Source: Methanococcoides sp. (GTDB lineage: Archaea > Halobacteriota > Methanosarcinia > Methanosarcinales > Methanosarcinaceae). Taken from it: a DNA stretch of 64,000 nucleotides. This document shows, piece after piece, positions 1 to 64,000 of this stretch. The DNA lies in the NCBI GenBank assembly GCA_021108275.1, contig JAIORD010000033.1, positions 1 to 64,000 on the forward strand, given 5' to 3'. A model generated the notes under the pieces. The model was not told the DNA's origin. It made no database searches and worked only from the letters and a program-made list of their open reading frames with translations. Positions within the stretch are counted from its first letter, which is position 1. Each line of letters begins with the position of its first letter. Made by a program: the position numbers and the translations under genes.

Positions 1-530
1 AACTTATCGAAATGATCCAATCGGCTTCACAATTTGCAAAACTTGAGAGTTCGGAAAATCTCAATCTCGAGTCACTGGAAATTGTGGAAGTAATCAATAA
101 TTCCATAGATATATTGGCAAACCAGGCAGCTGATAAAGAGATAGAAATAGAGTTTATCGAAGATAGAGACTATTTCGTTCTTGCTAACAATATCATTGAA
201 ACCGTGTTCACGAACATCATCTCGAACGCTATCAAATACAGCCCTGAAAAAACAAAGGTCATTATCGGGATAAAAGAGAACAATGTGCACACCGAGATTA
301 CGATCACTGACTCTGGAGAAGGTATTGATGACGCATATAAAAAGACGGTATTCGAACGTTTCGAACGTGTTAATAAGTCCGGTGTGAAAGGATCAGGACT
401 TGGACTTGCCATTGTCAAAAGAGCCATCGAATTGCACAAAGGAGAGGTGGGGGTAAGGGACAATCCTGAAGGCCAGGGTACTGTTTTTTGGATCAGGTTG
501 AATAAATTGTCCGAAAGGTCCTCCGAATAA
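1..530 (+). CDS. Sensor histidine kinase, C-terminal part (5' end outside window)
   Basis: The frame is open from base 3, so the gene begins upstream of the window. The first residues look like the second helix of a HisKA dimerisation domain. The rest is a HATPase_c domain: N box NIISNAIKYSPE, G1 box DSGEGIDDA, F box near VFERFERV, and G2 box GSGLGLAIVKRAIELHKG. It would autophosphorylate a histidine lying upstream and pass the phosphate to a response regulator that is not visible here. The sensor domain cannot be judged. A second kinase follows 158 bp downstream. Confidence 0.93.
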   Translation, partial: LIEMIQSASQFAKLESSENLNLESLEIVEVINNSIDILANQAADKEIEIEFIEDRDYFVLANNIIETVFTNIISNAIKYSPEKTKVIIGIKENNVHTEITITDSGEGIDDAYKKTVFERFERVNKSGVKGSGLGLAIVKRAIELHKGEVGVRDNPEGQGTVFWIRLNKLSERSSE

Positions 531-688
531 CTGCCAAAACTTATTAATTTGAGCAGCCCAATGTTAAATACGGGACTTATTGCAGAGACATAATTTTATA
601 AACATATTTCTGAACTTCCAATATGGATATTATCGAGCCTTCCAACGTTGGTTGTTGCAAAAACGAATGGTGTGTGGAGGTACCATAA

Positions 689-2584
689 ATGAAAAATGTA
701 CTTGACAAAATGCTTAGTAATCTGTACAAAGGTATATGGGCCGTTGATGCAAATAACAAATTCATTTATTTTAGTAAAGGGATGGAAGACATTACCGGAA
801 TTTCAGAAGAAAGGATAATCGGTAAAGATATTAAGGATTTCATGGAAGTTGCACAACTAAGCGTTGGTGACGAAACACATTTTACTGAGCTTTCCCTGCA
901 GGTAAAAGACAAACTAAAACCTACCAGATACCACTCCCTTTCATTCCTGACACCTGAAGGAAATCTCAACCTACTTAGTGGGCATATAATTCCAATGCTT
1001 AACGGTTCAGATAAATACACAGGGTTCATCTGCACCGTGGAAAGTATATCAGAACAAAATATCCGGGAAAAGACCTTCAAGGACATGATAACTTCAAAGA
1101 AAAAACTTGAAGAAATATATAAGAACAGTCCGGTAGTTGCTTTTCTCTGGACAGCTGAAAAGGACTGGCCGGTAGAATTTGTCTCCGACAACATTACACA
1201 GTTCGGATACACGCCGGAGGATTTTACTTCAGGGAATCTGATATTTGGTGATATAGTACACCCTGAAGACCTTGATTTTGTGCGTAATGATGTTACAAGA
1301 CTTGAAATTGAAGGTCGTCAATTCTTCTCAAAGGAATATAGGATACTGACCCGAGCAGGAGAAACGAGATGGGTCGCTGAAAGATCTTTACTGGCATCTG
1401 ATGAAGGTGGGAGACCATCTTACTACCAGGGAATAATTATCGATGTCACTGACAGAAAAATGGTCGAACAGACATTACTGGAGACTGAGAAAAAGTTCAG
1501 ATTAATATTCGAGAACTCTCCACTTGGCATCTTCACTTTTGATAAAGACGGAATAATAACTCATTGTAACGACAACATTGCAAAGATAATGGGTGCTTCA
1601 AAGGATAAGATCATTGGATTGAATATGTTGAGAGGCATCAAAGACCAAAAAATGAAAGACGCTGTTAAACAGGTGTTTGCAAGAAAGACAGGCCATTATG
1701 AAGGTAAATATGCATCAGCGATCAGCCAAAAGGTCACGCCCATCAAAGCAGATTATAGCCCGAACATCACGGAAGATGGCAGCATCCTTGGCGGGATCGG
1801 AGTCATTGAAGATATCACAGTTCGTATAGAATCAGAAGAGGCATTGAAAAAATATGCAGAAGATCTTGCCACTGCCAATGAGGAGCTAAAGAGCCTCGAC
1901 CAGATGAAAGACAGGTTCCTTTCAAATGTCAGCCATGAACTGAAAACACCACTTACATCCATCAAAGGATATACTGAACTCATTTATGACGAATCGCTTG
2001 GAACTTTGACCGAGCAGCAAAAAGAAATGGAAAGAACGGTCCTTAGAAATGCAAATCGATTAAAAAGACTTGTTGATTCCCTTCTCTACATAAGCAGAGT
2101 ACAGTCAGGCAATGTTCAATATCTGTTCGAACCGGTTTCTGTTGTAGAAATTGTCGAAATGACACTACAAGACCTTAAGATCCAGATAGAAGATAAGAAA
2201 CTAATTGTTGAGAAGGATATAGCCGATAACATCCCAATCATCAACGGAGACAGGGATAAGCTCACCGACATGCTGACCAATATAGTGGACAATTCCATAA
2301 AGTTCACACCTGAAAGTGGTTTGCTTAAATTTACCATTGAGGAAGAAGATGAATTCATCCACATTGTGTTAAAGGACAATGGTATTGGAATTCCACCCGA
2401 CATGATCCCCATGCTATTCCAGAGATTCTATCAGATCGATGCTTCAAGGACCCGCAAATATGGTGGCACAGGACTTGGACTTTATATATGTAAAGAGATA
2501 GTCACCGCTCACAAAGGGAAGATCTGGGTTAAAAGCGAAGGAGAGAACAAAGGTACAGAGATGCACATCCAGTTACCTAAATAA
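689..2584 (+). CDS. PAS-domain sensor histidine kinase
   Basis: 631 aa, no membrane segment seen, so probably cytoplasmic. Three PAS-like domains lie at about residues 5-120, 145-257 (with a PAC-like end) and 268-382. A short coiled linker leads to HisKA, where the phospho-accepting histidine is H416 in NVSHELKTPL. The ATPase domain shows the N box NIVDNSIKFTPE, DNGIGIPPDM and GGTGLGLYICKEIV. The start is the ATG preceded by GGAGGT. There is no receiver domain or response regulator beside it. The ligand sensed is unknown; multiple cytoplasmic PAS domains often sense redox state or small ligands. Confidence 0.93.
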   Translation: MKNVLDKMLSNLYKGIWAVDANNKFIYFSKGMEDITGISEERIIGKDIKDFMEVAQLSVGDETHFTELSLQVKDKLKPTRYHSLSFLTPEGNLNLLSGHIIPMLNGSDKYTGFICTVESISEQNIREKTFKDMITSKKKLEEIYKNSPVVAFLWTAEKDWPVEFVSDNITQFGYTPEDFTSGNLIFGDIVHPEDLDFVRNDVTRLEIEGRQFFSKEYRILTRAGETRWVAERSLLASDEGGRPSYYQGIIIDVTDRKMVEQTLLETEKKFRLIFENSPLGIFTFDKDGIITHCNDNIAKIMGASKDKIIGLNMLRGIKDQKMKDAVKQVFARKTGHYEGKYASAISQKVTPIKADYSPNITEDGSILGGIGVIEDITVRIESEEALKKYAEDLATANEELKSLDQMKDRFLSNVSHELKTPLTSIKGYTELIYDESLGTLTEQQKEMERTVLRNANRLKRLVDSLLYISRVQSGNVQYLFEPVSVVEIVEMTLQDLKIQIEDKKLIVEKDIADNIPIINGDRDKLTDMLTNIVDNSIKFTPESGLLKFTIEEEDEFIHIVLKDNGIGIPPDMIPMLFQRFYQIDASRTRKYGGTGLGLYICKEIVTAHKGKIWVKSEGENKGTEMHIQLPK

Positions 2585-2714
2585 GCATCATTCTTTTTTT
2601 AGCTAAGTTTACGGAATATTTTAAGAAACCGATTCGTTTTTAAGGTTTTGTGGCATACCACGCTACATAATCAGTGTATCCCATATATTTTAAAGATAAT
2701 TTAGAGGTATTCAA

Positions 2715-4190
2715 GTGAGCGATATTTTAAGAAGAGGGCGACTTGCATCTGTTCCTGATGAAGAGATAATTAATTTTACTTCATCGATGAACGCTGACAA
2801 ATGGATTTTCAAAGCAGATATCCTGGTAGATCTTGCACACACGATCATGCTCAAAGAGAGAAAGATCATCAAAGCAGAAGACTGCAAGAAGATACTGGAA
2901 GGTTTACTCACAATAAGAGAGGAGGGTATCGAAAAACTTGACCACACTTATGAAGATATCCACATTTCACTTGAATCAAGGCTCATTGATATGGTCGGGG
3001 AAGATACAGGTGGCAGAATGCATTCCGGTCGCTCACGAAATGATGAGGTAGCGACATGTATCCGACTCACGTTGAGAAATGAGCTGTTACTGCTCATGGA
3101 AGATCTTATCGCCCTAAGAAATACTCTTAACGACATCTCATCAGAGAATCTCGACACACTTATGCCGGGATTTACACACCTCCAGCATGCACAACCAACT
3201 ACCCTCGCCCATCACCTGACAGCCCATGCAAATGCCATAGGCCGTGATCTCGAACGTACGAGGGACTGCTATAAACGTGTGAACCTGAGCCCCCTTGGTG
3301 CAGCTGCCTTTGCATCCACAGGTTTTGATCTCGACCGAGAGAGGACATGTAAACTCCTTGGTTTCGATGGCCTGATCGAGAACTCAATGGATGCAGTAAG
3401 CTCACGTGATTTCCTTATAGAATCAGCATCCGTCTTTGCAAATCTTATGATAAACCTGAGCAAGATGGCAGAAGAGATCGTGATATGGTCCACCTCGGAG
3501 TTCGCATTCATCGAGCTGGATGATAGATATGCATCCACTTCATCCATAATGCCACAGAAGAAGAACCCGGACACCGCTGAGCTCCTGCGTGGAAAGAGCG
3601 GGGCTGCAATAGGTTCCTTAATGTCCCTTTTAGCCATCTGCAAAGCACTGCCTTTAAGCTACAATCGAGACCTCCAGGAAGCCACTCCGAACATCATGCG
3701 TTCCCTTGAGACCACAAGAGCATCGGTCAGGATCATGAACGGCATGATGGCCACCATGAGTATAAACAAGGAAAATATGGCAGGCCTTGCAACTGCAGGA
3801 TTCACAACAGCCACCGAACTTGCAGATACAATGGTACGTGTATGTGACATACCATTCAGGACCGCACACCAGATAGTAGGCGTGCTTGCCCGCGGAAACG
3901 GGGAACCAACTCTCGGAGAGATAGATGCGGTCGCACACAATGTCATAGGTGAAAGCCTAAGCTCCAGAGGTCTTACAGAAGACATGGTAGAGGAAGCACT
4001 TGATCCGATACTCAATGTAAGTAAGAGAAGTGTTATCGGCGGTCCATCTCCGGACAGTATGGAACGGCTCATAGAAAGCTCAAGGGAAAGAATAGCCAAC
4101 GATACAGAGATCCTCGAGTCCCTTATAGCTAACCGGGACAGTGCGATCGAAGGCCTCTTTTGTGAAGTTGAAAAATGCATAGATGTGTGA
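2715..4190 (+). CDS. argH: Argininosuccinate lyase
   Basis: 491 aa, last step of arginine synthesis: argininosuccinate to arginine plus fumarate. The family signature SSIMPQKKNPD lies near residue 280, with the usual N-terminal FTSSMNADKW region and GRMHSGRSRNDEVAT. The start is GTG, preceded by AGAGGT. It is a fumarase/aspartase-fold tetrameric enzyme of the cytoplasm. argF, which makes the citrulline used earlier in the pathway, is also in this window near 41.6 kb, but there is no arg operon. gatD follows 31 bp downstream. Confidence 0.96.
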   Translation: MSDILRRGRLASVPDEEIINFTSSMNADKWIFKADILVDLAHTIMLKERKIIKAEDCKKILEGLLTIREEGIEKLDHTYEDIHISLESRLIDMVGEDTGGRMHSGRSRNDEVATCIRLTLRNELLLLMEDLIALRNTLNDISSENLDTLMPGFTHLQHAQPTTLAHHLTAHANAIGRDLERTRDCYKRVNLSPLGAAAFASTGFDLDRERTCKLLGFDGLIENSMDAVSSRDFLIESASVFANLMINLSKMAEEIVIWSTSEFAFIELDDRYASTSSIMPQKKNPDTAELLRGKSGAAIGSLMSLLAICKALPLSYNRDLQEATPNIMRSLETTRASVRIMNGMMATMSINKENMAGLATAGFTTATELADTMVRVCDIPFRTAHQIVGVLARGNGEPTLGEIDAVAHNVIGESLSSRGLTEDMVEEALDPILNVSKRSVIGGPSPDSMERLIESSRERIANDTEILESLIANRDSAIEGLFCEVEKCIDV

Positions 4191-4221
4191 TATATTACAA
4201 TTATTTTGATGAGTGATCATA

Positions 4222-5469
4222 ATGGATTTTGAACTTGGCGACAGAATAAGGATAGAAAAGGACGGGAATACCTATGAAGGCGTTGTGATGCCTTCGAATA
4301 CTGACCATATTGTCGTAAAGATGGTAAGCGGCTATAATGCAGGAGTTGATCCCGAAGGAGCGAGCATAACGCTTCTCGAGAAAGCAGGACCAAAAAATGC
4401 TCCAAAGGCTAAGCCTGACAAGGCAAAAGGACAAAAGAAGTTGCCCAAGGTGACCATACTTTCCACAGGCGGGACCATTGCCAGCAAGGTAGATTACCGT
4501 ACAGGAGCGGTCACTGCACAGTTCTCCGCAGACGATATCGTTGATGCGATACCGGAATTGACAGAGATAGCAGATATCAATGGAAGGGTACTCTACAACA
4601 TTCTGTCCGAAAACATGAAAGCAGAGTACTGGACAGAACTTGCAGGAGCTGTAGCCGAAGAGATAGAGAATGGTGCAAAGGGCATAATCATTGCACATGG
4701 TACTGACACCATGATGTATTCAGCAGCAGCACTATCTTTTATGCTGAAGACCCCAGTACCGGTAGTCTTTGTCGGTTCCCAGAGAAGTGCAGACAGACCA
4801 AGCAGTGATAATGCCATGAACGCCATCTGTGCAGCAAAGGTTGCTGTCAGCGATATTGCAGAGGTCTGTGTTGTCATGCACGACACCACCAACGATGACA
4901 GATGTGCCATCCATTTTGGAACGAAGGTCAGGAAAATGCACACCTCAAGAAGAGATGCATTCCAGTCCATCAACTCAGACCCGATAGGCTACATCGACCA
5001 TTCGACCCATAAGATAGAGACGATACTTCCATTTTCAAAACGCGGTAGCCAAAAACTTGAGCTAAAGAACACCCTTGAACCAAGATGCGCCCTTGTAAAG
5101 TTCGTTCCGGGTGCTGATCCAGATATTCTTTCCTACTATATTGATTCAGGATACAAAGGCCTCGTCATAGAAGGGACCGGACTGGGACATGTTTCAACCG
5201 ACTGGATCCCGAACATCAAGCGTGCCAATGAGAGTGGAATTCCGATAATAATGACATCCCAGTGCCTGAACGGTCGTGTCTGTGACAGAGTATATGATAC
5301 TGGCAGGGATATTCTAAAAGCAGGTGCAATCGAAGGCGATGATATGCTTCCCGAAGTCGCATTGGTAAAACTTATGTGGGCTTTAGGACAGAGCGATGAT
5401 TTCGAAGAAGTTAAAGATATGATGAGATCAAACATTGGTCATGAAATGACCGATAGCACATTGAAGTGA
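4222..5469 (+). CDS. gatD: Glutamyl-tRNA(Gln) amidotransferase subunit D
   Basis: Archaeal GatD, the asparaginase-like subunit that releases ammonia from glutamine for GatE, which amidates Glu-tRNA(Gln). An N-terminal beta-barrel of about 75 residues ([20 protein letters not shown]) is joined by a Lys/Ala-rich linker to an L-asparaginase domain with STGGTIAS (catalytic Thr), [10 protein letters not shown] and [17 protein letters not shown] chose the ATG at 4222 over the in-frame GTG at 4213 because the sequence GAGTGAT sits just before it. gatE is not in the window. A T-rich stretch after the stop (about 5485-5495) may end transcription. Confidence 0.95.
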
Positions 5470-5523
5470 AAGATATCGCTTCAATCTTTTTTTAGAATAA
5501 TAATTTAAAAAAAGAAAGATATT

Positions 5524-5539
5524 GGCGCAGTCATGCGCC
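5524..5539 (-). terminator. Terminator hairpin of left pilin body
   Basis: GGCGCAGTCATGCGCC forms a 6-bp stem with a 4-base loop just past the minus-strand stop codon. On the minus strand a T-rich run follows. A homologous hairpin lies behind the right-hand pilin at 15032-15047. Confidence 0.6.
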
Positions 5540-5555
5540 ATGTTCTTTAAAGATT

Positions 5556-6005
5556 TTAGAACCTTACTTCGAGGTCAGCAATCATCTGCTGAGTTGCAAC
5601 ATCGACAATCTTGATAACTCCTGTTGTGCTTGTAGCCTTGAGATCTTGGTTTGAACCACTAGTATTCTCAGCGCTGTCAAGGAAGTAAATAGAGTTTTCT
5701 TTAATGAGGTATAGCGAATCACCAGCTTCGAATCTAGTTTCATCGATAGTGTCCATTGTTGCACCAAGAGTTACGGGAGTGCCATCAAAGGTAATCCTTG
5801 AGCTAGTTGTATTAACTACTACTGCATCCCCGCCCTGATGCTCAATTACGGCACCATTTACGGAATCGATTGTTGCTGCACTTGCCTTAACGCTTGCCTG
5901 TGGTGCAACTTCAGGTGCTCCCATTCCAAACACGAATGCTGCAATGACAGCAGCAAGGATAACAGTGATAGCGACCATCAGGATAACACCGATGACCGGA
6001 GACAT
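5556..6005 (-). CDS. Type IV pilin body lacking its leader (displaced copy)
   Basis: 149 aa beginning directly at the pilin hydrophobic domain (SPVIGVILMVAITVILAAVIA), followed by a variable C-terminal body. Archaeal pilins of the Pilin_N family (formerly DUF1628) normally have a short charged class III leader cut by a prepilin peptidase. Here the leader is missing: the reading frame meets foreign sequence at 6005, and ATG replaces the GTG (Val) codon found in the intact copy at 15.5 kb. No ribosome site or pilin-type leader precedes it, so it is probably silent. Its first 84 bp are identical to bases 15426-15509. Joining it to the leader at 15510-15540 would restore a complete pilin in frame. 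Confidence 0.8.
   Translation of the reverse strand: MSPVIGVILMVAITVILAAVIAAFVFGMGAPEVAPQASVKASAATIDSVNGAVIEHQGGDAVVVNTTSSRITFDGTPVTLGATMDTIDETRFEAGDSLYLIKENSIYFLDSAENTSGSNQDLKATSTTGVIKIVDVATQQMIADLEVRF
5921..6004. repeat. Left 84-bp direct repeat, putative attL
   Basis: This stretch is identical base for base to 15426-15509. It encodes the conserved N-terminal helix of a type IV pilin. Identity stops abruptly at 6005 on the element side, while homology fades gradually on the pilin-body side. An integrase gene starts 92 bp inside the element. The true crossover could be anywhere within the 84 bp. Confidence 0.75.
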
Positions 6006-6095
6006 AACGATTCTTAAGCCTTATTTTGCTTATTAAAGGTAGCTTTGACCATATTTTCCCACATAATCACCTTAAAATAAATTAAAGGTGAAAAC

Positions 6096-6941
6096 ATGGC
6101 AAAGGAAGCAATGAAAAATTTAAGTGCATATGTAACGTATGAAGATTTTTTGAAACTCGAAAAAGCTGCTAAAGAGTATGAGGAAAGTACAGTATTAAAA
6201 AAAGCAAGAGCTGGAGAGTATTCATTATTAATTCGGATACTATTTTTCACAGGTGCACGGATTGCAGAAGTGGTCGGTAATCCAAGAAGAGTTTTTACAC
6301 AATGCTTATTCCCAACTAACAATAAAAGGAAAGGAAACTGTCCAAAATGGAGTAAGGTAAGAGATGATGCCGTTTGTATCGATGCTGAATGTAAATATTT
6401 TGCAACCTATGTTCAGAAAGAGCATCATGGAATACGTGTTAAAGATATAAGCAAAGATAGACTTATAGCGGTCTACGGAAAAAATGTAAAATCAAATGAA
6501 TTGAAACCAAGAACGGTCATAATCGACAGCAAAACATTTGAACTAATCCAAGAGCATATCAAGAAACATGGTTTAAAACCAAATGATAAAATAATAAATC
6601 TCAATGAAAATGGTTCAAAAATATTCATTGAAAAACTCAGGAAACGAGTAGATATGCCATGGATATCGGCTCATAAATTCAGGCATGGTCACGCTATTTA
6701 CTGCATCCAAGGGGGAATGGACATAAGAACCCTTCAACAACAATTAGGGCATGCAGATTTGGGAACTACAGCAGTATATTTACAGTTCGCTGTTGATGAT
6801 AGAAAAAAGGTCTACGATAAAGTTTTCTGTTCAAAACCAAATCATATAAAGGTTCAATGTCCGAGCTGTGGATTTTCTTTTAGATTGAAGAAAACCCGAG
6901 AAATTGAATTTGAAGATAAACTCCGAACAATTTTTGATTAA
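6096..6941 (+). CDS. Tyrosine recombinase/integrase next to attL
   Basis: 281 aa. Phage-integrase catalytic domain: Arg I in TGARIAEV (R55), H-x-x-R in SAHKFRHGHAIY, and LGHADLGTTAVYLQF carrying the second His and the likely nucleophilic Tyr. Two cysteine-containing segments are unusual: a CPKW...CIDAEC insert after the first Arg, and a CPSCGF half zinc ribbon near the C-terminus. The start ATG follows GGTGA. Its position, transcribed inward from the edge of the pilin att repeat, makes it the best candidate for the enzyme that recombines the pilin sequence. Confidence 0.88.
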   Translation: MAKEAMKNLSAYVTYEDFLKLEKAAKEYEESTVLKKARAGEYSLLIRILFFTGARIAEVVGNPRRVFTQCLFPTNNKRKGNCPKWSKVRDDAVCIDAECKYFATYVQKEHHGIRVKDISKDRLIAVYGKNVKSNELKPRTVIIDSKTFELIQEHIKKHGLKPNDKIINLNENGSKIFIEKLRKRVDMPWISAHKFRHGHAIYCIQGGMDIRTLQQQLGHADLGTTAVYLQFAVDDRKKVYDKVFCSKPNHIKVQCPSCGFSFRLKKTREIEFEDKLRTIFD

Positions 6942-7004
6942 ATGAGGGATTATGATGTTGTTCCAGAAAAGATTTTAAAAGATACCCCACGTATCTTTTT
7001 TATA

Positions 7005-8186
7005 TCATTTGTCTTGCGGCAATATCCGAACTTGTCGTTGTCGATTATTTATAGGTCGTTTGTTCGACCTATTAAATCCACTATAGTTGCTATTAGTTCG
7101 ATTTAGTTTATTTACAACTTTATTATATTCAGTTAATGTAAGCTCTTTTATATCGTAACTTTCAGCTTTAGGATTGTTCGGATTACGTGTATAATAGAAT
7201 CCTACACCATTCGAAGTTGGTGAACAGGCTAAATACAATGGTTTATTTTTAGTCATTTCAGCAAATTCAACATATTCAGCATCTTTGTTTTTGACATAAC
7301 TTCCAGCAGAAGTTTTAGACATTAATCTAATCTGACCTACTTTAAAGACCATATCTTTCATGTTTTTATGAACAAGCATACGGACAAAACGATGCGTAAT
7401 TTGGTCAAAATCATCTTCCGATACTTCCTGTCCAACTTTTTCTACAAGAACAGAATGATATTTTACATCAGTAGATTTTGTAGATTTACCAGATGACGAA
7501 GTGACTGTTTTCTCAACTATTGTGAATTTACCTTTTTCTTGTTGCAGGTTATGTTCCAAATCTGATTTTTCATCTTTTAATTTTTCAATCGTGGAATCCT
7601 TTTCTGCAAGTTGTCTTTTAAGTTCAACAACATTGAGTTTGTCTGTTGTTTCATCAGATTTATCATCCGCAGGTCTGTCGTTCTCATCTCCCAAATCACG
7701 ACCAACTGGCTTTTCAACGACTTGTATACTATGACTGCCATCACCTTCGGTATTTACAAAATGATGTTGTATATACTGATTCTCCCATTCTTCATGTTCT
7801 TCTCTTTGTTTACGTCTATAATATAGGGGGTCATTTATCGCTTTTTGAACACCATTATCATTAAGAATATATCTGTATGAACCTCGTTTCCCGATACGGT
7901 TCACGTACTGTAATTCTGGCTTGATGATTCTCCTACCATTTTCTGTTACAGCACCATTCGCATATTTTGACAGATTACTTTTGAAAGTGGTTAATTTTCC
8001 TTTATAATCACACAAATTATAAAGCTGATTTAATTTTAATCCATTCGGGTGATTCAATGAAACTGTCAAAATTTCTTGCTTTGCTTCACAATCCCTATCA
8101 AAATATTTGAGAGATTTTTTACTCTCTTCTTTCTCTTGATTTTCAATTCCCACGCATATTTCATTCCCCATTCTTTCATTAAACAT
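7005..8186 (-). CDS. HTH and coiled-coil protein of unknown function
   Basis: 393 aa. The N-terminal third (about residues 35-120) looks like a winged-helix region, with text such as RIGKRGSYRYILNDNGVQ, the beta-wing pattern of DNA-binding domains. A coiled coil follows at roughly 190-225 (ELKRQLAEKDSTIEKLKDEK). The C-terminal 170 residues are a mixed-charge domain I do not recognise. The start is supported by GGTGA upstream. A plausible role is control or maintenance of the element, but nothing in the sequence proves it. Confidence 0.7.
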   Translation of the reverse strand: MFNERMGNEICVGIENQEKEESKKSLKYFDRDCEAKQEILTVSLNHPNGLKLNQLYNLCDYKGKLTTFKSNLSKYANGAVTENGRRIIKPELQYVNRIGKRGSYRYILNDNGVQKAINDPLYYRRKQREEHEEWENQYIQHHFVNTEGDGSHSIQVVEKPVGRDLGDENDRPADDKSDETTDKLNVVELKRQLAEKDSTIEKLKDEKSDLEHNLQQEKGKFTIVEKTVTSSSGKSTKSTDVKYHSVLVEKVGQEVSEDDFDQITHRFVRMLVHKNMKDMVFKVGQIRLMSKTSAGSYVKNKDAEYVEFAEMTKNKPLYLACSPTSNGVGFYYTRNPNNPKAESYDIKELTLTEYNKVVNKLNRTNSNYSGFNRSNKRPINNRQRQVRILPQDK

Positions 8187-8488
8187 AATTTTTCACCTTC
8201 ATTTTCACCTTTGTTTTTACTCGTAAGTTTGTCCTTGACCATGAGTTGCCGTCTATGTACAGCAACTCCTATGTGTAGGGGTAAATCAATCCAAATTTCG
8301 AAAAAGTAGGACAGATTGCATCTCAATTTCAAAGAACAAAACTACTATCAGTAGTCAAATTATAGACCATAGACTTTTTATTCAGCTTCTTTGACATTTG
8401 GCATCGGTATATCCCTCAACTATTACACCAAATTTCCAATATTTTTATATAATTATTATAATGGAAATAGTAATTTCAATGGTTGAAG
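8187..8488. other. Intergenic stretch between HTH protein and second integrase
   Basis: About 300 bp with no gene I can support. It holds the ribosome site and probable promoter of the minus-strand HTH gene and, at its right end, the 21-bp direct repeat. Confidence 0.6.
8423..8443. repeat. 21-bp direct repeat, copy A
   Basis: TTACACCAAATTTCCAATATT is repeated exactly at 8489-8509, where it forms the last codons and stop of the integrase gene. This copy lies 46 bp beyond that gene's end. Confidence 0.7.
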
Positions 8489-9109
8489 TTACACCAAATT
8501 TCCAATATTATCATTAATTTTTTCCATCTCTCTATTAATGTCTGCCACAGATACATCCAGATACTTCATAGTGGTGGATAGGTTCTTGTGTCGTAGATAT
8601 TTACTCACAAATGGTAGCGGTAGCCCTCTATCCAAAAGATGTTCCGCCCGTGACCTTCTCATGGTATGCGTACCAAATTTTCGATTTAAACCAACATCTG
8701 CACCTATACTATTGATTACCTTATAGACGTGAGAACGATGTACTTGCTTGGACTTTTGCGAATACATTATATAATCAGATGGTTTCAAATCAGAATGTTC
8801 GCAGTATCGCTTTATTCTCTTTAAAATACGAATGTCACATGGTGCTTTTTGAAGTTCAGAAATGTCCTTTCCCTTTCCACCCCACACATCAATGCATTGG
8901 TTCTCGAAATTCAAATCGAGAACTCGCACATTTCGGGCTTCACTAACCCGCAATGCTGGTACGTATAACAAAATGAGCCACATTTCCCATTTTTCTGAAA
9001 TATCAGGCTTATTCAACATTAGTTCAAGTTCTTCTTCACGTAGCCATTGTTTGCTATATCTTGTAAGTGGTTTATACTTTTTAGCAACAGATTTTTTATT
9101 ATATTTCAT
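8489..9109 (-). CDS. Tyrosine recombinase (XerC/D-like), second of the element
   Basis: 206 aa, short for the family (core-binding domain reduced). Catalytic residues visible: Arg in ALRVSEARNV, Lys in WGGKGKD, H-x-x-R in GTHTMRRSRAEH, His in YLRHKNLSTT and Tyr in MKYLDVS. It is a clear homologue of the integrase at 45123-45698 in the other island; they share long blocks such as YVPALRVSEA and RIKRYCEHSDLKPS/RIKRYAEHSDLKPS. Its last seven codons and stop are duplicated as a direct repeat just downstream. Confidence 0.88.
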   Translation of the reverse strand: MKYNKKSVAKKYKPLTRYSKQWLREEELELMLNKPDISEKWEMWLILLYVPALRVSEARNVRVLDLNFENQCIDVWGGKGKDISELQKAPCDIRILKRIKRYCEHSDLKPSDYIMYSQKSKQVHRSHVYKVINSIGADVGLNRKFGTHTMRRSRAEHLLDRGLPLPFVSKYLRHKNLSTTMKYLDVSVADINREMEKINDNIGNLV

Positions 9110-9433
9110 AATATATAAAAAGCAACAGATGTTTATAAAGGTTGCCTTTTCACTGTAAACTGTTTGAGTGCATCATCTGCCGATGGTGAAAATGAAAATT
9201 GACAAAACGATTATTTATTGATAAGAATACATTGTAATCCTTATGTTGCATTGTATAACTGTTATACAAAATAATGAAACATTGTAGATTTAACAATAAT
9301 TATTGTCATAGAAGCGATTTAAGAGTATTTTTGAGTTAATGATATAAATTCATCAGTTTGCAAATCAAATCGCAAATTCGGGCGGATTTTCACGATGTGA
9401 TGGAGAAGATAAAGGATATAGATTTGGTCTGAC
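9110..9433. other. Intergenic stretch, no supported gene
   Basis: About 320 AT-rich bases. A short open stretch before 9431 (ending in a TGA) reads like the end of a helical peptide but lacks a start codon with a ribosome site. I see nothing else. Confidence 0.4.
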
Positions 9434-9643
9434 GTGGAAAAATGCGTCAGATTTCAATCTTTTTTTGTGATTGGTGTAAATTGTGTCAATGATTGTTTTG
9501 ATGAGTGTAAAAGGCTTCTTTTGGGTTTATCAACAGGATATGTAGAAGCCGCCCGAACAATGCAGATACCAACATCGACCATGTACAAATATCGTGATAT
9601 TTGGATGAAACAGGATAAATTGGAGAAGGTTAAAAGCATCTAA
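9434..9643 (+). CDS. Small HTH-like ORF, doubtful
   Basis: 69 aa with a GTG start. The C-terminal part (GYVEAARTMQIPTSTMYKYRD) reads like a helix-turn-helix of the transposase or resolvase type. No ribosome site is convincing, and the first 25 residues are not protein-like. It may be a fragment of a larger gene cut by the neighbouring inverted-repeat element. Confidence 0.3.
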   Translation: MEKCVRFQSFFVIGVNCVNDCFDECKRLLLGLSTGYVEAARTMQIPTSTMYKYRDIWMKQDKLEKVKSI

Positions 9644-9647
9644 AATA

Positions 9648-9779
9648 GGCTCTGTAGAAATCCTCGATATTCGGACACTAATCCAATTTGAAAAGATTAT
9701 GGGATGTGTTGCATGATGTTGGAATATAATTCCAATTCCAGTCTATATATGTTGATTTTGATAGGTTTTCTACAGAGCC
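9648..9779. mobile_element. MITE-like element of 132 bp
   Basis: It is bounded by near-perfect inverted repeats: GGCTCTGTAGAAATCC at the left and GGTTTTCTACAGAGCC at the right (15 of 16 pair). There is no coding capacity. The terminal sequence resembles ends of insertion sequences, so a transposase elsewhere in the genome may mobilise it. No clear target duplication is visible. Confidence 0.65.
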
Positions 9780-9833
9780 AAAAAATGAAAACATTTATAT
9801 AATTTTACAATAAAGTGAGTCTTGGTTTTTCAT

Positions 9834-10019
9834 ATGACAACAAAAAACAATAATAAATCTGTAAAATGTCCAACCTGTAAAGGAAAAGGGGCTGTTAAGT
9901 GTCAGGTATGTTCAGGAAAAGGAAAAATTGAAGACATAATAAACACTTATACATGTAAAGATTGTAAAGGAACTGGTTTACTAAAATGCCCCAACTGCAA
10001 GGGAAAAGGTCTAGTTTAA
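9834..10019 (+). CDS. DnaJ-type cysteine-rich zinc-binding protein
   Basis: 61 aa built of CxxCxGxG units (CPTCKGKG, CQVCSGKG, CKDCKGTG, CPNCKGKG), the pattern of the DnaJ central zinc domain, here without J-domain or C-terminal domain. The ATG at 9834 is preferred to an upstream TTG. An AT-rich TATA-like box (ACATTTATATAATT) lies about 30 bp upstream, so the transcript may be nearly leaderless. A role in protein-protein contacts or redox is possible; nothing more can be said. Confidence 0.75.
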   Translation: MTTKNNNKSVKCPTCKGKGAVKCQVCSGKGKIEDIINTYTCKDCKGTGLLKCPNCKGKGLV

Positions 10020-10031
10020 AAAAGGAATAAT

Positions 10032-10136
10032 ATGTCAGAAGTTGATAAAATAATTGAAGCGTTCCGATTTATAGCTATACTTATGATTTGTGGCTATGTT
10101 TTAGTCAAAATAGCAGAAACATTTGGATATCTCTGA
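10032..10136 (+). CDS. Small single-pass membrane protein
   Basis: 34 aa: a short charged N-terminus (MSEVDKIIEAF), then a hydrophobic helix (FIAILMICGYVLVKIA). It starts 12 bp after the DnaJ-like gene with GGAATA before the ATG, and the next gene begins 12 bp later, so the three are probably co-transcribed. Function unknown. Confidence 0.45.
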   Translation: MSEVDKIIEAFRFIAILMICGYVLVKIAETFGYL

Positions 10137-10148
10137 ACATAGATTATT

Positions 10149-10745
10149 ATGGATTTAAACAACCTCTTATATCTTTTTGTATTTGTATTACTTATCCTTG
10201 TAGCTTCACGTTTTATGAAAGGTGAAGAAAGACAAATACTACCTCATATAAACACCAATTCACCTAAAGCAACAGCTAATTCTGACACTTTTAAACATCC
10301 CAAAAAAGTATCAAAAATCGATATTGCTTTCGATAACATAATTGATTTTATTCAAAATGAAGTTTCATTTCGTTATGGTAAAAATAAAAAAGAAAAAGAT
10401 TACCAGCAAGACTTAGAAGGGATGTTGCTTGTTCTGAAAGAAAGATATGGGTATATGTCTAATTATGAATCAGTTAATGGTAAACATAGAGTTGATTTCA
10501 TAGTCAATGAAAATATTGGAATTGAAATGAAAGTTAATCGTGGTGGAACACAAGTCCAAAAGGAATTATATAACCAAATAACAGATTACTCAAATTTTTG
10601 TCCTAAAATGATTGGATTGGTTGTGAATATTACAGACAAAAATCCTGAAATCTTACGAAACGAAATCCTGAATAAACTGAAATATCAACATGCAATCCAT
10701 GAAAATGATTATGAAGTAATTGTTTTAGATGTAAACAAGAGCTAA
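10149..10745 (+). CDS. Membrane-anchored PD-(D/E)XK-like nuclease
   Basis: 198 aa. An N-terminal transmembrane helix (residues 3-22) is followed by a linker and a soluble domain. That domain shows HRVDFIVNENIGIEMKVNRGG, which fits the D-(x)n-ExK core of restriction-like nucleases, preceded by a helix with an acidic residue (KDYQQDLEGML). The fold assignment rests on motif reading only. A membrane-tethered nuclease in a mobile element would fit defence or DNA uptake control, but this is inference. Confidence 0.6.
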   Translation: MDLNNLLYLFVFVLLILVASRFMKGEERQILPHINTNSPKATANSDTFKHPKKVSKIDIAFDNIIDFIQNEVSFRYGKNKKEKDYQQDLEGMLLVLKERYGYMSNYESVNGKHRVDFIVNENIGIEMKVNRGGTQVQKELYNQITDYSNFCPKMIGLVVNITDKNPEILRNEILNKLKYQHAIHENDYEVIVLDVNKS

Positions 10746-10756
10746 TTGGTTTTTGT

Positions 10757-10905
10757 TCAATTTTGATACCCTACAATTTTCGCCCAGCCTTCCAATCTCT
10801 CCCTTACATGAACATTCAATGTAAAGGGCTTATCATCCTTTGCATTCTGCTTCATGTAATGCAATGTACCCTTCGAAAATCCCATTTTCTTCAATTCGGC
10901 ATCAG
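10757..10905 (-). pseudogene. Relic of casposase (Cas1) C-terminal HTH domain
   Basis: Reading the minus strand gives KKMGFSKGTLHYMKQNA, then KPFTLNVHVRERLEGWAK and a stop. This matches the C-terminal HTH tail of the casposase at 52500-53720 (KKMGFSKGTLHYMKQNA...FSLNTHVKERVEMWEGC). Only about 49 codons remain and a stop lies just upstream in frame. It marks a former casposon inside the pilin-integrated element. A similar relic lies at 57098-57225. Confidence 0.8.
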
Positions 10906-10985
10906 TTCCAAACTAATAAAACTATTTTTATTAATTTTACAATAATTACAATAAGTTTATATCTATGAACATCATGTTTTAAATT

Positions 10986-11411
10986 ATGACTTCAATATAT
11001 AATTCAAAACAAAATACAAGAGGAGTTACAACGCCTAAAAGATTGTTCGGAAATCTTGAAGGTGCATTCCCTTTGAATGGTACAATTTATGATAAATTAT
11101 CTGGAAAATCTGGTGTATATGTAATTACTGTGGTAGGATGGGAATGGAGAATTCCATATCCTTGTAGTAAGAGTAATATCATATATGTTGGTCAATCAGA
11201 AGATATTGGAAAAAGGCTCAGGCAACACAAATCTGCTGGAATGAATCATGAATTGAAGGTATATGCAGATGGTTGTTCTTTAAATGTCTATTATAGAAGT
11301 GTCTTGAATGTTTCGGAACTGAAAATGTATGAAAGCCAAATGATTCTCCAATTTGAGAATAAATATGGTGGAATACCTATGTGTAATAATCAAACACCGA
11401 ATGTTGATTGA
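10986..11411 (+). CDS. GIY-YIG nuclease domain protein
   Basis: 141 aa. The GIY-YIG fold is visible as GVYVIT (GIY part), NIIYVGQSEDIGKRLRQH (YIG part with the Arg), and YESQMILQFENKYGG with the catalytic Glu region. There are about 45 N-terminal residues before the domain. No DNA-binding module is seen, so this could be a small homing- or defence-type nuclease. The start ATG is close to an AT-rich promoter, probably a leaderless transcript. Confidence 0.8.
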   Translation: MTSIYNSKQNTRGVTTPKRLFGNLEGAFPLNGTIYDKLSGKSGVYVITVVGWEWRIPYPCSKSNIIYVGQSEDIGKRLRQHKSAGMNHELKVYADGCSLNVYYRSVLNVSELKMYESQMILQFENKYGGIPMCNNQTPNVD

Positions 11412-11599
11412 TGGGATGTGAGGAAGAAAGATTATGGGGAATGTCTCATGATAAATTCCCATATTTCCAAAAGAAAGGTTTCTTTGGATTTCTACTAAAA
11501 CGATAGATACATCAAGATTGATAATAAATGGTTTAAATCTGCATTATGAGATACATTGAAAAAGCTATGCTATATCTCATAATAGACGATTCATTGAGA

Positions 11600-14176
11600 T
11601 TATTTTACAATTCTTACAATTGGTTCTGGATTCGCTTTCGTTTCTGCTTTTGCTTTTGCTTCGTCTTTTAATATGATTTCATATATAGAATCAATATTTA
11701 CAATCCCAACTGTCAGTTCTTTGAAATCATCGACAAACTCACCATTTACCAATACTTTTGAATTTTTGCCAAAAGGCATCTCTATTAATTTATCTGATGA
11801 TTTGTATTGCAGGTTAATCTTTGTATTTTTTGGGTACGATTCAAAGGATTTGTTTTTGCCCTTCAAAATAAACCCAATGTCTTTCAATATTTTTTCATAA
11901 ACGAGTTTTGCAACATTCGCTTTGCTTTCATTTATAAGCATCCATAAACGATAGGATGAACCAATTTTTTCGATTACGTATGGCAAATTGATACTATCAA
12001 AGGATAATTTTAAAGCACTTATGTTATATTCAGAAGGTGTTTCGAACATAACGCAATTCACTTTATTTTCAGGCATCAAGAATTTGAAACTGAGATTGTG
12101 GTCACCATCTATATGTTGTGCAAGTAATTTGTCCGTCAAAATCATATCTTTTTTAGACGATTTTTTTCTTACGCTAACATCATTATCGCCAATAATTAAA
12201 TCAAGCAAAGAACTCTTCGAATTTTTTTCAAATTCGTTATTCTCTATTCTCCCATAGTAATAGGTATTATATGGGTGTTTGAATGGTAATGAATTTAAAT
12301 AATTTTTACACAGTATACTTCTTATAAGAGTTTGTTTCCAATCTACTTCTCGTCTGTGCTTTGGTCTTGAAATTTCTTCACCATTTATGCGAACGTTTAT
12401 ATATTTGCTTTGACCCTGCCCATCGGGGTTTATAATTTCAACTCCCCTATCAATTCCCCATGTCACAATGGCTAATATGTCTCTTTCAACACAGCCAAGA
12501 GCAAAGACAATTGATTTTTCTTTTCCGTTTGGGTCTTTTACACGGCTTAATGCTTGAAAAACTTCAATATGCATCATTTCTTCTCGTGCTACCTGAGCTT
12601 TTTCGGCAGAATCACGCATTGGGTCACATGCATGGGCTGGAAGGTGTCCTAATCCTATGAGTATGCAAACTCTTTTTTCGGAATCGACACCCATAACGTC
12701 AGGTGCTCGGTAATAGGTCACTTGTGGAGTGTATTTGGGTTTTTTACCATCTTCAGAATAATTTTCCCAATAATCTTTCCAATAAATATATTCACTAATG
12801 TTTCTGCAAATGATGAGACAATTATTAGAACCATGTAAGTTCATAATTTGTTTGCAACGAGTTTGTATTTCAATTCTACAATTATAAGTAGAATTTCTAC
12901 CAAATGCACTATATGATTTTGTATCGCACAATATTGTCAATTTGTCATTGGTATTTAATGGGTCTCCAAAATTATATTTATGAATATCCGTTCCAGATTT
13001 GAACAATCCACTATAATTAAAATATGTAAATGTTGCTGATGTCACTATTATTTTACTTTTTTTATCAAATTGCTTCGTTTTAAGGAACTCAGATATTACA
13101 GACAAATACTCTTCATTGACAGTACAAATATCTGTCAGTGTGTCGTATGTGTTCTTATTTTTTATTTTTTGGGAATGGAGTGTAATTTTATCTGTTTTCA
13201 CAATATTGATTATGTTAATTATGAAAGAGATATCTTCAGTTGATATTTTTAAACTTTTATGACAATCAATCAAACTAATGAGTTCTTGCAAAATCTTACT
13301 TGATTTTTTCCCAATTTCAGTTTCGCTTATTTCATATTTGTCAGTTTTACGATTATAATATGGTTTCGTATTTCTGTCTATAAAAGCAATGTTTTTCTTT
13401 GGATTAGGAATGGTGCAAGATTGATTTTTACTATATGATGAATACTCTTTATCATCTACGTGTGTATTCAACAATTTCTTTTGTTCCAATACGTCTTTGT
13501 TTTTGATTATTTGAATATAATTGAAAATGAGTTTGCGGAGATTTTTATATTCACCTTTGCTTTTATTTAATTTTCTCATTATATATTGAGCATAGCCGAA
13601 ATCGTGGTTATTGGTCATGTCTAATGACATGACTTCATCAAATGCTAAATTATGGGCTTCATCAAAAATGACAATATCAGATGCAAACAGTTTATCTAAA
13701 ATTTCTGATGCATTTGATTCTGGATACAGTTTAGCCGTTTTCATAGTTGCTACTAATTTATGATAGGTAATAGCAATGCCATCATAATCTTCATCTCTAA
13801 ATATTTTTGTTACAGAACATTTATCATAATGCTTGCACTCATCACCGCAACCATTTGGCAATGGTAAATATGGAAGACAACTCAAATATTCATTCTCTTC
13901 AATTTTTTCTTTATTAAGTATACACTCAAAATTGCTTGGAATATGAATAATATTTGGATTTTCTTTTTGAGATAATCTTCTTACATTTCCCAATATTGTA
14001 TCTTTGATTATTTTGTTTGTAGGTACAACAATTAAAAATTTTAGATTCCGTAATAATGATGCGAGGCATAAAGATGTGGTTGCACCTGCTCGTGTTGTTT
14101 TGAATAGTTGAATTTCGTTATGGTTACTATCAATTACACCTAAAGCTCTTTGCAACCTTATATCTGTGGCACTCAT
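11600..14176 (-). CDS. DEAH-box helicase fused to a primase-like domain
   Basis: About 858 aa. The N-terminal half is superfamily 2-like: a nucleotide-binding loop KTTRAGATTS, the segment LKFLIVVPTNKII, a cysteine cluster (CLPYLPLPNGCGDECKHYDKC) placed like the Fe-S/Zn insert of XPD-type helicases, and the DEAH box IVIFDEAHNLAFDE. The C-terminal ~180 residues resemble the archaeo-eukaryotic primase of TOTE-type systems: a stretch like the inactive counterpart of the DxD strand (VMFETPS), SYRLWMLINE, a YPKNTKINLQ segment and LIEMPFGKNSKVLVNGEFVDD. The acidic DxD pair seems lost, so polymerase activity is doubtful. ATG at 14176 follows GGTGAGT. Confidence 0.65.
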   Translation of the reverse strand: MSATDIRLQRALGVIDSNHNEIQLFKTTRAGATTSLCLASLLRNLKFLIVVPTNKIIKDTILGNVRRLSQKENPNIIHIPSNFECILNKEKIEENEYLSCLPYLPLPNGCGDECKHYDKCSVTKIFRDEDYDGIAITYHKLVATMKTAKLYPESNASEILDKLFASDIVIFDEAHNLAFDEVMSLDMTNNHDFGYAQYIMRKLNKSKGEYKNLRKLIFNYIQIIKNKDVLEQKKLLNTHVDDKEYSSYSKNQSCTIPNPKKNIAFIDRNTKPYYNRKTDKYEISETEIGKKSSKILQELISLIDCHKSLKISTEDISFIINIINIVKTDKITLHSQKIKNKNTYDTLTDICTVNEEYLSVISEFLKTKQFDKKSKIIVTSATFTYFNYSGLFKSGTDIHKYNFGDPLNTNDKLTILCDTKSYSAFGRNSTYNCRIEIQTRCKQIMNLHGSNNCLIICRNISEYIYWKDYWENYSEDGKKPKYTPQVTYYRAPDVMGVDSEKRVCILIGLGHLPAHACDPMRDSAEKAQVAREEMMHIEVFQALSRVKDPNGKEKSIVFALGCVERDILAIVTWGIDRGVEIINPDGQGQSKYINVRINGEEISRPKHRREVDWKQTLIRSILCKNYLNSLPFKHPYNTYYYGRIENNEFEKNSKSSLLDLIIGDNDVSVRKKSSKKDMILTDKLLAQHIDGDHNLSFKFLMPENKVNCVMFETPSEYNISALKLSFDSINLPYVIEKIGSSYRLWMLINESKANVAKLVYEKILKDIGFILKGKNKSFESYPKNTKINLQYKSSDKLIEMPFGKNSKVLVNGEFVDDFKELTVGIVNIDSIYEIILKDEAKAKAETKANPEPIVRIVK

Positions 14177-14304
14177 TTGCACCACTCACCGTTTACATCG
14201 CTTACAATATATTTATATATAATTATGTAGATTTTATTATTGAACATGTTTTCTCCCAGAGGTGTGGATTTTGCAAAGGGGTTCACACACCTGCTATTTT
14301 ATCC

Positions 14305-14469
14305 TTAAATTTTCTCCTCGAAAAAATCGTTAAGTATGTAATTTACAAAAATTGACCTTGGAATAGTCTTTCTGTAATCATCGAGTTTTTCAATTACTGC
14401 TCTATCCAGTGAAAATGCAACTACTGGCTTGCCACGCTGTTCATTTTTAGTTTCGCTATTTTGTTTCAT
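14305..14469 (-). CDS. Small ribbon-helix-helix-type regulator
   Basis: 54 aa. A basic N-terminal strand (GKPVVAFSLDRAVIEKLDDYRKTI) is followed by PRSIFVNYILNDFFEE, the strand-helix-helix layout of small archaeal MetJ/Arc-like regulators. GGAGACC lies ahead of the ATG. It sits about 130 bp upstream of the helicase gene on the same strand and might repress it or the element's integrases. Confidence 0.6.
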   Translation of the reverse strand: MKQNSETKNEQRGKPVVAFSLDRAVIEKLDDYRKTIPRSIFVNYILNDFFEEKI

Positions 14470-15016
14470 TTTAATGGTCTCCTAATTTATTATTACGTTG
14501 TAATATAATTTTATAAATATACCTCCGTGCATATAAACATTCCGATTGAACTGCAACGCAGCATAGCGAAATTGAATACGGCTCAAACAAACACCATTTG
14601 CTAAAAAAGTGAACACTGTTTGGTTGTTCAATTTTAATTTAAGGACAATAAATAACATTCTGAAAAAAATAAAGAACTTTGCATCGGAAATTGTCGATGA
14701 CGGCTTGAATACGTCTTATTTAATCCTGCATTATAAATACTTTCATTTCAATAAAACTTTTTTATTTAATTTTTGAACATAGCATAATGCCCCACCAATA
14801 TTTGAAATCTATATCAGATTCCAAATACACAAAACAATTTATTTATTAGAAAAGCAGATATTCTTATTAGCACAGTTCAACTAAGATTGTTGTGCGGAAA
14901 ATCGAGGTGAATTACGGGGTTAATAATCAAAGTATCTTACAACATAGCGTCTGTTGATGCTATGGAATACGCAAAATAAGGTCAAAAGCAACACCTGAAG
15001 GTCGCTGGAGTTGAAT
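14470..15016. other. Non-coding AT-rich stretch in the integrated element
   Basis: About 550 bp without a supportable gene. A weak inverted repeat lies near 14627-14650 (GAACACTGTTTGGTTGTTC). The right end leads into the pilin terminator. No tRNA or obvious structured RNA was seen. Confidence 0.5.
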
Positions 15017-15031
15017 TTAAAAAAAAAGAAT

Positions 15032-15047
15032 GATGCAGTCATGCACC
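15032..15047 (-). terminator. Terminator hairpin of right pilin gene
   Basis: GATGCAGTCATGCACC forms an imperfect stem-loop 16 bp past the pilin stop; a run of T follows on the minus strand. It is homologous to the hairpin at 5524-5539, showing that the two pilin copies share their 3' flank as well. Confidence 0.6.
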
Positions 15048-15063
15048 ATGTTCTTTAAAGGTT

Positions 15064-15540
15064 TTAGAATCTGATATCCATATCAGCAATCATCTGCTGA
15101 GTTGAAACATCGATGACTGTTACTTCGACAATGTCACCAGTGCCTCCAATTGCTGCAGTGAAATTCGTTACATCAGATGGTGAGCTTGAAACGAAATAAT
15201 CTGTACCTTTAAGTCCAAGATAAAGACGTTCTCCAGCACTAAACTCATTATCAACAATTGCATAGCTCACTCCAGTTCCACCAACAAGGAATTTGGTGTT
15301 TGATGATGAAAGTACAATCCCGTCTCCACCTTGGTGCTCAAGCATAACAATAGCAAATTCACCAGCACTAGTTGCTTCAGATGCACTTGCCCTTACACTT
15401 GCCTGTGGTGCAACATCAGGTGGTGCCATTCCAAACACGAATGCTGCAATGACAGCAGCAAGGATAACAGTGATAGCGACCATCAGGATAACACCGATGA
15501 CCGGAGACACTGCATCTTCATTTCTATTCATTTTAAACAT
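15064..15540 (-). CDS. Type IV pilin with class III signal peptide (intact)
   Basis: 158 aa from the ATG at 15540, which follows GGAGGAATAATAAA; an in-frame upstream ATG at 15573 lacks a ribosome site. Leader MFKMNRNEDA, then VSPVIGVILMVAITVILAA: a class III signal cut by the prepilin peptidase just before the hydrophobic helix. The body is about 110 residues and beta-rich, differing from the left copy. The promoter and leader are outside the 84-bp repeat and the body is inside the element, so this gene is a hybrid of host 5' end and element-borne body. It would be exported and assembled into a surface filament. Confidence 0.88.
   Translation of the reverse strand: MFKMNRNEDAVSPVIGVILMVAITVILAAVIAAFVFGMAPPDVAPQASVRASASEATSAGEFAIVMLEHQGGDGIVLSSSNTKFLVGGTGVSYAIVDNEFSAGERLYLGLKGTDYFVSSSPSDVTNFTAAIGGTGDIVEVTVIDVSTQQMIADMDIRF
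15426..15509. repeat. Right 84-bp direct repeat, putative attR
   Basis: Identical to 5921-6004. To its right lie only the pilin leader codons and ribosome site; to its left lies the element-borne pilin body. Confidence 0.75.
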
Positions 15541-15569
15541 TTTATTATTCCTCCATAAATTGTTACTAA

Positions 15570-15776
15570 TCAATTAGAATCAATTTGTTGCTTTTTCTGC
15601 ACTACTTTTTCAAGCTTGCGAGTCCACATCTCATCATTCATTTCAGTGTACTCACACTCAAGATAATGCTGAACCGCTATGCTCAAAGCTTCCTTTGTAG
15701 ACGGTTCATTTGACTTTTTCTTGAGTTCTTCAAGCTGGTCCTCAGTAAGTACAGTTTGAGCATGTACTATTTTCAT
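15570..15776 (-). CDS. Small conserved methanogen protein (DUF5371-like)
   Basis: 68 aa, MKIVHAQTVLTEDQLEELKKKS...STKEALSIAVQHYLE, a pattern that looks like a ribbon-helix-helix fold with a helical C-terminus. I recall similar proteins in Methanosarcinaceae under DUF5371. It lies 29 bp upstream of the pilin start on the same strand, so it may be co-transcribed with the pilin and could act as its regulator. Confidence 0.7.
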   Translation of the reverse strand: MKIVHAQTVLTEDQLEELKKKSNEPSTKEALSIAVQHYLECEYTEMNDEMWTRKLEKVVQKKQQIDSN

Positions 15777-15998
15777 GAGAACTTCTCCTGATCAGTTTAG
15801 CAATGTGAATATACACACCCCCACCCTCATCATAATAATTATTATTGTATATATCATATATAATGCTTTCGGCATTATAGAATGAGGAATATAAAAACAA
15901 ATGAAAAGAATCCTCCAGATAATGAAAATCAATAAATAAGAATACAAAATAAAAAAGAGAAGAAAGAGAAACTCCCAAGGAGCTTCAAAATATCCAGA

Positions 15999-17156
15999 TT
16001 AGGTTATGATCTTATCAAGCTGGCCGGATTCTATTGCACGGCGTACCTCAAAGGCAACACGTCTTCCTGTGCTCATAGGTTTGCGCCATAAGGTATTGGC
16101 GTATGGGTGACCAACGGACATGTGGACGTTCGTTCCGCCACCAACCCTTGGAGCAACATCATATATGTGGAAGTTCAGATCTTTATCAATGCAGGTCTGG
16201 AGGCAGAAAGGACCAATTACACCGGGGTCATAGAACTCCTTGGATGCCTTGATATACAGTTCTGAAAGTTTGAAAACCTCCTCAAGGAGAGATTCACGAA
16301 GTGTTGCAGAATTGTGACCACATACTGTGTACTCAGGAGTTAGCTGGTGCTCAGCGAGATTCATCTGCTGTGGTGCAGGAAGTCTTACATGACCGTCCAG
16401 ACTTGTCTCGAATCTCCAGTCAATACCAAGGATCTCGGTCTTGTTCATTTCTTCCTCGATAGGGGAATAGAACATGTCAAAATTGAAGACCGGGCCAATA
16501 ATATAGCGCTCGATCCTTGCTTCTGCAAGGGCTTCCCTTGTAATAACACCCTGTTTGATAAGGGACTCGGATTTCTCTACATATTCACTGTAAGTTCCGG
16601 CAGTGAAGAAGCCACGTTCAAGTTTCTTTACTGCATGAGGGAGCTTTACCATTACAAGCTCATCAATATCTTCAGGATCGTTTATCCTTTCAGGGAATGG
16701 AAGACCAGCCTTCTCAAGAAGCCAGTAATAGTCCTGGTCCATACCGCGCTCCTCACTTCTGAGCATGTTCCTGCTTCCGACCATTGGCACACGGAAATCG
16801 TTCTCGACCTCATCGATGTCGCAGTAGGAAGTAAAGGACCTGTTGGGTATGAAAAGAACGTTGTCATCCACAAGCTTCTGCTGGTTCTCTGGAAGCATTA
16901 GCTCATTGAACTTATCATATACAACATAATCATCAACGATACCGCGCACAACATTGCCATTAGCGTCCCTTTTTGACTTGAAGTACTCGGTATATGTCTT
17001 TTCACGACCAGCCTGGCATATTGCAAAGGTCTCGAAGTTTTCCTCGATAGCACCGTCAAATACATCCAATCCTGAGTGAGAAGCAACTGTACCGATCTTT
17101 ATGTCATCAGTATAATAGCTCTCCGCAATCTCAATAATCTCTTTCCTGTCGATCAT
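15999..17156 (-). CDS. purP: FAICAR synthetase (PurP)
   Basis: 385 aa from the ATG at 17156 (MIDRKEIIEIAESYY). PurP is the archaeal ATP-grasp enzyme that formylates AICAR with formate and ATP in purine synthesis, replacing part of bacterial PurH. Recognisable blocks: IGTVASHSGLDVFDGA near the N-terminus, FIPNRSF, VPMVGSRNMLRSEER, and the C-terminal YDVAPRVGGGTNVHM. Length is typical. The longer open frame to 17195 is not preceded by a ribosome site. purD lies apart at 40.3 kb. Confidence 0.94.
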   Translation of the reverse strand: MIDRKEIIEIAESYYTDDIKIGTVASHSGLDVFDGAIEENFETFAICQAGREKTYTEYFKSKRDANGNVVRGIVDDYVVYDKFNELMLPENQQKLVDDNVLFIPNRSFTSYCDIDEVENDFRVPMVGSRNMLRSEERGMDQDYYWLLEKAGLPFPERINDPEDIDELVMVKLPHAVKKLERGFFTAGTYSEYVEKSESLIKQGVITREALAEARIERYIIGPVFNFDMFYSPIEEEMNKTEILGIDWRFETSLDGHVRLPAPQQMNLAEHQLTPEYTVCGHNSATLRESLLEEVFKLSELYIKASKEFYDPGVIGPFCLQTCIDKDLNFHIYDVAPRVGGGTNVHMSVGHPYANTLWRKPMSTGRRVAFEVRRAIESGQLDKIIT

Positions 17157-17262
17157 CCTTTTTGTTCTCCGGGTTTTTGTGATACAATGGAACATGCGTT
17201 ATAAAAGACTTATTCTTACTACAACAAGAGAAAGGGCATAATTCTAAAAGATGACGAAAAGG

Positions 17263-17913
17263 TCAGATCGACCCGGTGAACAATGCGATCAACAAAGGAG
17301 TTATGAAAGTTTCGATAGCCGCTGCCACCAAAAGCAAAGGAGCGATGAAGCGGAAGAAAACATTCAGACCCTGCAGGAACTCCTGTTTGAGAGCAACATC
17401 CCTACCAGCCAGTGCATTGAACACAAGCAGACCCATCCTCAGCCCCATTGCAGCCGAGATCAGTATCATGGGCAGTTCTATCACACCATGCGGAAGAATT
17501 GCTATGGCAACATAAGCAAGACCATTATCCATTGATTCGAGATAGGTGACCACGCCAAGGATATAACCGTTCAAGACCACGAACAACAGGGGAATAATGC
17601 CAAAGCCCAATCCGAATACGAACGCAATGAGGCTTTTTATGGCATTGTTGAAAAAGATGAAGAGCATTATTTCAAAAGCGTTCAGGCTCATTATAAGTTC
17701 TACAAGTTCCTCCAAGCCTTCAAGGGACATGGTAGAGGAAGAAGGATCAACTGCCGTATGAGCATAACCGACAATGACAGAGATAATGAACAAGAGAACA
17801 ATGATACCTATTTCCGGCATGAGACCACGAAGATGCTCACACACATTGCAGCCACCATTGCAAGTATCACCCCTGCATTCGGCATCAACAGAAATATCGT
17901 TGCTCTCATCCAT
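17263..17913 (-). CDS. SpoIIM-family (DUF95) membrane protein
   Basis: About 216 aa from MDESND. A short cysteine-containing N-terminus (CRGDTCNGGCNVC) is followed by several transmembrane helices. The family pattern is clear: NNAIKSLIAFVFGLGFG, VVLNGYILGVV, LPHGVIELPMILISAAMGLRMG. The start lies 5 bp after the stop of the DUF63 gene, so the two are an operon. Archaeal SpoIIM-like proteins have no settled function; transport or membrane remodelling has been proposed. Confidence 0.85.
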   Translation of the reverse strand: MDESNDISVDAECRGDTCNGGCNVCEHLRGLMPEIGIIVLLFIISVIVGYAHTAVDPSSSTMSLEGLEELVELIMSLNAFEIMLFIFFNNAIKSLIAFVFGLGFGIIPLLFVVLNGYILGVVTYLESMDNGLAYVAIAILPHGVIELPMILISAAMGLRMGLLVFNALAGRDVALKQEFLQGLNVFFRFIAPLLLVAAAIETFITPLLIALFTGSI

Positions 17914-17918
17914 TATTA

Positions 17919-18770
17919 TCAGATCCCGAGTGCCATTCTGATAGTGTTCCTGCACGCAGGTGAAAGACCAAGAATGATTATCACCATCTTTACGAACGTC
18001 CTTAACCTCTTTGATTCGTCATCGGCAACGAATTGCGTATCTATAATATAGATCACCGGAAGAAAGATGGCCAGTTTCAATGGGAACATGACAAGCGCAG
18101 TACCGGTCAGATCGATCAGATAAGCAGGAACAACGTGCTTTTCATAGTATCCAAGGATATCAACACCAATAAACGTAGATGAGGCATCCAGAAGATGAGA
18201 CCAGATGATCATCATGTTCAGAGGGTCCTTTACAAAGGACACACCTGCCTTATTAAAAGCAACATATATTGCCCCTGCAAGGACCGTCCCCAGTGAGACG
18301 ATGGCAACAAGAATGAACGGGCGAGTGATATCTTCCACTATGAGAAGGGTTATGATGTTAATTACGAACCAGCATAAGCCAAGTAATGCAAAAGGCACCT
18401 TCCAGTCAGATACCTTTTCTGAAGAAGCGATCAGCCTGGACAACAGCAAACAGAACACTGTGACCATGAACACAAAGAAATAGATATTTGGAGTGATGAA
18501 CAAATAGCTCAAAGGTGCTTCAAAAACACCCGCATCCTCGATCACCCTTAAAGATGAGCCTGCGAGTATGAAAGGAATGATGGAAAATACAAACTTGTCA
18601 TTAACCTCGACATTCCATTTCTCAAGCAACCAGGCAACCGCAAAAACACAAATTCCCAGTATCAGTGCCCAGGTAAGGGTATTCACTACATTGTATCCAC
18701 TATCCTGAAAGATCGGTTCAAGATAATAACGGTTCACAAATTCCAGGATCTTATCTACATAAGGGCACAT
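17919..18770 (-). CDS. DUF63 family integral membrane protein
   Basis: 283 aa with about eight hydrophobic helices. Conserved stretches include GSSLRVIEDAGVF, a loop LNMMIIWSHLLDASSTFIGVD and the C-terminal GLSPACRNTIRMALG, all typical of the euryarchaeal DUF63 family. It is located in the cell membrane; function is unknown. First gene of a two-gene minus-strand operon with the SpoIIM-like gene. Confidence 0.9.
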   Translation of the reverse strand: MCPYVDKILEFVNRYYLEPIFQDSGYNVVNTLTWALILGICVFAVAWLLEKWNVEVNDKFVFSIIPFILAGSSLRVIEDAGVFEAPLSYLFITPNIYFFVFMVTVFCLLLSRLIASSEKVSDWKVPFALLGLCWFVINIITLLIVEDITRPFILVAIVSLGTVLAGAIYVAFNKAGVSFVKDPLNMMIIWSHLLDASSTFIGVDILGYYEKHVVPAYLIDLTGTALVMFPLKLAIFLPVIYIIDTQFVADDESKRLRTFVKMVIIILGLSPACRNTIRMALGI

Positions 18771-18862
18771 TATTTCTCACTGTTGCAAAAGCTGTAGGAA
18801 TAACCTAATAACACTAATGCTTAATAATATATGGTGTCAGAAATACAGATAAACATATACAC

Positions 18863-19936
18863 ATGGATGTGACGCATGATATGAACGGACAAAAGAAATG
18901 GATGCAGCTACCAAGAAATGTTGTGATAGGAAATGGTGTCATCAACGAGGTAAGAGATGTCTGCACAGACCTGAAACTTATCGACAACGCATTAGTGGTC
19001 ACAGGAAAGAGTACCAAAGGTATAGCAGGTGAGATTGTTCAGGATTCATTGCAGGATGTAGGCCAGAACGTCGAGCTGGTGATCTCGGAATCAGCATCCA
19101 TGAAAGAAGTTGAAAGGATAAGGAAGCATGCAATAGAATCAGGCACCAAATACTTTTTGGGCGTGGGTAGCGGTAAGACTATCGATGTCGCTAAACTTGC
19201 TGCCACTGAGCTGGAAGTGCCGTTCATAAGTGTCCCGACAGCTGCCTCACATGATGGCATCGTCTCTTCGAGAGCTTCCATAAAAGATGGGAAGACCACG
19301 ACCTCCATCCAGGCCAACGCACCAATGGCAGTTATTGCGGATACGGAGATCATAGCCAATGCACCTTACAGATTATTAGCAGCAGGCTGCGGAGACATTA
19401 TCTCGAATTGTACTGCAGTGCTTGACTGGCAACTCGCAAGCCGTCTCCAGAACGTACAGTTCAGTGAATATGCCGCCGCACTTGCAAGCATGACCGCACA
19501 GATACTTATTGATTCAGCAGATTCGATAAAACCTGAACTTGAGAGCTCCGTCAGAATGGTCGTAAAGGCACTTGTCTCAAGCGGGGTCGCAATGAGCATT
19601 GCAGGCTCATCAAGACCTGCATCTGGCTCTGAGCATATGTTCAGCCATGCACTTGACCGAGTAGCAGATGAGCCGGCACTTCACGGTGAACAATGTGGTG
19701 TTGGTACAATATTGATGATGTACCTTCATGGCGGTGACTGGAAAAAGATAAGTGATGCTTTAAAGCTGATAGGAGCACCCACTACTGCCAAAGAGCTGGG
19801 TATTGAAGATAAGTATATATTAGAAGCACTTGTACTCTCACATACCATCAGACCAGAAAGATATACCATACTTGGCACAGGGCTGACACCTGATGCCGCT
19901 GAAATAGTCGCAAGGAAGACAAAGGTCATATCTTAA
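18863..19936 (+). CDS. egsA: sn-glycerol-1-phosphate dehydrogenase
   Basis: 357 aa. It reduces dihydroxyacetone phosphate to sn-glycerol-1-phosphate with NAD(P)H, setting the stereochemistry of archaeal lipids. The iron-containing-dehydrogenase-like fold is seen in [30 protein letters not shown] (metal Asp/His region), [12 protein letters not shown] and LHGEQCGVG (metal His residues). An internal ATG at 18881 is an alternative start. Transcribed divergently from the DUF63 operon. Confidence 0.95.
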
Positions 19937-20060
19937 AAAAAGGTCTGAATTAAGGGACTATCAGTACATCTTTATCTCTATAAGAAGAGCGGGTTTGATA
20001 AACCCTAAAATTATTATATATTACGAAGGTCATTACGATCTCATAACACAAGGTGATTAA

Positions 20061-20513
20061 ATGGAGGACATGGATACCACTATAACGCTCATTGGAACCA
20101 GACTCGCAAAAGAAGGTGCAGAGTTCTTCTTCGATGGAGAGACGCCGGAATGCGAGCAGTGCAAACTGAAAAACACCTGTATGAGCCTTGAAAAAGGAAA
20201 GAAGTACAGGGTAGTAAAGGTAAGGAACGATACCCTCCATAAGTGTTTTGTCCATGATAAAGGAGCGATGGTCGTCGATGTTGTTAAAGCACCGATCTTT
20301 GCATTACTGGACTCAAAAAAAGCTATCGAAGGTTCAAAGATAAGATATCAGGCACCAAAATGTGATGAGAAACTGGATGCTGAGACATATGAGCTTTGCT
20401 ATCCAAAAGGACTTCGCAACGGAGAAAGGTGTACCATTCTGAAAGTGATGGGCACTGTAGAGATGGAAGCTGATCCTTCAGTTACATTGAAGAAAGTCGA
20501 GCTATTACCCTGA
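20061..20513 (+). CDS. UPF0179 family protein
   Basis: 150 aa. The pattern CEQCKLKNTCMSLEKGKKYRVV, with further cysteines at about residues 62, 101 and 114, suggests a bound metal or Fe-S cluster. Conserved in euryarchaeotes; function unknown. The ATG is preceded by AAGGTGATTA. The DUF2150 gene follows 76 bp later. Confidence 0.88.
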   Translation: MEDMDTTITLIGTRLAKEGAEFFFDGETPECEQCKLKNTCMSLEKGKKYRVVKVRNDTLHKCFVHDKGAMVVDVVKAPIFALLDSKKAIEGSKIRYQAPKCDEKLDAETYELCYPKGLRNGERCTILKVMGTVEMEADPSVTLKKVELLP

Positions 20514-20589
20514 CTCGAATGTCTTTTATATTAATACCGGAACATGTCCTGGATATACCCAATAAGTGAAAATTAAAAGAGGTACTAAA

Positions 20590-21213
20590 ATGTCGGACAC
20601 ACATGAAAAAATCGACCATGAATTTTATACAACAGAGCGCTGGAGCAACTGGCTCGGTCAAGTGAAAGAAAGCGGATTCGAGTTCAAGGAAGAAGAGGAA
20701 AACTCCGGGAAAGAAGGTGCGATCTTTGTCACTATGGAAGATGACATAATTCTCGCATGCCTGAAGGTCATTGCAAAATACGAGAGTAAGACACTTCCTT
20801 TAGATGATGCGATCGCGATAATTAAGGATATCAGAGAAATTACACTTGAAGAGGTCGAACCTGTATCCGAGGACATTGATATGATGCTCGAGTCTGTACA
20901 GACAGCCCTTGCAGGAAGCTTCGCAGCATGCGAGTGCTACATAGCAGGCGACTTTGATAAAGAATCAAGCATCGAAGATCTCATTGCAGTAGCGATCGAA
21001 TTTGAAGAAGCAGAAGATATTGACTCGGCAATAACCTGTATCGCACAGGTCGGAGCACTTATACTGGACGGTAAAAGTCTGCCAGAAGCTGCTATGGAAG
21101 ATCTCCCATACGGCCTTGTTGCAGAATGGCTCGATGGTATTGATTCCGTTGAAGCTGCCATGATCGGAGCTGATGGTTACAAAGAGGATGACGGAGAAGA
21201 CGACGGCTCCTGA
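20590..21213 (+). CDS. DUF2150 family protein
   Basis: 207 aa from the ATG at 20590, which follows AGAGGTACT; the in-frame ATG at 20566 is less likely. A very acidic, mainly helical soluble protein (EFYTTERWSNWLGQVKESGF at the start, DDGEDDGS at the end). The family is restricted to methanogens, as far as I know, with no assigned role. A T-rich stretch after the stop may terminate transcription. Confidence 0.85.
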   Translation: MSDTHEKIDHEFYTTERWSNWLGQVKESGFEFKEEEENSGKEGAIFVTMEDDIILACLKVIAKYESKTLPLDDAIAIIKDIREITLEEVEPVSEDIDMMLESVQTALAGSFAACECYIAGDFDKESSIEDLIAVAIEFEEAEDIDSAITCIAQVGALILDGKSLPEAAMEDLPYGLVAEWLDGIDSVEAAMIGADGYKEDDGEDDGS

Positions 21214-21587
21214 TCCTTTTTATTATTGATATTCTTTTTCTTATTTTATTGACTATATCATTACTTGATTTCCTGATATTGATTTCACTACTTTTTAATA
21301 GCTATGTTTCATTTCAGGGTTTGCCCATATTATCTTTACAGTATTTGTGCCCACAATAATTTATTTTTAAAAGGTATGCATAGTACTGACAAGAACAAAC
21401 CCGAATTGTTTTTATGTAATCACAATATAGAAGTAACACAAACGGTGTACAAACGTATGAACACCGTGCCAAATTTAAGCTTCTCGAAAAATGGGATGAA
21501 CAGATGAACATTGTTTGTCTTGAATTCATTTTCATCGAAAAGCGAAACAATTTGAAATTAAAATACAACACACTAGAGGTATAATAA
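21214..21587. other. Upstream region of the cfb operon
   Basis: About 370 AT-rich bases with no gene. It should contain the cfbA promoter and holds the inverted repeat noted at 21442-21467. AGAGGT lies 7 bp before the cfbA ATG. Confidence 0.6.
21442..21467. promoter_or_regulatory. Inverted repeat, candidate operator for cfb operon
   Basis: ACGGTGT, 12 bases, ACACCGT: perfect 7-bp arms, about 120 bp before cfbA. The spacing and position would suit a dimeric repressor, for example a nickel- or tetrapyrrole-responsive one; the regulator is not identified. Confidence 0.3.
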
Positions 21588-21983
21588 ATGAGCGAAAAGA
21601 TAGGGATTTTAGCCATTGGCCACGGAAGCAGACTGCCTTACAACAAAGAAGTCGTATCAGAGATAGCAGCTACAATTGCAAAAAAACACTCTGACTATGT
21701 GATAAAAGCAGGTTTCATGGAGAACACCCTTCCAACAGTTATGGAAGCCCTTGCTGATTTCAATGGAACAGGCGTTACAAAGATCATAGCTGTACCTGTA
21801 TTCCTTGCATCAGGAGTTCACATCACAGAAGATATTCCGGAAATACTCAAACTCGACCCTGAGACAAATGAAGGAAAGATCACAGTGGATGGAAACGAGA
21901 TTCCGGTCACTTTTGGAAAACCACTCGGACACCACGAACTTCTTGCTGATCTCGTATTCGAGAGAGCAATGGAAGTAATGTAA
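21588..21983 (+). CDS. cfbA: Sirohydrochlorin nickelochelatase
   Basis: 131 aa, the short class II chelatase that inserts Ni(II) into sirohydrochlorin, the first committed step to coenzyme F430. Metal-binding histidines are seen in [11 protein letters not shown] and [16 protein letters not shown] precedes the start. It opens a five-gene co-directional cluster with cfbE, cfbD, cfbC and cfbB. Confidence 0.95.
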
Positions 21984-21997
21984 ACAGACCAATAACT

Positions 21998-23362
21998 ATG
22001 AACGCAGGTCAGAAGGATGCGGTCGTGCTCGACCTGACGCACGCCGGAATTCCTGTTGCAAAAGAGATGGCAAGGCTTGGATATAATGTCCGTGCCATCG
22101 ATGTCTATAATACACTGGACGATGCGACAAGATCTGATCTGCAACAATTTTATCCTGTTCTTTCTTCAAAGGACGAATTTGAGCTAAAACCTACAGAAAC
22201 CGTTGTAGCTCCAGTTCATCTAGACCCGAATTTCCAAGTACTGAAAATTGCAAGAGAAAAGGGAAACCCTGTTGTCACGCATCATAAAATGGTGGGACAG
22301 CTTATCAATGAAAGTGAACGTCTTGCCGGACAAAAGGTCATTGAGATCACCGGTACAAAGGCCAAGACAAGTACTGCATCCCTTCTGGCAGATATTATTT
22401 CAAGGAAACAGACAGTGCTACTTCATACATCCAGAGGACTTGAATACTGGAAAGAGGGTATTGCCACAGTCATCCACAAAGGGCTTAGCATTGCACCCGG
22501 AAGCATCCTCATAGCCATTGGGATCATGGAAAAGGAAAGGCTCAGACCTGACGTAATTATTTTTGAAACATCCATTGGAGGCACCGGATGTGCAGATATT
22601 GGAGTTATTACATCACTGGAACTGGATTACAGGATAGCTTCGGGCACTGCCTGGGCAAGTGATGCTAAATTGCAGATGGTGGAAAATGCAAAGGCTGACA
22701 GTATTCTATTGATCAGTTCAAACGCAGAAAAAGCCATAGCTTCTACCCGAGAAAAGAATATCGACACGATAACTTTTAGCGATGAAGCTGACAATGTCGC
22801 CGATGTGAACGTAACTATAACAGAACATGAGGTTTCCATTCGTACACCAAATTCCACCATAAAAACGACCACAACAGAAGGATTCGATGTTTCTGCATAT
22901 ACCATAGCCATCGCTGCAGCTTCTGCAATAGCAATTGCGTTTGGGGTTGATGAGGAAGATATATCAGAAACAGTTAGTGATTTCAAGGGCCTTACAGGAA
23001 GGATGACAAAGAGCGAACTTGAAAACAGGATACTAATAGATAATTCCAATTCAGGAATGGACATATTGTCCGTGGAAAAAGCACTTGATTATGCCCTGAC
23101 ATCTGAAGAGGGAAAGGTTGTTATCGTACTTGGTGAAGAAGCAGAACAGGTCTGTGAAGGCCTCCCGCCTGAGAATGTGTCGGACCTCCTTCAGAGAAGG
23201 GGAAAAATGATGGACAAGGTCATTTTAGTGGGAACCCGTATGCGTGATATAAAATATGAGAACGCATATTATGTGCGCTCACTTGAAGAAGGAATAGACA
23301 CTGCTCTGATAAATTCCACCGCTGGCGACATTATATTGTCGTGTGTCAAATGTTTCAGATAA
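21998..23362 (+). CDS. cfbE: Coenzyme F430 synthetase (Mur-ligase family)
   Basis: 454 aa. It converts 15,17(3)-seco-F430-17(3)-acid to F430 with ATP. The Mur-ligase ATP loop is EITGTKAKTSTASLL, and other family blocks are IFETSIGGTGCADIG, GLTGRMTKSELENRILIDNSNSG and VIVLGEEAEQV. It starts 14 bp after cfbA. In the pathway it acts last although it lies second in the cluster. Confidence 0.93.
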   Translation: MNAGQKDAVVLDLTHAGIPVAKEMARLGYNVRAIDVYNTLDDATRSDLQQFYPVLSSKDEFELKPTETVVAPVHLDPNFQVLKIAREKGNPVVTHHKMVGQLINESERLAGQKVIEITGTKAKTSTASLLADIISRKQTVLLHTSRGLEYWKEGIATVIHKGLSIAPGSILIAIGIMEKERLRPDVIIFETSIGGTGCADIGVITSLELDYRIASGTAWASDAKLQMVENAKADSILLISSNAEKAIASTREKNIDTITFSDEADNVADVNVTITEHEVSIRTPNSTIKTTTTEGFDVSAYTIAIAAASAIAIAFGVDEEDISETVSDFKGLTGRMTKSELENRILIDNSNSGMDILSVEKALDYALTSEEGKVVIVLGEEAEQVCEGLPPENVSDLLQRRGKMMDKVILVGTRMRDIKYENAYYVRSLEEGIDTALINSTAGDIILSCVKCFR

Positions 23363-23410
23363 AAAGGAATCATCATAAAATTTACGATTATACAGTTCAT
23401 AAAAATCATA

Positions 23411-23455
23411 CATTCATAAAATATACTATCATACATTTCATAAAATATACTATCA
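23411..23455. repeat. Two tandem copies of a ~22-bp repeat before cfbD
   Basis: CATTCATAAAATATACTATCA at 23411-23431 is followed by CATTTCATAAAATATACTATCA at 23434-23455, differing by one inserted base. They lie in the 109-bp gap between cfbE and cfbD and could serve as an internal promoter or regulator site. Confidence 0.6.
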
Positions 23456-23471
23456 AAAATGAGGAACGATC

Positions 23472-24584
23472 ATGGACAAGAATATTACGATCATACACCC
23501 ACGACCAAGTTCCATCGTGGCTTCATTGTACACTTTAAGGGACCTGAATGTCGATGTTGCAGTACTGCACGGACCACCTGGATGCTCTTTCAAGCATGCG
23601 AGATTGTTGGAAGAGGACGGCATACATGTGGTGACAACTGCCCTTGATGAAACCGGTTTCGTTTTTGGAGGGCATGATGCACTCGTGAATGTGCTCCATA
23701 AAGTGAACGAGATGTTCAAACCGAAGCTAATCGGTGTTGTGGGCACATGTGCAAGCATGATAATCGGAGAGGAGATGCATGAACCGGTCATGGAAGCAGA
23801 CCTCGATGTGCCGGTGATCGAAGTGGAAGTGCACGCAGGTTACAGGAACAATACAAAAGGTGTGATCATTGCACTTGAATCCGCACTCGATGTAGGTGTT
23901 ATTGACAAGACAGAGTTCGAAAGACAGCGGGCCCTGCTCGAGGAAGCGACCAATGTCGAACTAAGACATGGTGCTGCAAGCCGGGAATATCTTGCGCCTT
24001 CACGCGGCGATGTGAAATACAAGGTTGCACAGAGGATAATCGAGTTGCTCAAGGAAGGTAAGCGCGGACTTGTCATCATGAACGCCAAGAAAGAGACAGG
24101 CTATATGTTCGCAGACATCACAGTTGCGATCAACGAAGTAGCTGAACAGCTTGGCAAAGCAGACAATATTGTCAATATGGCAAATATCGATGAGAAGCTG
24201 GGACTTCCAAGAGTTCGCCACCATGCAGAATGCATCGCGAACGACCTGAAGGAAAAGGGCGTTGTCATCAACGAGAACATTGGCGGACTTGACGAGTATC
24301 CTATTGCAGGGAATACTGTTGACCAACTGATAAAGGACAAGTACAGCAACTTCGATTTCGCTGTGATAAGCGGGGTCCCGCATGCAATCCCAATGGACCA
24401 CATATCCAATATGGAACTGATATCCGTTACAAACGGACCAAGACAGGTATTACCCCTTAAGGAAATGGGACACGAACATGTGATCGTCGAAATAGACCTG
24501 CATCCAAAGACACTCGGTGTCAACCACATCGTAGAATCCGAGTTTGGTGCAACATTGAGAGAAGTCGCAAAAGAATCATTATAA
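23472..24584 (+). CDS. cfbD: Ni-sirohydrochlorin a,c-diamide reductive cyclase, NifD-like subunit
   Basis: 370 aa. Nitrogenase-like component that, with the reductase CfbC, carries out the six-electron reduction and ring closure of Ni-sirohydrochlorin a,c-diamide. Cysteines lie in [18 protein letters not shown] and [13 protein letters not shown], the positions expected for the Fe-S cluster of a homodimer. Shorter than NifD, normal for CfbD. ATG follows GAGGAACGATC; the gap before it holds the tandem repeats. Confidence 0.94.
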
Positions 24585-24600
24585 AACGGAGCATTCACAG

Positions 24601-25395
24601 ATGAGCATACAGAAAAGGATAGCTATCTATGGAAAAGGTGGCATCGGGAAATCCAGTACTGCATCCAACGTTGCAGCCGCATGTGCCGATGAGGGATACA
24701 CGGTAATGATAATTGGCTGTGACCCGAAAAGCGATTCATCCATCACCCTTCTTGGAGGAAAACGCATCCCGACCATCCTTGATCTTCTGCATGAGGAAAA
24801 GGATGTGAAAGAGGAAGATGTCGTATTTACCGGTTACAATGGCGTAAAGTGTGTGGAAGTGGGCGGTCCTGAACCAGGTATCGGCTGTGCCGGACGTGGA
24901 ATTATCGTGGCCATACAGACACTTAAGAAGATTTCAAAAACGCTGAACGAGATGGACCTTATCATCTACGATGTTCCTGGAGATATCGTATGCGGTGGCT
25001 TTGTAGCACCCATACGCAAGGGACTTGTAAAGGAAGCATATGTCCTGACATCCGGTGAATATATGCCCCTTTATGCAGCGAACAATATCTGCCGAGGACT
25101 GGCAAAGATAAACACTCCTCTTAGCGGGATCATATGTAATTCCCGCAGTGTGAGCCATGAAAAAGAGATAGTTACCAAGTTCGCTAGTGAGATAGGAACC
25201 GACCTTATGGCGTTCATACCAAAGGAACAGATCGTGCAGGATTGCGAGAGGGACGGTTTCTCGGTCATGGAAAAAGCACCTGACTCCAGCATTGCACAAG
25301 TTTATCGTGACCTTGCGAAAGCTATCATGCAACGCGATACTTCAGTTATGCCTGTTGCTCTTGACGACGAGCATCTCAGAGAGCTTACCAGATAA
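24601..25395 (+). CDS. cfbC: Ni-sirohydrochlorin a,c-diamide reductive cyclase, NifH-like reductase
   Basis: 264 aa. ATP-dependent electron donor to CfbD. P-loop [14 protein letters not shown], switch region [11 protein letters not shown], and cluster cysteines in GIGCAGRG and DIVCGGF match the NifH/BchL family. No nifK, nifE or nifN genes are nearby, so this is the F430 and not the nitrogen-fixing type. It starts 17 bp after cfbD. Confidence 0.95.
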
Positions 25396-25409
25396 AAAGA
25401 GATATCATC

Positions 25410-26879
25410 ATGCCATCCGCAGATAATAAAGAATTCAATATTCCAAGAGTGCTCCTTGCTGCTGACAGGTCATCTTCCGGAAAGACCACCATCACCGCCG
25501 GATTGCTGGCAGCTCTTAAGACCAGAGGATATAATGTACAGCCTTTCAAAGTAGCCCTTGATTATATAGACCCGAGCTACCATTCCGAAATAACAGGAAG
25601 AAGAGCACGTAACCTTGATGGATACCTCATGGGAGAGGAAGGTGTCCTTGATGTGTTCGCACATGCATGTGAAGTGGATGGCAAGGCCGAGATCGCTGTT
25701 ATCGAAGGTGTCAGAGGCCTTTTTGAGGGACTGGAAAGCATTGGGGATATGGGAAGCACCGCACAGATAGCAAAGATGCTGAAATGTCCGGTGATCCTCA
25801 TCATCAACGCCCGAAGCATCACACGTTCTGCCGCTGCACTTGTCAATGGATACAAGGACTTTGATCCTGACGTCAATATCGTAGGTGTCATACTCAACAA
25901 TATAGGCGGCATGAGGCATGCAAAGAAGGCAAAGGAAGCCGTTGAGTATTTTACCAAACTTCCTGTACTCGGCATCATCCCCAGGGACAATGCCATGCAG
26001 ATATCCATGCGTCATCTTGGACTTGTTCCCGCAATCGAGGAAAGACGCCGGGTCAATGATCTTGATGAACGTCTTGCAGCTATCGAGAAAAGGATATCGG
26101 AAGGCATCGATATTGACAAGTTCATTGAGATAGCTCAACAGGCACAGCCCTTAAAGAAAGCAGAGAACACCATATTCATACCCAGAAAGCTTGAAAGTGA
26201 AAGACCTGTGATAGGTATTGCACTTGACGAAGCTTTTAATTTCTATTATCATAACAATCTTGAGCTTCTGGAACTTGCAGGAGCTAAACTTGAATATTTC
26301 AGTCCCATCCACGATGAGAAACTGCCGAATATGGACGGACTTTATCTGGGCGGCGGTTATCCCGAACTTTATGCTGCTGAGCTGGAGGCAAATGAAAGCA
26401 TGAGGGAAGACATAAGGAAAGCCTCAGAGAACGGACTCCCCATATACGGCGAATGTGGGGGACTCATGTACCTGACCGAGAGGATCACCACTGGTGTGAA
26501 AGATGAAGGAACATACCACATGGCAGAAATGCCGGAAGCCACCCATGAAATGGTAGGAGCACTTCCGGGACATTCCCTCATGGGCCACAAACGTGTGGTC
26601 AGTTACAATATAGGTCAGCTCGATGAAGATACGGTTATCGGCAGTAAAGGAAATTCGTTCATCGGACATGAGTTCCATCATTCAGAAGTGACCGAAATAC
26701 CGGATGATGCTGAATTTGCAATCAAGCTATCCCGCGGAACAGGGATACGTGACGGATGGGACGGACTGGTCAGGAACAATACCCTTGGTGCATACGCTCA
26801 TCTGGAAGCATCATCATATAAAGAATTTGCAGCATCCTTCGTGGATTCCGCCATCAGATACAGAGGTAATAAAGAATGA
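25410..26879 (+). CDS. cfbB: Ni-sirohydrochlorin a,c-diamide synthase
   Basis: 489 aa, CobB/CbiA-like. Amidates the a and c acetate side chains of Ni-sirohydrochlorin using glutamine and ATP. The N-terminal ATP domain has AADRSSSGKTTITAGLL; the C-terminal class I-like glutamine amidotransferase domain has IYGECGGLMYL (catalytic Cys) and GHEFHHSEV (His). Cobyrinate synthase paralogues are similar, but the cfb neighbours settle the role. Its stop overlaps the start of the endA frame. Confidence 0.93.
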   Translation: MPSADNKEFNIPRVLLAADRSSSGKTTITAGLLAALKTRGYNVQPFKVALDYIDPSYHSEITGRRARNLDGYLMGEEGVLDVFAHACEVDGKAEIAVIEGVRGLFEGLESIGDMGSTAQIAKMLKCPVILIINARSITRSAAALVNGYKDFDPDVNIVGVILNNIGGMRHAKKAKEAVEYFTKLPVLGIIPRDNAMQISMRHLGLVPAIEERRRVNDLDERLAAIEKRISEGIDIDKFIEIAQQAQPLKKAENTIFIPRKLESERPVIGIALDEAFNFYYHNNLELLELAGAKLEYFSPIHDEKLPNMDGLYLGGGYPELYAAELEANESMREDIRKASENGLPIYGECGGLMYLTERITTGVKDEGTYHMAEMPEATHEMVGALPGHSLMGHKRVVSYNIGQLDEDTVIGSKGNSFIGHEFHHSEVTEIPDDAEFAIKLSRGTGIRDGWDGLVRNNTLGAYAHLEASSYKEFAASFVDSAIRYRGNKE

Positions 26880-27912
26880 GAGCAGAGATAGTAAAGGACC
26901 GTGTACTTGTAGAAAAAAAAGCTATTAATGAGTTTTACAATAACGGGTACTACGGCAGGCCTAAACCAAACGGTCTTGAGCTCACACTTATCGAAGCTGT
27001 ATATCTGGCATACCGCGGGAAGATAGAAGTGGAACATGAAGGAAAGGTTTCAAGGAAGCTTCCATCTTGCAGCCCTCCTTCGAGCTTAAATATATCGTTT
27101 ACAAGGACCTGAGAGAACGAGGGTTCTACGTACAGCCCGGTGTGACCGATTTCCGCGTATACCCACGTGGCAGCCATCCCGGAAAGGGAGCAGCAAAGCA
27201 GTTCATCTATGTAAGGTCAGAAAGAGCACCAATGCCACTGAGGGACCTCTTGCGTTCCCTTGCAGCAGCTGAGAACGTTAGAAAGCAGATGATACTCGCC
27301 ATTGTGGATGAAGAGAGTGACATTACATTCTACGATGTGAAAAGGCCACGCTTAAAAGGTGAGATGAAGGAACCCCTTTATCCAGACATCAATGCAGATG
27401 CCACTTTCCTTGAGGACAGGGTCGTCGTATGGGATGAGGAAGCTTCGAACACCCTTTTTGAGAATGGTTTTTACGGAAAACCATTGGATAGCCAGAGATT
27501 GCAGCTTTCACTTGTTGAATCCCGATATCTCCTTGAGAAAGGTGTCCTCAATATCAACAACAGACAGAATGAATCCATGGATGTGGATGCTTTTTCAAAG
27601 ATGGCTTCGGAGATTGAACCCGAGTTCAATCTGAAGAGCAGTGTTTACACAGATCTTCGAGATGAAGGGGTCGTACCAAAGACAGGTTTCAAGTTCGGCA
27701 GTCATTTCCGTGTTTATTCACAGGTGGAATCACCAACAAAGATACCGCATTCCGAATATCTCATACATTCGATACCAATTGACCATGAATTTACACTGCC
27801 TGTCATGTCAAGGGCTATCAGGCTTGCCAACAGTGTAAGAAAGAGGATGCTTTATGCGATCCTCACCGATGATGGTGTCGATTACATCGATATTGGCAGA
27901 TTAAAGATGTGA
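26876..27912 (+). pseudogene. endA: tRNA-splicing endonuclease EndA, frameshifted
   Basis: Two frames together make one EndA of the two-repeat (alpha-2) type. Frame one (from 26876) gives the N-terminal domain through VEHEGK; the rest (GFKEASILQPSFELKYIVYKDLRERG onward) is in another frame from about 27043 to 27912. The shift is near 27040-27050, and several residues expected between EGK and FKEAS also seem missing, so a short deletion is likely. The second repeat keeps the catalytic Tyr/His/Lys region (HFRVYSQ, HSEYLIHS, RKRMLYA). EndA removes introns from tRNA and is normally essential, so a sequencing error, a real mutation and expression of the second part alone are all possible. Confidence 0.8.
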
Positions 27913-27965
27913 ATATCCTTATTTGAATGAAAAACATTTATTAAGGATATTCCTGATTTTCTATT

Positions 27966-28670
27966 ATGGAAACACTTTACCTTAAAGACTGCCAGCTGAA
28001 AGAGTTCGAGGCTAATATCCTCGATGTGACCGATGATAGATTCGTTGTCCTTGACAGGACGGCATTCTATCCAAGTTCAGGGGGACAGCCGCATGATACC
28101 GGGAAACTTGTCTGTGATGGTAAGGACTATCCCGTCATATTTGTAGGTAAATTTGACGGAAAGATAAGTCACGAGGTCACCGAGGTTGGATTGAAGGCAG
28201 GAGATAAGGTAAAAGGTACTATTGACTGGGACAGACGAAGCCTTTTCATGAAATATCACACTGCTGCCCATATTCTCAGTGCCATTATCCATAATGAGAC
28301 CGGTGCGAAGATCTCCGGCAATCAGATCGCAGAAGAGAAGACAAGAGTTGATTTTAATCTTGAGGACTTCGACAGAGAGATCATAGGTTCCTATGAAGCG
28401 AAGGTCAATGAGATCATAGACAGGAATATCGATGTCGAGATAGATATCCTCCCAAGGGATGAAGCCCTGAAGATACCCTCTGTCGTGAAGCTCAAAGATG
28501 CATTCCCACCGGAAATAGAAGAGATACGGGTCATACGGATACCTGCTGTAGATGACCAGGCATGTGGCGGAACCCATGTTGCAAATACGGGCGAGATCCC
28601 ACATATTGAGATATTCAAAGCCGAAAATAAAGGGAAGAATAACAGGAGGATCTATTTCAGATTCTCCTGA
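27966..28670 (+). CDS. alaX: Trans-editing alanyl-tRNA hydrolase AlaX
   Basis: 234 aa, medium-length AlaX. It removes Ser or Gly wrongly attached to tRNA(Ala). Zinc ligands: HTAAH (residues about 97-101), and CGGTH near residue 199. The N-terminal part YPSSGGQPHDTG matches the AlaRS-like beta domain of the AlaX-M type. It stands alone between endA and the convergent ccmF genes. Confidence 0.93.
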   Translation: METLYLKDCQLKEFEANILDVTDDRFVVLDRTAFYPSSGGQPHDTGKLVCDGKDYPVIFVGKFDGKISHEVTEVGLKAGDKVKGTIDWDRRSLFMKYHTAAHILSAIIHNETGAKISGNQIAEEKTRVDFNLEDFDREIIGSYEAKVNEIIDRNIDVEIDILPRDEALKIPSVVKLKDAFPPEIEEIRVIRIPAVDDQACGGTHVANTGEIPHIEIFKAENKGKNNRRIYFRFS

Positions 28671-28693
28671 TCATTTTTTGAACAATTCTTTTT

Positions 28694-29791
28694 TTATTGG
28701 CCTTTACTCTGGCCGCCTTGATCATTGCCATTGTTCTCTTCAAAGTACCTTCTCGTCAACAACACAAGACTTGAACCAACAAGTATCGCCAGGAAGAACG
28801 CGATCAATGTTCCTTCAAATGTGAGGTCCTGCCAGGAGTGTACGGATACCCACATACCACTGCGTGTCACAAAGGTAGCGAATATCACCAGTATGAACGA
28901 AACTATTGCCAGCATTGGAGCAAGGAATCGGTATTCACCATAACGCACCCTTGTTGCCGAATGCAGGAATGCGGTAGCTGTTATCCAAGGTATAAGGGAA
29001 GATGTCTCGACAGGGTCCCATGACCAGTACCATGCGCCCCATCCGAGAACCTCATATGCCCAAAATCCACCAAGACCTATACCTGCTGTGAGGAAAAGCC
29101 ATGCCAGACGCATCCAGTTCCTTGTCAGCTTCATCCACCTGTCGTCATCTATAAGCAGTGATGCAAATGCTGCTGCGAAGGGTATAGTGAAGGCGGCATA
29201 TCCCAGGAACAATATTGGGGGATGGACTGCCATCCAGGGGTTCCTTAGAAGCGGGTTCATCCCCTGACCATCGATGAGATGATAGACCGCAACAAAGGGA
29301 TCCCAGTTAGAGGTCTCGATAGCTCCTCCGAAAACAGCGTAATAAGTCTCGAACGGATTCTTCAATACCAGAAGAAGGAGGAAGAAAGCTACTATTGTGA
29401 GACAGACCGCCCTTGTGATATTCATTAACTTTGTATCTGCAAGCTTTTTTGTGTTTCCTGTATATTGAATAACCAGAAGGATCATGAGAGTGAACCATGT
29501 CCAGAGCAGGAACGAACCTTCCTGACCTGCCCAGAGGGCAGAAAAGCGATAGACCCATTCAAGATCTATACTTGAATGCAGATAGACATAGACATAGGAT
29601 GCCGATACTGTGAACAGATAATAGGTCAGCAGCATGATTGCAAATGTTGTTAGAACACTGCACAATAGCTCGAACTGTTTTGATCGGGAAATTAAGCGTT
29701 CATCGTTTCGCAAAAGACCAATAATAGCCAAACCTGCTGAACCTGTACCGAGAATGAAGGCCAACCAGATAGATATCATTCCGAAATTCAT
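28694..29791 (-). CDS. ccmF: Cytochrome c assembly protein CcmF, N-terminal half
   Basis: 365 aa, about ten transmembrane helices. It carries the heme-handling WWD motif (WGAWYWSWDPVETSSLIPW), with histidines such as AVHPPILFLGY around it. This corresponds to the first part of bacterial CcmF, the heme lyase subunit that attaches heme to apocytochrome c outside the membrane. Its ATG overlaps the stop of the upstream gene (ATGA). Methanosarcinales have c-type cytochromes, so the role fits. Confidence 0.9.
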   Translation of the reverse strand: MNFGMISIWLAFILGTGSAGLAIIGLLRNDERLISRSKQFELLCSVLTTFAIMLLTYYLFTVSASYVYVYLHSSIDLEWVYRFSALWAGQEGSFLLWTWFTLMILLVIQYTGNTKKLADTKLMNITRAVCLTIVAFFLLLLVLKNPFETYYAVFGGAIETSNWDPFVAVYHLIDGQGMNPLLRNPWMAVHPPILFLGYAAFTIPFAAAFASLLIDDDRWMKLTRNWMRLAWLFLTAGIGLGGFWAYEVLGWGAWYWSWDPVETSSLIPWITATAFLHSATRVRYGEYRFLAPMLAIVSFILVIFATFVTRSGMWVSVHSWQDLTFEGTLIAFFLAILVGSSLVLLTRRYFEENNGNDQGGQSKGQ

Positions 29792-30783
29792 TTTTTAGCC
29801 CCCTTACTAACCTTAGAGCCGCTATTTTGTTTTCCATTAAGAGGTCTTTCTGCTTTTGAGCTGCTACTTTCAAGTGAACGGTCCACAAGCACAAGAGAGA
29901 TGATACCGGCAACCATAAGGAAAAGACCACCCCAGATGAATGTTATGAACGGAACTGTTCTGACATAAAGGCTGACCTCACCACTGCTTTCGTTCAATGC
30001 CTTTGGAGCTATGAACAACTCTTCGAAGACACCTCGGTTAACATAAGTGGTAGTGAATGTCTGACCCCATTTGAAGTCAGTTATGTATTTGACCTGACCA
30101 CTATCAAAATAAGCACCTTTCTTATAGACATCGAAACTAATGTGGGTTGCGTAGGAAGAGCCCGGATATTGCTTATATGGAGAACCTTCGAAAACAGAAT
30201 GCATGTCTGTTACGGAAACTATGTAGTTCTGCCCTTCGAAATGTCCAGGATAGTCCACGGTTACAATATCAGAACCTTCTACCTGCATGTTCGAACTGGC
30301 AACAATGCCTATGAGAATGAAAAGAATGCCAAGATGTATCACATGAGCACTTATGCCTTTGAGCTTCAGTATCCATGATCCACGTTCCATTGCCATGTAC
30401 ATCTTATAGAATGTGGCTACAACCGCCATGCCTGTTAATGGAACTGTGACATCAAGCGGAAGGTTCCCAAAAGGTGAGATGAAAGCGAACACCAGAGACA
30501 GAAGGACAGTAAGACCCGCAACTACGAGAGCTTTCTTTGCACCGAAGTAACCATAAAGAAGACCTGTGGTGAGAAGTACGACCAATGCTGCTGTGGGTAT
30601 TGCACTCCTGTCATTGAAATATTCAGCACCCATGCTTATCTCATTACCGGTGGTGAGCTTCACGACAAGTGGTGTAAGCATCCCCAGAGTGATGAGAGCA
30701 GCAAGCAGAAGCATTGTCAGCACACTTGCCAACATGATGTTACTGCTGTTTATGATGTCTTTGCTTTCTTTCATTGGATTCAC
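29788..30783 (-). CDS. CcmF, C-terminal half (separate gene)
   Basis: 331 aa. Several membrane helices, then a large extracytoplasmic beta-rich domain (about residues 165-275) and a last helix, like the end of bacterial CcmF. The conserved block LKGISAHVIHLGILFILIGI contains the heme-binding-type histidines. It is transcribed before the N-terminal half, so the two halves are in the reverse order of the fused protein. Upstream are about 345 bp of non-coding sequence. Confidence 0.82.
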   Translation of the reverse strand: MNPMKESKDIINSSNIMLASVLTMLLLAALITLGMLTPLVVKLTTGNEISMGAEYFNDRSAIPTAALVVLLTTGLLYGYFGAKKALVVAGLTVLLSLVFAFISPFGNLPLDVTVPLTGMAVVATFYKMYMAMERGSWILKLKGISAHVIHLGILFILIGIVASSNMQVEGSDIVTVDYPGHFEGQNYIVSVTDMHSVFEGSPYKQYPGSSYATHISFDVYKKGAYFDSGQVKYITDFKWGQTFTTTYVNRGVFEELFIAPKALNESSGEVSLYVRTVPFITFIWGGLFLMVAGIISLVLVDRSLESSSSKAERPLNGKQNSGSKVSKGAKK

Positions 30784-31128
30784 AATCGTTATTTGTATTA
30801 AAATATGTATCGGTATTAATTTGAAGGTCCCGATACAGTCCTGACAATAGTAATTACACCTTGCCTATAAATTCCTTTACTTTTATGTAATTACCAAACA
30901 GCATGAAGTTGAAAGGTTTGATCCGCCTATCAAATGGATTCACTCTATTTATCACAATAATAGAACCATCCCATTATCCCAATCGTTAGAAACTAAAGTA
31001 AGAACTTCAGTTTCATAAGATTTTTGTAATCACATGGCCTATATTTAAAGGGTATTCAGGCTTCCGGAATAATTGGAACAAAGGTAGGGAGCGATACTCT
31101 GATAGATGTAAATAGGGGGTGAAAGCAG
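30784..31128. other. Divergent intergenic region
   Basis: About 345 bp between the ccmF genes and a small zinc-ribbon gene. It must hold both promoters; no repeat or RNA structure of note was seen. Confidence 0.5.
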
Positions 31129-31251
31129 ATGGTAAAATGCGGAATTTGTGGAGGAGAAGCACCAAAACGACCAAGTGTTACAGATGAAGGAAAATGTGAC
31201 CAGTGCGGTAAGAAATTAGACGTGGCCAAGGAAGAAAAAGAGAAAAAGTAA
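31129..31251 (+). CDS. Small zinc-ribbon protein
   Basis: 40 aa: CGICGG at the start, CDQCGKK 20 residues later, then a very lysine- and glutamate-rich tail. Two CxxC knuckles suggest one bound zinc. GGGGGTG lies 8 bp before the ATG, which supports expression. Function unknown. Confidence 0.65.
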   Translation: MVKCGICGGEAPKRPSVTDEGKCDQCGKKLDVAKEEKEKK

Positions 31252-31530
31252 TTACTGTACTTCTGCGGTAATTTAACAAATTATTAATATGAGGGGGTGC
31301 CTGTTCAGAAGGTAACTTCCACATTTTTGCTACCAATATCCATTGATGTTTGAGTTTTGTTTGTCATTTAAAATGTTACCCTTTCTGATCAAAAAGTTCA
31401 CTTTGCGATCAAATGGACTTTATTGTCAAAACCAGTAAGTTCTACAAACTTATAAAATACGACAACGGATACTATATAAAAAAGAAAAGCTAAAAGGCGG
31501 TGATAATTCCGCCTTTAAAGATATCTTGTA

Positions 31531-32022
31531 TCAGTCTACTTTCTTGAACATTGAATGTACAGCTCCGCAGATCGGACAAACTTCAGGTGCTTCACCCTCC
31601 ACAGTATTTCCACAGATATCACATACGTAATAGTCGACCTCTTCATTGCTGCCAATATTGTCCAGAGCTTTCGTATAGAGTTCAGCGTGGATCTGCTCGA
31701 CCTGATTTGCCAGATCAAAGCTACGGACAGCTTGCTTGTTGCCTTCTTTTTCTGCTTCTACTATAAAGGCAGGATACATTTCGTTGAATTCCATGGTCTC
31801 GCCACTTATCGCTTCCTGAAGGTTCTCTTCAGTGCTCTTGACATCTCCTAGGACCCTAAGATGATTGTGAGCATGTACTGTTTCTGCAGCTGCTGCAGCC
31901 CTGAACAATTTGGCGATCTGTCCAAAACCTTCTTTATCAGCCATTTTTGCAAAAGCAAGATATTTCCTGTTTGCCATTGATTCACCGGCAAATGCTTCGT
32001 TTAGATTTTCAAGCGTACTCAT
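31531..32022 (-). CDS. Rubrerythrin
   Basis: 163 aa from the ATG at 32022, which follows GGAGGAATATC. A four-helix ferritin-like domain with diiron ligands (FAGESMANRKY, AAAETVHAHNH, AISGETMEFNEMY, ANQVEQIHAELY) is followed by a C-terminal rubredoxin domain (CDICG...CPICG). It reduces hydrogen peroxide in anaerobes. It lies alone. Confidence 0.95.
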   Translation of the reverse strand: MSTLENLNEAFAGESMANRKYLAFAKMADKEGFGQIAKLFRAAAAAETVHAHNHLRVLGDVKSTEENLQEAISGETMEFNEMYPAFIVEAEKEGNKQAVRSFDLANQVEQIHAELYTKALDNIGSNEEVDYYVCDICGNTVEGEAPEVCPICGAVHSMFKKVD

Positions 32023-32457
32023 GATATTCCTCCACATTATTTTGACTATACTGTAAGATAACTGGGCACATATCAAATATATGATTAATGGAAGGGTTCA
32101 ATGAAAAAAGAAGGAGGATGAAAGGATGAGGTGCTCATAAAGTCCCTTATATTATAGGCAAACTCCTCAACCAAACAAATGTATCTATTAAAAATCGAAG
32201 AAATATTCGAATATAATATTTTTCAAATTGTTAACACTATTAACACAAACTTTAAATTCAATGGCATTAGTTGTTACGATTATTATTATTCGTGTGAACA
32301 TGTTGGTTCAAATTCTTCAAAAATAGAATTGATAGATAGTACACAACCAACTATTACTAAAGGTGGTAGGCATTCGTTTTCCCTTGCATCTTTATTCCAC
32401 ACAATATGAAATATTCAACATATCTAACCTCGTAAAAACTGAATTGGAGTTTATAGT
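32023..32457. other. Intergenic region before ABC transporter
   Basis: About 435 AT-rich bases between divergent genes. Contains an AT-only inverted repeat at 32201-32221 (AAATATT...AATATTT). I see no cobalamin-riboswitch-like structure or other gene. Confidence 0.45.
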
Positions 32458-33582
32458 GTGAAAAAAGGAATGTATATAGGATCAATTGCAATTTTTTTAA
32501 TTATCATTGCATCTTTTGGGCTGGGCTGTATTTCAAGTTCGGATAAATTAAATGAAGAGACTGTTTCAGAACACACAATAACAGATGGTCTTGGTAGAAC
32601 TGTAACCATTCCTACAGACCCGGAGCGAATAGTTTGCCAGGGAGCCGGAGCACTTCGTTATATTTGCTACCTTGAAGCTCAGGATGCAATTGTCGGTGTC
32701 GAAGATATAGAACTGAGAAAAAATGAGAACCGAAGACCTTATGCTATTGCAAATCCCCAATTCCAGAACTTGCCATTGATAGGTGAATACCGAGGAAATA
32801 CTGACCCGGAAAAGATAGTTGGTTTAGACCCGGATATCATATTCTGGACCTATGTTCAGTCTGCTAAAGATGCAGATGAACTTCAGGCAAAGACTGGAAT
32901 TCCTGTTGTAGCTTTAAGTTACGGAAATCTTGGAGTCTATCGTGATGACATGTACCAAAGCCTTCGTATAATGGGAAAGGTCATGGACAAAAACGAACGG
33001 GCAGAAGAAGTTATTGGATACTTTGAGATGAACATTGAAGACCTTGAGAATAGAACAAAAGATATCACCAATGAAGAACCGAAAAACGTCTATGTTGGAG
33101 GTATAGCATACAGTGGCCCTCATGGATTCCAATCTACTGAACCGACATATCCTCCTTTCGAATTTATAAGTACAAACAATGTAGCGTCTTCGCTTGGAAC
33201 AGCACACGCTGATGTTTCAAAGGAAGCAATAATCGAATGGGATGCAGATATTCTATTTGTTGATCTTTCAACATTAATGACCACACCCTCGGCAGTTGAT
33301 GAACTGAAAAGTGACCCTGCATACACATCACTCAGTGCTGTTAAAAACGGGAACGTTTACGGAATTCTTCCATATAACTGGTATAGTTCCAATCAGGGTT
33401 CTGTCCTTGCAGCATCATATTATGCAGGAACAGTGATCCATCCGGAAAGATTTAGCGACATTGATCCAGCGATAAAAGCAGATGAGATATACATGTTCCT
33501 TCTGGGAGATGCCGTTTATGAAAATCTGACCCATGGATTTACCAGCGGTTTTGGGAAAATATCACTCGATGGTCAATTCTAA
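32458..33582 (+). CDS. ABC transporter substrate-binding lipoprotein (iron/cobamide type)
   Basis: 374 aa. Signal peptide with a lipobox-like end (FGLGCISS), so it is probably membrane-anchored outside the cell. The periplasmic-binding fold of the FecB/BtuF class shows ITDGLGRTVTIPTDPERIVC and GLDPDIIFWTY. Start is GTG. First of three co-directional transporter genes. Ligand may be an iron chelate, cobamide or related metal complex; the sequence does not decide. Confidence 0.88.
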   Translation: MKKGMYIGSIAIFLIIIASFGLGCISSSDKLNEETVSEHTITDGLGRTVTIPTDPERIVCQGAGALRYICYLEAQDAIVGVEDIELRKNENRRPYAIANPQFQNLPLIGEYRGNTDPEKIVGLDPDIIFWTYVQSAKDADELQAKTGIPVVALSYGNLGVYRDDMYQSLRIMGKVMDKNERAEEVIGYFEMNIEDLENRTKDITNEEPKNVYVGGIAYSGPHGFQSTEPTYPPFEFISTNNVASSLGTAHADVSKEAIIEWDADILFVDLSTLMTTPSAVDELKSDPAYTSLSAVKNGNVYGILPYNWYSSNQGSVLAASYYAGTVIHPERFSDIDPAIKADEIYMFLLGDAVYENLTHGFTSGFGKISLDGQF

Positions 33583-33658
33583 ATGATAAAAATATTCAAT
33601 CAAAATTGTAAAGAATATTTTATAATGATCTCGATGATCGGTTAAATGGCTGGATAAT

Positions 33659-34750
33659 ATGAGCTTTACGAGAAAAGAAACGAATGGGGTCGAATGCGAA
33701 CCTCTTGCTTTAGCATACTCAGGATATATAAAGAAGAAAATGGCCTTTATGGTCATTTCATCAATCCTCCTATTCCTGTTGCTAATATATTCCATTTCCG
33801 TTGGTGCAACAAACATAGCATTTACAGACGTAATATTATCCCTTTTCGGATATGATCAAAGCAGTGCTTCCACGATCATATGGAATATTCGACTTCCACG
33901 AGCACTTGTAGCCATTGTTGCAGGAGTCGGGCTCTCAGTTTCCGGTGTTGCATTGCAATCAATATTGAGAAACCCTCTTGGTTCACCTTACACTCTTGGA
34001 ATATCCCATGCATGTGCCTTCGGTGCTGCCTTTTCTGTAATAGTGCTTGGTAGTGGTACAATGAGAAGTACAGGTGCAGATGCGATCATGTTGAACAATC
34101 CATATATGACAACGACGGTCTCTTTCTGCTTCTCACTTTTAGCAACATTCACCCTAATTGCTATTGCAAAGTATAGAAATTCATCTCCGGAAGTGATGAT
34201 ATTAACAGGAGTTGCATTAGCATCTCTTTTTACTGCAGGTACGATGTTCCTTCAATATTTCGCTGATGATGTACAACTTGCAGCTGTTGTATTCTGGACA
34301 TTTGGTGATGTCGGGAGAGCAGATTGGAATGACCTGACAATATTGTTCATTTTGACAGTGCCGGCAGTATTTTATTTCTTTATGAATCGGTGGAACTATA
34401 ATGCGATCGATGCAGGAGATGAGACTGCAAAAGGACTTGGGGTCAATGTCGAAAAAGTAAGATTGTGGGGTATGCTCATAGCATCTCTTGTAACCGCTTT
34501 TATTGTTTCTTTCCTGGGAGTGATCGGTTTTGTAGGATTAGTGTGCCCCCACATGGCACGCCGGTTCGTAGGAGATGAACAACGCTTTCTATTACCGGCA
34601 TCCTGCCTTACCGGAGCTTTGCTGTTACTTGGAGCAGACACTGCAGCAAGGCTTATGCTTGCACCTCATGAGCTTCCGGTTGCCATTCTTACTGCATTCA
34701 TGGGTGCACCACTTTTCCTATATTTGCTTATCAGGGGGTATCAGCACTAA
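33659..34750 (+). CDS. ABC transporter permease, FecCD/BtuC family
   Basis: 363 aa with about ten membrane helices. Family blocks: WNIRLPRALVAIVAGVGLSVSGVALQ, NPLGSPYTLGISHACAFGAA, and GFVGLVCPHMARRFVG, the loop that contacts the ATPase. Its stop overlaps the start of the ATPase gene (TAATG), which shows tight coupling. Confidence 0.93.
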   Translation: MSFTRKETNGVECEPLALAYSGYIKKKMAFMVISSILLFLLLIYSISVGATNIAFTDVILSLFGYDQSSASTIIWNIRLPRALVAIVAGVGLSVSGVALQSILRNPLGSPYTLGISHACAFGAAFSVIVLGSGTMRSTGADAIMLNNPYMTTTVSFCFSLLATFTLIAIAKYRNSSPEVMILTGVALASLFTAGTMFLQYFADDVQLAAVVFWTFGDVGRADWNDLTILFILTVPAVFYFFMNRWNYNAIDAGDETAKGLGVNVEKVRLWGMLIASLVTAFIVSFLGVIGFVGLVCPHMARRFVGDEQRFLLPASCLTGALLLLGADTAARLMLAPHELPVAILTAFMGAPLFLYLLIRGYQH

Positions 34751-35502
34751 TGTTAAGCGTTACAGAACTTGATTTTAGCTATAATAACAGAGAGATTCTG
34801 AACCAGGTACATTTCGGACTTAAGCCAGGAAAGATATTAGCCATTCTTGGTCCTAACGGAGTTGGAAAATCGACTCTTCTCAGATGTATCAATGCAATTC
34901 ATCCCCCCAGAACAGGTACAATTATAGTTGACGGAGAAGAAGTATTAGCCCTTGAAAAGCATGAGATCGCAAAGAGAGTGGGATATGTACCACAGCGCTC
35001 AGAAGCAGGACGACTTACAGCTTATGATGCAATATTATTAGGCCGAAAGCCACACATTGGCTGGAATGTTGGAGAAAAGGATAGACGTGTTGTAGAATCA
35101 GTTATCAGAAAACTTGGACTGGAAGAACTGGCCCTTAGGCATATCAATGAGATGAGTGGAGGAGAACTTCAGAGAGTAGCTATTGCAAGAGCTCTGGTAC
35201 AGGAACCAAAACTGTTACTACTTGATGAACCGACCAGCAGCCTTGATCTTAAAAAACAATTGGAGATATTACGTACTGTCAGACAAGTGGTAGAAGATAA
35301 TAATGTCTCAGCTGTGATAACCATGCATGATCTAAACCTCGCACTACGGTTTGCTGACAATTATATTTTCTTAAAGGACGGAAAGGTCTTTGCACATGGA
35401 GGTGACGAGATCGTTGTGCCTGAAACCATCGAGCAGGTCTATGGTGTTGCTACAAGTGTTGAAAAATTTAATGGTTTTCATGTGGTTATTCCACATGAGT
35501 AA
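34750..35502 (+). CDS. ABC transporter ATP-binding protein (FecE/BtuD type)
   Basis: 250 aa. Walker A GPNGVGKST, Q loop VGYVPQRS, signature MSGGELQRVAIARAL, Walker B LLLLDEPTSSLD, H loop TMHD. It energises the permease encoded immediately upstream. Confidence 0.95.
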   Translation: MLSVTELDFSYNNREILNQVHFGLKPGKILAILGPNGVGKSTLLRCINAIHPPRTGTIIVDGEEVLALEKHEIAKRVGYVPQRSEAGRLTAYDAILLGRKPHIGWNVGEKDRRVVESVIRKLGLEELALRHINEMSGGELQRVAIARALVQEPKLLLLDEPTSSLDLKKQLEILRTVRQVVEDNNVSAVITMHDLNLALRFADNYIFLKDGKVFAHGGDEIVVPETIEQVYGVATSVEKFNGFHVVIPHE

Positions 35503-35547
35503 TAGCACCAATTCTAGAATCTGAAAAGGATGATGCTGATGAGATTA

Positions 35548-36084
35548 TCATCTAAGCATCATCTCAGAATAACTTGCTTTTTTACCACTATTCGCAGGAT
35601 AGGTGAACTCCAGTCCTTTTGCACCAAGAATGCATGACATAGGCTTTGCTTTTTCATAATCCATCTCTCCATTATCGTTGAAGAACCTATCATCTACTTC
35701 AAGATTTACGACCTTTCCGATGATAAGAGAGAATCTATCCCTTGCGATCTCTTCAATAAAAGAAGATTCAGCCCATGCCAGACATCCTTCAACTCCGGGA
35801 GGAGCTATCATAGATGATCGTCTGGGAGAAAGACCGGCTTCTTTGAACTCATCTACATCTGCCTGGAAATTCTTTGAACTTATCATAACTTTTTCAGACA
35901 TTTCCACTGGAGGAATATTGATAACAAATTCACCTGTATCTCTTATGTTATCAAGAGTATCACGTTTGATCCATGATGCCATCACGATTTCTTCAAGAGG
36001 TCTAAGGATCGGAGTTATGTTAGACCAGGGAGCCACATTCAACACCCCATTTTTTGAAATCGTAGATATCAATGCCACAGGCAA
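35548..36084 (-). CDS. Flavin reductase-like FMN-binding protein
   Basis: 178 aa, split-barrel flavin reductase family: PVALISTISKNGVLNVAPWS, a DTLDNIRDTGEFVINIP block and EIARDRFSLIIGKVVNLEVDD. The open frame starts only at a TTG (36084), with a stop just upstream, and the family usually has a few more residues, so the start is uncertain. Convergent with the transporter operon. Confidence 0.85.
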   Translation of the reverse strand: MPVALISTISKNGVLNVAPWSNITPILRPLEEIVMASWIKRDTLDNIRDTGEFVINIPPVEMSEKVMISSKNFQADVDEFKEAGLSPRRSSMIAPPGVEGCLAWAESSFIEEIARDRFSLIIGKVVNLEVDDRFFNDNGEMDYEKAKPMSCILGAKGLEFTYPANSGKKASYSEMMLR

Positions 36085-36217
36085 TGGAAATTGTAGTCAA
36101 TAGGACTTTTTGGGCAAGGCCGAATTATAGTTGATTTTATATATCAATGAAGCAGATTAGGACAAAACCTACTGAGTTGATAACACGATCGAGATAATTG
36201 TTCTTGCATTATGGTTA

Positions 36218-36745
36218 ATGCTTCCGGCATACCTTCCAAATCCTTTTGCAGCACTGTTCGGTGGAGGAAGACCCATCGACAATGGCAAAAAGATGGCAGA
36301 CGGAAGACGGATACTTGGAGATGGAAAAACGTACCGTGGTTTCTTTGTGGGACTCATATTCGGGGCACTCGCAGGGCTTATGCAGATGCAACTTCTTGAA
36401 AAGTACCCAATACTCTTCGGAGTGGAGCTCCCGATATTCGGTACAGGCGGTTCCAATACTACCATACTGATATTCGCACTTGCGTTCGGCTCCCTCTTCG
36501 GGGATATGTTCATGAGCTTCTTCAAACGCCGTATGGGACTTAAACGCGGGGCACCACTGCCGATAATCGACCAGCTCGATTTTGTACTTGGAGCATGGCT
36601 ATTCGCATATCTTGCATCCCCTGTATGGTTCGCTGAGCATTTCACAGCCAGTGTAGTCATAGTTATATTAGTGATCACTCCACTGCTCCACCTTGCAACG
36701 AATGTTGTCGGCTATTTCATGGGAGTGAAAAAGGAACCGTGGTAA
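36218..36745 (+). CDS. carS: CDP-archaeol synthase
   Basis: At least 175 aa with about four to five membrane helices. CarS activates unsaturated archaeol with CTP. Key stretches: AYLPNPFAALFGGGRPID, DGRRILGDGKTYRG, and SLFGDMFMSFFKRRMGLKRGAPLPIIDQLDF, the CDP-alcohol site. The first ATG is 36218, but the frame upstream (back to 36176) encodes more of the first helix (IEIIVLALWL) without an ATG, GTG or TTG. The true start may be a rare codon. pyrE follows 17 bp later. Confidence 0.9.
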   Translation: MLPAYLPNPFAALFGGGRPIDNGKKMADGRRILGDGKTYRGFFVGLIFGALAGLMQMQLLEKYPILFGVELPIFGTGGSNTTILIFALAFGSLFGDMFMSFFKRRMGLKRGAPLPIIDQLDFVLGAWLFAYLASPVWFAEHFTASVVIVILVITPLLHLATNVVGYFMGVKKEPW

Positions 36746-36762
36746 ACCAAGGAGAAATTACA

Positions 36763-37311
36763 ATGACAACAGCAAATGACAAGAATGAACTTATAGAAGC
36801 CCTTGAGGGTTGTGGCGCAGTAAAATTCGGTGACTTCACCCTTGCATCAGGAAAGAAAAGCAAGTACTACATCGATATTAAAAAAGCAAGTTCCAACCCT
36901 TCCACATTGAAGATCATTGCAAAACAGGCAGCTTCAATGGTAAAGAAAGTTGACATAGACCTCATTGGAGGCGTTGCTCTTGGCGGCGTTCCTATCGCCA
37001 CAGCCGTATCCCTTGAGACCGATCTTCCCCTTTTGCTTATTCGCAAAGCTACTAAAGACTATGGCACAGGAGGACGATTTGTAGGTGATACAACTGAAGG
37101 TGACAGGATAATACTACTCGAAGATGTGACCACAAGCGGAGGTTCCGTTATCGAGGCCATTGGAGCGATCCGTGAAGCCGGATGTATCGTTGAAAAAGTG
37201 ATAACTGTCGTGGACCGCGAAGATGGTGCCACCGAAAATCTTGCAGAGATAGATGTGAAACTTATCCCCCTTGTAAGTGCAAGCGAGCTTTTAGAAAAGT
37301 GTGGGTTATAA
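36763..37311 (+). CDS. pyrE: Orotate phosphoribosyltransferase
   Basis: 182 aa from the ATG at 36763, which follows AAGGAGA. It makes OMP from orotate and PRPP in pyrimidine synthesis. The PRPP-binding motif is IILLEDVTTSGGS, and LASGKKSKYYIDIKKA is typical of PyrE. Close spacing suggests one transcript with carS. Confidence 0.94.
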   Translation: MTTANDKNELIEALEGCGAVKFGDFTLASGKKSKYYIDIKKASSNPSTLKIIAKQAASMVKKVDIDLIGGVALGGVPIATAVSLETDLPLLLIRKATKDYGTGGRFVGDTTEGDRIILLEDVTTSGGSVIEAIGAIREAGCIVEKVITVVDREDGATENLAEIDVKLIPLVSASELLEKCGL

Positions 37312-37313
37312 AC

Positions 37314-37352
37314 AGGGCAGATATCACTGCATCTGACCCTTTTTTACTTATT
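37314..37352 (+). terminator. Likely pyrE terminator
   Basis: GGGCAGAT and ATCTGACCC form a stem around a short loop, followed by TTTTTT, just after the pyrE stop. Confidence 0.5.
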
Positions 37353-37418
37353 ACTGATCCTAGGTCCTTCCTTCTTAAATAGCTGAAAGCTCATAGAATA
37401 TAGAGGAGTGGGAATTCA

Positions 37419-37433
37419 GTATTATTATAATAC
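37419..37433. promoter_or_regulatory. Palindrome upstream of hcp
   Basis: GTATTATTATAATAC has perfect 7-bp arms around one base, about 110 bp before the hcp start. A repressor site is possible, but the sequence is AT-only in large part, so chance is not excluded. Confidence 0.25.
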
Positions 37434-37542
37434 CAGTATCAAAAATGAAACTGGCTCTATAAATAGCAATATACAAAATATACTGGCTTGTAGTTAGTAA
37501 TTGATGAATAGTGCTGAAGGACCTATATTAAAAGGTGATAAT

Positions 37543-39162
37543 ATGTTCTGTTACCAGTGTGAAGAAACAATGAACGGCGAAGGCTGTACAAAGAACGGCG
37601 TGTGTGGGAAGAAAGGAGAGGTCGCAGACCTTCAGGACGATCTGATCTATGTGCTTAAGAGTGTTGCATTCTACAACCAGAAAGCAAGAAAAGCAGGCAT
37701 TTCCGAAGAGAGCACTGATGACTTTATGCTCGATGCACTGTTCTCAACTATAACGAATACTGAATTCAGAGCGACCGGAATTCAGGACCGCATTGACAGA
37801 GGGTTTAAGCTTCAGGATGAGATCAAGCAGAAACTTCTGGATAACAATGAACTTGATGAGAACGATCTTCCCGAGATCGCAACTGTGAGCCCGGAAAACC
37901 TCAAGGACAGGAATACCGGCATACTTGCAACAGAGAACGAAGATATCCGATCATTAAGAGAACTGATAATCTTCGGAATCAAGGGAATTGCAGCATACGG
38001 GCATCATGCAATGGTGCTTGGGCATACCAATAAGAAAGTTAATTCTTTCATAGAAGAGGGACTAGTGGCAACCACGGATGACAGCCTCACCGATCAGAAA
38101 CTCATCTCACTTGTCCTGAAATGTGGAGAAAAGGGTTTTGATGTGATGGCACTGCTTGACGCGGCAAATACAGGTACATTCGGAAATCCAGAACCCACAG
38201 AGGTCAACCTCGGAACAAGAGACAATCCCGGCATTCTCGTAAGCGGTCACGATCTTAAAGACCTGAAACAACTGCTTGACCAGACACAAGGTACCGATGT
38301 CGATGTCTATACTCACGGCGAGATGCTACCTGCAAACTCATATCCTGAGTTTAAGAAGTACGAGCATCTTGTAGGTAACTACGGTGGCTCATGGTGGCAT
38401 CAGACAAAGGAGTTTGAAAGCTTCAACGGACCTATACTGATGACAAGCAATTGTATCGTTCCTCCGAAGAAGACATACCTTGACAGGATATACACCACCA
38501 GCTCTGTTGGTTTCGACGGGGTCGCACATCTCGTTGGGAAGGACGGACAAAAGGATTTCTCAGCGATAATTGAACAGGCTAAGAAATGCGAACCACCTGT
38601 CCAACTTGAAGAGGGAACTATAATGGGTGGTTTTGCCTACAATTCCGTACTCTCTGTTGCAGACAAGGTCGTTGATGCCGTCAAAGCAGGCAAGATAAAG
38701 AAGTTCATTGTCATGGCAGGATGTGACGGTCGTCAAAAGGACAGGCAGTATTATACAGATTTTGCAGAAGCAATGCCAAAGGATACTGTCATACTGACCG
38801 CAGGATGCGCAAAATATCGCTACAACAAACTTGACCTTGGGGACATTGACGGGATTCCAAGGGTACTGGATGCAGGTCAATGTAATGATTCATTTTCACT
38901 GGTCATCATTGCACAAGGACTTATGGCCAGACTTGGATTTACGGATGTTAATGAGGCACCGATCTCGTACAATATCGCATGGTACGAACAAAAGGCAGTC
39001 ATTGTGTTGCTTGCCCTGTTGAGAATGGGAATACAGGATATTACCCTCGGACCAAAGCTTCCGGCCTTTGTGTCACCTAATGTCCTCAACGTGCTGGTAG
39101 AGAAGTTCAATATCACACCGAACACCACGGTCGAAGAGGATATGGAGAGGCTGCTGAAATAA
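37543..39162 (+). CDS. hcp: Hybrid-cluster protein (hydroxylamine reductase)
   Basis: 539 aa from MFCYQC, whose ATG follows AGGTGATAAT; an upstream TTG frame at 37501 is not needed. N-terminal cysteines [23 protein letters not shown] bind the Fe-S cluster; later blocks such as SNCIVPP, AGCAKYR and DAGQCND supply hybrid-cluster ligands. Probably acts in nitrosative or oxidative stress; in archaea its physiological substrate is unproven. A cupin gene follows at 63 bp. Confidence 0.95.
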
Positions 39163-39225
39163 CTACCCTGAAAATGGCTTTGACATCATAAACCTATCAT
39201 TACTTTAAAGAAATGGAGATAACAA

Positions 39226-39540
39226 ATGAAGATCATAGAATTAAGTAAAGCACCTGAAAAAGAGAATCCTCATAATGTAATTGCTAAAGGGCTCTATGAC
39301 AGTGAACAGACACAGGTTGTTCACCTCGAGCTTAAGCCAGGAGAAGCACTCAAGCTGCACAAGACACCTATGAACGTATTTTTCTATGTTCTTGAAGGTG
39401 AAGGCATTGTTGTCATCGGCGATGAGGAAGAAAGCGTTTCAAAGGACATGCTCATTGAAAGCCCGAAAGGTATCCCTCATTTGCTCAGGAATGAGAGTGA
39501 CAGCCTCTTCAGGTTCCTTGTTGTGAAGCTGAAAGAGTAA
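39226..39540 (+). CDS. Cupin domain protein
   Basis: 104 aa, single small beta barrel: LKPGEALKLHKTPMNVFFYVLEGEG and ESPKGIPHLLRNESDS are the two cupin motifs with metal-binding His and Glu. Located just after hcp on the same strand, so possibly co-expressed. Substrate unknown. Confidence 0.85.
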   Translation: MKIIELSKAPEKENPHNVIAKGLYDSEQTQVVHLELKPGEALKLHKTPMNVFFYVLEGEGIVVIGDEEESVSKDMLIESPKGIPHLLRNESDSLFRFLVVKLKE

Positions 39541-39609
39541 ACTTATGTTTGCAGGACATCCTTAATATCCTGCATTCCTTTTTTTTATTTTTTTATTATA
39601 TGAACTGTT

Positions 39610-40014
39610 TTAAACTGAGATCACCCCAATTTCGATATTCTCTTCCCGTATTGATACATAAGCTATGTTCCAGGGATGATAGTTTATACTCAGATTGGAC
39701 GTTGCACCGCTATCGAGTGTGGCGTGCACAACATAACTTTCCCTGCCCAATCAAATAATGATGCTGAAAGCATTCGAAAAGACTTTTCCTGAGACCATGA
39801 ACTACCAGGTTGCAATTCCTTTGTTGAACTAAAGATAGAGTTATTTTCAGAACCAATTATCTCCACGGTAACAACTTGTGCAACATCATCGGAATTACGC
39901 ACTGAGAACAACGGGGTGGATGGACCTGCTATGAAAAATGTGAACCAATAAGGAGATAACAATATGATCAGTGCATTAGTTTTCGGTCCATACCATCCAC
40001 TCTTTTCAATTTAA
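39610..40014 (-). pseudogene. Relic of a membrane-anchored surface protein gene
   Basis: The minus strand holds, in two frames, a degraded gene: a hydrophobic N-terminal segment (GWYGPKTNALIILLSPYWF), an Ig-like stretch (PLFSVRNSDDVAQVVTVEI), then after a frame change near 39745-39780 the end SYVVHATLDSGATSNLSINYHPWNIA. There is no start codon at the 5' end. It looks like an old exported protein gene; its intact relatives are not known to me. Confidence 0.45.
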
Positions 40015-40273
40015 GAACATAAGAACGAAATAACAGATGCGTTCATCATATAATAGTTGACACTAAATGATATATTATTTATATACCCACATATTTTATT
40101 TTTACTGTATGTCCATATATGAGATATTCATACTTATACTATAACCCATAATATTGGAAAAGTATTTATTCAATAGTATAAGATTTAGCTCTCTAACATG
40201 AGACAACGTTATTTCTAAAAATAAACTGATCTATTATCAATATATTTCTTTTCAATTGAACGAGGCTAATAAT

Positions 40274-41572
40274 ATGAATGTTCTAATCATTGGTGGAGGC
40301 GGAAGAGAGAACGCTATTGCAGATGCCATTGCAAGAAGCGAACGCAACCCCACCCTTTTCGCAGTTATGGCAAAGAAGAACCCTGGCATTGCAGCTTTGT
40401 GCGAGGATTTTCTTCTGGTTAAGGAGACAGATGTGGAGAAGGTCGTGGGATACGCCAGGGAAAAGGGTATCGAAATGGTCTTTATCGGACCGGAAGCACC
40501 TTTGTCAGTCGGTCTTGCTGATGCACTTGAAGAGGCAGGTATCGGAGCGGTCGGACCTAGAAAGGATGTTGCACGTATCGAGTTCGACAAGGCATGGGCT
40601 CGCAATTTCATGAAGGACAACGACATTGAGGGATGTCCTGCTTTCAAAGTGTTCTCCGACAAGGAAGGTCTTCAGGAATACATTGAGGAATTAGGCAGTG
40701 TGGCCATCAAACCAGCCGGACTCACAGGCGGTAAGGGTGTAAAGGTAATGGGAGACCAGCTTCCTGACACCGGTACAGCTTATGATTATGCTGTGTCACT
40801 TCTTGATGGGGACAATGTTGTCGTTGAAGAGAATCTTGTGGGCGAGGAGTTCACAGTACAGGCATTCGTGGATGGAAAGAACCTTGCGTTCACACCATGC
40901 GTGCAGGACCACAAACGTGCTTTTGAGAACGACCTCGGACCAAACACCGGTGGCATGGGCTCATATTCCGATTCTGACGGACTTTTGCCATTTGTGACCA
41001 TTGATGATCTCTACCATGCAAGGGAGATAATGAAAGCGACCATCACAGCTCTCGGAGAGACAGAGACAGCATTCAAGGGTATGCTCTATGGCCAGTTCAT
41101 CCTTACAAAGAACGGACCTAAGGTCATTGAGTTCAATGCAAGGTTCGGAGACCCTGAAGCAATGAACGTGCTTCCACTTCTTAAGACGGATATGATCGAT
41201 GTGATGTCAGCTGTTGTCAACGGTACTCTTGACGAGCTTGATGTGGAGTTCCTAAAACGTGCAACTGTCTGTAAGTACGCTGTACCAGCAGGATACCCTG
41301 ATGAGCCATCAAAGGACAAAGAGGTCGTTGTTGGCGATATCGGTGATGCACTCCTGTTCTATTCAAGTGTATATGAGAAGGATGGAAAAGTATACACCAC
41401 CGGCTCCAGAGCAGTGGCCGTTGTGGGTGTTGCGAGCAGCATTACAGATGCTGAGAAAATAGCACAGAACGCACTTGAGAACATCACCGGTGACCTTCAT
41501 TTCAGAAGGGACATCGGTACACCTGAACTTGTCCAGAGAAGGGTCACTCACATGGAACAGATCCGTGGATAA
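40274..41572 (+). CDS. purD: Phosphoribosylamine--glycine ligase
   Basis: 432 aa from the ATG at 40274. It joins glycine to phosphoribosylamine with ATP in purine synthesis. ATP-grasp fold: [69 protein letters not shown]. It is followed at 23 bp by argF, with which it may share a transcript. Confidence 0.96.
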
Positions 41573-41595
41573 TTATCTGATATGAGCTGGTTAAC

Positions 41596-42501
41596 ATGAA
41601 ACATCTAATATCAATGACAGATCTTACACAGGAAGAGATAATTGAGATCCTTGACTTGGCTGAGGACCTCAAAGAGAAAAGAGTTCGCGGTAAGATAACC
41701 GATCTGCTGAAGAGCAAGAGCCTTGCGATGATCTTTGAGAAATCATCGACAAGAACAAGGGTATCTTTCGAGGTTGCCATGAGCGATCTTGGAGGACATT
41801 CCATCTATCTTAATTCAAGGGACATACAGATAGGCCGCGGTGAGACCGTTTCCGATACTGCACAGGTCCTTTCCCGCTATGTAGCCGGTATCACCGCAAG
41901 GGTGAACAGCCACAAGACGGTCGCAGATCTTGCTAAGCACTCAAAGGTTCCTGTGATCAATGCACTATCCGACCTTGAACACCCCTGCCAGATCCTTGCA
42001 GATTTCCTGACGATCCGCGAGTACAAGAACCGTCTTAAAGGTTTGAAGTTCGCATGGATCGGTGACGGTAACAATGTCTGTAATTCCCTTATACTGGGCT
42101 GTGCCCTGGTTGGCATGCAAATAGCTGTTGCATGTCCGGAAGGCTATATGCCAAACCCTGAGATCGTGGCAAAAGGAAGAGAGCTCGGAGGCGACATACT
42201 GATAACCACCGATCCCCAAGAAGCAGCAGCAGATGCTGATGTCCTTTATGCTGATGTATGGGTATCCATGGGCGATGAGGAAGAAAGGGAGAAAAGGCTT
42301 AGCGACCTCGCAGACTACCAGATCAATTCCAACCTGGTGGAACTTGCAAAGCCCGATGTAATCTTCATGCACTGCCTGCCTGCCCACAGAGGCGAAGAAG
42401 TCTCCGCAGAGGTCATGGACGGCCCTCATTCAGTTGTCTTCGATCAGGCAGAGAACCGCCTGCATGCCCAGAAAGCACTTATCATGAAGCTGATGGCATA
42501 A
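41596..42501 (+). CDS. argF: Ornithine carbamoyltransferase
   Basis: 301 aa. It makes citrulline from ornithine and carbamoyl phosphate. The carbamoyl-phosphate site is [10 protein letters not shown], and the ornithine-site motif is [13 protein letters not shown] strong terminator overlaps its end. Confidence 0.96.
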
Positions 42502-42517
42502 CCCCATCAGCTTTTTG
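42487..42517 (+). terminator. argF terminator
   Basis: AAGCTGATGG and CCATCAGCTT pair around a 7-base loop that includes the stop codon, followed directly by a T run. Confidence 0.75.
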
Positions 42518-42671
42518 TATTCTTTTCTTTAGCACATCTTATCTTTATCATATCGCCGTTTTAATGGCGTTGTACAATTTCAAAGCCATTGTACTTTTTA
42601 GACTTGCTTCCTAATTTCCATATCGGTCGCCAATTCGAAAGAGATTATGCTATATATCAACATCAACAATC

Positions 42672-42820
42672 TATAAATTAGATCAAGAGTTCCTGTTTCT
42701 TCTTCTCTTGATCGACTCCTTTACAACCATTTTTAAAACAACTCCAAAGAAACTCTTATTTAGGAGTTTCTAACTTTTTTATTAATACAACAAATTATTG
42801 TATTTAAGTAAATAAATAAA
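42672..42820. repeat. Diverged direct repeat, copy 1 (upstream of small gene)
   Basis: Begins ATAAATTAGATCAA and ends AATAAATAAAA. It has a similar order of blocks at 43228-43376 (roughly 70 percent alike by eye: GTCCTG/TTCCTG, CCTTTACAA, AAACTCTTATT). It includes a hairpin-like segment around AACTCTTATTTAGGAGTTTC. The whole 42518-42901 gap has no other gene. Confidence 0.55.
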
Positions 42821-42901
42821 ACAAACTGAATTGACTATTTTTTCAGGCTAAAACCAAATTTTTATATATATTGACACTGTTGTCCACCCCCGGTGAACAC
42901 T

Positions 42902-43096
42902 ATGTGGACATTTTCAAAATTAAACAAAGAAAATATGGATGAAATTAGCGCTGCAGAAGAAAAGCTTGGAATAACCCTTATCGCTTTCTCTGATGCAAAC
43001 ACAAAGTATGCAGAACTTGACGCCAACACTGTTAAAGAAATAAAAGAGCTGGAAGCAAAATTAGGCCTTTCCCTTGTAGCTCTTAAAGTAGATTAA
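42902..43096 (+). CDS. Small conserved Methanosarcinaceae protein
   Basis: 64 aa, MWTFSKLNKENMDEISAAEEKLGITLIAFSDANTKYAELD..., then a second helix-strand unit EIKELEAKLGLSLVALKVD that resembles the first (AAEEKLGITLIAFS). GGTGA stands 6 bp before the ATG. I recall short proteins of this type in this family; function unknown. Confidence 0.7.
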   Translation: MWTFSKLNKENMDEISAAEEKLGITLIAFSDANTKYAELDANTVKEIKELEAKLGLSLVALKVD

Positions 43097-43227
43097 AACC
43101 AGATGTGAGAAATCACATCCATTATTTATATTAAATGTATATGCCCCATACTTCCACAAATGGAGATAAATGACTATTCACTCTTTTTGATTTATTGCAA
43201 CCAATTTAACAAAAGCAGTAGACATCC

Positions 43228-43376
43228 CATAAATTAGATCAAAAGGTCCTGATTCTTCTATTCCTCCCCTTTACAAACATATTTATAAAATACTCCCCAA
43301 GAAAACTCTTATTGTTAAGCCTTTCGGATTTTTTATTAGCTATTCACTAAATGTTGTCTACTAATAAATAAAATGA
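43228..43376. repeat. Diverged direct repeat, copy 2 (downstream of small gene)
   Basis: Matches 42672-42820 in block order. It lies after the small gene, as if it were the upstream region of a second copy that has been lost. The gap 43097-43562 holds no other gene that I can support. Confidence 0.55.
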
Positions 43377-43562
43377 ATATAATATAGAAGTCAAGTACTT
43401 ACGGAATAAATGGTTAATGATATACTCCATTAACTATAATTGGAGAGAAAAACGAGGGTTCTATTTTCGATCATTGGTTTCAGGCAATCAAATTAAGGCG
43501 TTAGGCCTCCATAACCACAACCCTTAATAATGAAAAACACTACTATTGGCTATTATCGTGGA

Positions 43563-43603
43563 GCGAGAGTTGCCCAGCCTGGCCAAAGGCGCTAGGTTCA
43601 GAG
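43563..43603 (+). pseudogene. 5' half of a tRNA-Leu gene (relic)
   Basis: GCGAGAGTTGCCCAGCCTGG and what follows match the first 41 bases of the intact tRNA-Leu at 43641 with two differences. The match ends exactly after the anticodon loop (TTCAGAG). A possible 3' partner lies at 46052-46073. Confidence 0.75.
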
Positions 43604-43640
43604 TATAGCCCAAGATATGAAACAATACTTTTACACGTTT

Positions 43641-43725
43641 GCGGGAGTTGCCCAGCCTGGCCAAAGGCGTTAGGTTCAGAGCCTAATCTCGTAGGAGTCC
43701 GTGGGTTCGAATCCCATCTCCCGCA
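43641..43725 (+). tRNA. tRNA-Leu (CAG)
   Basis: 85 nt. Acceptor stem GCGGGAG/CTCCCGC, D arm GCCCAGCCTGGCCAAAGGC, anticodon stem TTAGG/CCTAA around loop TTCAGAG (anticodon CAG), a long class II variable arm, T arm with GTTCGAAT, and discriminator A. Adjacent to the integrase island, for which tRNA-Leu is the likely docking gene. Confidence 0.93.
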
Positions 43726-43965
43726 TCAATACTTATTCTTTTTAAACTGTATCGGTTTAGTGTTGGGTGTGCCCTGCGTTCCAACCCTCGTATGAGTGAT
43801 TGGTGTTCGACCTGACCAAAGGGGTTCAAGAGTAGTCAAGTTGCAAGGATCAATTGATAGAGTCCATAGAAAGGGGAGGAGGAAGTAAAAACCCCCAATA
43901 TAATCTAATTAGCTACATCAGAACAAACAAAACTTTTCTAAAAATTGAGTGAAGGAAAGAATAGT

Positions 43966-44721
43966 TTATTGTTTCATACCATAACTGATCCTTTCCTCTA
44001 TTGATAGTGTGATATACCATTCAAACATCTTCATGCTTGACCAATCATCTACATTCTTTGTACTCTCTCCACTGTATGACCTGACTGCCTGGACTATCTT
44101 ATCAATTGTATCATTGGTTTCTTTGTAGTCCCCCCATTCATCCACGCCATCCACACCTAACAACTTCAACTGTGACATGATCGTAGTAAGTGCTTCTATG
44201 TTTCTATCACTTGCTACCTTGGTTTCATGCACCGCATCTTCACACAGTGATTCATTATCTAACCTATCATTAAATGCGGTGCTGTACTTGTCCCTAAGAT
44301 CCCTGTAATGTCTGGCTGACAAATCAACCATGTTACAAAGATCCTTCTGTTTATTGTCTGTGTACTTCTCGAAAATGTAAACCAGATATGCCTTATCCTG
44401 TCCTTCTATTGTTTCAAACCCGGCTTGCATAGAATTTAATCTTGATGTGATGAAGAACGGAAACAACTGTTTTAATTTAGATGCGATCCTCATTTCTTCC
44501 TGATTCAAGTAACAATCCGATTCAACCCAATCCTCTAATTCAAGTATTCGCTGTGGAACATTAGACCTTGCGATAATTGTGGCCCGATTCCTTGCAAGTA
44601 GTGTTTTCACTTGTTCATCATCATATTTGCGTAACACATGCTCTGTAACATCCTTGCCCCATTGTTTCATTATGTACTCATCTGTCACCTGTGCTTCTAC
44701 TAATGGTCCTGTGCTGCTCAT
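43966..44721 (-). CDS. Unknown protein of the tRNA-Leu island
   Basis: 251 aa, soluble, mainly helical and acidic. No family recognised. Residues 125-150 (LCNMVDLSARHYRDLRDKY) look like a helix-turn-helix. It starts 3 bp after the winged-helix gene, so both are one unit. It could be a regulator or replication helper. Confidence 0.65.
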   Translation of the reverse strand: MSSTGPLVEAQVTDEYIMKQWGKDVTEHVLRKYDDEQVKTLLARNRATIIARSNVPQRILELEDWVESDCYLNQEEMRIASKLKQLFPFFITSRLNSMQAGFETIEGQDKAYLVYIFEKYTDNKQKDLCNMVDLSARHYRDLRDKYSTAFNDRLDNESLCEDAVHETKVASDRNIEALTTIMSQLKLLGVDGVDEWGDYKETNDTIDKIVQAVRSYSGESTKNVDDWSSMKMFEWYITLSIEERISYGMKQ

Positions 44722-44723
44722 GA

Positions 44724-44984
44724 TTATACCTGCCTTATTTTCATTACCGCTTCTTTAGTTGCTAAAAATACCCTGCCTTTTGGAGTTATGGATAAGTAAA
44801 CGGATTTATGCTGCGTGTAACGATCTATCATTTTGTACCTTTTCAGTGATATAAAGGGCTTTGATTGTACATGCCTACCTGGAAGTTCAAGAAGTCTGAT
44901 TACATCGGACTGTCTGACTGGTTGATCTGCTTCTGCAATACATTTCAAAATGTCAAAATCGGTTGTGTAAGGTTTAAAAGTCAT
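44724..44984 (-). CDS. Winged-helix DNA-binding protein
   Basis: 86 aa: FDILKCIAEADQPVRQSDVIRLLELPGRHV with a wing KSVYLSITPKGRVFL, typical of small archaeal winged-helix regulators. It precedes the unknown gene on the minus strand with a 2-bp gap. Confidence 0.75.
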   Translation of the reverse strand: MTFKPYTTDFDILKCIAEADQPVRQSDVIRLLELPGRHVQSKPFISLKRYKMIDRYTQHKSVYLSITPKGRVFLATKEAVMKIRQV

Positions 44985-45122
44985 TATATCAAATCCTTGA
45001 TACTGATGTCGATGTTTGGGTATGTGTTTCTACTGCTTTTTATACCAGATAACCCATAGAATAGGCTAAAAACATACATGTATAACAGCAACATTTAGAA
45101 AAAACGGTTATCCGATTGTGAT

Positions 45123-45698
45123 TCATACAATCACTTCCACATTATCACCAATCTTAGTTAATTCGTTCTGAAGATCTGCAACGCTTACATTAAGATACTT
45201 CATAGTTGTTGCTAAATTCTTATGCCGTAAATATCGGCTTACGTGGGTAATGGGTAAACCCTGATCTAAAAGATGTTCAGCTCTGGACCTTCTGAACGTA
45301 TGCGTTCCTATCTTCTTATCTATCCCTGCCTTTGCACATAACTCGTTTACAACACGGTAAACTTGCATAGAGCTTGCCTGTGGCTTGCATTGACTGAACA
45401 TGATATAAGAAGAAGGTTTAAGGTCTGAATGTTCAGCATATCGCTTAATTCGCTTAATTATACTGCCTGGACAATGGACTTTTGATAACTCGCTGCTATC
45501 ATGACCTTTACCGCCCCAAACGTCTATGGTTTCAGTTTCTAAATGTAAATCCCTTACTTTGACATTCAATGCTTCAGATACTCTCAAAGCAGGGACATAT
45601 AGCAACAAAACCCAAATCTCGTATTTCTCTTTCAGGTTAGGCAATTGCATGATCCTTTTAATTTCATCTGGTGTAAGCCAGTTTTTAGCATACTTCAT
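45123..45698 (-). CDS. Tyrosine recombinase/integrase of the tRNA-Leu island
   Basis: 191 aa from the ATG at 45698 (MKYAKNWLTPDEIKR). Catalytic residues: Arg in PALRVSEALNV, Lys in GGKGHD, HxxR in GTHTFRRSRAEH, His in YLRHKNLATT, Tyr in MKYLNVS. Very similar to the integrase at 8489-9109. It is the likely enzyme that placed an element at the nearby tRNA-Leu. Confidence 0.9.
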   Translation of the reverse strand: MKYAKNWLTPDEIKRIMQLPNLKEKYEIWVLLLYVPALRVSEALNVKVRDLHLETETIDVWGGKGHDSSELSKVHCPGSIIKRIKRYAEHSDLKPSSYIMFSQCKPQASSMQVYRVVNELCAKAGIDKKIGTHTFRRSRAEHLLDQGLPITHVSRYLRHKNLATTMKYLNVSVADLQNELTKIGDNVEVIV

Positions 45699-46051
45699 TA
45701 TACTCAACTCTACATAATTAAGTAGTTCAATTATTACCATGAGTAATAAAGATAGAACTTGTATAAATGTATAACGGTTTTAAAAATACAAACACATTAT
45801 GAATTGGTGATATGTGCCGACTGTGTGCGATATGTAGAAAAAGACAATTAAAACGTATAAAATAAAGTTATAAAAGGTATCTTTTCAAACGTTAATGAAA
45901 TAATAAAATATGTTGAAGGATGGTGATAATATTAAATTGAATGGACCCCCCTTTCCCCCATTTTACCATTTGTATCACCTGATCCACATAATTAACAGAG
46001 GTATAAGCAACTAGAAAAAATACTACTCTTCTAAAAATTTGATTATATATA
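45699..46051. other. Intergenic region left of casposon
   Basis: About 350 bp, very AT-rich apart from a C-rich run near 45945-45960. It holds the integrase promoter and the 16-bp repeat; no gene is supportable. Confidence 0.5.
45875..45890. repeat. 16-bp direct repeat, left copy
   Basis: AGGTATCTTTTCAAAC, found again at 57239-57254. The two copies enclose both casposons. Confidence 0.45.
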
Positions 46052-46073
46052 GGTTCGAATCTTACCCCTCGCA
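46052..46073 (+). pseudogene. 3' end of a tRNA gene (relic), casposon target
   Basis: GGTTCGAATCTTACCCCTCGCA has the T-loop and acceptor 3' strand of a tRNA. It resembles the end of the intact tRNA-Leu (17 of 22 bases). Its CCCTCGC pairs at 6 of 7 positions with the GCGAGAG acceptor strand of the 5' relic at 43563. The casposon target duplication starts inside its last bases. Confidence 0.6.
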
Positions 46074-46083
46074 TAGAAAGTCG
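46070..46083. repeat. Casposon target-site duplication, left
   Basis: CGCATAGAAAGTCG, identical to 54895-54908. 14 bp is the usual casposon duplication length. Confidence 0.88.
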
Positions 46084-46113
46084 GGGATATAGGTAAGCAC
46101 GAAAAACACTACG
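46084..46113 (+). repeat. Casposon left terminal inverted repeat
   Basis: Pairs with 54865-54894 in inverted orientation: 14 outer bases perfect, four mismatches, then 12 more matching bases. Confidence 0.88.
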
Positions 46114-46288
46114 CTTTTGTGTTAATACATAGATAGCTTTTTTCATTATCTTGCAACACACAGTTATTAAATATGATTACTGTTGATATTAAGCACTCAT
46201 CATTTATTTTTGCAAACGTAAAAAAAAATATGTATTGGTATTATTATATCAAAGATAGTCTTTAATTTGTGGATAGAAGGTGGTAATA

Positions 46289-47170
46289 ATGACTAGTGTT
46301 GGTCAAAAGTTTTCCAAATTTTTAACAAATATTCAACTTACAGATAAACAGAGAGAGGACGCACGGACTAAATATAACGGCATTTGCAAAAAACTTCATG
46401 ACAAATACTATTCTACAACTTACGATGGTTCTACTAAATTTTTAGCTGGATCATATGGGAAAAAAACTGCAATATCCCCTCCATCTGATGTAGATGTCAT
46501 TTTTATTATGCCAAATTCAGAGTTTTTAAAATATAGCTCTCACAATAGTAATGGTCAATCTAATTTATTAAGAGACATTAAAAATGTTTTACTTGAGAAA
46601 TACCCAAATACAGATATTCGTGGAAGTGGGCAAGTTGTAATGGTAAATTTCAATTCATACAATGTAGAGCTAGTGCCAGGATTTTTAACTACTGATAATA
46701 CTAAATATTTAATTCCTGATACTCACGATGGTGGCAAATGGAAAACAACAAACCCTAAATCTGAAATAGAAAATATTAATTCTTCAAATAAACTAACAAA
46801 TGGAAATACTATAAAGCTAATTAAGATGATAAAAGCATGGAAACATAATTGCAATGTTCCAATAAAGTCTTTAGTAGTTGAATTAACAGTCATTGATTTT
46901 TTATCAACATATGAACATCAAGCCAAAGGATCTAATTTCTATGATTGGATGACAAGAGATTATTTTAAATATCTATTGACTAAAGTATCAAGCTACAGCT
47001 ATATTCCAGAAACTTATGAAAGGATACCTTATGGCGACTCTTGGGAATCAAAGACTAAAACGGCTTTATCAGCGACCGAAAATGCACTAAAAAGAGAAAG
47101 TGAAAACTATCTTTATTTAGCAGGGGATGAGTGGAAAAAAATATTTGGGGATCGTTACCCATATGAATAA
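46289..47170 (+). CDS. CD-NTase (cGAS/DncV-like), CBASS signal synthase candidate
   Basis: 293 aa from the ATG at 46289, which follows AGGTGGT. The nucleotidyltransferase core is clear: GSYGKKTAISPPSDVDVIF, with G54-S55, D67 and D69, and third acid E127 in YNVELVPGF. A C-terminal helical region follows (NGNTIKLIKMIKAWKHN), as in OAS/CD-NTase enzymes. Such enzymes make cyclic oligonucleotides upon phage infection. The next gene, 11 bp on, encodes a membrane effector, so this is probably a type I CBASS. It reads inward from the left casposon end. Product nucleotide cannot be told. Confidence 0.82.
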   Translation: MTSVGQKFSKFLTNIQLTDKQREDARTKYNGICKKLHDKYYSTTYDGSTKFLAGSYGKKTAISPPSDVDVIFIMPNSEFLKYSSHNSNGQSNLLRDIKNVLLEKYPNTDIRGSGQVVMVNFNSYNVELVPGFLTTDNTKYLIPDTHDGGKWKTTNPKSEIENINSSNKLTNGNTIKLIKMIKAWKHNCNVPIKSLVVELTVIDFLSTYEHQAKGSNFYDWMTRDYFKYLLTKVSSYSYIPETYERIPYGDSWESKTKTALSATENALKRESENYLYLAGDEWKKIFGDRYPYE

Positions 47171-47181
47171 GAGGTTAATAT

Positions 47182-47730
47182 ATGGATGAAATTAACTTAA
47201 ATGTTGTTAGAGAAACTTTTGGCAAAGTGGTTTACACACATAAAACTTATGAAAAAGCGGCGGATATTTGCTTGAATAAAGCCATATTGATAAAGAGAGC
47301 AAATGTTTTCTTACTTGTACTTACTTCAGGAAGTGCACTTGGGTCTATAATTAGTGTAAATAAGTTTATAGTTGCCACTTCTATTCTTTCAACTATATCT
47401 TTATTCTTTATCGTTTATCAATTACATTTTAATTATGAAAGCAAGGCACAAGACTACCGATACTATGCAAGAAAACTGTGGTTAATTAGGGAAAAATATC
47501 AAAATTTCATCGCTGACATTATGAACGAAAGATATGATTCACAAGAAGTTTCAGAATATCGGGATTTATTATTGGGTGAACTAAACGAAATTTTACAAAA
47601 TGCGATTGCTACTGACACAAAAGCTTATTGTGAAGCACAAAAAGCGTTAAAAGTTAATGAAGAAATGACATTTGTAGATAAAGAAATTGATGCATTTCTT
47701 CCTGAAAAATTAAGGATCTCAGAAAATTAA
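47182..47730 (+). CDS. SLATT-type two-helix membrane effector
   Basis: 182 aa. A helical N-terminus (VYTHKTYEKAADICLNKA), two membrane helices at about 40-59 and 62-83, and a long cytoplasmic coiled region (YYARKLWLIREKYQNF) fit the SLATT family, membrane proteins predicted to form pores when activated by the nucleotide signal of a linked CD-NTase. Its end overlaps the convergent polB end by 4 bp. Confidence 0.75.
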   Translation: MDEINLNVVRETFGKVVYTHKTYEKAADICLNKAILIKRANVFLLVLTSGSALGSIISVNKFIVATSILSTISLFFIVYQLHFNYESKAQDYRYYARKLWLIREKYQNFIADIMNERYDSQEVSEYRDLLLGELNEILQNAIATDTKAYCEAQKALKVNEEMTFVDKEIDAFLPEKLRISEN

Positions 47731-50402
47731 TAAGGACCTATTTTTAATAATTTTTTCATTAATTTTGTATTGAAATTCAATTTACGTTCCATCACATTTC
47801 CTTTTAATCGTATCAAATCACTTCTATGCCTAATCCCATACTCATTTGCTTCTTTGGGAGTGAGATTTAAAATCAATTGCTTAATTGCTTCAACATCAAC
47901 AAACTCCTGAGCCTTCTTCACATCCAATTCCTGTTCATCAATATTGTTAGCTTCCTTCCCAATGTAAACCACACCATCAGCATGGACATGCTTTCTTTCA
48001 AGTACTCCAATATCACCATCAAACTTAGATTCAAGATGTTCCACATACTGCATTATTGTCCTGCTTAATGGCTTGAAATAATGAGAACCTTCCTTGATCA
48101 CTCCAGTTCCATAATCAATAAACGGTTCATAAACAATACTTTGAGGATCATTTGAATAAGGAGCTAAAGGCTTTACTGCTTTACCATCCTCTTCAGCTAC
48201 TTGAAACCCAACAAGATAAAAATTGAAAGGTTTTATCTGGTCTTTCCATTCCTTACCTTTATTAATCGTATCAAACCTATGCAAAACATTAGCTGTTGAA
48301 ACCGTAAGTCTTGAGATTGCATACATGTTTGAATACTTCTCTTCAATATCCAATTCAGAGATCATTCCATAATGCAACTTGAGAATATCTTCCCATATTT
48401 CAGCCTGCCAATCATCAACAGCTTTTGGAAATGGATTTGTTAAATGTCCAAGTCCATGCAATTTGAATGATCTCTCTCCTTCCATGAACTTGATTTCTTC
48501 ATTCTCATAAGTGTAAAGAGCATATCTTTTTGAAGAAATGCCATAAAACCACACATTCTCTTTCTCAGCTTTCAACAGATCAATATCAAGGCTGTAAGGA
48601 TTAAGAGGTTGGAAATAATCTATGATCTCCTGAGCATGTTTAGGAGGAACAAAGATAGAATCAGTATCCATATATGCATGAACTGAACCAAGCTCTTTTA
48701 CTTTAGCTTCAGCCATTGCTATGAATAATTTAGATCCTGCTGTAATCATAACAGCTAACAAAGGATGAAAATAATTCCCTGCCTTCTCAAACCTGTTCTC
48801 AGAAGTATTGAAATCCTCCAACCCATAAACCTGAATATCAGTTTTCTTATCTTCAGGATTTAGTTCAATGAATATCCCATAACTCATAGCATTAACAAGA
48901 ATCTTGATAGCTTGTGCTCTACTTTTCAATTGTTGATATTCAGGCTTTTCCTTATCAATGTTCTTGAGTTGAATTTTAAGATTCTGCCTTTCCTCAACAA
49001 GTATCTGAACGAGATTATCTTTTGAAGGATCAATATCAATTCCAAGTATCTTACTTTTCCTCAATCCCTTCTGAACACCTTTTGGAACATACCTGATAGC
49101 TTCAATGATCTCAGGAACTTTGCCAGTTAAAAGAACTGAAGCGATAACATCAGGTAAAGCATACCATAATTCATTATCAGAAGTAAGGTAATTAACCCCT
49201 ACATTATACCCTGTATTATTACCCTTATAATCCATCCTTACAGGTAAAATGTCATTGTCAGGCTGTAGCTTTACCATTACTACAAACTCTTTCCAGTTAT
49301 CCTTACCTTGAAGATAATTAAGAGTAAGATTGTTTAACATCTCCTTAATCTCATCTGTAACAACATTCATTTCAAGAGATTCAGCTATCATGTATTTCCA
49401 GAGATCCATTTCCATAGTTATAGTTGGATACATGCTTGTAAAATCAAGGACTGTGACCTTTGTAGGTTGCTTTCTAATCTTACATTCACATCTTCCTCCA
49501 TAGTAAGAAGTCATGATATTTCCAATGGTTTCTGAAGAAAACTCAGGATTAATATCTAAAAATGATTGAATCCCAAGTTGGCTGAGAGCATACTTTCCAA
49601 TTGAAGCTGAACTAAATATCTTGGTTGTTGGGATGTTTATCTGATAAAGGTCAAGTTCATCAATAAGTTTCTCATAGACTTGATAAGTTGTTTTAACATC
49701 ATCAATAAGATAATCAATATATCTCTCAGTCACTTTTCCATGTTCAATTCCTTTCATTTTCTTAATATTAGTATTGAGCTTTTGACCTGCTTTATCTAAA
49801 GAGATCCTTTTTGATTGGAGCAACACTTCAGCTAACTTTTGAGCATCAAGGAAATAACCTGAGAAATGATCTTTGCCTTTGTTTATCTTGGTTGAAGTAA
49901 GCTTGAATGTATGAGCATCACCTAATTTCTTAACAATAATGGGAGGATTGAATCTGTTGTCTGAAAGAGTAAATGTAAATCCTCCTTTGTTTCTTCCTCT
50001 TGAATCTCCAACTCTTTTTGAGATCCTGCTTATGTCAAAAGGAAGATTAAAACCAACACAAAGAGTTTTCAAACCAAAAACTTCAGGATAAAATACCTCA
50101 TCAATAAACTCATTTAGGGTATAAAGTGGTATATCATACTTTGAGGTATATTCTTCACATACCTTATTTTCATTATCAGTAAGCATTGAAGTATCGTAAA
50201 ACATACCTTCATGTTGAATATACCCATTCTGGTATATTTGAAAATACCCAATTTTGAAATTCTGATATTGATCTATTGTAGTTTCAGTATCAAAGACCAA
50301 TACTCTATCATGCCTTAATGGAACATCTTTTGGTTTGTAAAAAGGATTACCTGAAGATTTCTTCATCTTCTGAGTATATCCTCTTACAGCAATCTTAGAC
50401 AT
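47727..50402 (-). CDS. polB: Family B DNA polymerase of the casposon
   Basis: 891 aa. Exonuclease motif I VFDTETT (D38, E40); polymerase motifs DFTSMYPT (A), KILVNAMSYG (B) and YMDTDSIFVP (C); KRYALY beyond. The set is intact, so it should be active. Inserts between the motifs resemble protein-primed polymerases, the type carried by casposons. It would copy the element DNA, perhaps in gap repair after insertion. It overlaps the HNH gene by 8 bp. Confidence 0.92.
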   Translation of the reverse strand: MSKIAVRGYTQKMKKSSGNPFYKPKDVPLRHDRVLVFDTETTIDQYQNFKIGYFQIYQNGYIQHEGMFYDTSMLTDNENKVCEEYTSKYDIPLYTLNEFIDEVFYPEVFGLKTLCVGFNLPFDISRISKRVGDSRGRNKGGFTFTLSDNRFNPPIIVKKLGDAHTFKLTSTKINKGKDHFSGYFLDAQKLAEVLLQSKRISLDKAGQKLNTNIKKMKGIEHGKVTERYIDYLIDDVKTTYQVYEKLIDELDLYQINIPTTKIFSSASIGKYALSQLGIQSFLDINPEFSSETIGNIMTSYYGGRCECKIRKQPTKVTVLDFTSMYPTITMEMDLWKYMIAESLEMNVVTDEIKEMLNNLTLNYLQGKDNWKEFVVMVKLQPDNDILPVRMDYKGNNTGYNVGVNYLTSDNELWYALPDVIASVLLTGKVPEIIEAIRYVPKGVQKGLRKSKILGIDIDPSKDNLVQILVEERQNLKIQLKNIDKEKPEYQQLKSRAQAIKILVNAMSYGIFIELNPEDKKTDIQVYGLEDFNTSENRFEKAGNYFHPLLAVMITAGSKLFIAMAEAKVKELGSVHAYMDTDSIFVPPKHAQEIIDYFQPLNPYSLDIDLLKAEKENVWFYGISSKRYALYTYENEEIKFMEGERSFKLHGLGHLTNPFPKAVDDWQAEIWEDILKLHYGMISELDIEEKYSNMYAISRLTVSTANVLHRFDTINKGKEWKDQIKPFNFYLVGFQVAEEDGKAVKPLAPYSNDPQSIVYEPFIDYGTGVIKEGSHYFKPLSRTIMQYVEHLESKFDGDIGVLERKHVHADGVVYIGKEANNIDEQELDVKKAQEFVDVEAIKQLILNLTPKEANEYGIRHRSDLIRLKGNVMERKLNFNTKLMKKLLKIGPY

Positions 50403-50727
50403 TTACAGTCATCTCCATTCCAACATTGATCAATCGCTGTCCAAGTTCCCTTAGCAAAGCTCCAATGGAAATAATGTTGAACGCTGTTAGATTTTCTGAA
50501 GATGCTTTTTTAGATCTTACTTTTGGACTGAGCTTGTTCTGTTCTGCTGTAATCTTAGCATGACAGTTCTTACAAAGAGGCTTTACCCAATCAGAATTAT
50601 TCCTCCCATCAACATGATGCATCTCAATTACATTTTCATCATCTTCTCCACAATCAACACATGCAATAGGTGGTTTCTTGCCTTTCTTATACTTGCTAAT
50701 ATTCTTCCTGTAAGCTTCTTTATCCAT
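50395..50727 (-). CDS. HNH endonuclease
   Basis: 110 aa from MDKEAYRKN, whose ATG follows GAGTGG. Zinc and catalytic pattern: CVDCGEDDENVIEMHHVDGRNN and LCKNCHAKIT (C23, C26, H37/H38, C52, C55, H56). HNH nucleases are a regular part of family 2 casposons; their job there is unknown. The reading frame extends further up to 50796 but overlaps the upstream gene. Confidence 0.88.
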   Translation of the reverse strand: MDKEAYRKNISKYKKGKKPPIACVDCGEDDENVIEMHHVDGRNNSDWVKPLCKNCHAKITAEQNKLSPKVRSKKASSENLTAFNIISIGALLRELGQRLINVGMEMTVNV

Positions 50728-50743
50728 AGTATCCACTCTCCCA

Positions 50744-51382
50744 TTAAACGTATAATTCAAAGAATTCAGGCTCTTCTTGTGCATCCTGAATCTCATACAG
50801 TCTTTCCAAGTCGGTTACAAAATAATGCTCATTACCTTCAGCATCAATGACTTTTGCATTTTCAAATTTCTTCAAAAACTTAGAATCACCAGATTTCAAA
50901 GCTTTATTGACAGCATTGAAATATTCAGCAATTAAGCTCCTGTCCTTTGATCTTGTTGTAATGATTGAGATTAATCCCTCATCTCTCTCATAGAACATCA
51001 TCTCAGATTCAATTTTATCTGAAGCTGTAACTTTCCATTTCCCTTTTGATTTGTACAGATATTTTCCAAGATTGCTAATAGTGTTCTTTTTGTTAGCTCC
51101 TGTTTTCTCAATTGCTTTTGAAAATGGAACTCCTTTTCTCATAAGCCTGAGAATTTGAAGAGATAGATTTCTATCTCTCTTCTGTTGTGCTTTCAGGATC
51201 TTCCATGAAGTTGTACTCAGGTTATGATCTTTGAGCCTTGTATTTCTCAATTCATTCAGGTTGAAAGTTGGAAACCTCTCATGAAATCTGATAATTCTTT
51301 TGGCATACTCTGAAGTTCTTGGCTGAGCTTTAAGCCAAGTACCATAAGTCCTATAATCCTTTGAGAATTGCTTGAGAGTCAT
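50744..51382 (-). CDS. Casposon HTH-type protein
   Basis: 212 aa, basic N-terminal half. KGVPFSKAIEKTGANKKNTISNLGKYLYKSKGKWKVTA reads like a helix-turn-helix with a following strand. The C-terminus is acidic. Similar proteins accompany PolB and HNH in methanogen casposons; role unknown. It overlaps the next-upstream ribbon-helix-helix gene by 4 bp (ATGA). Confidence 0.7.
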   Translation of the reverse strand: MTLKQFSKDYRTYGTWLKAQPRTSEYAKRIIRFHERFPTFNLNELRNTRLKDHNLSTTSWKILKAQQKRDRNLSLQILRLMRKGVPFSKAIEKTGANKKNTISNLGKYLYKSKGKWKVTASDKIESEMMFYERDEGLISIITTRSKDRSLIAEYFNAVNKALKSGDSKFLKKFENAKVIDAEGNEHYFVTDLERLYEIQDAQEEPEFFELYV

Positions 51383-51528
51383 TTCTCAGCCTCCCAAAGT
51401 TTTAACAATGCTATCCTGACAACTTCTGCCTGAGAGCATCCAAATTTGTCTGACATCTGTACTAGCTTCTCCTTGAGGTAAGGAGAGAGAGTTGCAAGAA
51501 CTCTTTGTGTATCTTTTATTGAATCCAT
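51379..51528 (-). CDS. Ribbon-helix-helix regulator
   Basis: 49 aa from MDSIKDTQ: RVLATLSPYLKEKLVQMSDKFGCSQAEVVRIALLKLWE is a standard CopG-like strand-helix-helix. First gene of the minus-strand set with the HTH, HNH and polB genes, whose ends overlap, so it probably controls this operon and perhaps the divergent cas1 operon. Confidence 0.78.
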   Translation of the reverse strand: MDSIKDTQRVLATLSPYLKEKLVQMSDKFGCSQAEVVRIALLKLWEAEK

Positions 51529-51590
51529 ATTACTCAAGTTACTATATGTACCAATACCTATTTGTATCAAATTTAACCATAAGTTTGAGT

Positions 51591-52493
51591 ATGAATTTGA
51601 ATATAAATACAGATAATAATAACTATAATTCTTATAAAAATACTAATGAGTTTGAGTATAATGTGATTTCTATCTTACAAACTACCCCTTTTATAAGAAA
51701 ACGGGATCTCATTGAAAAATTAAGAACTAAATTTAAGAAAACCAGAGGCTATAGCGTTGAAAATATTCAAAGAAAACTCTATGACATGCAGGGCAAAGGA
51801 ATTCTACTTGTGTTGAAGTTTGAAGATCTCCAACAATTTGGAATAAAAGATGAAGATAAACGTTCTTGTTATGTTACATTAAGACGAACTGAAGAAATAT
51901 TATCTCATTTAGATTCTGTCATTAATAAACTTAAATTTAATAATCCTATTCAGCAAAAAATGGCTTTGAAAGAGATTGAACATTATGGACAAAATTATGT
52001 TCTTAGTCCAAAGCAATTAGACCTGCTTGTATCTATTCTTAAAACTGATGATATAACTTTAATTGAACATATCCTCAGAATTCTTTATACTTACATTGAT
52101 AAAAAAAATATTGAACCTGCTAATGAATCTGAGATAATTGATAAACTCAAATCGTTATTAGATAGATTCCCTGAACCACTAACAAGGCATACAAATCTTA
52201 GAACTCATATCATCTATTTACTTGGACATTACAATGATGCATCTGTTATTGAAAGACTCAAGAAGGATGCTGAGACTTTAGAAAATCTTCATGATATAGT
52301 TCATGATTATGAATCAGAGTACACAGCTAACATAATAGAAGAACATCGAGAAGAACTATACAATTTTGAAGAACAATTAAGGCTTGATGGTAAAGATGAT
52401 CCTGCTCAATTCATTGCTGAGATTCGAGTTAGATCTCTTATTAATCTTGGCATGAAAGAAGATCCTTTTAAAGATAATGTGAGAGGATGGTGA
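51591..52493 (+). CDS. Winged-helix protein upstream of casposase
   Basis: 300 aa from MNLNINTD. Residues 20-110 look like a winged helix (ILQTTPFIRKRDLIEKLRTKFKKT, SVENIQRKLYDMQGKG). The rest is made of helical repeat units (ALKEIEHYGQ, LIEHILRILYTY, LRTHIIYLLGHYND), similar to HEAT-like arrays. It ends 6 bp before cas1, so both are one operon; it may regulate or assist the casposase. Confidence 0.7.
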   Translation: MNLNINTDNNNYNSYKNTNEFEYNVISILQTTPFIRKRDLIEKLRTKFKKTRGYSVENIQRKLYDMQGKGILLVLKFEDLQQFGIKDEDKRSCYVTLRRTEEILSHLDSVINKLKFNNPIQQKMALKEIEHYGQNYVLSPKQLDLLVSILKTDDITLIEHILRILYTYIDKKNIEPANESEIIDKLKSLLDRFPEPLTRHTNLRTHIIYLLGHYNDASVIERLKKDAETLENLHDIVHDYESEYTANIIEEHREELYNFEEQLRLDGKDDPAQFIAEIRVRSLINLGMKEDPFKDNVRGW

Positions 52494-52499
52494 TTTCTA

Positions 52500-53720
52500 A
52501 TGAAACTCCTACTTCTAAACGGTCATGGAATTAATATGCACGTTGATGGTGCTAAACTCCATATCAAAGATGGCAGGTTTTCAACCACTGAAGAACCTGA
52601 AGAGTATGTGTTCTCCCCCAAGAGAATGGATATTGATAGTATTGTTGTGTATGGGAGAAGTGGATCTTTAAGCTTTGAAGCTATCAGATGGCTGATTAAA
52701 CACAATGTACAGGTTACTATGTTAGATTGGAATGGTAAGCTTCTAACAACAATGCTTCCTTCTGAAAGTACTAATGTTAAGACAAAGTTTGCTCAGTATC
52801 ATGCTTATGAAGATCAGGATACAAGGGTAAAGCTTGCCAAGAAGTTCATTGAAGGTAAATTTTCTAAATCTGAGTCTGCCCTTGATTATCTTAAACAAAG
52901 GTATCCTGAAATTGAGTATGATTTCTCTGTTGATAAGGACAAACTTGAGAAAGCCAAATCCATCAGGGAGATACTTGGGATTGAAGGCGGAGTTGCTTGG
53001 AAGTACTGGAACGAGTATGCAAAAGTTATTCCTGATGAATATGATTATAGGGCACGGACTGATAATTACAGAAGGGCAAACAATTACAGAAGGGCAAACG
53101 GAGCAGGCGATAAAGTCAATGTAATGCTAAATTATGGATATGCTTTGCTTGAATCTGAATGTTTGAGAGCCATTAATTCAGTTGGTCTTGATGCCCATGT
53201 TGGTTTCCTTCATGAGATGAATCCAAGTAAGAACAGTTTAGCCTATGATCTCCAAGAGCCGTTCAGGTTTATTGTGGATCTTGCTGTATTGAACCTGATT
53301 GAAAAGGGAGTTATGGATAGTAAGGATTTTGTGAGGACTGAGAGCTTTTCATTGAGGCTTAGACCAACTGGAGCAAGGAAAGTTACTGAAGAGTTTAATT
53401 CTTTGATGAATAGCAAAGTCGAATACAGGAAGAAGAATAGTTCTTGGGGATCTGTCCTGTTGTTCAAGGCAAGGGAGTTTAGCCATCATCTTGTTGGGAA
53501 GAGGAAAGCTGTTGAGTTCACGAAGCCTGTTTATGTTGGGAAAAGATCTGATTCTGATTTATTGAGGAAGAAGATCATTGACATGTCTTATGTTGAATGG
53601 AAGAAGATGGGATTTTCTAAGGGTACTCTCCATTACATGAAACAGAATGCTAAAGCTGATGAGCCTTTTAGTTTGAATACTCATGTAAAGGAGAGGGTGG
53701 AGATGTGGGAAGGATGTTGA
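52500..53720 (+). CDS. cas1: Casposase (Cas1-family integrase)
   Basis: 406 aa. Cas1 catalytic residues: E162 in EGGVAWKYW, H238 in GFLHEMNPSKNSLAYD, and D250. The N-terminal beta domain has VVYGRSGSLSFEAIRWLIKHNV. A C-terminal extension (about 355-406, EWKKMGFSKGTLHYMKQNA) is the HTH found in casposases and absent from CRISPR Cas1. An 18-bp tandem duplication repeats NYRRAN at residues 189-200. It would insert the casposon ends at the tRNA target. GGTGAT precedes the ATG. Confidence 0.93.
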   Translation: MKLLLLNGHGINMHVDGAKLHIKDGRFSTTEEPEEYVFSPKRMDIDSIVVYGRSGSLSFEAIRWLIKHNVQVTMLDWNGKLLTTMLPSESTNVKTKFAQYHAYEDQDTRVKLAKKFIEGKFSKSESALDYLKQRYPEIEYDFSVDKDKLEKAKSIREILGIEGGVAWKYWNEYAKVIPDEYDYRARTDNYRRANNYRRANGAGDKVNVMLNYGYALLESECLRAINSVGLDAHVGFLHEMNPSKNSLAYDLQEPFRFIVDLAVLNLIEKGVMDSKDFVRTESFSLRLRPTGARKVTEEFNSLMNSKVEYRKKNSSWGSVLLFKAREFSHHLVGKRKAVEFTKPVYVGKRSDSDLLRKKIIDMSYVEWKKMGFSKGTLHYMKQNAKADEPFSLNTHVKERVEMWEGC

Positions 53721-53785
53721 TGAACAATAAATTAAACCCATCTCCTTTTTTTTATGTTTTTCAATTACTAAGGTTTAAGATTAAA

Positions 53786-54187
53786 TTACACCTCTTCTAC
53801 GTATGCCACATACATACATCTGCACCACCCCTCTCCGTAGCCACTTTGATTGTGTTTACAGTTCTTGTGTGGAATCGGCATATTTTTCAACGCTTCTTCA
53901 GTTGTAATTATCATGCCTTCAAATCCACGACATAGTTTACATGATTGGGATCCTGCAGTAATTATTTTAACTTTATCAATACCATTTTCAATACCATTTT
54001 TTTGATGATTCAACAATTGAAATCGTACAGCTTCTTGGAGTGATGGGAAATAATCTTCATTATTTTTATAAAGTCTTTGCGCTTTCTGGAAGTATTCCAT
54101 TGATTGTCCATGTAAATCAGTTGAATTTTTGCCAGAGTCCTTCGTAATCTGACTTGTTTTCCCTTTCAAAAAATCAAATAAACCCAT
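53786..54187 (-). CDS. Casposon cargo protein with Cys/His motif
   Basis: 133 aa from MGLFDFLKGK. C-terminal SCKLCRGFEGMIITTEEALKN, then PIPHKNCKH and GWCRCMYVAY: a C-x2-C...H-x3-C...C-x-C pattern that may bind zinc. Similar tails occur in phage head-morphogenesis-type proteins and some unrelated small proteins. No function is assigned. Confidence 0.6.
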   Translation of the reverse strand: MGLFDFLKGKTSQITKDSGKNSTDLHGQSMEYFQKAQRLYKNNEDYFPSLQEAVRFQLLNHQKNGIENGIDKVKIITAGSQSCKLCRGFEGMIITTEEALKNMPIPHKNCKHNQSGYGEGWCRCMYVAYVEEV

Positions 54188-54205
54188 TCTTTGCATCCAC
54201 CTTAA

Positions 54206-54625
54206 TTAATTTAAATCAGAGTCCTGCACTGCTATGGCATTAATTGAATCTATATCAACATAACACTTACCTATTAGATCATTATCTAAAACAACGAAGT
54301 ATTCTTCTACCTCAATAATGTAACCTGATAATTGCATATTGTAACTGTAGATCTTCACATATTCTCCCTTGTTCTCTTCAAGAATCTGTTTCATTCGACC
54401 ATGAAATTCATTGTAAATGGTATAATCTCGCATAACTTCGATTGGTTCATCTTGAACAAGTCTAAATTGTACAGCATCATCTGATGATTCCACTTCTGTA
54501 ACTGTTCCCGGGCTAGAAACGGATAGTTCAGTTGTTGGTGTTTCATCTGTGTTTCCTATACAACCAATTGCAGTGAAAACTGCAAAAATTAACATTATAG
54601 CTAATAGTTTTTTAACTAAATTCAT
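54206..54625 (-). CDS. Casposon cargo lipoprotein
   Basis: 139 aa. Signal peptide MNLVKKLLAIMLIFAVFTA with lipobox IGCIG, a Thr/Ser-rich linker, then a small soluble domain (VKIYSYNMQLSGYIIEVEEYFVVL). It should be lipid-anchored outside the membrane. Last gene before the right casposon end. Confidence 0.7.
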   Translation of the reverse strand: MNLVKKLLAIMLIFAVFTAIGCIGNTDETPTTELSVSSPGTVTEVESSDDAVQFRLVQDEPIEVMRDYTIYNEFHGRMKQILEENKGEYVKIYSYNMQLSGYIIEVEEYFVVLDNDLIGKCYVDIDSINAIAVQDSDLN

Positions 54626-54864
54626 ATTATCACCTGAAGAAGAAGTACTATCAACAGAATTTTAAAAATATATAAAAGTTCTGTTTTGTAACTATAGTTT
54701 AATGGTGAATAGTTAAGCTCTGTAGAATTCTCTAACATTTGGCTGAAAATAAAAAATAAATTATAATTCGAACTATGCCGTTAAATTTTTGGGGTGGCAA
54801 TATTAACATTTAAAATTTGTTCTTAAACATTATAATATTCAATTATTGTTCTAAAAAAATAACC

Positions 54865-54894
54865 CGTAGTGTTTTTTCAACTTACCTATATCCC
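54865..54894 (-). repeat. Casposon right terminal inverted repeat
   Basis: CTTACCTATATCCC at its outer end is the complement of the left end. The inner part CGTAGTGTTTTT also matches. Confidence 0.88.
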
Positions 54895-54908
54895 CGCATA
54901 GAAAGTCG
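54895..54908. repeat. Casposon target-site duplication, right
   Basis: CGCATAGAAAGTCG, identical to 46070-46083. Confidence 0.88.
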
Positions 54909-54985
54909 GGGTAATAGGTAACGTCAAAAAACGGAACTCCCCATATTTTTGTTATATGAGAGCTAAACAGATCAAAAAGTAGATC

Positions 54986-57004
54986 TCAATATTTCCATAA
55001 ATCCACTGGCAAATTGTTATTCAGCTTTTCAACCATTCGTTCCATTTTGACTTTTTTCTGAAGTATAATTTGTTGATGAGTTTTTGTGCTGTCTTGAGAA
55101 TATTGGTATAAAATCTCTCTAAGAAGGTTTCCGGCAAGATTCTCTGCTTTCATTACATAATATGGTAAAATATTATTGTCGAAATGGGCATTGTGTACAA
55201 TGAAATTTCGATATCTATAAATTAATAATAAATCTTGTTTAATTTGTTTTAACCTTCTTTCTACTTCTGATTTCATAAATACATTATCACCATAAAGATT
55301 GGCTGCAAACTCAATTTTATCTTTAACTGCCTTTCTTGTAACATGAGGAGTTAACAAATTGAGATTTTGGATAAAATCTCTCAAATCAATTTCTATGTTT
55401 TCTTTTCGAGGATAAAGTTTGCACTTTATAAGACATTCCTGAGGTATATCTAAACTATTTTCCACGTCATATTTTGGATTTATACTCTGATGACACAAAT
55501 TTAGATTATCTAGATAATCATAAGTCTCGTAGGCAACATTTTTCAAACTATAAGATAATTCAATGAAGGGCACTAGTTCTTCAATCAGAACAAATTTTTC
55601 TTCTTTATCTTTGTTTTTGTCTTTGAACACAATGTTTTCATTTTTAGAATCAAAAGTCAACAAATTTTCGATCACAATCCAATAATTAAGTAATTTGTCT
55701 TCTATTACATTTGTTTCAAAAGCTTTTCTGTACCAATGTAGAGAATAGATTAATTTTGAAGAAAAATGGGACTTAGCTATATTCTCGCTAAATAAAAAAT
55801 TCTTTAAAGATATGAAATATTCTTCATTTGTTTCACTAATTAAGGATGATTTACTTAAATCAAATGAGTTTCTATCCTTCATAAATTTCATGCCGTCAGA
55901 TGTAAAACTGCTAGACATGCGTAGATCATCACAATCAATAAGATAAAACTTATTGATTTTTACACGAAGTGGTGTTTCTGAAAGTATATGTAATCTAATA
56001 ATGTCTAATGATTTTTCAATACTTTCTAATGCTTGCTTTTTTGCAGATTCAAAATCCCTATACTTGATTTTTACAGCTGCATTAACAAATGAAGGGTCGT
56101 TTTCATCATAAAAGTCATATTTCATTTCATCAAAATTGTCATATGTTTTTTCAAAAATTTTTCCAGATTTAAAATTGTCTTCATTTTTGGGCGAATAAAA
56201 GTTTACTTCTCCCACATTTATGTCTACATCGCCTTTTAGCCCTTCAATATGAAATATCCCATAACCATCAGATAATTCTTTATCAAAATAAAATTTAAGC
56301 TTGTCAATTCGATCAGAAATACTAAGAGAATCGATTTCAGCTTTCAAATCCTCATTATAAGCATTTTTATCAAATGAATCCTCTTTAACATAATCATTTG
56401 TATTCAAAGAGGTTGGATACTTAGTATTTACAAAATTGCCAGTATCTCGATTAATAATCTTGTATTTACTAAATATACTTTCAGGAATAGTTTTTATTTT
56501 TTCAATACTATAACCGAGTATAATTAATTCAATTATCAAATTTAATGACAACAAATACATTTGCTCGTTGTCTTGATCATTCGATTGAGTATCCAGAACT
56601 ATCTCTTTTAAACAATCACAAGATTCATTGAAATACTTTCCATTTCGGAAAGATTCCATTGTTTGCTCACATAGTATTATAAAATACTCAAGCCTTTTTG
56701 ATTGACAAGCTAAATCCTTCCTAATCAATGTAAAATCAGTATTGAATGATTTTTTAATCACAACATCTTTTTCTAAAAAATAATTTAATACATCTAAAAA
56801 ATAAAAATTATTGCGACTCCTTTTTAATTTATTAAACTTTATTTCGTCTATTAGATTCATTAGAAGTAGATGTGGATTTATCAAGTCCTTGTCATATGCT
56901 TCCTTGCTGAAATCTTCAATTATTTCTTCCCACAAGTCAACCCAGTATTTAGTTTTCTCAGTAATTTCATCCTCTTGATAACCAGCCCAAAACTGAAGAT
57001 TCAT
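54986..57004 (-). CDS. Large HEPN-domain protein, defence candidate
   Basis: 672 aa, soluble, with no membrane segment. The C-terminal domain contains LLLIYRYRNFIVHNAHFD: R599-x4-H604 fits the R-x4-6-H active-site motif of HEPN RNases (Apea-like). Upstream, SLHWYRKAFETNVIEDKLLNYWIVIENLL is the typical helix of that fold. The N-terminal 400 residues are not recognised. Such proteins often serve in abortive defence. AT-rich like its island neighbours. Confidence 0.6.
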   Translation of the reverse strand: MNLQFWAGYQEDEITEKTKYWVDLWEEIIEDFSKEAYDKDLINPHLLLMNLIDEIKFNKLKRSRNNFYFLDVLNYFLEKDVVIKKSFNTDFTLIRKDLACQSKRLEYFIILCEQTMESFRNGKYFNESCDCLKEIVLDTQSNDQDNEQMYLLSLNLIIELIILGYSIEKIKTIPESIFSKYKIINRDTGNFVNTKYPTSLNTNDYVKEDSFDKNAYNEDLKAEIDSLSISDRIDKLKFYFDKELSDGYGIFHIEGLKGDVDINVGEVNFYSPKNEDNFKSGKIFEKTYDNFDEMKYDFYDENDPSFVNAAVKIKYRDFESAKKQALESIEKSLDIIRLHILSETPLRVKINKFYLIDCDDLRMSSSFTSDGMKFMKDRNSFDLSKSSLISETNEEYFISLKNFLFSENIAKSHFSSKLIYSLHWYRKAFETNVIEDKLLNYWIVIENLLTFDSKNENIVFKDKNKDKEEKFVLIEELVPFIELSYSLKNVAYETYDYLDNLNLCHQSINPKYDVENSLDIPQECLIKCKLYPRKENIEIDLRDFIQNLNLLTPHVTRKAVKDKIEFAANLYGDNVFMKSEVERRLKQIKQDLLLIYRYRNFIVHNAHFDNNILPYYVMKAENLAGNLLREILYQYSQDSTKTHQQIILQKKVKMERMVEKLNNNLPVDLWKY

Positions 57005-57097
57005 ATCATGCTATATAGCTCAGCAACTATTTATAGTATTTTAAGAAGCCTCAAAGATAACAAAGTCAGTTTGTAACTATGAAGAGAATCTCATATA

Positions 57098-57225
57098 TCA
57101 ACTCTTTACCCATATCTCCAACCTATTCCTCACATGAGCATTCAGGCTAAACGGCTTCTCACTCTCAGCATTCTGCTTCATGTAATGCAAAGTACCTTTA
57201 GAGAACCCCATTTTCTTCCAGTATG
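57098..57225 (-). pseudogene. Relic of casposase C-terminal HTH domain
   Basis: Minus strand reads WKKMGFSKGTLHYMKQNA...KPFSLNAHVRNRLEIWVKS and a stop, closely matching the tail of the intact casposase. Everything upstream of the HTH is lost. Confidence 0.85.
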
Positions 57226-57238
57226 AATAAGAAATACT

Positions 57239-57254
57239 AGGTATCTTTTCAAAC
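57239..57254. repeat. 16-bp direct repeat, right copy
   Basis: AGGTATCTTTTCAAAC, same as 45875-45890. It lies 14 bp from the broken end of the casposase relic. Confidence 0.45.
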
Positions 57255-57300
57255 ATTAGAATAAAGTACTATTACACTCTTCTTTTTTTGGTGTTGTGTT

Positions 57301-57903
57301 GTGAAATATAGGACTAAAAAGCAAATAAAAAGTTATGCAATCATAGGAATCATATTTTTTGCAGGAATGTTTATAGGCACTGCTTATGGAAATGACATTA
57401 AGCAAATAATTACAGATTTAGACATGCCACAAATGGATTATCCTAATAATAAAAAATATTCTGTTGAAGTGATTAGTGTAAAAGAAGATTCATTCAGAAC
57501 AGCGTTTGGATCGGAAGATATTGATGATGTAAAAATAAAAATAACAAATAATGGTGATGACAGTATTAAGCTTAGCCTTAAAAAACATGGCATTGTTTAC
57601 GACGATAGTCACCAACAAGGAATTTTAACAACTACTATGAGTATATCCGTGCCAAACAAATACTTAGATTGGGATGATCCTGAATATTATGGATACTTCA
57701 CCTTGTTCCCAGGTGGTAGCACAACACTTGATTTAGCATTTTCAAAAATAGACAAAACATCTGATCCAAAGTTAGTTCTTTCCTTCATAGAAAATCCAGA
57801 TGTTGAAATAACAGATGTCGGAACACTTATTCCAAATATAGATATAAGTGGACATGAAGATGAATATATAATTCCGCTTGAACCGTATTTTTACAAGTTT
57901 TGA
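57301..57903 (+). CDS. Membrane-anchored extracellular protein of unknown function
   Basis: 200 aa, GTG start. Basic N-terminus then a single helix (AIIGIIFFAGMFIGTAY) and a beta-rich outer domain (VKIKITNNGDDSIKLSLKKHG, FPGGSTTLDLAF) like small Ig-like folds. No known family. Only the helix and domain type can be supported. Confidence 0.6.
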   Translation: MKYRTKKQIKSYAIIGIIFFAGMFIGTAYGNDIKQIITDLDMPQMDYPNNKKYSVEVISVKEDSFRTAFGSEDIDDVKIKITNNGDDSIKLSLKKHGIVYDDSHQQGILTTTMSISVPNKYLDWDDPEYYGYFTLFPGGSTTLDLAFSKIDKTSDPKLVLSFIENPDVEITDVGTLIPNIDISGHEDEYIIPLEPYFYKF

Positions 57904-57925
57904 GACGAGAGTATATTAGAAGTGT

Positions 57926-58000
57926 GGGAATTTATCACATTGCTTTGATTCCCCATGCTTCGAAATCCATATTATATCTTACGGATTGTTACATTTGCTT
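57926..58000. repeat. ~75-bp direct repeat, left copy
   Basis: TTTATCACATTGCTTTGATT and the following bases match 59479-59551 with few differences. Its right part encodes, on the minus strand, the last eight residues (ANVTIRKI) and stop of the small basic protein at 59524, so it is a copy of that gene's 3' end. Confidence 0.8.
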
Positions 58001-58081
58001 GTATGGCATAGTTATGGAGTCTTATAATTATTGAGTATGGGTTATTGAAACAATCGTGAAATTTAAAGAGTGGTGATGAAC

Positions 58082-59446
58082 ATGGGTGTAATGGATAGGG
58101 ATTATAGTAGTAATGATAAAGGGAACTTGCGCCCCTATGGTGAAGATACTAAGAATAGAAGAAAATGTTTCTATTGCGGCACAATTCCAGATAGCACAAA
58201 GAACCGTCGCTATACAGGAGGAAGAATGGACATCATGGAAGGTGTCCCCCAATTCCTTTTTAAATGTCATAGGTGTGGACATTCATACTGTGAAAAACAC
58301 AGATTGCCAGAACAACACGAATGTATTGGATTACCACAGAATATTAAAAAAATGAATAGAATGGTTAATAACATTCTTACAGAAAACGAAAAAGAAACTC
58401 TCAAAAACAACGAAACAATACTAATCAATGTCTCAAAGGATTCTACATATCAGAATCAAACAGCGAAAGCTAATGATTTTGAAAAAAAGAAGAAAATGGT
58501 TAATTCAATCTTGACAGAAAACGAAAAGACAATTGCTTCTCATAAAAATAAAAAACAATCGAAAGTAAACAATTCAGTCAAGAAAACAAATACTACGAAA
58601 AGCAATGTTTCAGAAGAACCAAAACTTCATAGTAAAACGATAAATACGAATTTTGAAAAAAAGAAGAAAATGGTCAATGAAATCTTGACAGAAAACGAGG
58701 TTAAGATTGCACATAATAATGATAATTCTGAAAATAAAAACAAAAAAACAAAAGGCAAATACAAGCATAATAGTGATGAAAATAAATTAAATAATCAGAA
58801 AGAAAAAACATGGTATTCTACTAAAAGACTATTGGCCGCAATGCTGATCTTTGTTGTCCTTATGAGTGGTTCTTACATCGTATTTACAAATATAGGTGAT
58901 TTTTCATTATGGGATTCTTATGAATCCATAGATGTTCCATCAATACAATTTATTAAGGCATCCGGTGAACCAATCGTATTAGTTGATAATGAATTTGCTC
59001 ATGACGTAACATGGGATGAGTTAATTACTTTTATAAAATCAGATGATACTGATCAAATTGTGTATAATGATGGTAGTTTTATTTGTGGAGATTTTGCAGA
59101 AAGACTACACAACAATGCAGAAAAAGCAGGAATACAATCTGCTTTCGTATCAATTGATTTCTATGATGATGTAAATGGACATGCATTAAATGCCTTTGAA
59201 ACTACAGATAAAGGATTAGTATATGTTGATTGTACTGGTCCAACGCAACCAATTGGAGAATTGGACAGTTACGATAAAATAGGATATATTGAAGTTGGGG
59301 AAGAATATGGTCTTATTTCTGCATATTATACAAAGGATCCAACATATACATTCTACGAAAATAGGAACAAAAATATGAGAGGGTTCTTTGAAAGTCCAGG
59401 AACCATTAAATCAGTTAATATATATTGGACTCAAAACTCGTTTTAA
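58082..59446 (+). CDS. AN1-like zinc finger, membrane helix and transglutaminase-like domain
   Basis: 454 aa from the ATG at 58082, which follows GGTGATG. Residues 29-81 fit an AN1-type finger (C29, C32, C62, C65, C70, H73, H79, C81). Three copies of a KKKMVNxILTENE motif follow at about 88, 133 and 191 in a lysine/asparagine-rich region. One membrane helix lies at 249-268. The outer domain has C335 (SFICGDFAE), H367 (NGHALNAF) and D383 (VYVDCTG), the triad of transglutaminase-like proteases. The combination is unfamiliar to me; substrate unknown. Confidence 0.72.
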   Translation: MGVMDRDYSSNDKGNLRPYGEDTKNRRKCFYCGTIPDSTKNRRYTGGRMDIMEGVPQFLFKCHRCGHSYCEKHRLPEQHECIGLPQNIKKMNRMVNNILTENEKETLKNNETILINVSKDSTYQNQTAKANDFEKKKKMVNSILTENEKTIASHKNKKQSKVNNSVKKTNTTKSNVSEEPKLHSKTINTNFEKKKKMVNEILTENEVKIAHNNDNSENKNKKTKGKYKHNSDENKLNNQKEKTWYSTKRLLAAMLIFVVLMSGSYIVFTNIGDFSLWDSYESIDVPSIQFIKASGEPIVLVDNEFAHDVTWDELITFIKSDDTDQIVYNDGSFICGDFAERLHNNAEKAGIQSAFVSIDFYDDVNGHALNAFETTDKGLVYVDCTGPTQPIGELDSYDKIGYIEVGEEYGLISAYYTKDPTYTFYENRNKNMRGFFESPGTIKSVNIYWTQNSF

Positions 59447-59478
59447 TATTATTTTTGTATATTGAATAAAAAAAGAAT

Positions 59479-59551
59479 GGGATTTATCACATTGCTTTGA
59501 TTCCCCATCCTTCTAAATAAATTTTATATCTTACGAATTGTTACATTTGCC
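59479..59551. repeat. ~75-bp direct repeat, right copy
   Basis: Partner of 57926-58000; together they frame the AN1/transglutaminase gene. Confidence 0.8.
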
Positions 59552-59718
59552 TTTGGTGCTTTCCTCTTTGTGTCACGTTTTAGCTTATCTGCTGTTGTCT
59601 TTGATAGCTTACCGCTTCGCATTGTGATGCTTGCAGTTACTACATATCGTGTTGTTGCCTTCCGTGTGGCTTTCTTTGTGGTCTTATGTGTCGTTCTTTT
59701 AACCGTTCTTTTTACCAT
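59524..59718 (-). CDS. Small lysine/threonine-rich basic protein
   Basis: 64 aa, MVKRTVKRTTHKTTKKATRK at the N-terminus, then a short beta-like region (YVVTASITMRS, KANVTIRKI). Very basic, so nucleic-acid binding is likely. Small basic proteins of this kind occur in archaeal viruses and plasmids. No family recognised. Confidence 0.55.
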   Translation of the reverse strand: MVKRTVKRTTHKTTKKATRKATTRYVVTASITMRSGKLSKTTADKLKRDTKRKAPKANVTIRKI

Positions 59719-60028
59719 GTTCTATCCACCTGTGTTATGATGTGGTAATTGTAATCGGTCACACACAGCGTTATACGAGCCAAAATAAAGCACATAGCGA
59801 CGCTTTTATTACGCAATTGACTTGTACCATGCATGTAATTATGCCGTTTTTTAGTTTGTAATCCTTTTTTGATTGAAGTTATTAGAAATTAAGAAAATGT
59901 AGATGTGATATGTGACAGGGATCTGGCAAAGCAAGCAAACAAGGAATAGGTGATTAATGATCCCTGCCACGATAGGGGATATAATTAGGAGTTGGAAGTA
60001 AGGGATTACTCCCCTACATTTTCCGAGT
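59719..60028. other. Non-coding stretch with inverted repeat
   Basis: About 310 bp. CAGGGATC near 59917 and GATCCCTG near 59959 form 8-bp arms; a structured RNA or regulatory site is possible. No gene is supportable. Confidence 0.4.
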
Positions 60029-60220
60029 TTATTCTTTCTTGAAGTACATAATAGAACTCAAAACAATTCCAACAATACTAATAACGGCTGCAAGCGAGAT
60101 CATTCCACCAACGCTGCCCCAAAGGTCAGCACCGGTTGCGATGTCAGTATTTGTTGTAGAGTTCCACTGACTGTCGGCTGCAAGATCTCCGGTTGCAGCA
60201 TCTACTTCTGATCCTATCAT
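60029..60220 (-). CDS. Small single-pass membrane protein, possibly virion-like
   Basis: 63 aa: a polar, Asp/Thr/Asn-rich outer part followed by one long helix (GGMISLAAVISIVGIVLSSIMYFKK) and a basic end. This layout resembles small membrane coat proteins of some viruses, but it is not diagnostic. Its ATG overlaps the stop of a 16-codon ORF (60218-60267). Confidence 0.5.
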   Translation of the reverse strand: MIGSEVDAATGDLAADSQWNSTTNTDIATGADLWGSVGGMISLAAVISIVGIVLSSIMYFKKE

Positions 60221-60267
60221 AGGGCCCCAATTGATGCTCCGATTAGCTGATTAAATCCATCTGCCAT
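60217..60267 (-). CDS. Tiny ORF coupled to the membrane protein
   Basis: 16 aa (MADGFNQLIGASIGAL) with a strong ribosome site (GGTGATG) and ATGA overlap with the following gene. Either it couples translation, or a frameshift has cut one longer protein in two. Confidence 0.35.
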   Translation of the reverse strand: MADGFNQLIGASIGAL

Positions 60268-60591
60268 ATTTTCATCACCACTCTTTTTAAAAGAGGTTAC
60301 GATACAATAAATAACTAAAGGTTATAATCCAATGTAATTATTATTACTAAGGGTTATTATAACATATTCGGTTATGCATGTGAAACACATCTACTCAAGG
60401 GTGACATTCTTGCGGTCCAACTAGCACAACCTGGACCAATAAACAAAAAGGCGATTTTAAAACCCGTCACGAAGATTTAATTTGAAATTAATAGTAATGT
60501 ATGCATTTTGCATGAAAATGGCAATATAATGTTGAAAATGAAAAAAATAGATACAATTTCACTATGAAGATCATAATAAAACACTGAAATC

Positions 60592-60903
60592 CCAACTATT
60601 CCAACTATTCCAACTATTCCAACTATTCCAACTTCGATTCCAACTTAAAAATCTCACATAAACGCAATCGGATGTATGTTTTTATGTGATTGATTCCAAC
60701 TTCATTGCATTGTTTACTCTCTACTTCTTTTTTATCTATTTTTATCTCTTTTTTATGGTGATTATACAGTATTATAAAGTCTTTTTTTCTTTGAAGTAAA
60801 CAATAGAGAATTAAGTTGGAATACATCACTAAAAAACGCACACAGCACACTCGGTTCCAACATCAAAAACGAAGTTGGAATTTCAGCGTGCCGAAGTTGG
60901 AAC
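60592..60903. repeat. Iteron-like cluster, putative replication origin
   Basis: Four tandem CCAACTATT units at 60592-60627, then single copies of ATTCCAACTT-like sites at about 60632, 60693 and 60853, and in inverted orientation (AAGTTGGAAT) at 60813, 60872 and 60894. The region is non-coding (60268-60989), AT-rich and next to the replication gene, the usual place for an origin. Confidence 0.5.
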
Positions 60904-60989
60904 GTAAAAAACAACCAAAGTCTAAATTGCCAATATTTCCCAATCAAAAAAGAAGAAAAAAAACGGTATTCTGAATAAAAAAGATAGTA

Positions 60990-63299
60990 TTATGCAAAAG
61001 CAATATTTGCATAAACTTGGTATTTCGTTGTATCGGATGGTGATAGTGTTCTTTTCGATGTTGACGTTTTTATACCAACTGTTTTGCATGCTGGCATAAA
61101 CTTCTTTTTAAATGAGTTTGCATGCATCAATGTAATACCTCGATCCTTACAAAATATTATATATTCTGCATACACTGCGTCTTTCCCTATAAATTCGTAT
61201 TCACGCTGTGCGATATGTTCCTCTATGAACATTGTTATAGGATCTGCTAATTCTTCCCACTTTGTCCTTATGTCCTCGTTGGTGTTCTCTGTAGAGAATG
61301 CGGAATTTTTTAATACAGTCTGTAACCCTTTGATTGCTTTATTGAGTATTCCTGATTTTTCAGCATCATTTAGACATTTGTCTGCAATGTGTACATCTCT
61401 TTCACTTGATCCCCTGAATCTATTAGGGAACATTAAGAAAATCCATCTATCAAAGAATCCAACACTTAGGTCTTTTGATTTCGGCATTTCATTAATTGCA
61501 AATGCCATTTTTGCATGATTTATAAAACTGAATGGAGCACCATACTTCACATCACAATCTATTCTATCTCTTCCACATCCCTTTTTAAATCCTTCTGTGT
61601 TGTTTATGCTGTTGTTTCCCATATCTCCGCATATATTTCCTAACTTCCCATACAAACCTGCGATTCTGAATGGGTGTTTCTCTTGGTCGGATATTTGTTC
61701 AAGGCTCATTTGTGATGTGTTCTTCCCACCTAAAAACTCTGTCATAATGTGTATAAGTGTACCTTTTCCATTACCACCTTCACCGATGAGCATTAACGCC
61801 TTTTCTAATGGATATTCCATATAAAGAGAGTAACCAATCCATTCAAATACAAAATATACCTGATCTTGTATCGAACGCCCACCATCTGGCAAAAACAATG
61901 AATTTAAGAATCCATCAAAGTTATGGCATGTTGCTTTTGGATCATACTTAACATCAACGAAAACGGTTATTATCTTACTTGGTGTATGTGGTTCAAGTAC
62001 ACCCGTGCATACGTTTAATATCCCATTCCTTACAACTATTTCACATGGATTCTTATTTACGTCTTCCCTGCTGATGTGTGAGCAATCCTCGATGTATGAT
62101 AATACTGATGATACATACCCTGCATCTGCTTCCTTCAAGTCCTTAGGATCTTCCACATCATCCTGCATTTTTATAAACGTCTCTCTTATGATCTCCTTCA
62201 AGTCCAATGCGTTTTTTCTTGTTTTGATATTATTATAGACACCATTTTGATATAGGTAAAATTCTAATGAATCTTCCATTACAATTGTAGGGTGTGTCCT
62301 CAATATTTCCCTTGCACATTTTGGTGCTGTTATTATCTTTTTATCTTCCCCTTTGCTGTTGCCTTTGTCCTTCGATTTTGCAATTGGTCTTCCTGTTGCT
62401 TTTTCACCTGTTACATAGAATTGTGATAATACTACATCTGCTTTGATCGATTCGGTTTTTGCGGTTGCTTTTTGATTTACATGGCTTATTTCATACATTG
62501 ATTGCTTTTCATCATACGAGTTACCAAACATCATCATACATGCAAGTACCAATTCTTCCGTTGTTGCCCCATTTGCTTTAAGCTCTGCGAATAAATACAA
62601 TGACCTTTGTCTTCCATCACTATTCCGGAATACGCTTAGATCGTGGTACAGTGGGTTTGGGATGTTCTGTTTGTCCTCATCCTTGTCTAATGTATCCTCA
62701 TCAAATATCATCTTCCATAATGTTGAAAATGTTGGCCTGCACCTATTCAAAGACATTTGTAATGCCTTGTATGTATCTTTTGTTTCATTCAATCTACGAA
62801 TCACTACACTTGGCATCTCTGGTCTTTTTGCAATGTCACCCGTAAGCATGTAAATATCCCCACTGGCATGGGTTGAAGGTGACATAACAACATTGCCTGC
62901 TTCCCCTAACCAATCCATCCCTAACGCTTTAGCATGTGTTAATTTGAATGATTTATCATATTTGAATAACCAATGCCATCGGCCATTTGTACGCTTTTGT
63001 TTGATCCATCCAGAAGTATCAACGCCTAACAGTATGTTTTCCCACATTCCCTTTATGTACCAATCAACGTCAATTACCATTAAATCAGAAGCCTTGCCAC
63101 ATACTGCACCAATATTAAGCCCCTTTTTTTCATAGTATAGTTCAATTTCTTTGTCGGATTGTGGATCTGTTATCTTTGACCATCCCTTTTTAATAGGATT
63201 TTTGCCCGGACTTGTCTTAATGCTTGTTGGTTTGCTTAATGGATGTGTTATGATCCCTGCATCACGATATTTTAATGCAGCTTCCGCTAAGGTGTTCAT
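60990..63299 (-). CDS. PrimPol and SF3 helicase replication protein
   Basis: 769 aa. The N-terminal bifunctional primase-polymerase domain shows MVIDVDW (D77, D79) and RWHWLFKY (H109). A D5_N-like linker follows, then a superfamily 3 helicase with Walker A GEGGNGKGTL, and a C-terminal winged-helix region (EFIGKDAVYAEYIIFCKDRGI). This is the typical initiator of archaeal and viral replicons. It overlaps the upstream small gene by 4 bp (ATGA). Confidence 0.92.
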   Translation of the reverse strand: MNTLAEAALKYRDAGIITHPLSKPTSIKTSPGKNPIKKGWSKITDPQSDKEIELYYEKKGLNIGAVCGKASDLMVIDVDWYIKGMWENILLGVDTSGWIKQKRTNGRWHWLFKYDKSFKLTHAKALGMDWLGEAGNVVMSPSTHASGDIYMLTGDIAKRPEMPSVVIRRLNETKDTYKALQMSLNRCRPTFSTLWKMIFDEDTLDKDEDKQNIPNPLYHDLSVFRNSDGRQRSLYLFAELKANGATTEELVLACMMMFGNSYDEKQSMYEISHVNQKATAKTESIKADVVLSQFYVTGEKATGRPIAKSKDKGNSKGEDKKIITAPKCAREILRTHPTIVMEDSLEFYLYQNGVYNNIKTRKNALDLKEIIRETFIKMQDDVEDPKDLKEADAGYVSSVLSYIEDCSHISREDVNKNPCEIVVRNGILNVCTGVLEPHTPSKIITVFVDVKYDPKATCHNFDGFLNSLFLPDGGRSIQDQVYFVFEWIGYSLYMEYPLEKALMLIGEGGNGKGTLIHIMTEFLGGKNTSQMSLEQISDQEKHPFRIAGLYGKLGNICGDMGNNSINNTEGFKKGCGRDRIDCDVKYGAPFSFINHAKMAFAINEMPKSKDLSVGFFDRWIFLMFPNRFRGSSERDVHIADKCLNDAEKSGILNKAIKGLQTVLKNSAFSTENTNEDIRTKWEELADPITMFIEEHIAQREYEFIGKDAVYAEYIIFCKDRGITLMHANSFKKKFMPACKTVGIKTSTSKRTLSPSDTTKYQVYANIAFA

Positions 63300-63490
63300 G
63301 CGATCACCTTTGCATTAAAATTCATCCCACCTATTTTGAATGGTGTATAGAAGGTGCTAATATCAACTTCAACTACTTCGATTTCTTCAAAATCCGTTAA
63401 GTATATAAACGATACTGCGTGTTTCTCATGTGGAGTAGCAATATTTTCTTTGTGGTTGTCCTGATCGGCAACCCCATTCACTTTTAACAT
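63296..63490 (-). CDS. Small unknown protein of the replication operon
   Basis: 64 aa, no recognised domain; the C-terminal part is beta-like (SFIYLTDFEEIEVVEVDISTF). Start overlaps the stop of the Cys-rich ORF upstream and its end overlaps the PrimPol gene, so translation is coupled. Confidence 0.6.
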   Translation of the reverse strand: MLKVNGVADQDNHKENIATPHEKHAVSFIYLTDFEEIEVVEVDISTFYTPFKIGGMNFNAKVIA

Positions 63491-63570
63491 GACTTCAACC
63501 CCTTAGCTTGGGCTGTTTCTCTGCACTGATTGAAGCAAGTACATTCTTCGTAAGGTTCGGGTATATTCAT
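63484..63570 (-). CDS. 28-residue Cys-rich protein
   Basis: MNIPEPYEECTCFNQCRETA...KSC has four cysteines (CTC, C, C). ATGA overlap with the upstream gene and overlap of its stop with the next ATG support real translation despite its size. A metal-binding role is conceivable. Confidence 0.5.
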   Translation of the reverse strand: MNIPEPYEECTCFNQCRETAQAKGLKSC

Positions 63571-63755
63571 GCTTCGATCCCCCAATCTGCTTTCACTTGC
63601 TCAACCGTTGTATTCCCTGCTTCTATATCTGCAAGGATTGCATTTACTCGCCTGCGTGCTTCCTGTTCGATTTTAAAAAAGTCTTGATAGAGCTTTGGGA
63701 GATGTTCAACTATATCAGGCGATAGTTCTTTAATGCTGGGTGTTGCATTATTCAT
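63567..63755 (-). CDS. Small helical protein in replicon operon
   Basis: About 62 aa from MNNATPSIKELSP. It is mainly one long helix (LYQDFFKIEQEARRRVNAILADIEAG). The ATG overlaps the end of the AbrB-like gene (ATGAATAA). It may be the partner of the AbrB-like protein. Function unknown. Confidence 0.6.
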   Translation of the reverse strand: MNNATPSIKELSPDIVEHLPKLYQDFFKIEQEARRRVNAILADIEAGNTTVEQVKADWGIEA

Positions 63756-63960
63756 TCTGGCACACTCCATAGTGTGTTGGCTCTGCCCCTGTTCTTGTAT
63801 TTGCTTGACCGGCATCAAGTACAGGGGTTAAAATTATCTTATCGTTTCTCATTTCCATTTCTATTACTGTCCCTTTTTCAATTCCTAATAATCGACATGC
63901 TTGTGCTGGTATACCCACAAAATACGTCTCTCTACTCTTTTGTACTTTTCTTGTTAGCAT
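63748..63960 (-). CDS. AbrB/SpoVT-type DNA-binding protein
   Basis: 70 aa: RKVQKSRETYFVGIPAQACRLLGIEKGTVIEMEMRNDKIILTP is the swapped-hairpin AbrB fold, used as transcription regulator or antitoxin. First gene of the overlapping minus-strand series that ends with PrimPol, so it may control replicon copy number. No toxin gene is recognised next to it. Confidence 0.8.
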   Translation of the reverse strand: MLTRKVQKSRETYFVGIPAQACRLLGIEKGTVIEMEMRNDKIILTPVLDAGQANTRTGAEPTHYGVCQNE

Positions 63961-64000
63961 TTTATCATCTCATGTGACTTACAAAAAAAACATTGCATAC

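Follow-up and report, generated by a model that had tools for sequence, protein, structure and literature searches.

A type IV pilin gene of Methanococcoides sp. very probably harbors a 9.5-kb integrative element whose integrase-driven entry swaps the expressed pilin body for one brought by the element, with the host body kept in silent form. The element was identified in a window of 64,000 nucleotides (GCA_021108275.1, JAIORD010000033.1:1-64000, taken as a whole), the relevant features of which are collected in Table 1. Integration and replacement of the body are well supported. In the proposed mechanism, strand exchange by a tyrosine recombinase within the S-P-V-I-G codons, at the start of the mature pilin, would insert an element of ~9.5 kb (5921-15425 or, equivalently, 6005-15509). 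Reading from the integrase, attP would begin with a P arm and the core, continue with a promoterless but complete pilin body and its terminator, and close with an inverted P′ arm. Owing to this unusual layout, integration would place the body of the element behind the promoter, ribosome site, and leader of the host and leave the host body headless and silent beside the integrase, and excision would bring back an in-frame host pilin. If further elements enter the same core, bodies would be stacked, the latest arrival being expressed and its predecessors silent; where everything else of an element is lost, its body would remain permanently. We infer from sequence that the integrase of the window is the catalyst and that the leader-bearing copy alone is expressed, given that the headless copy lacks both leader and ribosome site. 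Excision in live cells would make the switch reversible, and exchange of the body would be expected to affect the pilus surface.

Table 1. Features of the pilin locus, the integrated element, and the adjoining host genes, with positions counted from the first nucleotide of the window
Feature	Position	Strand	Evidence or remark
gatD-like host gene, body side of the empty site	4213..5469	+	94-97% identical in G003, G006, G009
Host pilin with the original body, headless (leader lacking) and presumably silent	5556..6005	-	Pilin_N E=2.3e-20; following flank colinear with empty sites
att copy, integrase side, 84-bp perfect repeat	5921..6004	-	
P arm, CTACCTTTAATAAGCAAAATAAGGCTTA, between integrase and core	6015..6042	-	alignment; conserved in nine elements
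Tyrosine recombinase (integrase), 281 aa	6096..6941	+	Phage_integrase E=2.7e-14; alignment; nine loci
Cargo ORF, 393 aa, no family match	7005..8186	-	
Second, short tyrosine recombinase, 206 aa	8489..9109	-	relatives in the G077 (76%) and G083 (55%) elements
Membrane-anchored PD-(D/E)XK-like protein	10149..10745	+	relatives at the G014 and G027 pilin loci (49-51%)
GIY-YIG domain protein	10986..11411	+	
Helicase with C-terminal AEP-TOTE primase-like region, likely the replication protein of the element	11600..14185	-	ResIII E=4e-4; AEP-TOTE E=9e-6, which falls short of the Pfam cut-off
P′ arm, TTATTTTGCGTATTCCATAGC....GCTATG, P-arm motif in inverted orientation, past the element-borne pilin body and terminator	14936..14979	-	
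Hybrid pilin, 158 aa, predicted to be expressed: host leader and N-terminus, element-borne body	15064..15540	-	ribosome site, leader, Pilin_N E=1.4e-22, 8fj5 E=7e-12, translation
att copy, leader side, 84-bp perfect repeat	15426..15509	-	
DUF5371 gene, host; adjoins the pilin locus in nearly all relatives	15570..15776	-	
purP-like host gene, leader side of the empty site	15999..17195	-	98-99% identical in G003, G006, G009

Two pilin copies and their shared attachment site

Comparison of the window with itself identified two 84-bp direct repeats on the same strand that are 100% identical. On the leader side identity stops sharply; on the body side it decays gradually (95% over 128 nt) into unrelated pilin bodies, and the copies become alike again at the C-terminal codons and terminators (83% over 95 nt). 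Pilin_N matches both ORFs, the left- and the right-hand one (Table 1). Only the right-hand copy possesses a leader (MFKMNRNEDAV) and a GGAGG ribosome site, with the leader followed by Pilin_N as in archaeal type IV pilins, and the left-hand ORF begins at the repeat edge, 91 bp from the integrase ATG at position 6096. An earlier sequence-only reading had described these perfect repeats, the single leader and ribosome site, the left copy cut at the repeat edge beside an integrase, and two different pilin-like bodies with homologous terminators. Each of these observations was reproduced here, and the P′ arm at 14936-14979 adds a site that the reading had missed. Solved archaeal pilin chains related to the window pilins include 8fj5, 8gi2, and 9myg, and single-sequence structure prediction of the pilin is trusted in the N-terminal helix only.

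The 84-bp repeat exceeds what protein conservation alone gives, because the 78 bp of N-terminal pilin DNA are 100% identical between the window copies, compared with 92-97% between the window and congeneric genomes and an average of ~84% across all genomes compared. Perfect N-terminal repeats measure 84 bp in G000 and G014 and 117 bp in G015. The functional crossover probably occupies the first 16-50 bp of the repeat, and its placement at or next to CCGGTCATCGG (codons S-P-V-I-G) relies on G083 and G089, where unbroken identity is limited to a shorter block at the 5′ edge. Joining the flanks in silico yields an intact, in-frame pilin of 159 aa carrying the original body, as the sequence-only reading had predicted, and the element-borne 3′ part likewise restores the ORF in frame, giving an integrated gene of 158 aa. 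The source assembly contains the two att copies, one distant pilin, and no other pilins; neither an excised circle nor a restored locus was seen in it.

Recurrence of the integrase and empty sites in relatives

The catalytic residues R55/H193/R196/H219/Y228 are invariant across the integrase family alignment, in the R..H-x-x-R..H..Y order of tyrosine recombinases; single-sequence prediction of the integrase structure was poor (pLDDT 35). A search of 112 family genomes and then of 238 class genomes, accompanied by a scan of bacterial and archaeal contigs, retrieved the integrase family from nine of the 238, all within Methanosarcinaceae and the family containing Methanoperedens. The carriers are G000 and G007 (one genus), G014, G015, G077, the Methanolobus genomes G083 and G089, and, from the other family, G135 (Methanoperedens-type) and G136. 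In eight of these nine, a leaderless pilin reads away from the integrase, with its SPVIG codons 86-97 bp from the integrase start, and the window integrase shares 62-87% identity with the pilin-site integrases of the seven other Methanosarcinales genomes. A leader-bearing pilin was found at the far end of every pilin element that could be examined (seven of seven), the exception being G136, whose contig is too short to reach the other end of the element. This far-end pilin adjoins DUF5371 in six of the seven, namely the Methanosarcinaceae ones. Att-to-att sizes of the pilin elements are about 9.5, 29.6, 31.2, 30.6, 14.7, 3.9, and 37 kb.

The proposals that a tyrosine-recombinase element takes the codons for the pilin N-terminus as its att site, and that the element-borne body thereby comes under the host leader, are strengthened by these eight genomes, in which orthologous integrases sit at the same codons; the seven beyond the window are the further carriers for which a search had been suggested. 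An assembly artefact joining two loci at the repeat might be entertained for a source genome assembled in 60 contigs, yet it is exceedingly improbable, as the arrangement occurs in independent assemblies, three of which place it on chromosome-sized contigs (G014, G015, and G077).

Empty sites, likewise suggested as a check, were identified in the close relatives G003, G006, and G009, which display the order purP-DUF5371-pilin-gatD; relative to the window, DUF5371 is 94-100% identical there, and purP and gatD are as conserved as listed in Table 1. DNA identity near the pilin is mostly 80-98% on both sides and falls to 30-68% across the ~300-bp pilin body; taken overall, flanks 85-98% identical surround pilin bodies that are unrelated. 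The flank following the headless pilin is colinear with the empty sites (74-98% in 50-bp windows). Together with the direct repeats at both ends, these sites provide the attL/attR arrangement and the unoccupied target of an integrated element. Tandem pilins do occur at the locus in G001, G005, G008, and G010, and the locus could accordingly be read as two ancient tandem paralogues separated by an unrelated island, with the repeat maintained by protein conservation and gene conversion. This is very unlikely: each gene in those tandems has retained its leader, only one pilin is present in the closest relatives, the point at which the headless copy lost its leader falls on almost the same codon throughout the eight genomes, and the position of integrase and arm sites is likewise repeated. 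Relatives without the integrase did not have both pilins in the arrangement of the window, an outcome that the sequence-only reading had named as refuting.

The distribution of sequence between the copies also favors integration. With the N-terminal part excluded, element-borne and host-side bodies are 36, 42, 46, 49, 50, and 52% identical in G000, G014, G015, G077, G083, and G089, respectively, and the N-terminal 28 residues are 96-100% identical. The element may not be the sole source of body variation, since pilin bodies at the locus also differ between genomes that are free of it.

Arm sites, stacked bodies, and cargo

A related motif is found between integrase and core in all nine elements (CTACCTTTAATAAGCAAAATAAGGCTTA in the window). 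On the P′ side, an inverted copy of the central part of this motif is followed by a small inverted repeat (CCTTATTTTGCGTATACCAT....ATGTT), and the P′ motif gave 22 matches in 112 genomes, versus two for a reversed control. The core is therefore flanked by inverted arm-type sites with conserved GCAAAATAAGG / CCTTATTTTGC motifs, which are putative binding sites. The location of the P′ arm beyond the element-borne body places the whole pilin body inside attP, between core and P′ arm. In G135, two pilin genes lie between the core and the P′ arm, with a matching pair on the host side.

Several genomes contain more than one body or arm. G014 and G015 possess an additional P′ arm after the headless body, and G089 has three pilin bodies in tandem, making stacks of these three loci. 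The G089 region past the second body aligns with G082, in which a pilin presumed to be expressed and its P′ arm are followed by an element remnant and then by the host flank. In G078, G087, G008, and G010 an arm lies near the leader-bearing pilin and the integrase is absent from the sequence read; with G082, these constitute arm scars lacking this integrase. Stacks and scars are consistent with serial integrations and fixed swaps, and swaps appear to become fixed because some genomes retain an expressed body and an arm scar in the absence of the integrase.

The ninth integrase revealed a second target. In G007 the element has entered an aminotransferase gene rather than a pilin gene, duplicating a 354-bp C-terminal part at 98% identity, with a headless copy beside the integrase, an in-frame restored copy at the opposite end, and the P′ arm immediately past the aminotransferase stop codon. 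Elsewhere, P′ arms come after an aminotransferase gene (G078) and PPK2 genes (G013 and G083); no relative of the window integrase was found at the PPK2 loci within the 40 kb read. The G007 restoration and these arms point to gene-restoring integration of the e14/icd kind as the general strategy, from which the pilin case would differ in that the restored part is a different protein body. Since G007 restores its aminotransferase almost unchanged, preserving the function of the target gene may be the main purpose of the strategy.

Cargo is nearly unrelated among the elements, and the integrase is the sole gene common to all. Helicase or primase-helicase genes of differing kinds (AEP-like in G000, D5-like in G014 and G083, DUF927 in G015) suggest that the elements are replicons. 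Type I restriction systems are carried by the G014 and G015 elements, a PifA-like NTPase by that of G007, and surface-modifying cargo by two, with sugar and glycosyltransferase genes in G077 and an S-layer protein in G015. As for a possible provirus, no match to capsid or other virion genes was obtained when ten proteins were compared with PHROGs and a subset of the ORFs was scanned with Pfam. The phage, plasmid, and IMG/VR collections yielded no circular form. The plasmid collection gave no integrase match, the phage collection only distant bacterial integrases, and IMG/VR only distant integrases; nine IMG/VR matches to the P′ arm are taken as chance, as none lies beside a pilin, an integrase, or another element protein.

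A plain gene-restoring integration, in which the 3′ part merely prevents harm and the differing body is an accident of the origin of the element and no selected switch, retains an appreciable, if minority, probability: the near-identical G007 duplicate, the arms after the G078 aminotransferase and the G083 and G013 PPK2 genes, and the e14 precedent (PMC11148124) all speak for it. Against it, pilin is the target of eight of the nine integrase-bearing elements, the element bodies are always very different, and surface-modifying cargo occurs twice. An internal control from G001, G008, and G010 further argues against it, as the second, nontarget tandem pilins are 84-89% identical where the first pilins, the target, are 45-62% identical. 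For the body-swapping element a role in virus escape or adhesion can be hypothesized, which would suit the hypervariability of the body and a cargo with surface and defence genes. More broadly, and with not quite an even chance of being right, attP-borne bodies might serve Methanosarcinales as a common, mobile reservoir of surface variants, in which one integrase/att module accompanies unrelated cargo into the same pilin codons and exchanges the expressed pilus surface; with a silent, stacked archive retrievable by excision, this would protect element and host from viruses and elements that enter via the pilus.

Relation to known recombination systems

Phage 21 enters icd of Escherichia coli by gene-restoring insertion like that of e14. 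For e14, tyrosine-recombinase insertion into the coding gene provides an in-frame replacement of the 3′ part and leaves a headless host duplicate, the replaced part being 165 bp with 12 nt differences and two conservative residue changes (PMC11148124). The family of the window element shares the coding-gene insertion, the in-frame 3′ part, and the headless host remnant; the difference is that the exchange covers a body of ~110 residues in full, or two pilin genes, and that the P′ arm is located past the exchanged part. A replacement part near-identical to the host sequence is found only in G007 (98%), the six pilin elements compared being 36-52% identical.

Site-specific pilin variation is well known in bacteria. 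In Moraxella, the recombinase Piv connects one leader and N-terminus with alternative bodies (tfpQ/tfpI) at a point inside the N-terminal coding region; unlike a tyrosine recombinase integrating an element, it is of another recombinase type and inverts a resident segment. PMC11208160 lists pilin inversion among its references. Variation in the window arrives with a mobile element and not by resident inversion, and the inverted repeats that bound invertible segments in Piv and shufflon systems have no counterpart, the window copies being direct. The PilV shufflon operates by inversion among resident plasmid cassettes, and PilV is a minor tip adhesin. Its recombinase Rci, encoded by IncI plasmids, is a tyrosine recombinase that pairs a constant N-terminus with variable C-terminal pilus parts (PMC5430464). 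Tyrosine recombinase and constant N-terminus are thus shared, whereas the shufflon involves no integration of an element.

Conserved pilin-like genes are also prophage targets, as integrases of related prophages repeatedly enter streptococcal comYC across species, disrupting the gene and abolishing transformation (PMC4774983). The window pilin gene, in contrast, is kept intact with a new body. Integrated elements of Thaumarchaeota were surveyed in coding-gene ends, with 3′-distal targets and generally short att sites, and the accessible part of that survey describes no swap of most of a surface protein (PMC6563490). Our literature search found no description of the window arrangement, and an archaeal mobile-element attachment site containing a replacement surface-protein body was not reported in the literature searched. 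The arrangement connects change of the cell surface with horizontal transfer, both in methanogens and in methane-oxidising Methanoperedens, offers an explanation for a hypervariable pilin body between near-identical flanks, and, through its recurrence in eight genomes, renders mobile-DNA-driven change of the archaeal surface directly testable. We regard the arrangement as a new form of gene-restoring tyrosine-recombinase integration that is, in effect, akin to a pilin-variation system.

Attachment modules at pilin and non-pilin genes

The P' arm, the inverted arm motif that lies beyond the element-borne gene body within attP, is also found behind genes other than pilins. A PPK2 gene followed by the P' arm was identified in two genomes (G083:C51:130903, L128; G013:C1:2442717, L120), making PPK2 a third kind of target; within the 40 kb read at each locus, no relative of the pilin-element integrase was found. 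At G078:C103:497 (L126), the P' arm lies 9 nt after an aminotransferase gene, the same arrangement as in G007 but in a different genus.

Among pilin loci, one contig (L121, end of G100:C94) terminates exactly at the SPVIG codons that open the mature pilin, and the P' arm follows that pilin, the pattern that an assembly break at a repeated att site would produce. In a Methanoperedens-type element of ~37 kb (G135; L158:1-1700, L105), attP encloses a two-pilin cassette, both pilins of which are also present on the host side in a diverged version.

Second recombinase and the pilin neighbor

The window element encodes a second, short tyrosine recombinase adjoining a direct repeat. Homologues are present in the G077 and G083 pilin elements, and the enzyme may act in dimer resolution or at another site. 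Directly upstream of the target pilin lies a small DUF5371 protein gene, and its presence there in almost all relatives examined suggests that the two proteins are functionally linked.

Coordinates of window features
Feature	Position	Strand	Remarks
Second short tyrosine recombinase	8489-9109	-	206 aa; beside direct repeat, region 8423-9109
Direct repeat, 35 nt	8423-8457 and 8489-8523		83% identity
DUF5371 small protein	15570-15776		

Cargo at att sites

At these att sites, which serve as a port of entry for defense and surface genes, the elements (L034, L072, L073, L091-L092, and L035) bring in type I restriction systems, a PifA-like NTPase, and, on the surface side, an S-layer protein and a glycosyltransferase cluster.

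Follow-up and report, generated by a model that had tools for sequence, protein, structure and literature searches.

Helicases joined to AEP-type primases occur in mobile elements. In the PrimPol-PV1 supergroup, for instance, AEPs are fused to helicases and nearly always reside in mobile elements, and the acids of motifs I and III are nearly universally conserved (PMC5862659). A DID-to-LIL mutant of PolpTN2 is inactive, and some AEP families have distinct motif II patterns (PMC5862659). In a further fusion, GP55 of phage 1706 combines an SF3 helicase with an active AEP (PMC12205980). The CAPP prim-pol of Marinitoga (PDB 7nqd, 7nqf and 7p9j) can be regarded as an active enzyme because, by the titles of its entries, it was solved in complexes with dGTP and primer. 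AEP-like domains also figure in TOTE systems, an acronym for TPR, OB, TBP and Effector (PMC12458937).

Here we describe REP, a helicase–pseudo-primase encoded in a 64,000-nucleotide stretch of Methanococcoides DNA (the window), which resembles each of several known systems in part. It shares a helicase fusion with the PrimPol-PV1 AEPs of mobile elements, but there the acids of motifs I and III are nearly always kept, and the available portion of their description does not mention XPD (PMC5862659). GP55 differs from REP in architecture, as far as the accessible part of its account goes (PMC12205980). The AEP fold of CAPP is common to the C-terminal domain of REP, yet the solved prim-pol domain carries no XPD-type helicase. 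Conversely, the Fe-S helicases of the XPD/DinG type (8rev, 6fwr and CasDinG, 8e2w) have the helicase fold and four cysteines seen in REP, which differs from them in lacking the Walker A lysine and in carrying a fused AEP domain. Judged by titles and the openings of abstracts, we found no description in the literature of REP or of a pseudo-AEP helicase of this kind.

REP is encoded on the minus strand at 11600..14185 of the window, in a genome of 2.67 Mb, and comprises 861 residues from a GTG start. A prior sequence-only reading had located the frame correctly but began it at 14176, which is an in-frame ATG at residue 4 (giving 858 residues); the GTG lies at 14185. The same reading proposed helicase motifs and a cysteine cluster in the N-terminal half, and both are upheld. 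REP matches Pfam ResIII weakly (E 4e-4), and residues 113-388 match the NCBIfam YoaA model (E 3e-6). An AlphaFold2 model, built from an input of 13 sequences from the window and public collections, has a mean pLDDT of 80.5 and a pTM of 0.74. Foldseek ranks structures of XPD and DinG as its closest matches (8rev_A, E 2.8e-14; 9ii8_A; 6fwr_A, E 2.8e-13). VIA-align also ranks a DinG structure first (6fws_A, Z 23.2, rmsd 8.4, 492 residues aligned), with DEAD-box proteins less than one Z unit behind (Z 22.8, rmsd 3.5, 323 residues). By its predicted fold, then, the REP helicase is of the XPD/DinG type, and Foldseek and VIA-align place this region at residues 8-612 (12350..14164, minus strand).

Several features of this region are invariant in all 19 homologues that hold the Walker A stretch: the four cysteines between motifs I and II (Cys88, Cys113, Cys117 and Cys123; 13817..13924, minus strand), the D, E and H of the D-E-x-H box (DEAH in REP, residues 175-178; 13652..13663, minus strand), and the Gln and Arg of motif VI. 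By analogy with XPD and DinG, the cysteines are probable ligands of an Fe-S cluster. The Walker A region itself (KTTRAGATT, residues 29-37; 14075..14101, minus strand) is without its usual lysine, which is found in none of the 19 homologues; the position holds Ala in nine, Cys in five, Phe in three, and Gly and Met in one each. Around it, Lys29, Gly34 and Thr37 are invariant (19/19) and Arg32 is present in 18 of the 19. Because the lysine is missing, ATP-driven unwinding cannot be assumed, and its loss across the family calls into question the use of NTPs by REP-type helicases.

The likeness to XPD and DinG, together with the YoaA match, could suggest that REP is a repair helicase derived from the host and carried as cargo, with no part in replication of an element. 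We regard this as very improbable: the nearest kin found are genes of elements and proviruses, and only 17 of the 185 genomes searched in the order yielded a homologue. A profile search of the phylum found one in 18 of 392 genomes.

The C-terminal half of REP has the RRM-like core fold of AEPs, with the domain spanning residues 680-833 (11687..12148, minus strand) by Pfam, Foldseek, hhalign and alignment. Residues 668-820 match Pfam AEP-TOTE (E 9.3e-6) at 25.8 bits, slightly below the curated cut-off of 27; when the profile is run on the whole genome, REP is the sole match, at 28.6 bits and above the cut-off. Foldseek pairs the C-terminal part of the model with the CAPP prim-pol (7nqd_A, E 4.3e-6, TM 0.68 on the target, rmsd 3.8; 7nqf_B, E 6.6e-7) and also with a viral TOTE-type primase. 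Relatives with an equally degenerate domain behave similarly, five of six matching AEP-TOTE at E<0.1 (best 9e-8), and hhalign of the degenerate C-termini alone against the AEPs of three other proteins gives a probability of 95.7% (E 9.1e-9), as against 0.3% for an unrelated partner family used as a negative control. The profile–profile comparison and structure prediction thus confirm the primase-like domain that had been suspected from the sequence.

A PDB profile search with active and degenerate rows combined finds the CAPP prim-pol (E 1.2e-18); with six degenerate rows only it returns no AEP, listing malate dehydrogenase at an E of at least 0.29. Queried with REP alone, PHROGs and phmmer against the PDB give no match. 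VIA-align of the model listed helicase matches only, over residues 1-629, so that it is Foldseek, hhalign and Pfam that identify the AEP.

What distinguishes this AEP domain is the state of its active site. In an alignment of 27 proteins, 20 rows are of the active type, and D-x-D and the motif II His are, by our reading, retained in every one of these 20 AEP-bearing homologues. The remaining seven (REP, L028, L029, L030, L032, L036 and L043), all from Methanosarcinaceae, are degenerate. At the motif I position of REP, where relatives have D-x-D, stands E715-T-P (12035..12043, minus strand): VMFETPS aligns with ICFDIDAH, which substantiates the missing acid pair of the earlier reading and, with it, the fusion of a helicase to a primase domain of AEP/TOTE-like kind that has lost its catalytic residues. 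The motif II His is also absent, its place taken by R746 (11948..11950, minus strand; SSYRLW in REP vs HSYHVW), although loss of this His alone proves nothing, because some AEP families have distinct motif II patterns (PMC5862659). A motif III-like acid is kept in REP (SFESYP vs CEVFPKQ, a motif assigned by eye). In addition, the degenerate rows have a shorter connecting loop and lack the PriL-like C-terminal extension.

Could such a domain still polymerise through rearranged residues, for instance with Glu715 acting alongside the motif III-like acid? By our reading of the alignment, every one of the seven degenerate rows has E or D at the first motif I position and four have the motif III-like acid, as would suit this idea; L043 even retains E-x-D at motif I, and for that reason may not be fully inactive. 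Nevertheless, the second motif I acid is gone from six of the seven, the motif II His has become Arg or Lys in all seven, and the PriL-like C-terminal domain of the active forms is also missing. Residual activity of this sort seems to us quite unlikely, and the AEP domain of REP is, to judge from its residues, very probably catalytically dead.

Six of the seven degenerate genes have a reading frame open from end to end. Compared pairwise (21 pairs), the degenerate proteins show an average identity of 34.7% for the helicase, 33.6% for the AEP domain and 22.3% for the linker; the corresponding values for seven active forms are 58.0%, 55.1% and 37.1%. A domain in free decay should lag behind the helicase, and since the AEP domain does not, it is not decaying freely. 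Its conservation to the same degree as the helicase argues that its retention serves some purpose besides polymerisation. Simple decay of the domain was considered and is ruled out by this equal conservation of the two regions, and the earlier description of the protein as decayed does not hold, with the degenerate AEP conserved across deep relatives.

Trees built from helicase columns only (five proteins without a helicase, L079, L080, L083, L084 and L088, were left out) place REP with L028, L029, L030 and L032 in one clade (100/100) and L036 with L043 in a separate one (90/86). The active Methanosarcinaceae and viral-contig rows form a further clade (100/99), except for the divergent L046. 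The trees favour two losses but do not reject one common origin for the degenerate rows, which has an AU p of 0.094 with 22 rows and 0.098 with 19 (the long-branch L043, L046 and L061 dropped). As far as helicase sequences can tell, one or two old losses of the active site are required. An eighth homologue, L031, is the closest to REP (62% over 347 residues) and was scored neither as degenerate nor as active because its contig stops short of the AEP region. Two gene breaks were observed: the degenerate gene of L032 (9757-12522, G092) is split by a stop, and the active-type gene of L039 (8216-12141, G176) lies in two pieces with another ORF between them.

The active forms point to where REP came from. 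The homologue loci comprise 17 from the public genome scan and three from a scan of viral contigs, which had given nothing useful when searched with REP alone. Provirus modules of varying completeness surround several of the active copies (L034, L037/38, L040, L041, L042 and L045), with genes for a UvsX-like ATPase, for a ParB-methylase and for subunits of a terminase; no such terminase cluster is found in the degenerate loci. Two active forms that were scanned match AEP-TOTE at E 1e-19 to 5e-25, and the C-terminal extension of the L040 copy (residues 853-933) matches PriL (E 2.5e-4). The helicase-primases of head-tailed proviruses in Methanosarcinaceae, such as L040, L034 and L045, have the helicase, the odd Walker A, the four cysteines and the AEP position of REP. 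They keep D-x-D, the His and the PriL-like C-terminal domain, several beside terminase genes, whereas REP has none of these. REP would then derive from an active helicase-primase comprising helicase, AEP and PriL-like domains, as found in tailed proviruses of the same archaea.

The REP gene itself lies in a 9.5-kb integrated element with an integrase and presumed att repeats. GC content is 0.32 at 6005-15380, compared with 0.43 and 0.44 in the left and right flanks, respectively. An exact 84-nt repeat, the presumed att, occurs at 5921..6004 and again at 15426..15509, each copy within a pilin gene. The left pilin gene (5556..6005, minus strand; Pilin_N E 2.3e-20) is severed from its signal-peptide codons, with in-frame stops just upstream; the right one (15064..15573, minus strand; Pilin_N E 1.6e-22) has a signal peptide and the chromosomal upstream region. 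A tyrosine integrase, intL (6096..6941, plus strand; Phage_integrase E 2.7e-14), marks the left end and begins 91 nt from the left repeat. A second tyrosine recombinase, intR, follows at 8489..9109 (minus strand; Phage_integrase E 5.3e-27), and a domain scan recognises a small zinc-binding protein with CxxC repeats at 9822..10019 (plus strand). Three related genomes (G091, G096 and G097) show an empty site, with one pilin gene between the same chromosomal flanks. Of six less closely related genomes in the genus, four have matches to two pilin stretches at the site, as read by eye, and insertion between tandem pilin genes is a possible, less likely, alternative to judge from the sequences. Scans of the element found no replication origin or iterons, and a promoter scan, built for the bacterial promoter type, gave nothing useful. 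As to extrachromosomal copies, a search of 72,556 plasmids and 50,697 phage records yields nothing that matches REP.

A recurrent companion of REP within such elements is C2, a 393-residue protein (7005..8186, minus strand) without a family match, whose conserved N-terminal block is winged-helix-like and middle coiled-coil-like as read by eye; its structure model (mean pLDDT 37.5) was not used. In the window, L031, L032, L036 and L043, C2 and the helicase are encoded no more than about 4 kb apart; the distance is 13-14 kb in G114 and G142, and C2 is absent from G135. It occurs in 22 of 184 genomes, some of them without a REP-type helicase, and in none of the stretches fetched for ten active loci (L033, L034, L035, L037/38, L039-L042, L045 and L046); a search of C2 against the plasmid collection gave no match. 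Related elements show that the place of REP can be filled by other proteins. At L159, intR, the zinc-binding protein and a PD-(D/E)xK-like nuclease appear in the order and orientation of the window, followed by a different protein, K5, in the REP slot. The C2 elements L149, L151 and L161 likewise carry K5, L150 a D5/DUF5906 protein and L163 a DUF927 protein. By eye, the K5 helicase-like family (L149 8298-10784, L151 8026-9903, L159 10772-12328, L161 5448-7496) has a regular Walker A, GxGK[TS], and a cysteine cluster; three members scanned against Pfam gave no strong match.

This swapping of the slot is our main argument for reading REP as the element's replicative helicase. With moderate confidence, we propose that REP serves in this capacity in a 9.5-kb integrated plasmid-like element whose priming is left to the host. 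After excision REP, probably with C2, would open and unwind the element's DNA at the element's origin; the pseudo-primase would make no primers, but may hold single-stranded DNA or recruit the host primase and polymerase. A broader proposal, which we advance tentatively, is that of a replicative Fe-S helicase family in which the fused primase has become a conserved noncatalytic module, with Lys29 standing in for the Walker lysine, and acts either to recruit host primase or as a decoy for proviruses.

Decoy function deserves separate consideration. Replication of related tailed proviruses might be blocked or hijacked if a dead helicase-primase made by the small element bound to their origin or replisome. 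REP is homologous to the provirus helicase-primases and has lost the primase centre, and G114 and G142 each have both forms, encoded on separate contigs. Against this, identity to the provirus forms is only about 30%, and the two forms coincide in just two of the seven genomes with a scored degenerate copy. Moreover, the helicase part is conserved too, and other helicases occupy the same slot in related elements. We consider a decoy or regulatory role unlikely, and retain replication of the element as the preferred reading.

The neighbourhood of REP had invited yet another interpretation: that of a TOTE-like defence system, dispersed or in decay, whose helicase-primase-like member cooperates with neighbouring nucleases. 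Pfam AEP-TOTE is indeed the best model for the AEP domain, and two nuclease-like genes adjoin REP, one encoding a PD-(D/E)xK-like protein (10149..10745, plus strand; PDDEXK_3 E 0.0011, below the cut-off) and the other a GIY-YIG protein (10986..11411, plus strand; GIY-YIG E 6.4e-6). PADLOC adds weak matches to type IV DinG for REP and to PDC-S14 and PDC-M01B for neighbours. The expected partners are missing, however: no TPR, OB or TBP gene is found among the neighbours scanned in the window or among the ten neighbour genes scanned at L028, L029, L030, L032, L036 and L043, and Pfam detects no nuclease domain within REP. Nor are the nucleases linked to the helicase. The GIY-YIG gene is present in seven of 184 genomes and adjoins the helicase only in the window; the PD-DExK gene is present in 13 of 184, lies less than 7 kb from a degenerate helicase only in the window and G135, and is about 20 kb away in G114. 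Both genes are cargo rather than regular neighbours. The synteny comparison proposed with the sequence-only reading thus shows no regular co-occurrence, an outcome that the reading itself had named as refuting it, and neither the suggested nuclease role nor the kinship to TOTE conflict systems is supported. With active relatives seated in proviruses beside terminases as well, we hold a TOTE-like defence system to be highly unlikely. The locus offers a caution: a helicase, an AEP domain and a nearby nuclease need not signify defence. Homologues of the GIY-YIG gene in G097 (C31) and G093 (C9) carry in-frame stops, a sign that it is dispensable cargo.

The REP system bears on the use of host enzymes by small elements to prime their replication, and the coexistence of active and inactivated helicase-primases in related archaeal elements and proviruses makes AEP roles beyond polymerisation accessible to direct study.

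The integration site is itself of interest, as we found no description, judged by titles and the openings of abstracts, of an integrase directed at the pilin genes of archaea. The intL family adjoins a pilin gene in eight of the nine loci examined (the window and eight fetched), the exception being L151; the pilin-side loci include L149, L150 and L152-L156, with L153 identified by BLAST only. These integrases sit at pilin codons for SPVIGVILMVAITVILAA. In the window, L152, L155 and L156 the pilin on the integrase side has stops where the signal peptide belongs; a signal peptide that seems intact is present in L149 and L154. The pattern suggests that type IV pilin genes are the integration targets of these elements, which may thereby exchange one pilin body for another downstream of the native promoter.

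The second recombinase may have a site of its own. The 3' end of intR (8489-8523) is repeated just downstream at 8423-8457 (35 nt, 83%), and a copy of a recombinase 3' end also lies near the L028 homologue (L028 12232-13606); the repeat is possibly intR's own recombination site. Elsewhere in the window, a second low-GC stretch (42000-64000) starts near a tRNA-Leu gene (43640-43727) and carries a homologue of intR (45123-45701, 59%), and is probably another integrated element.
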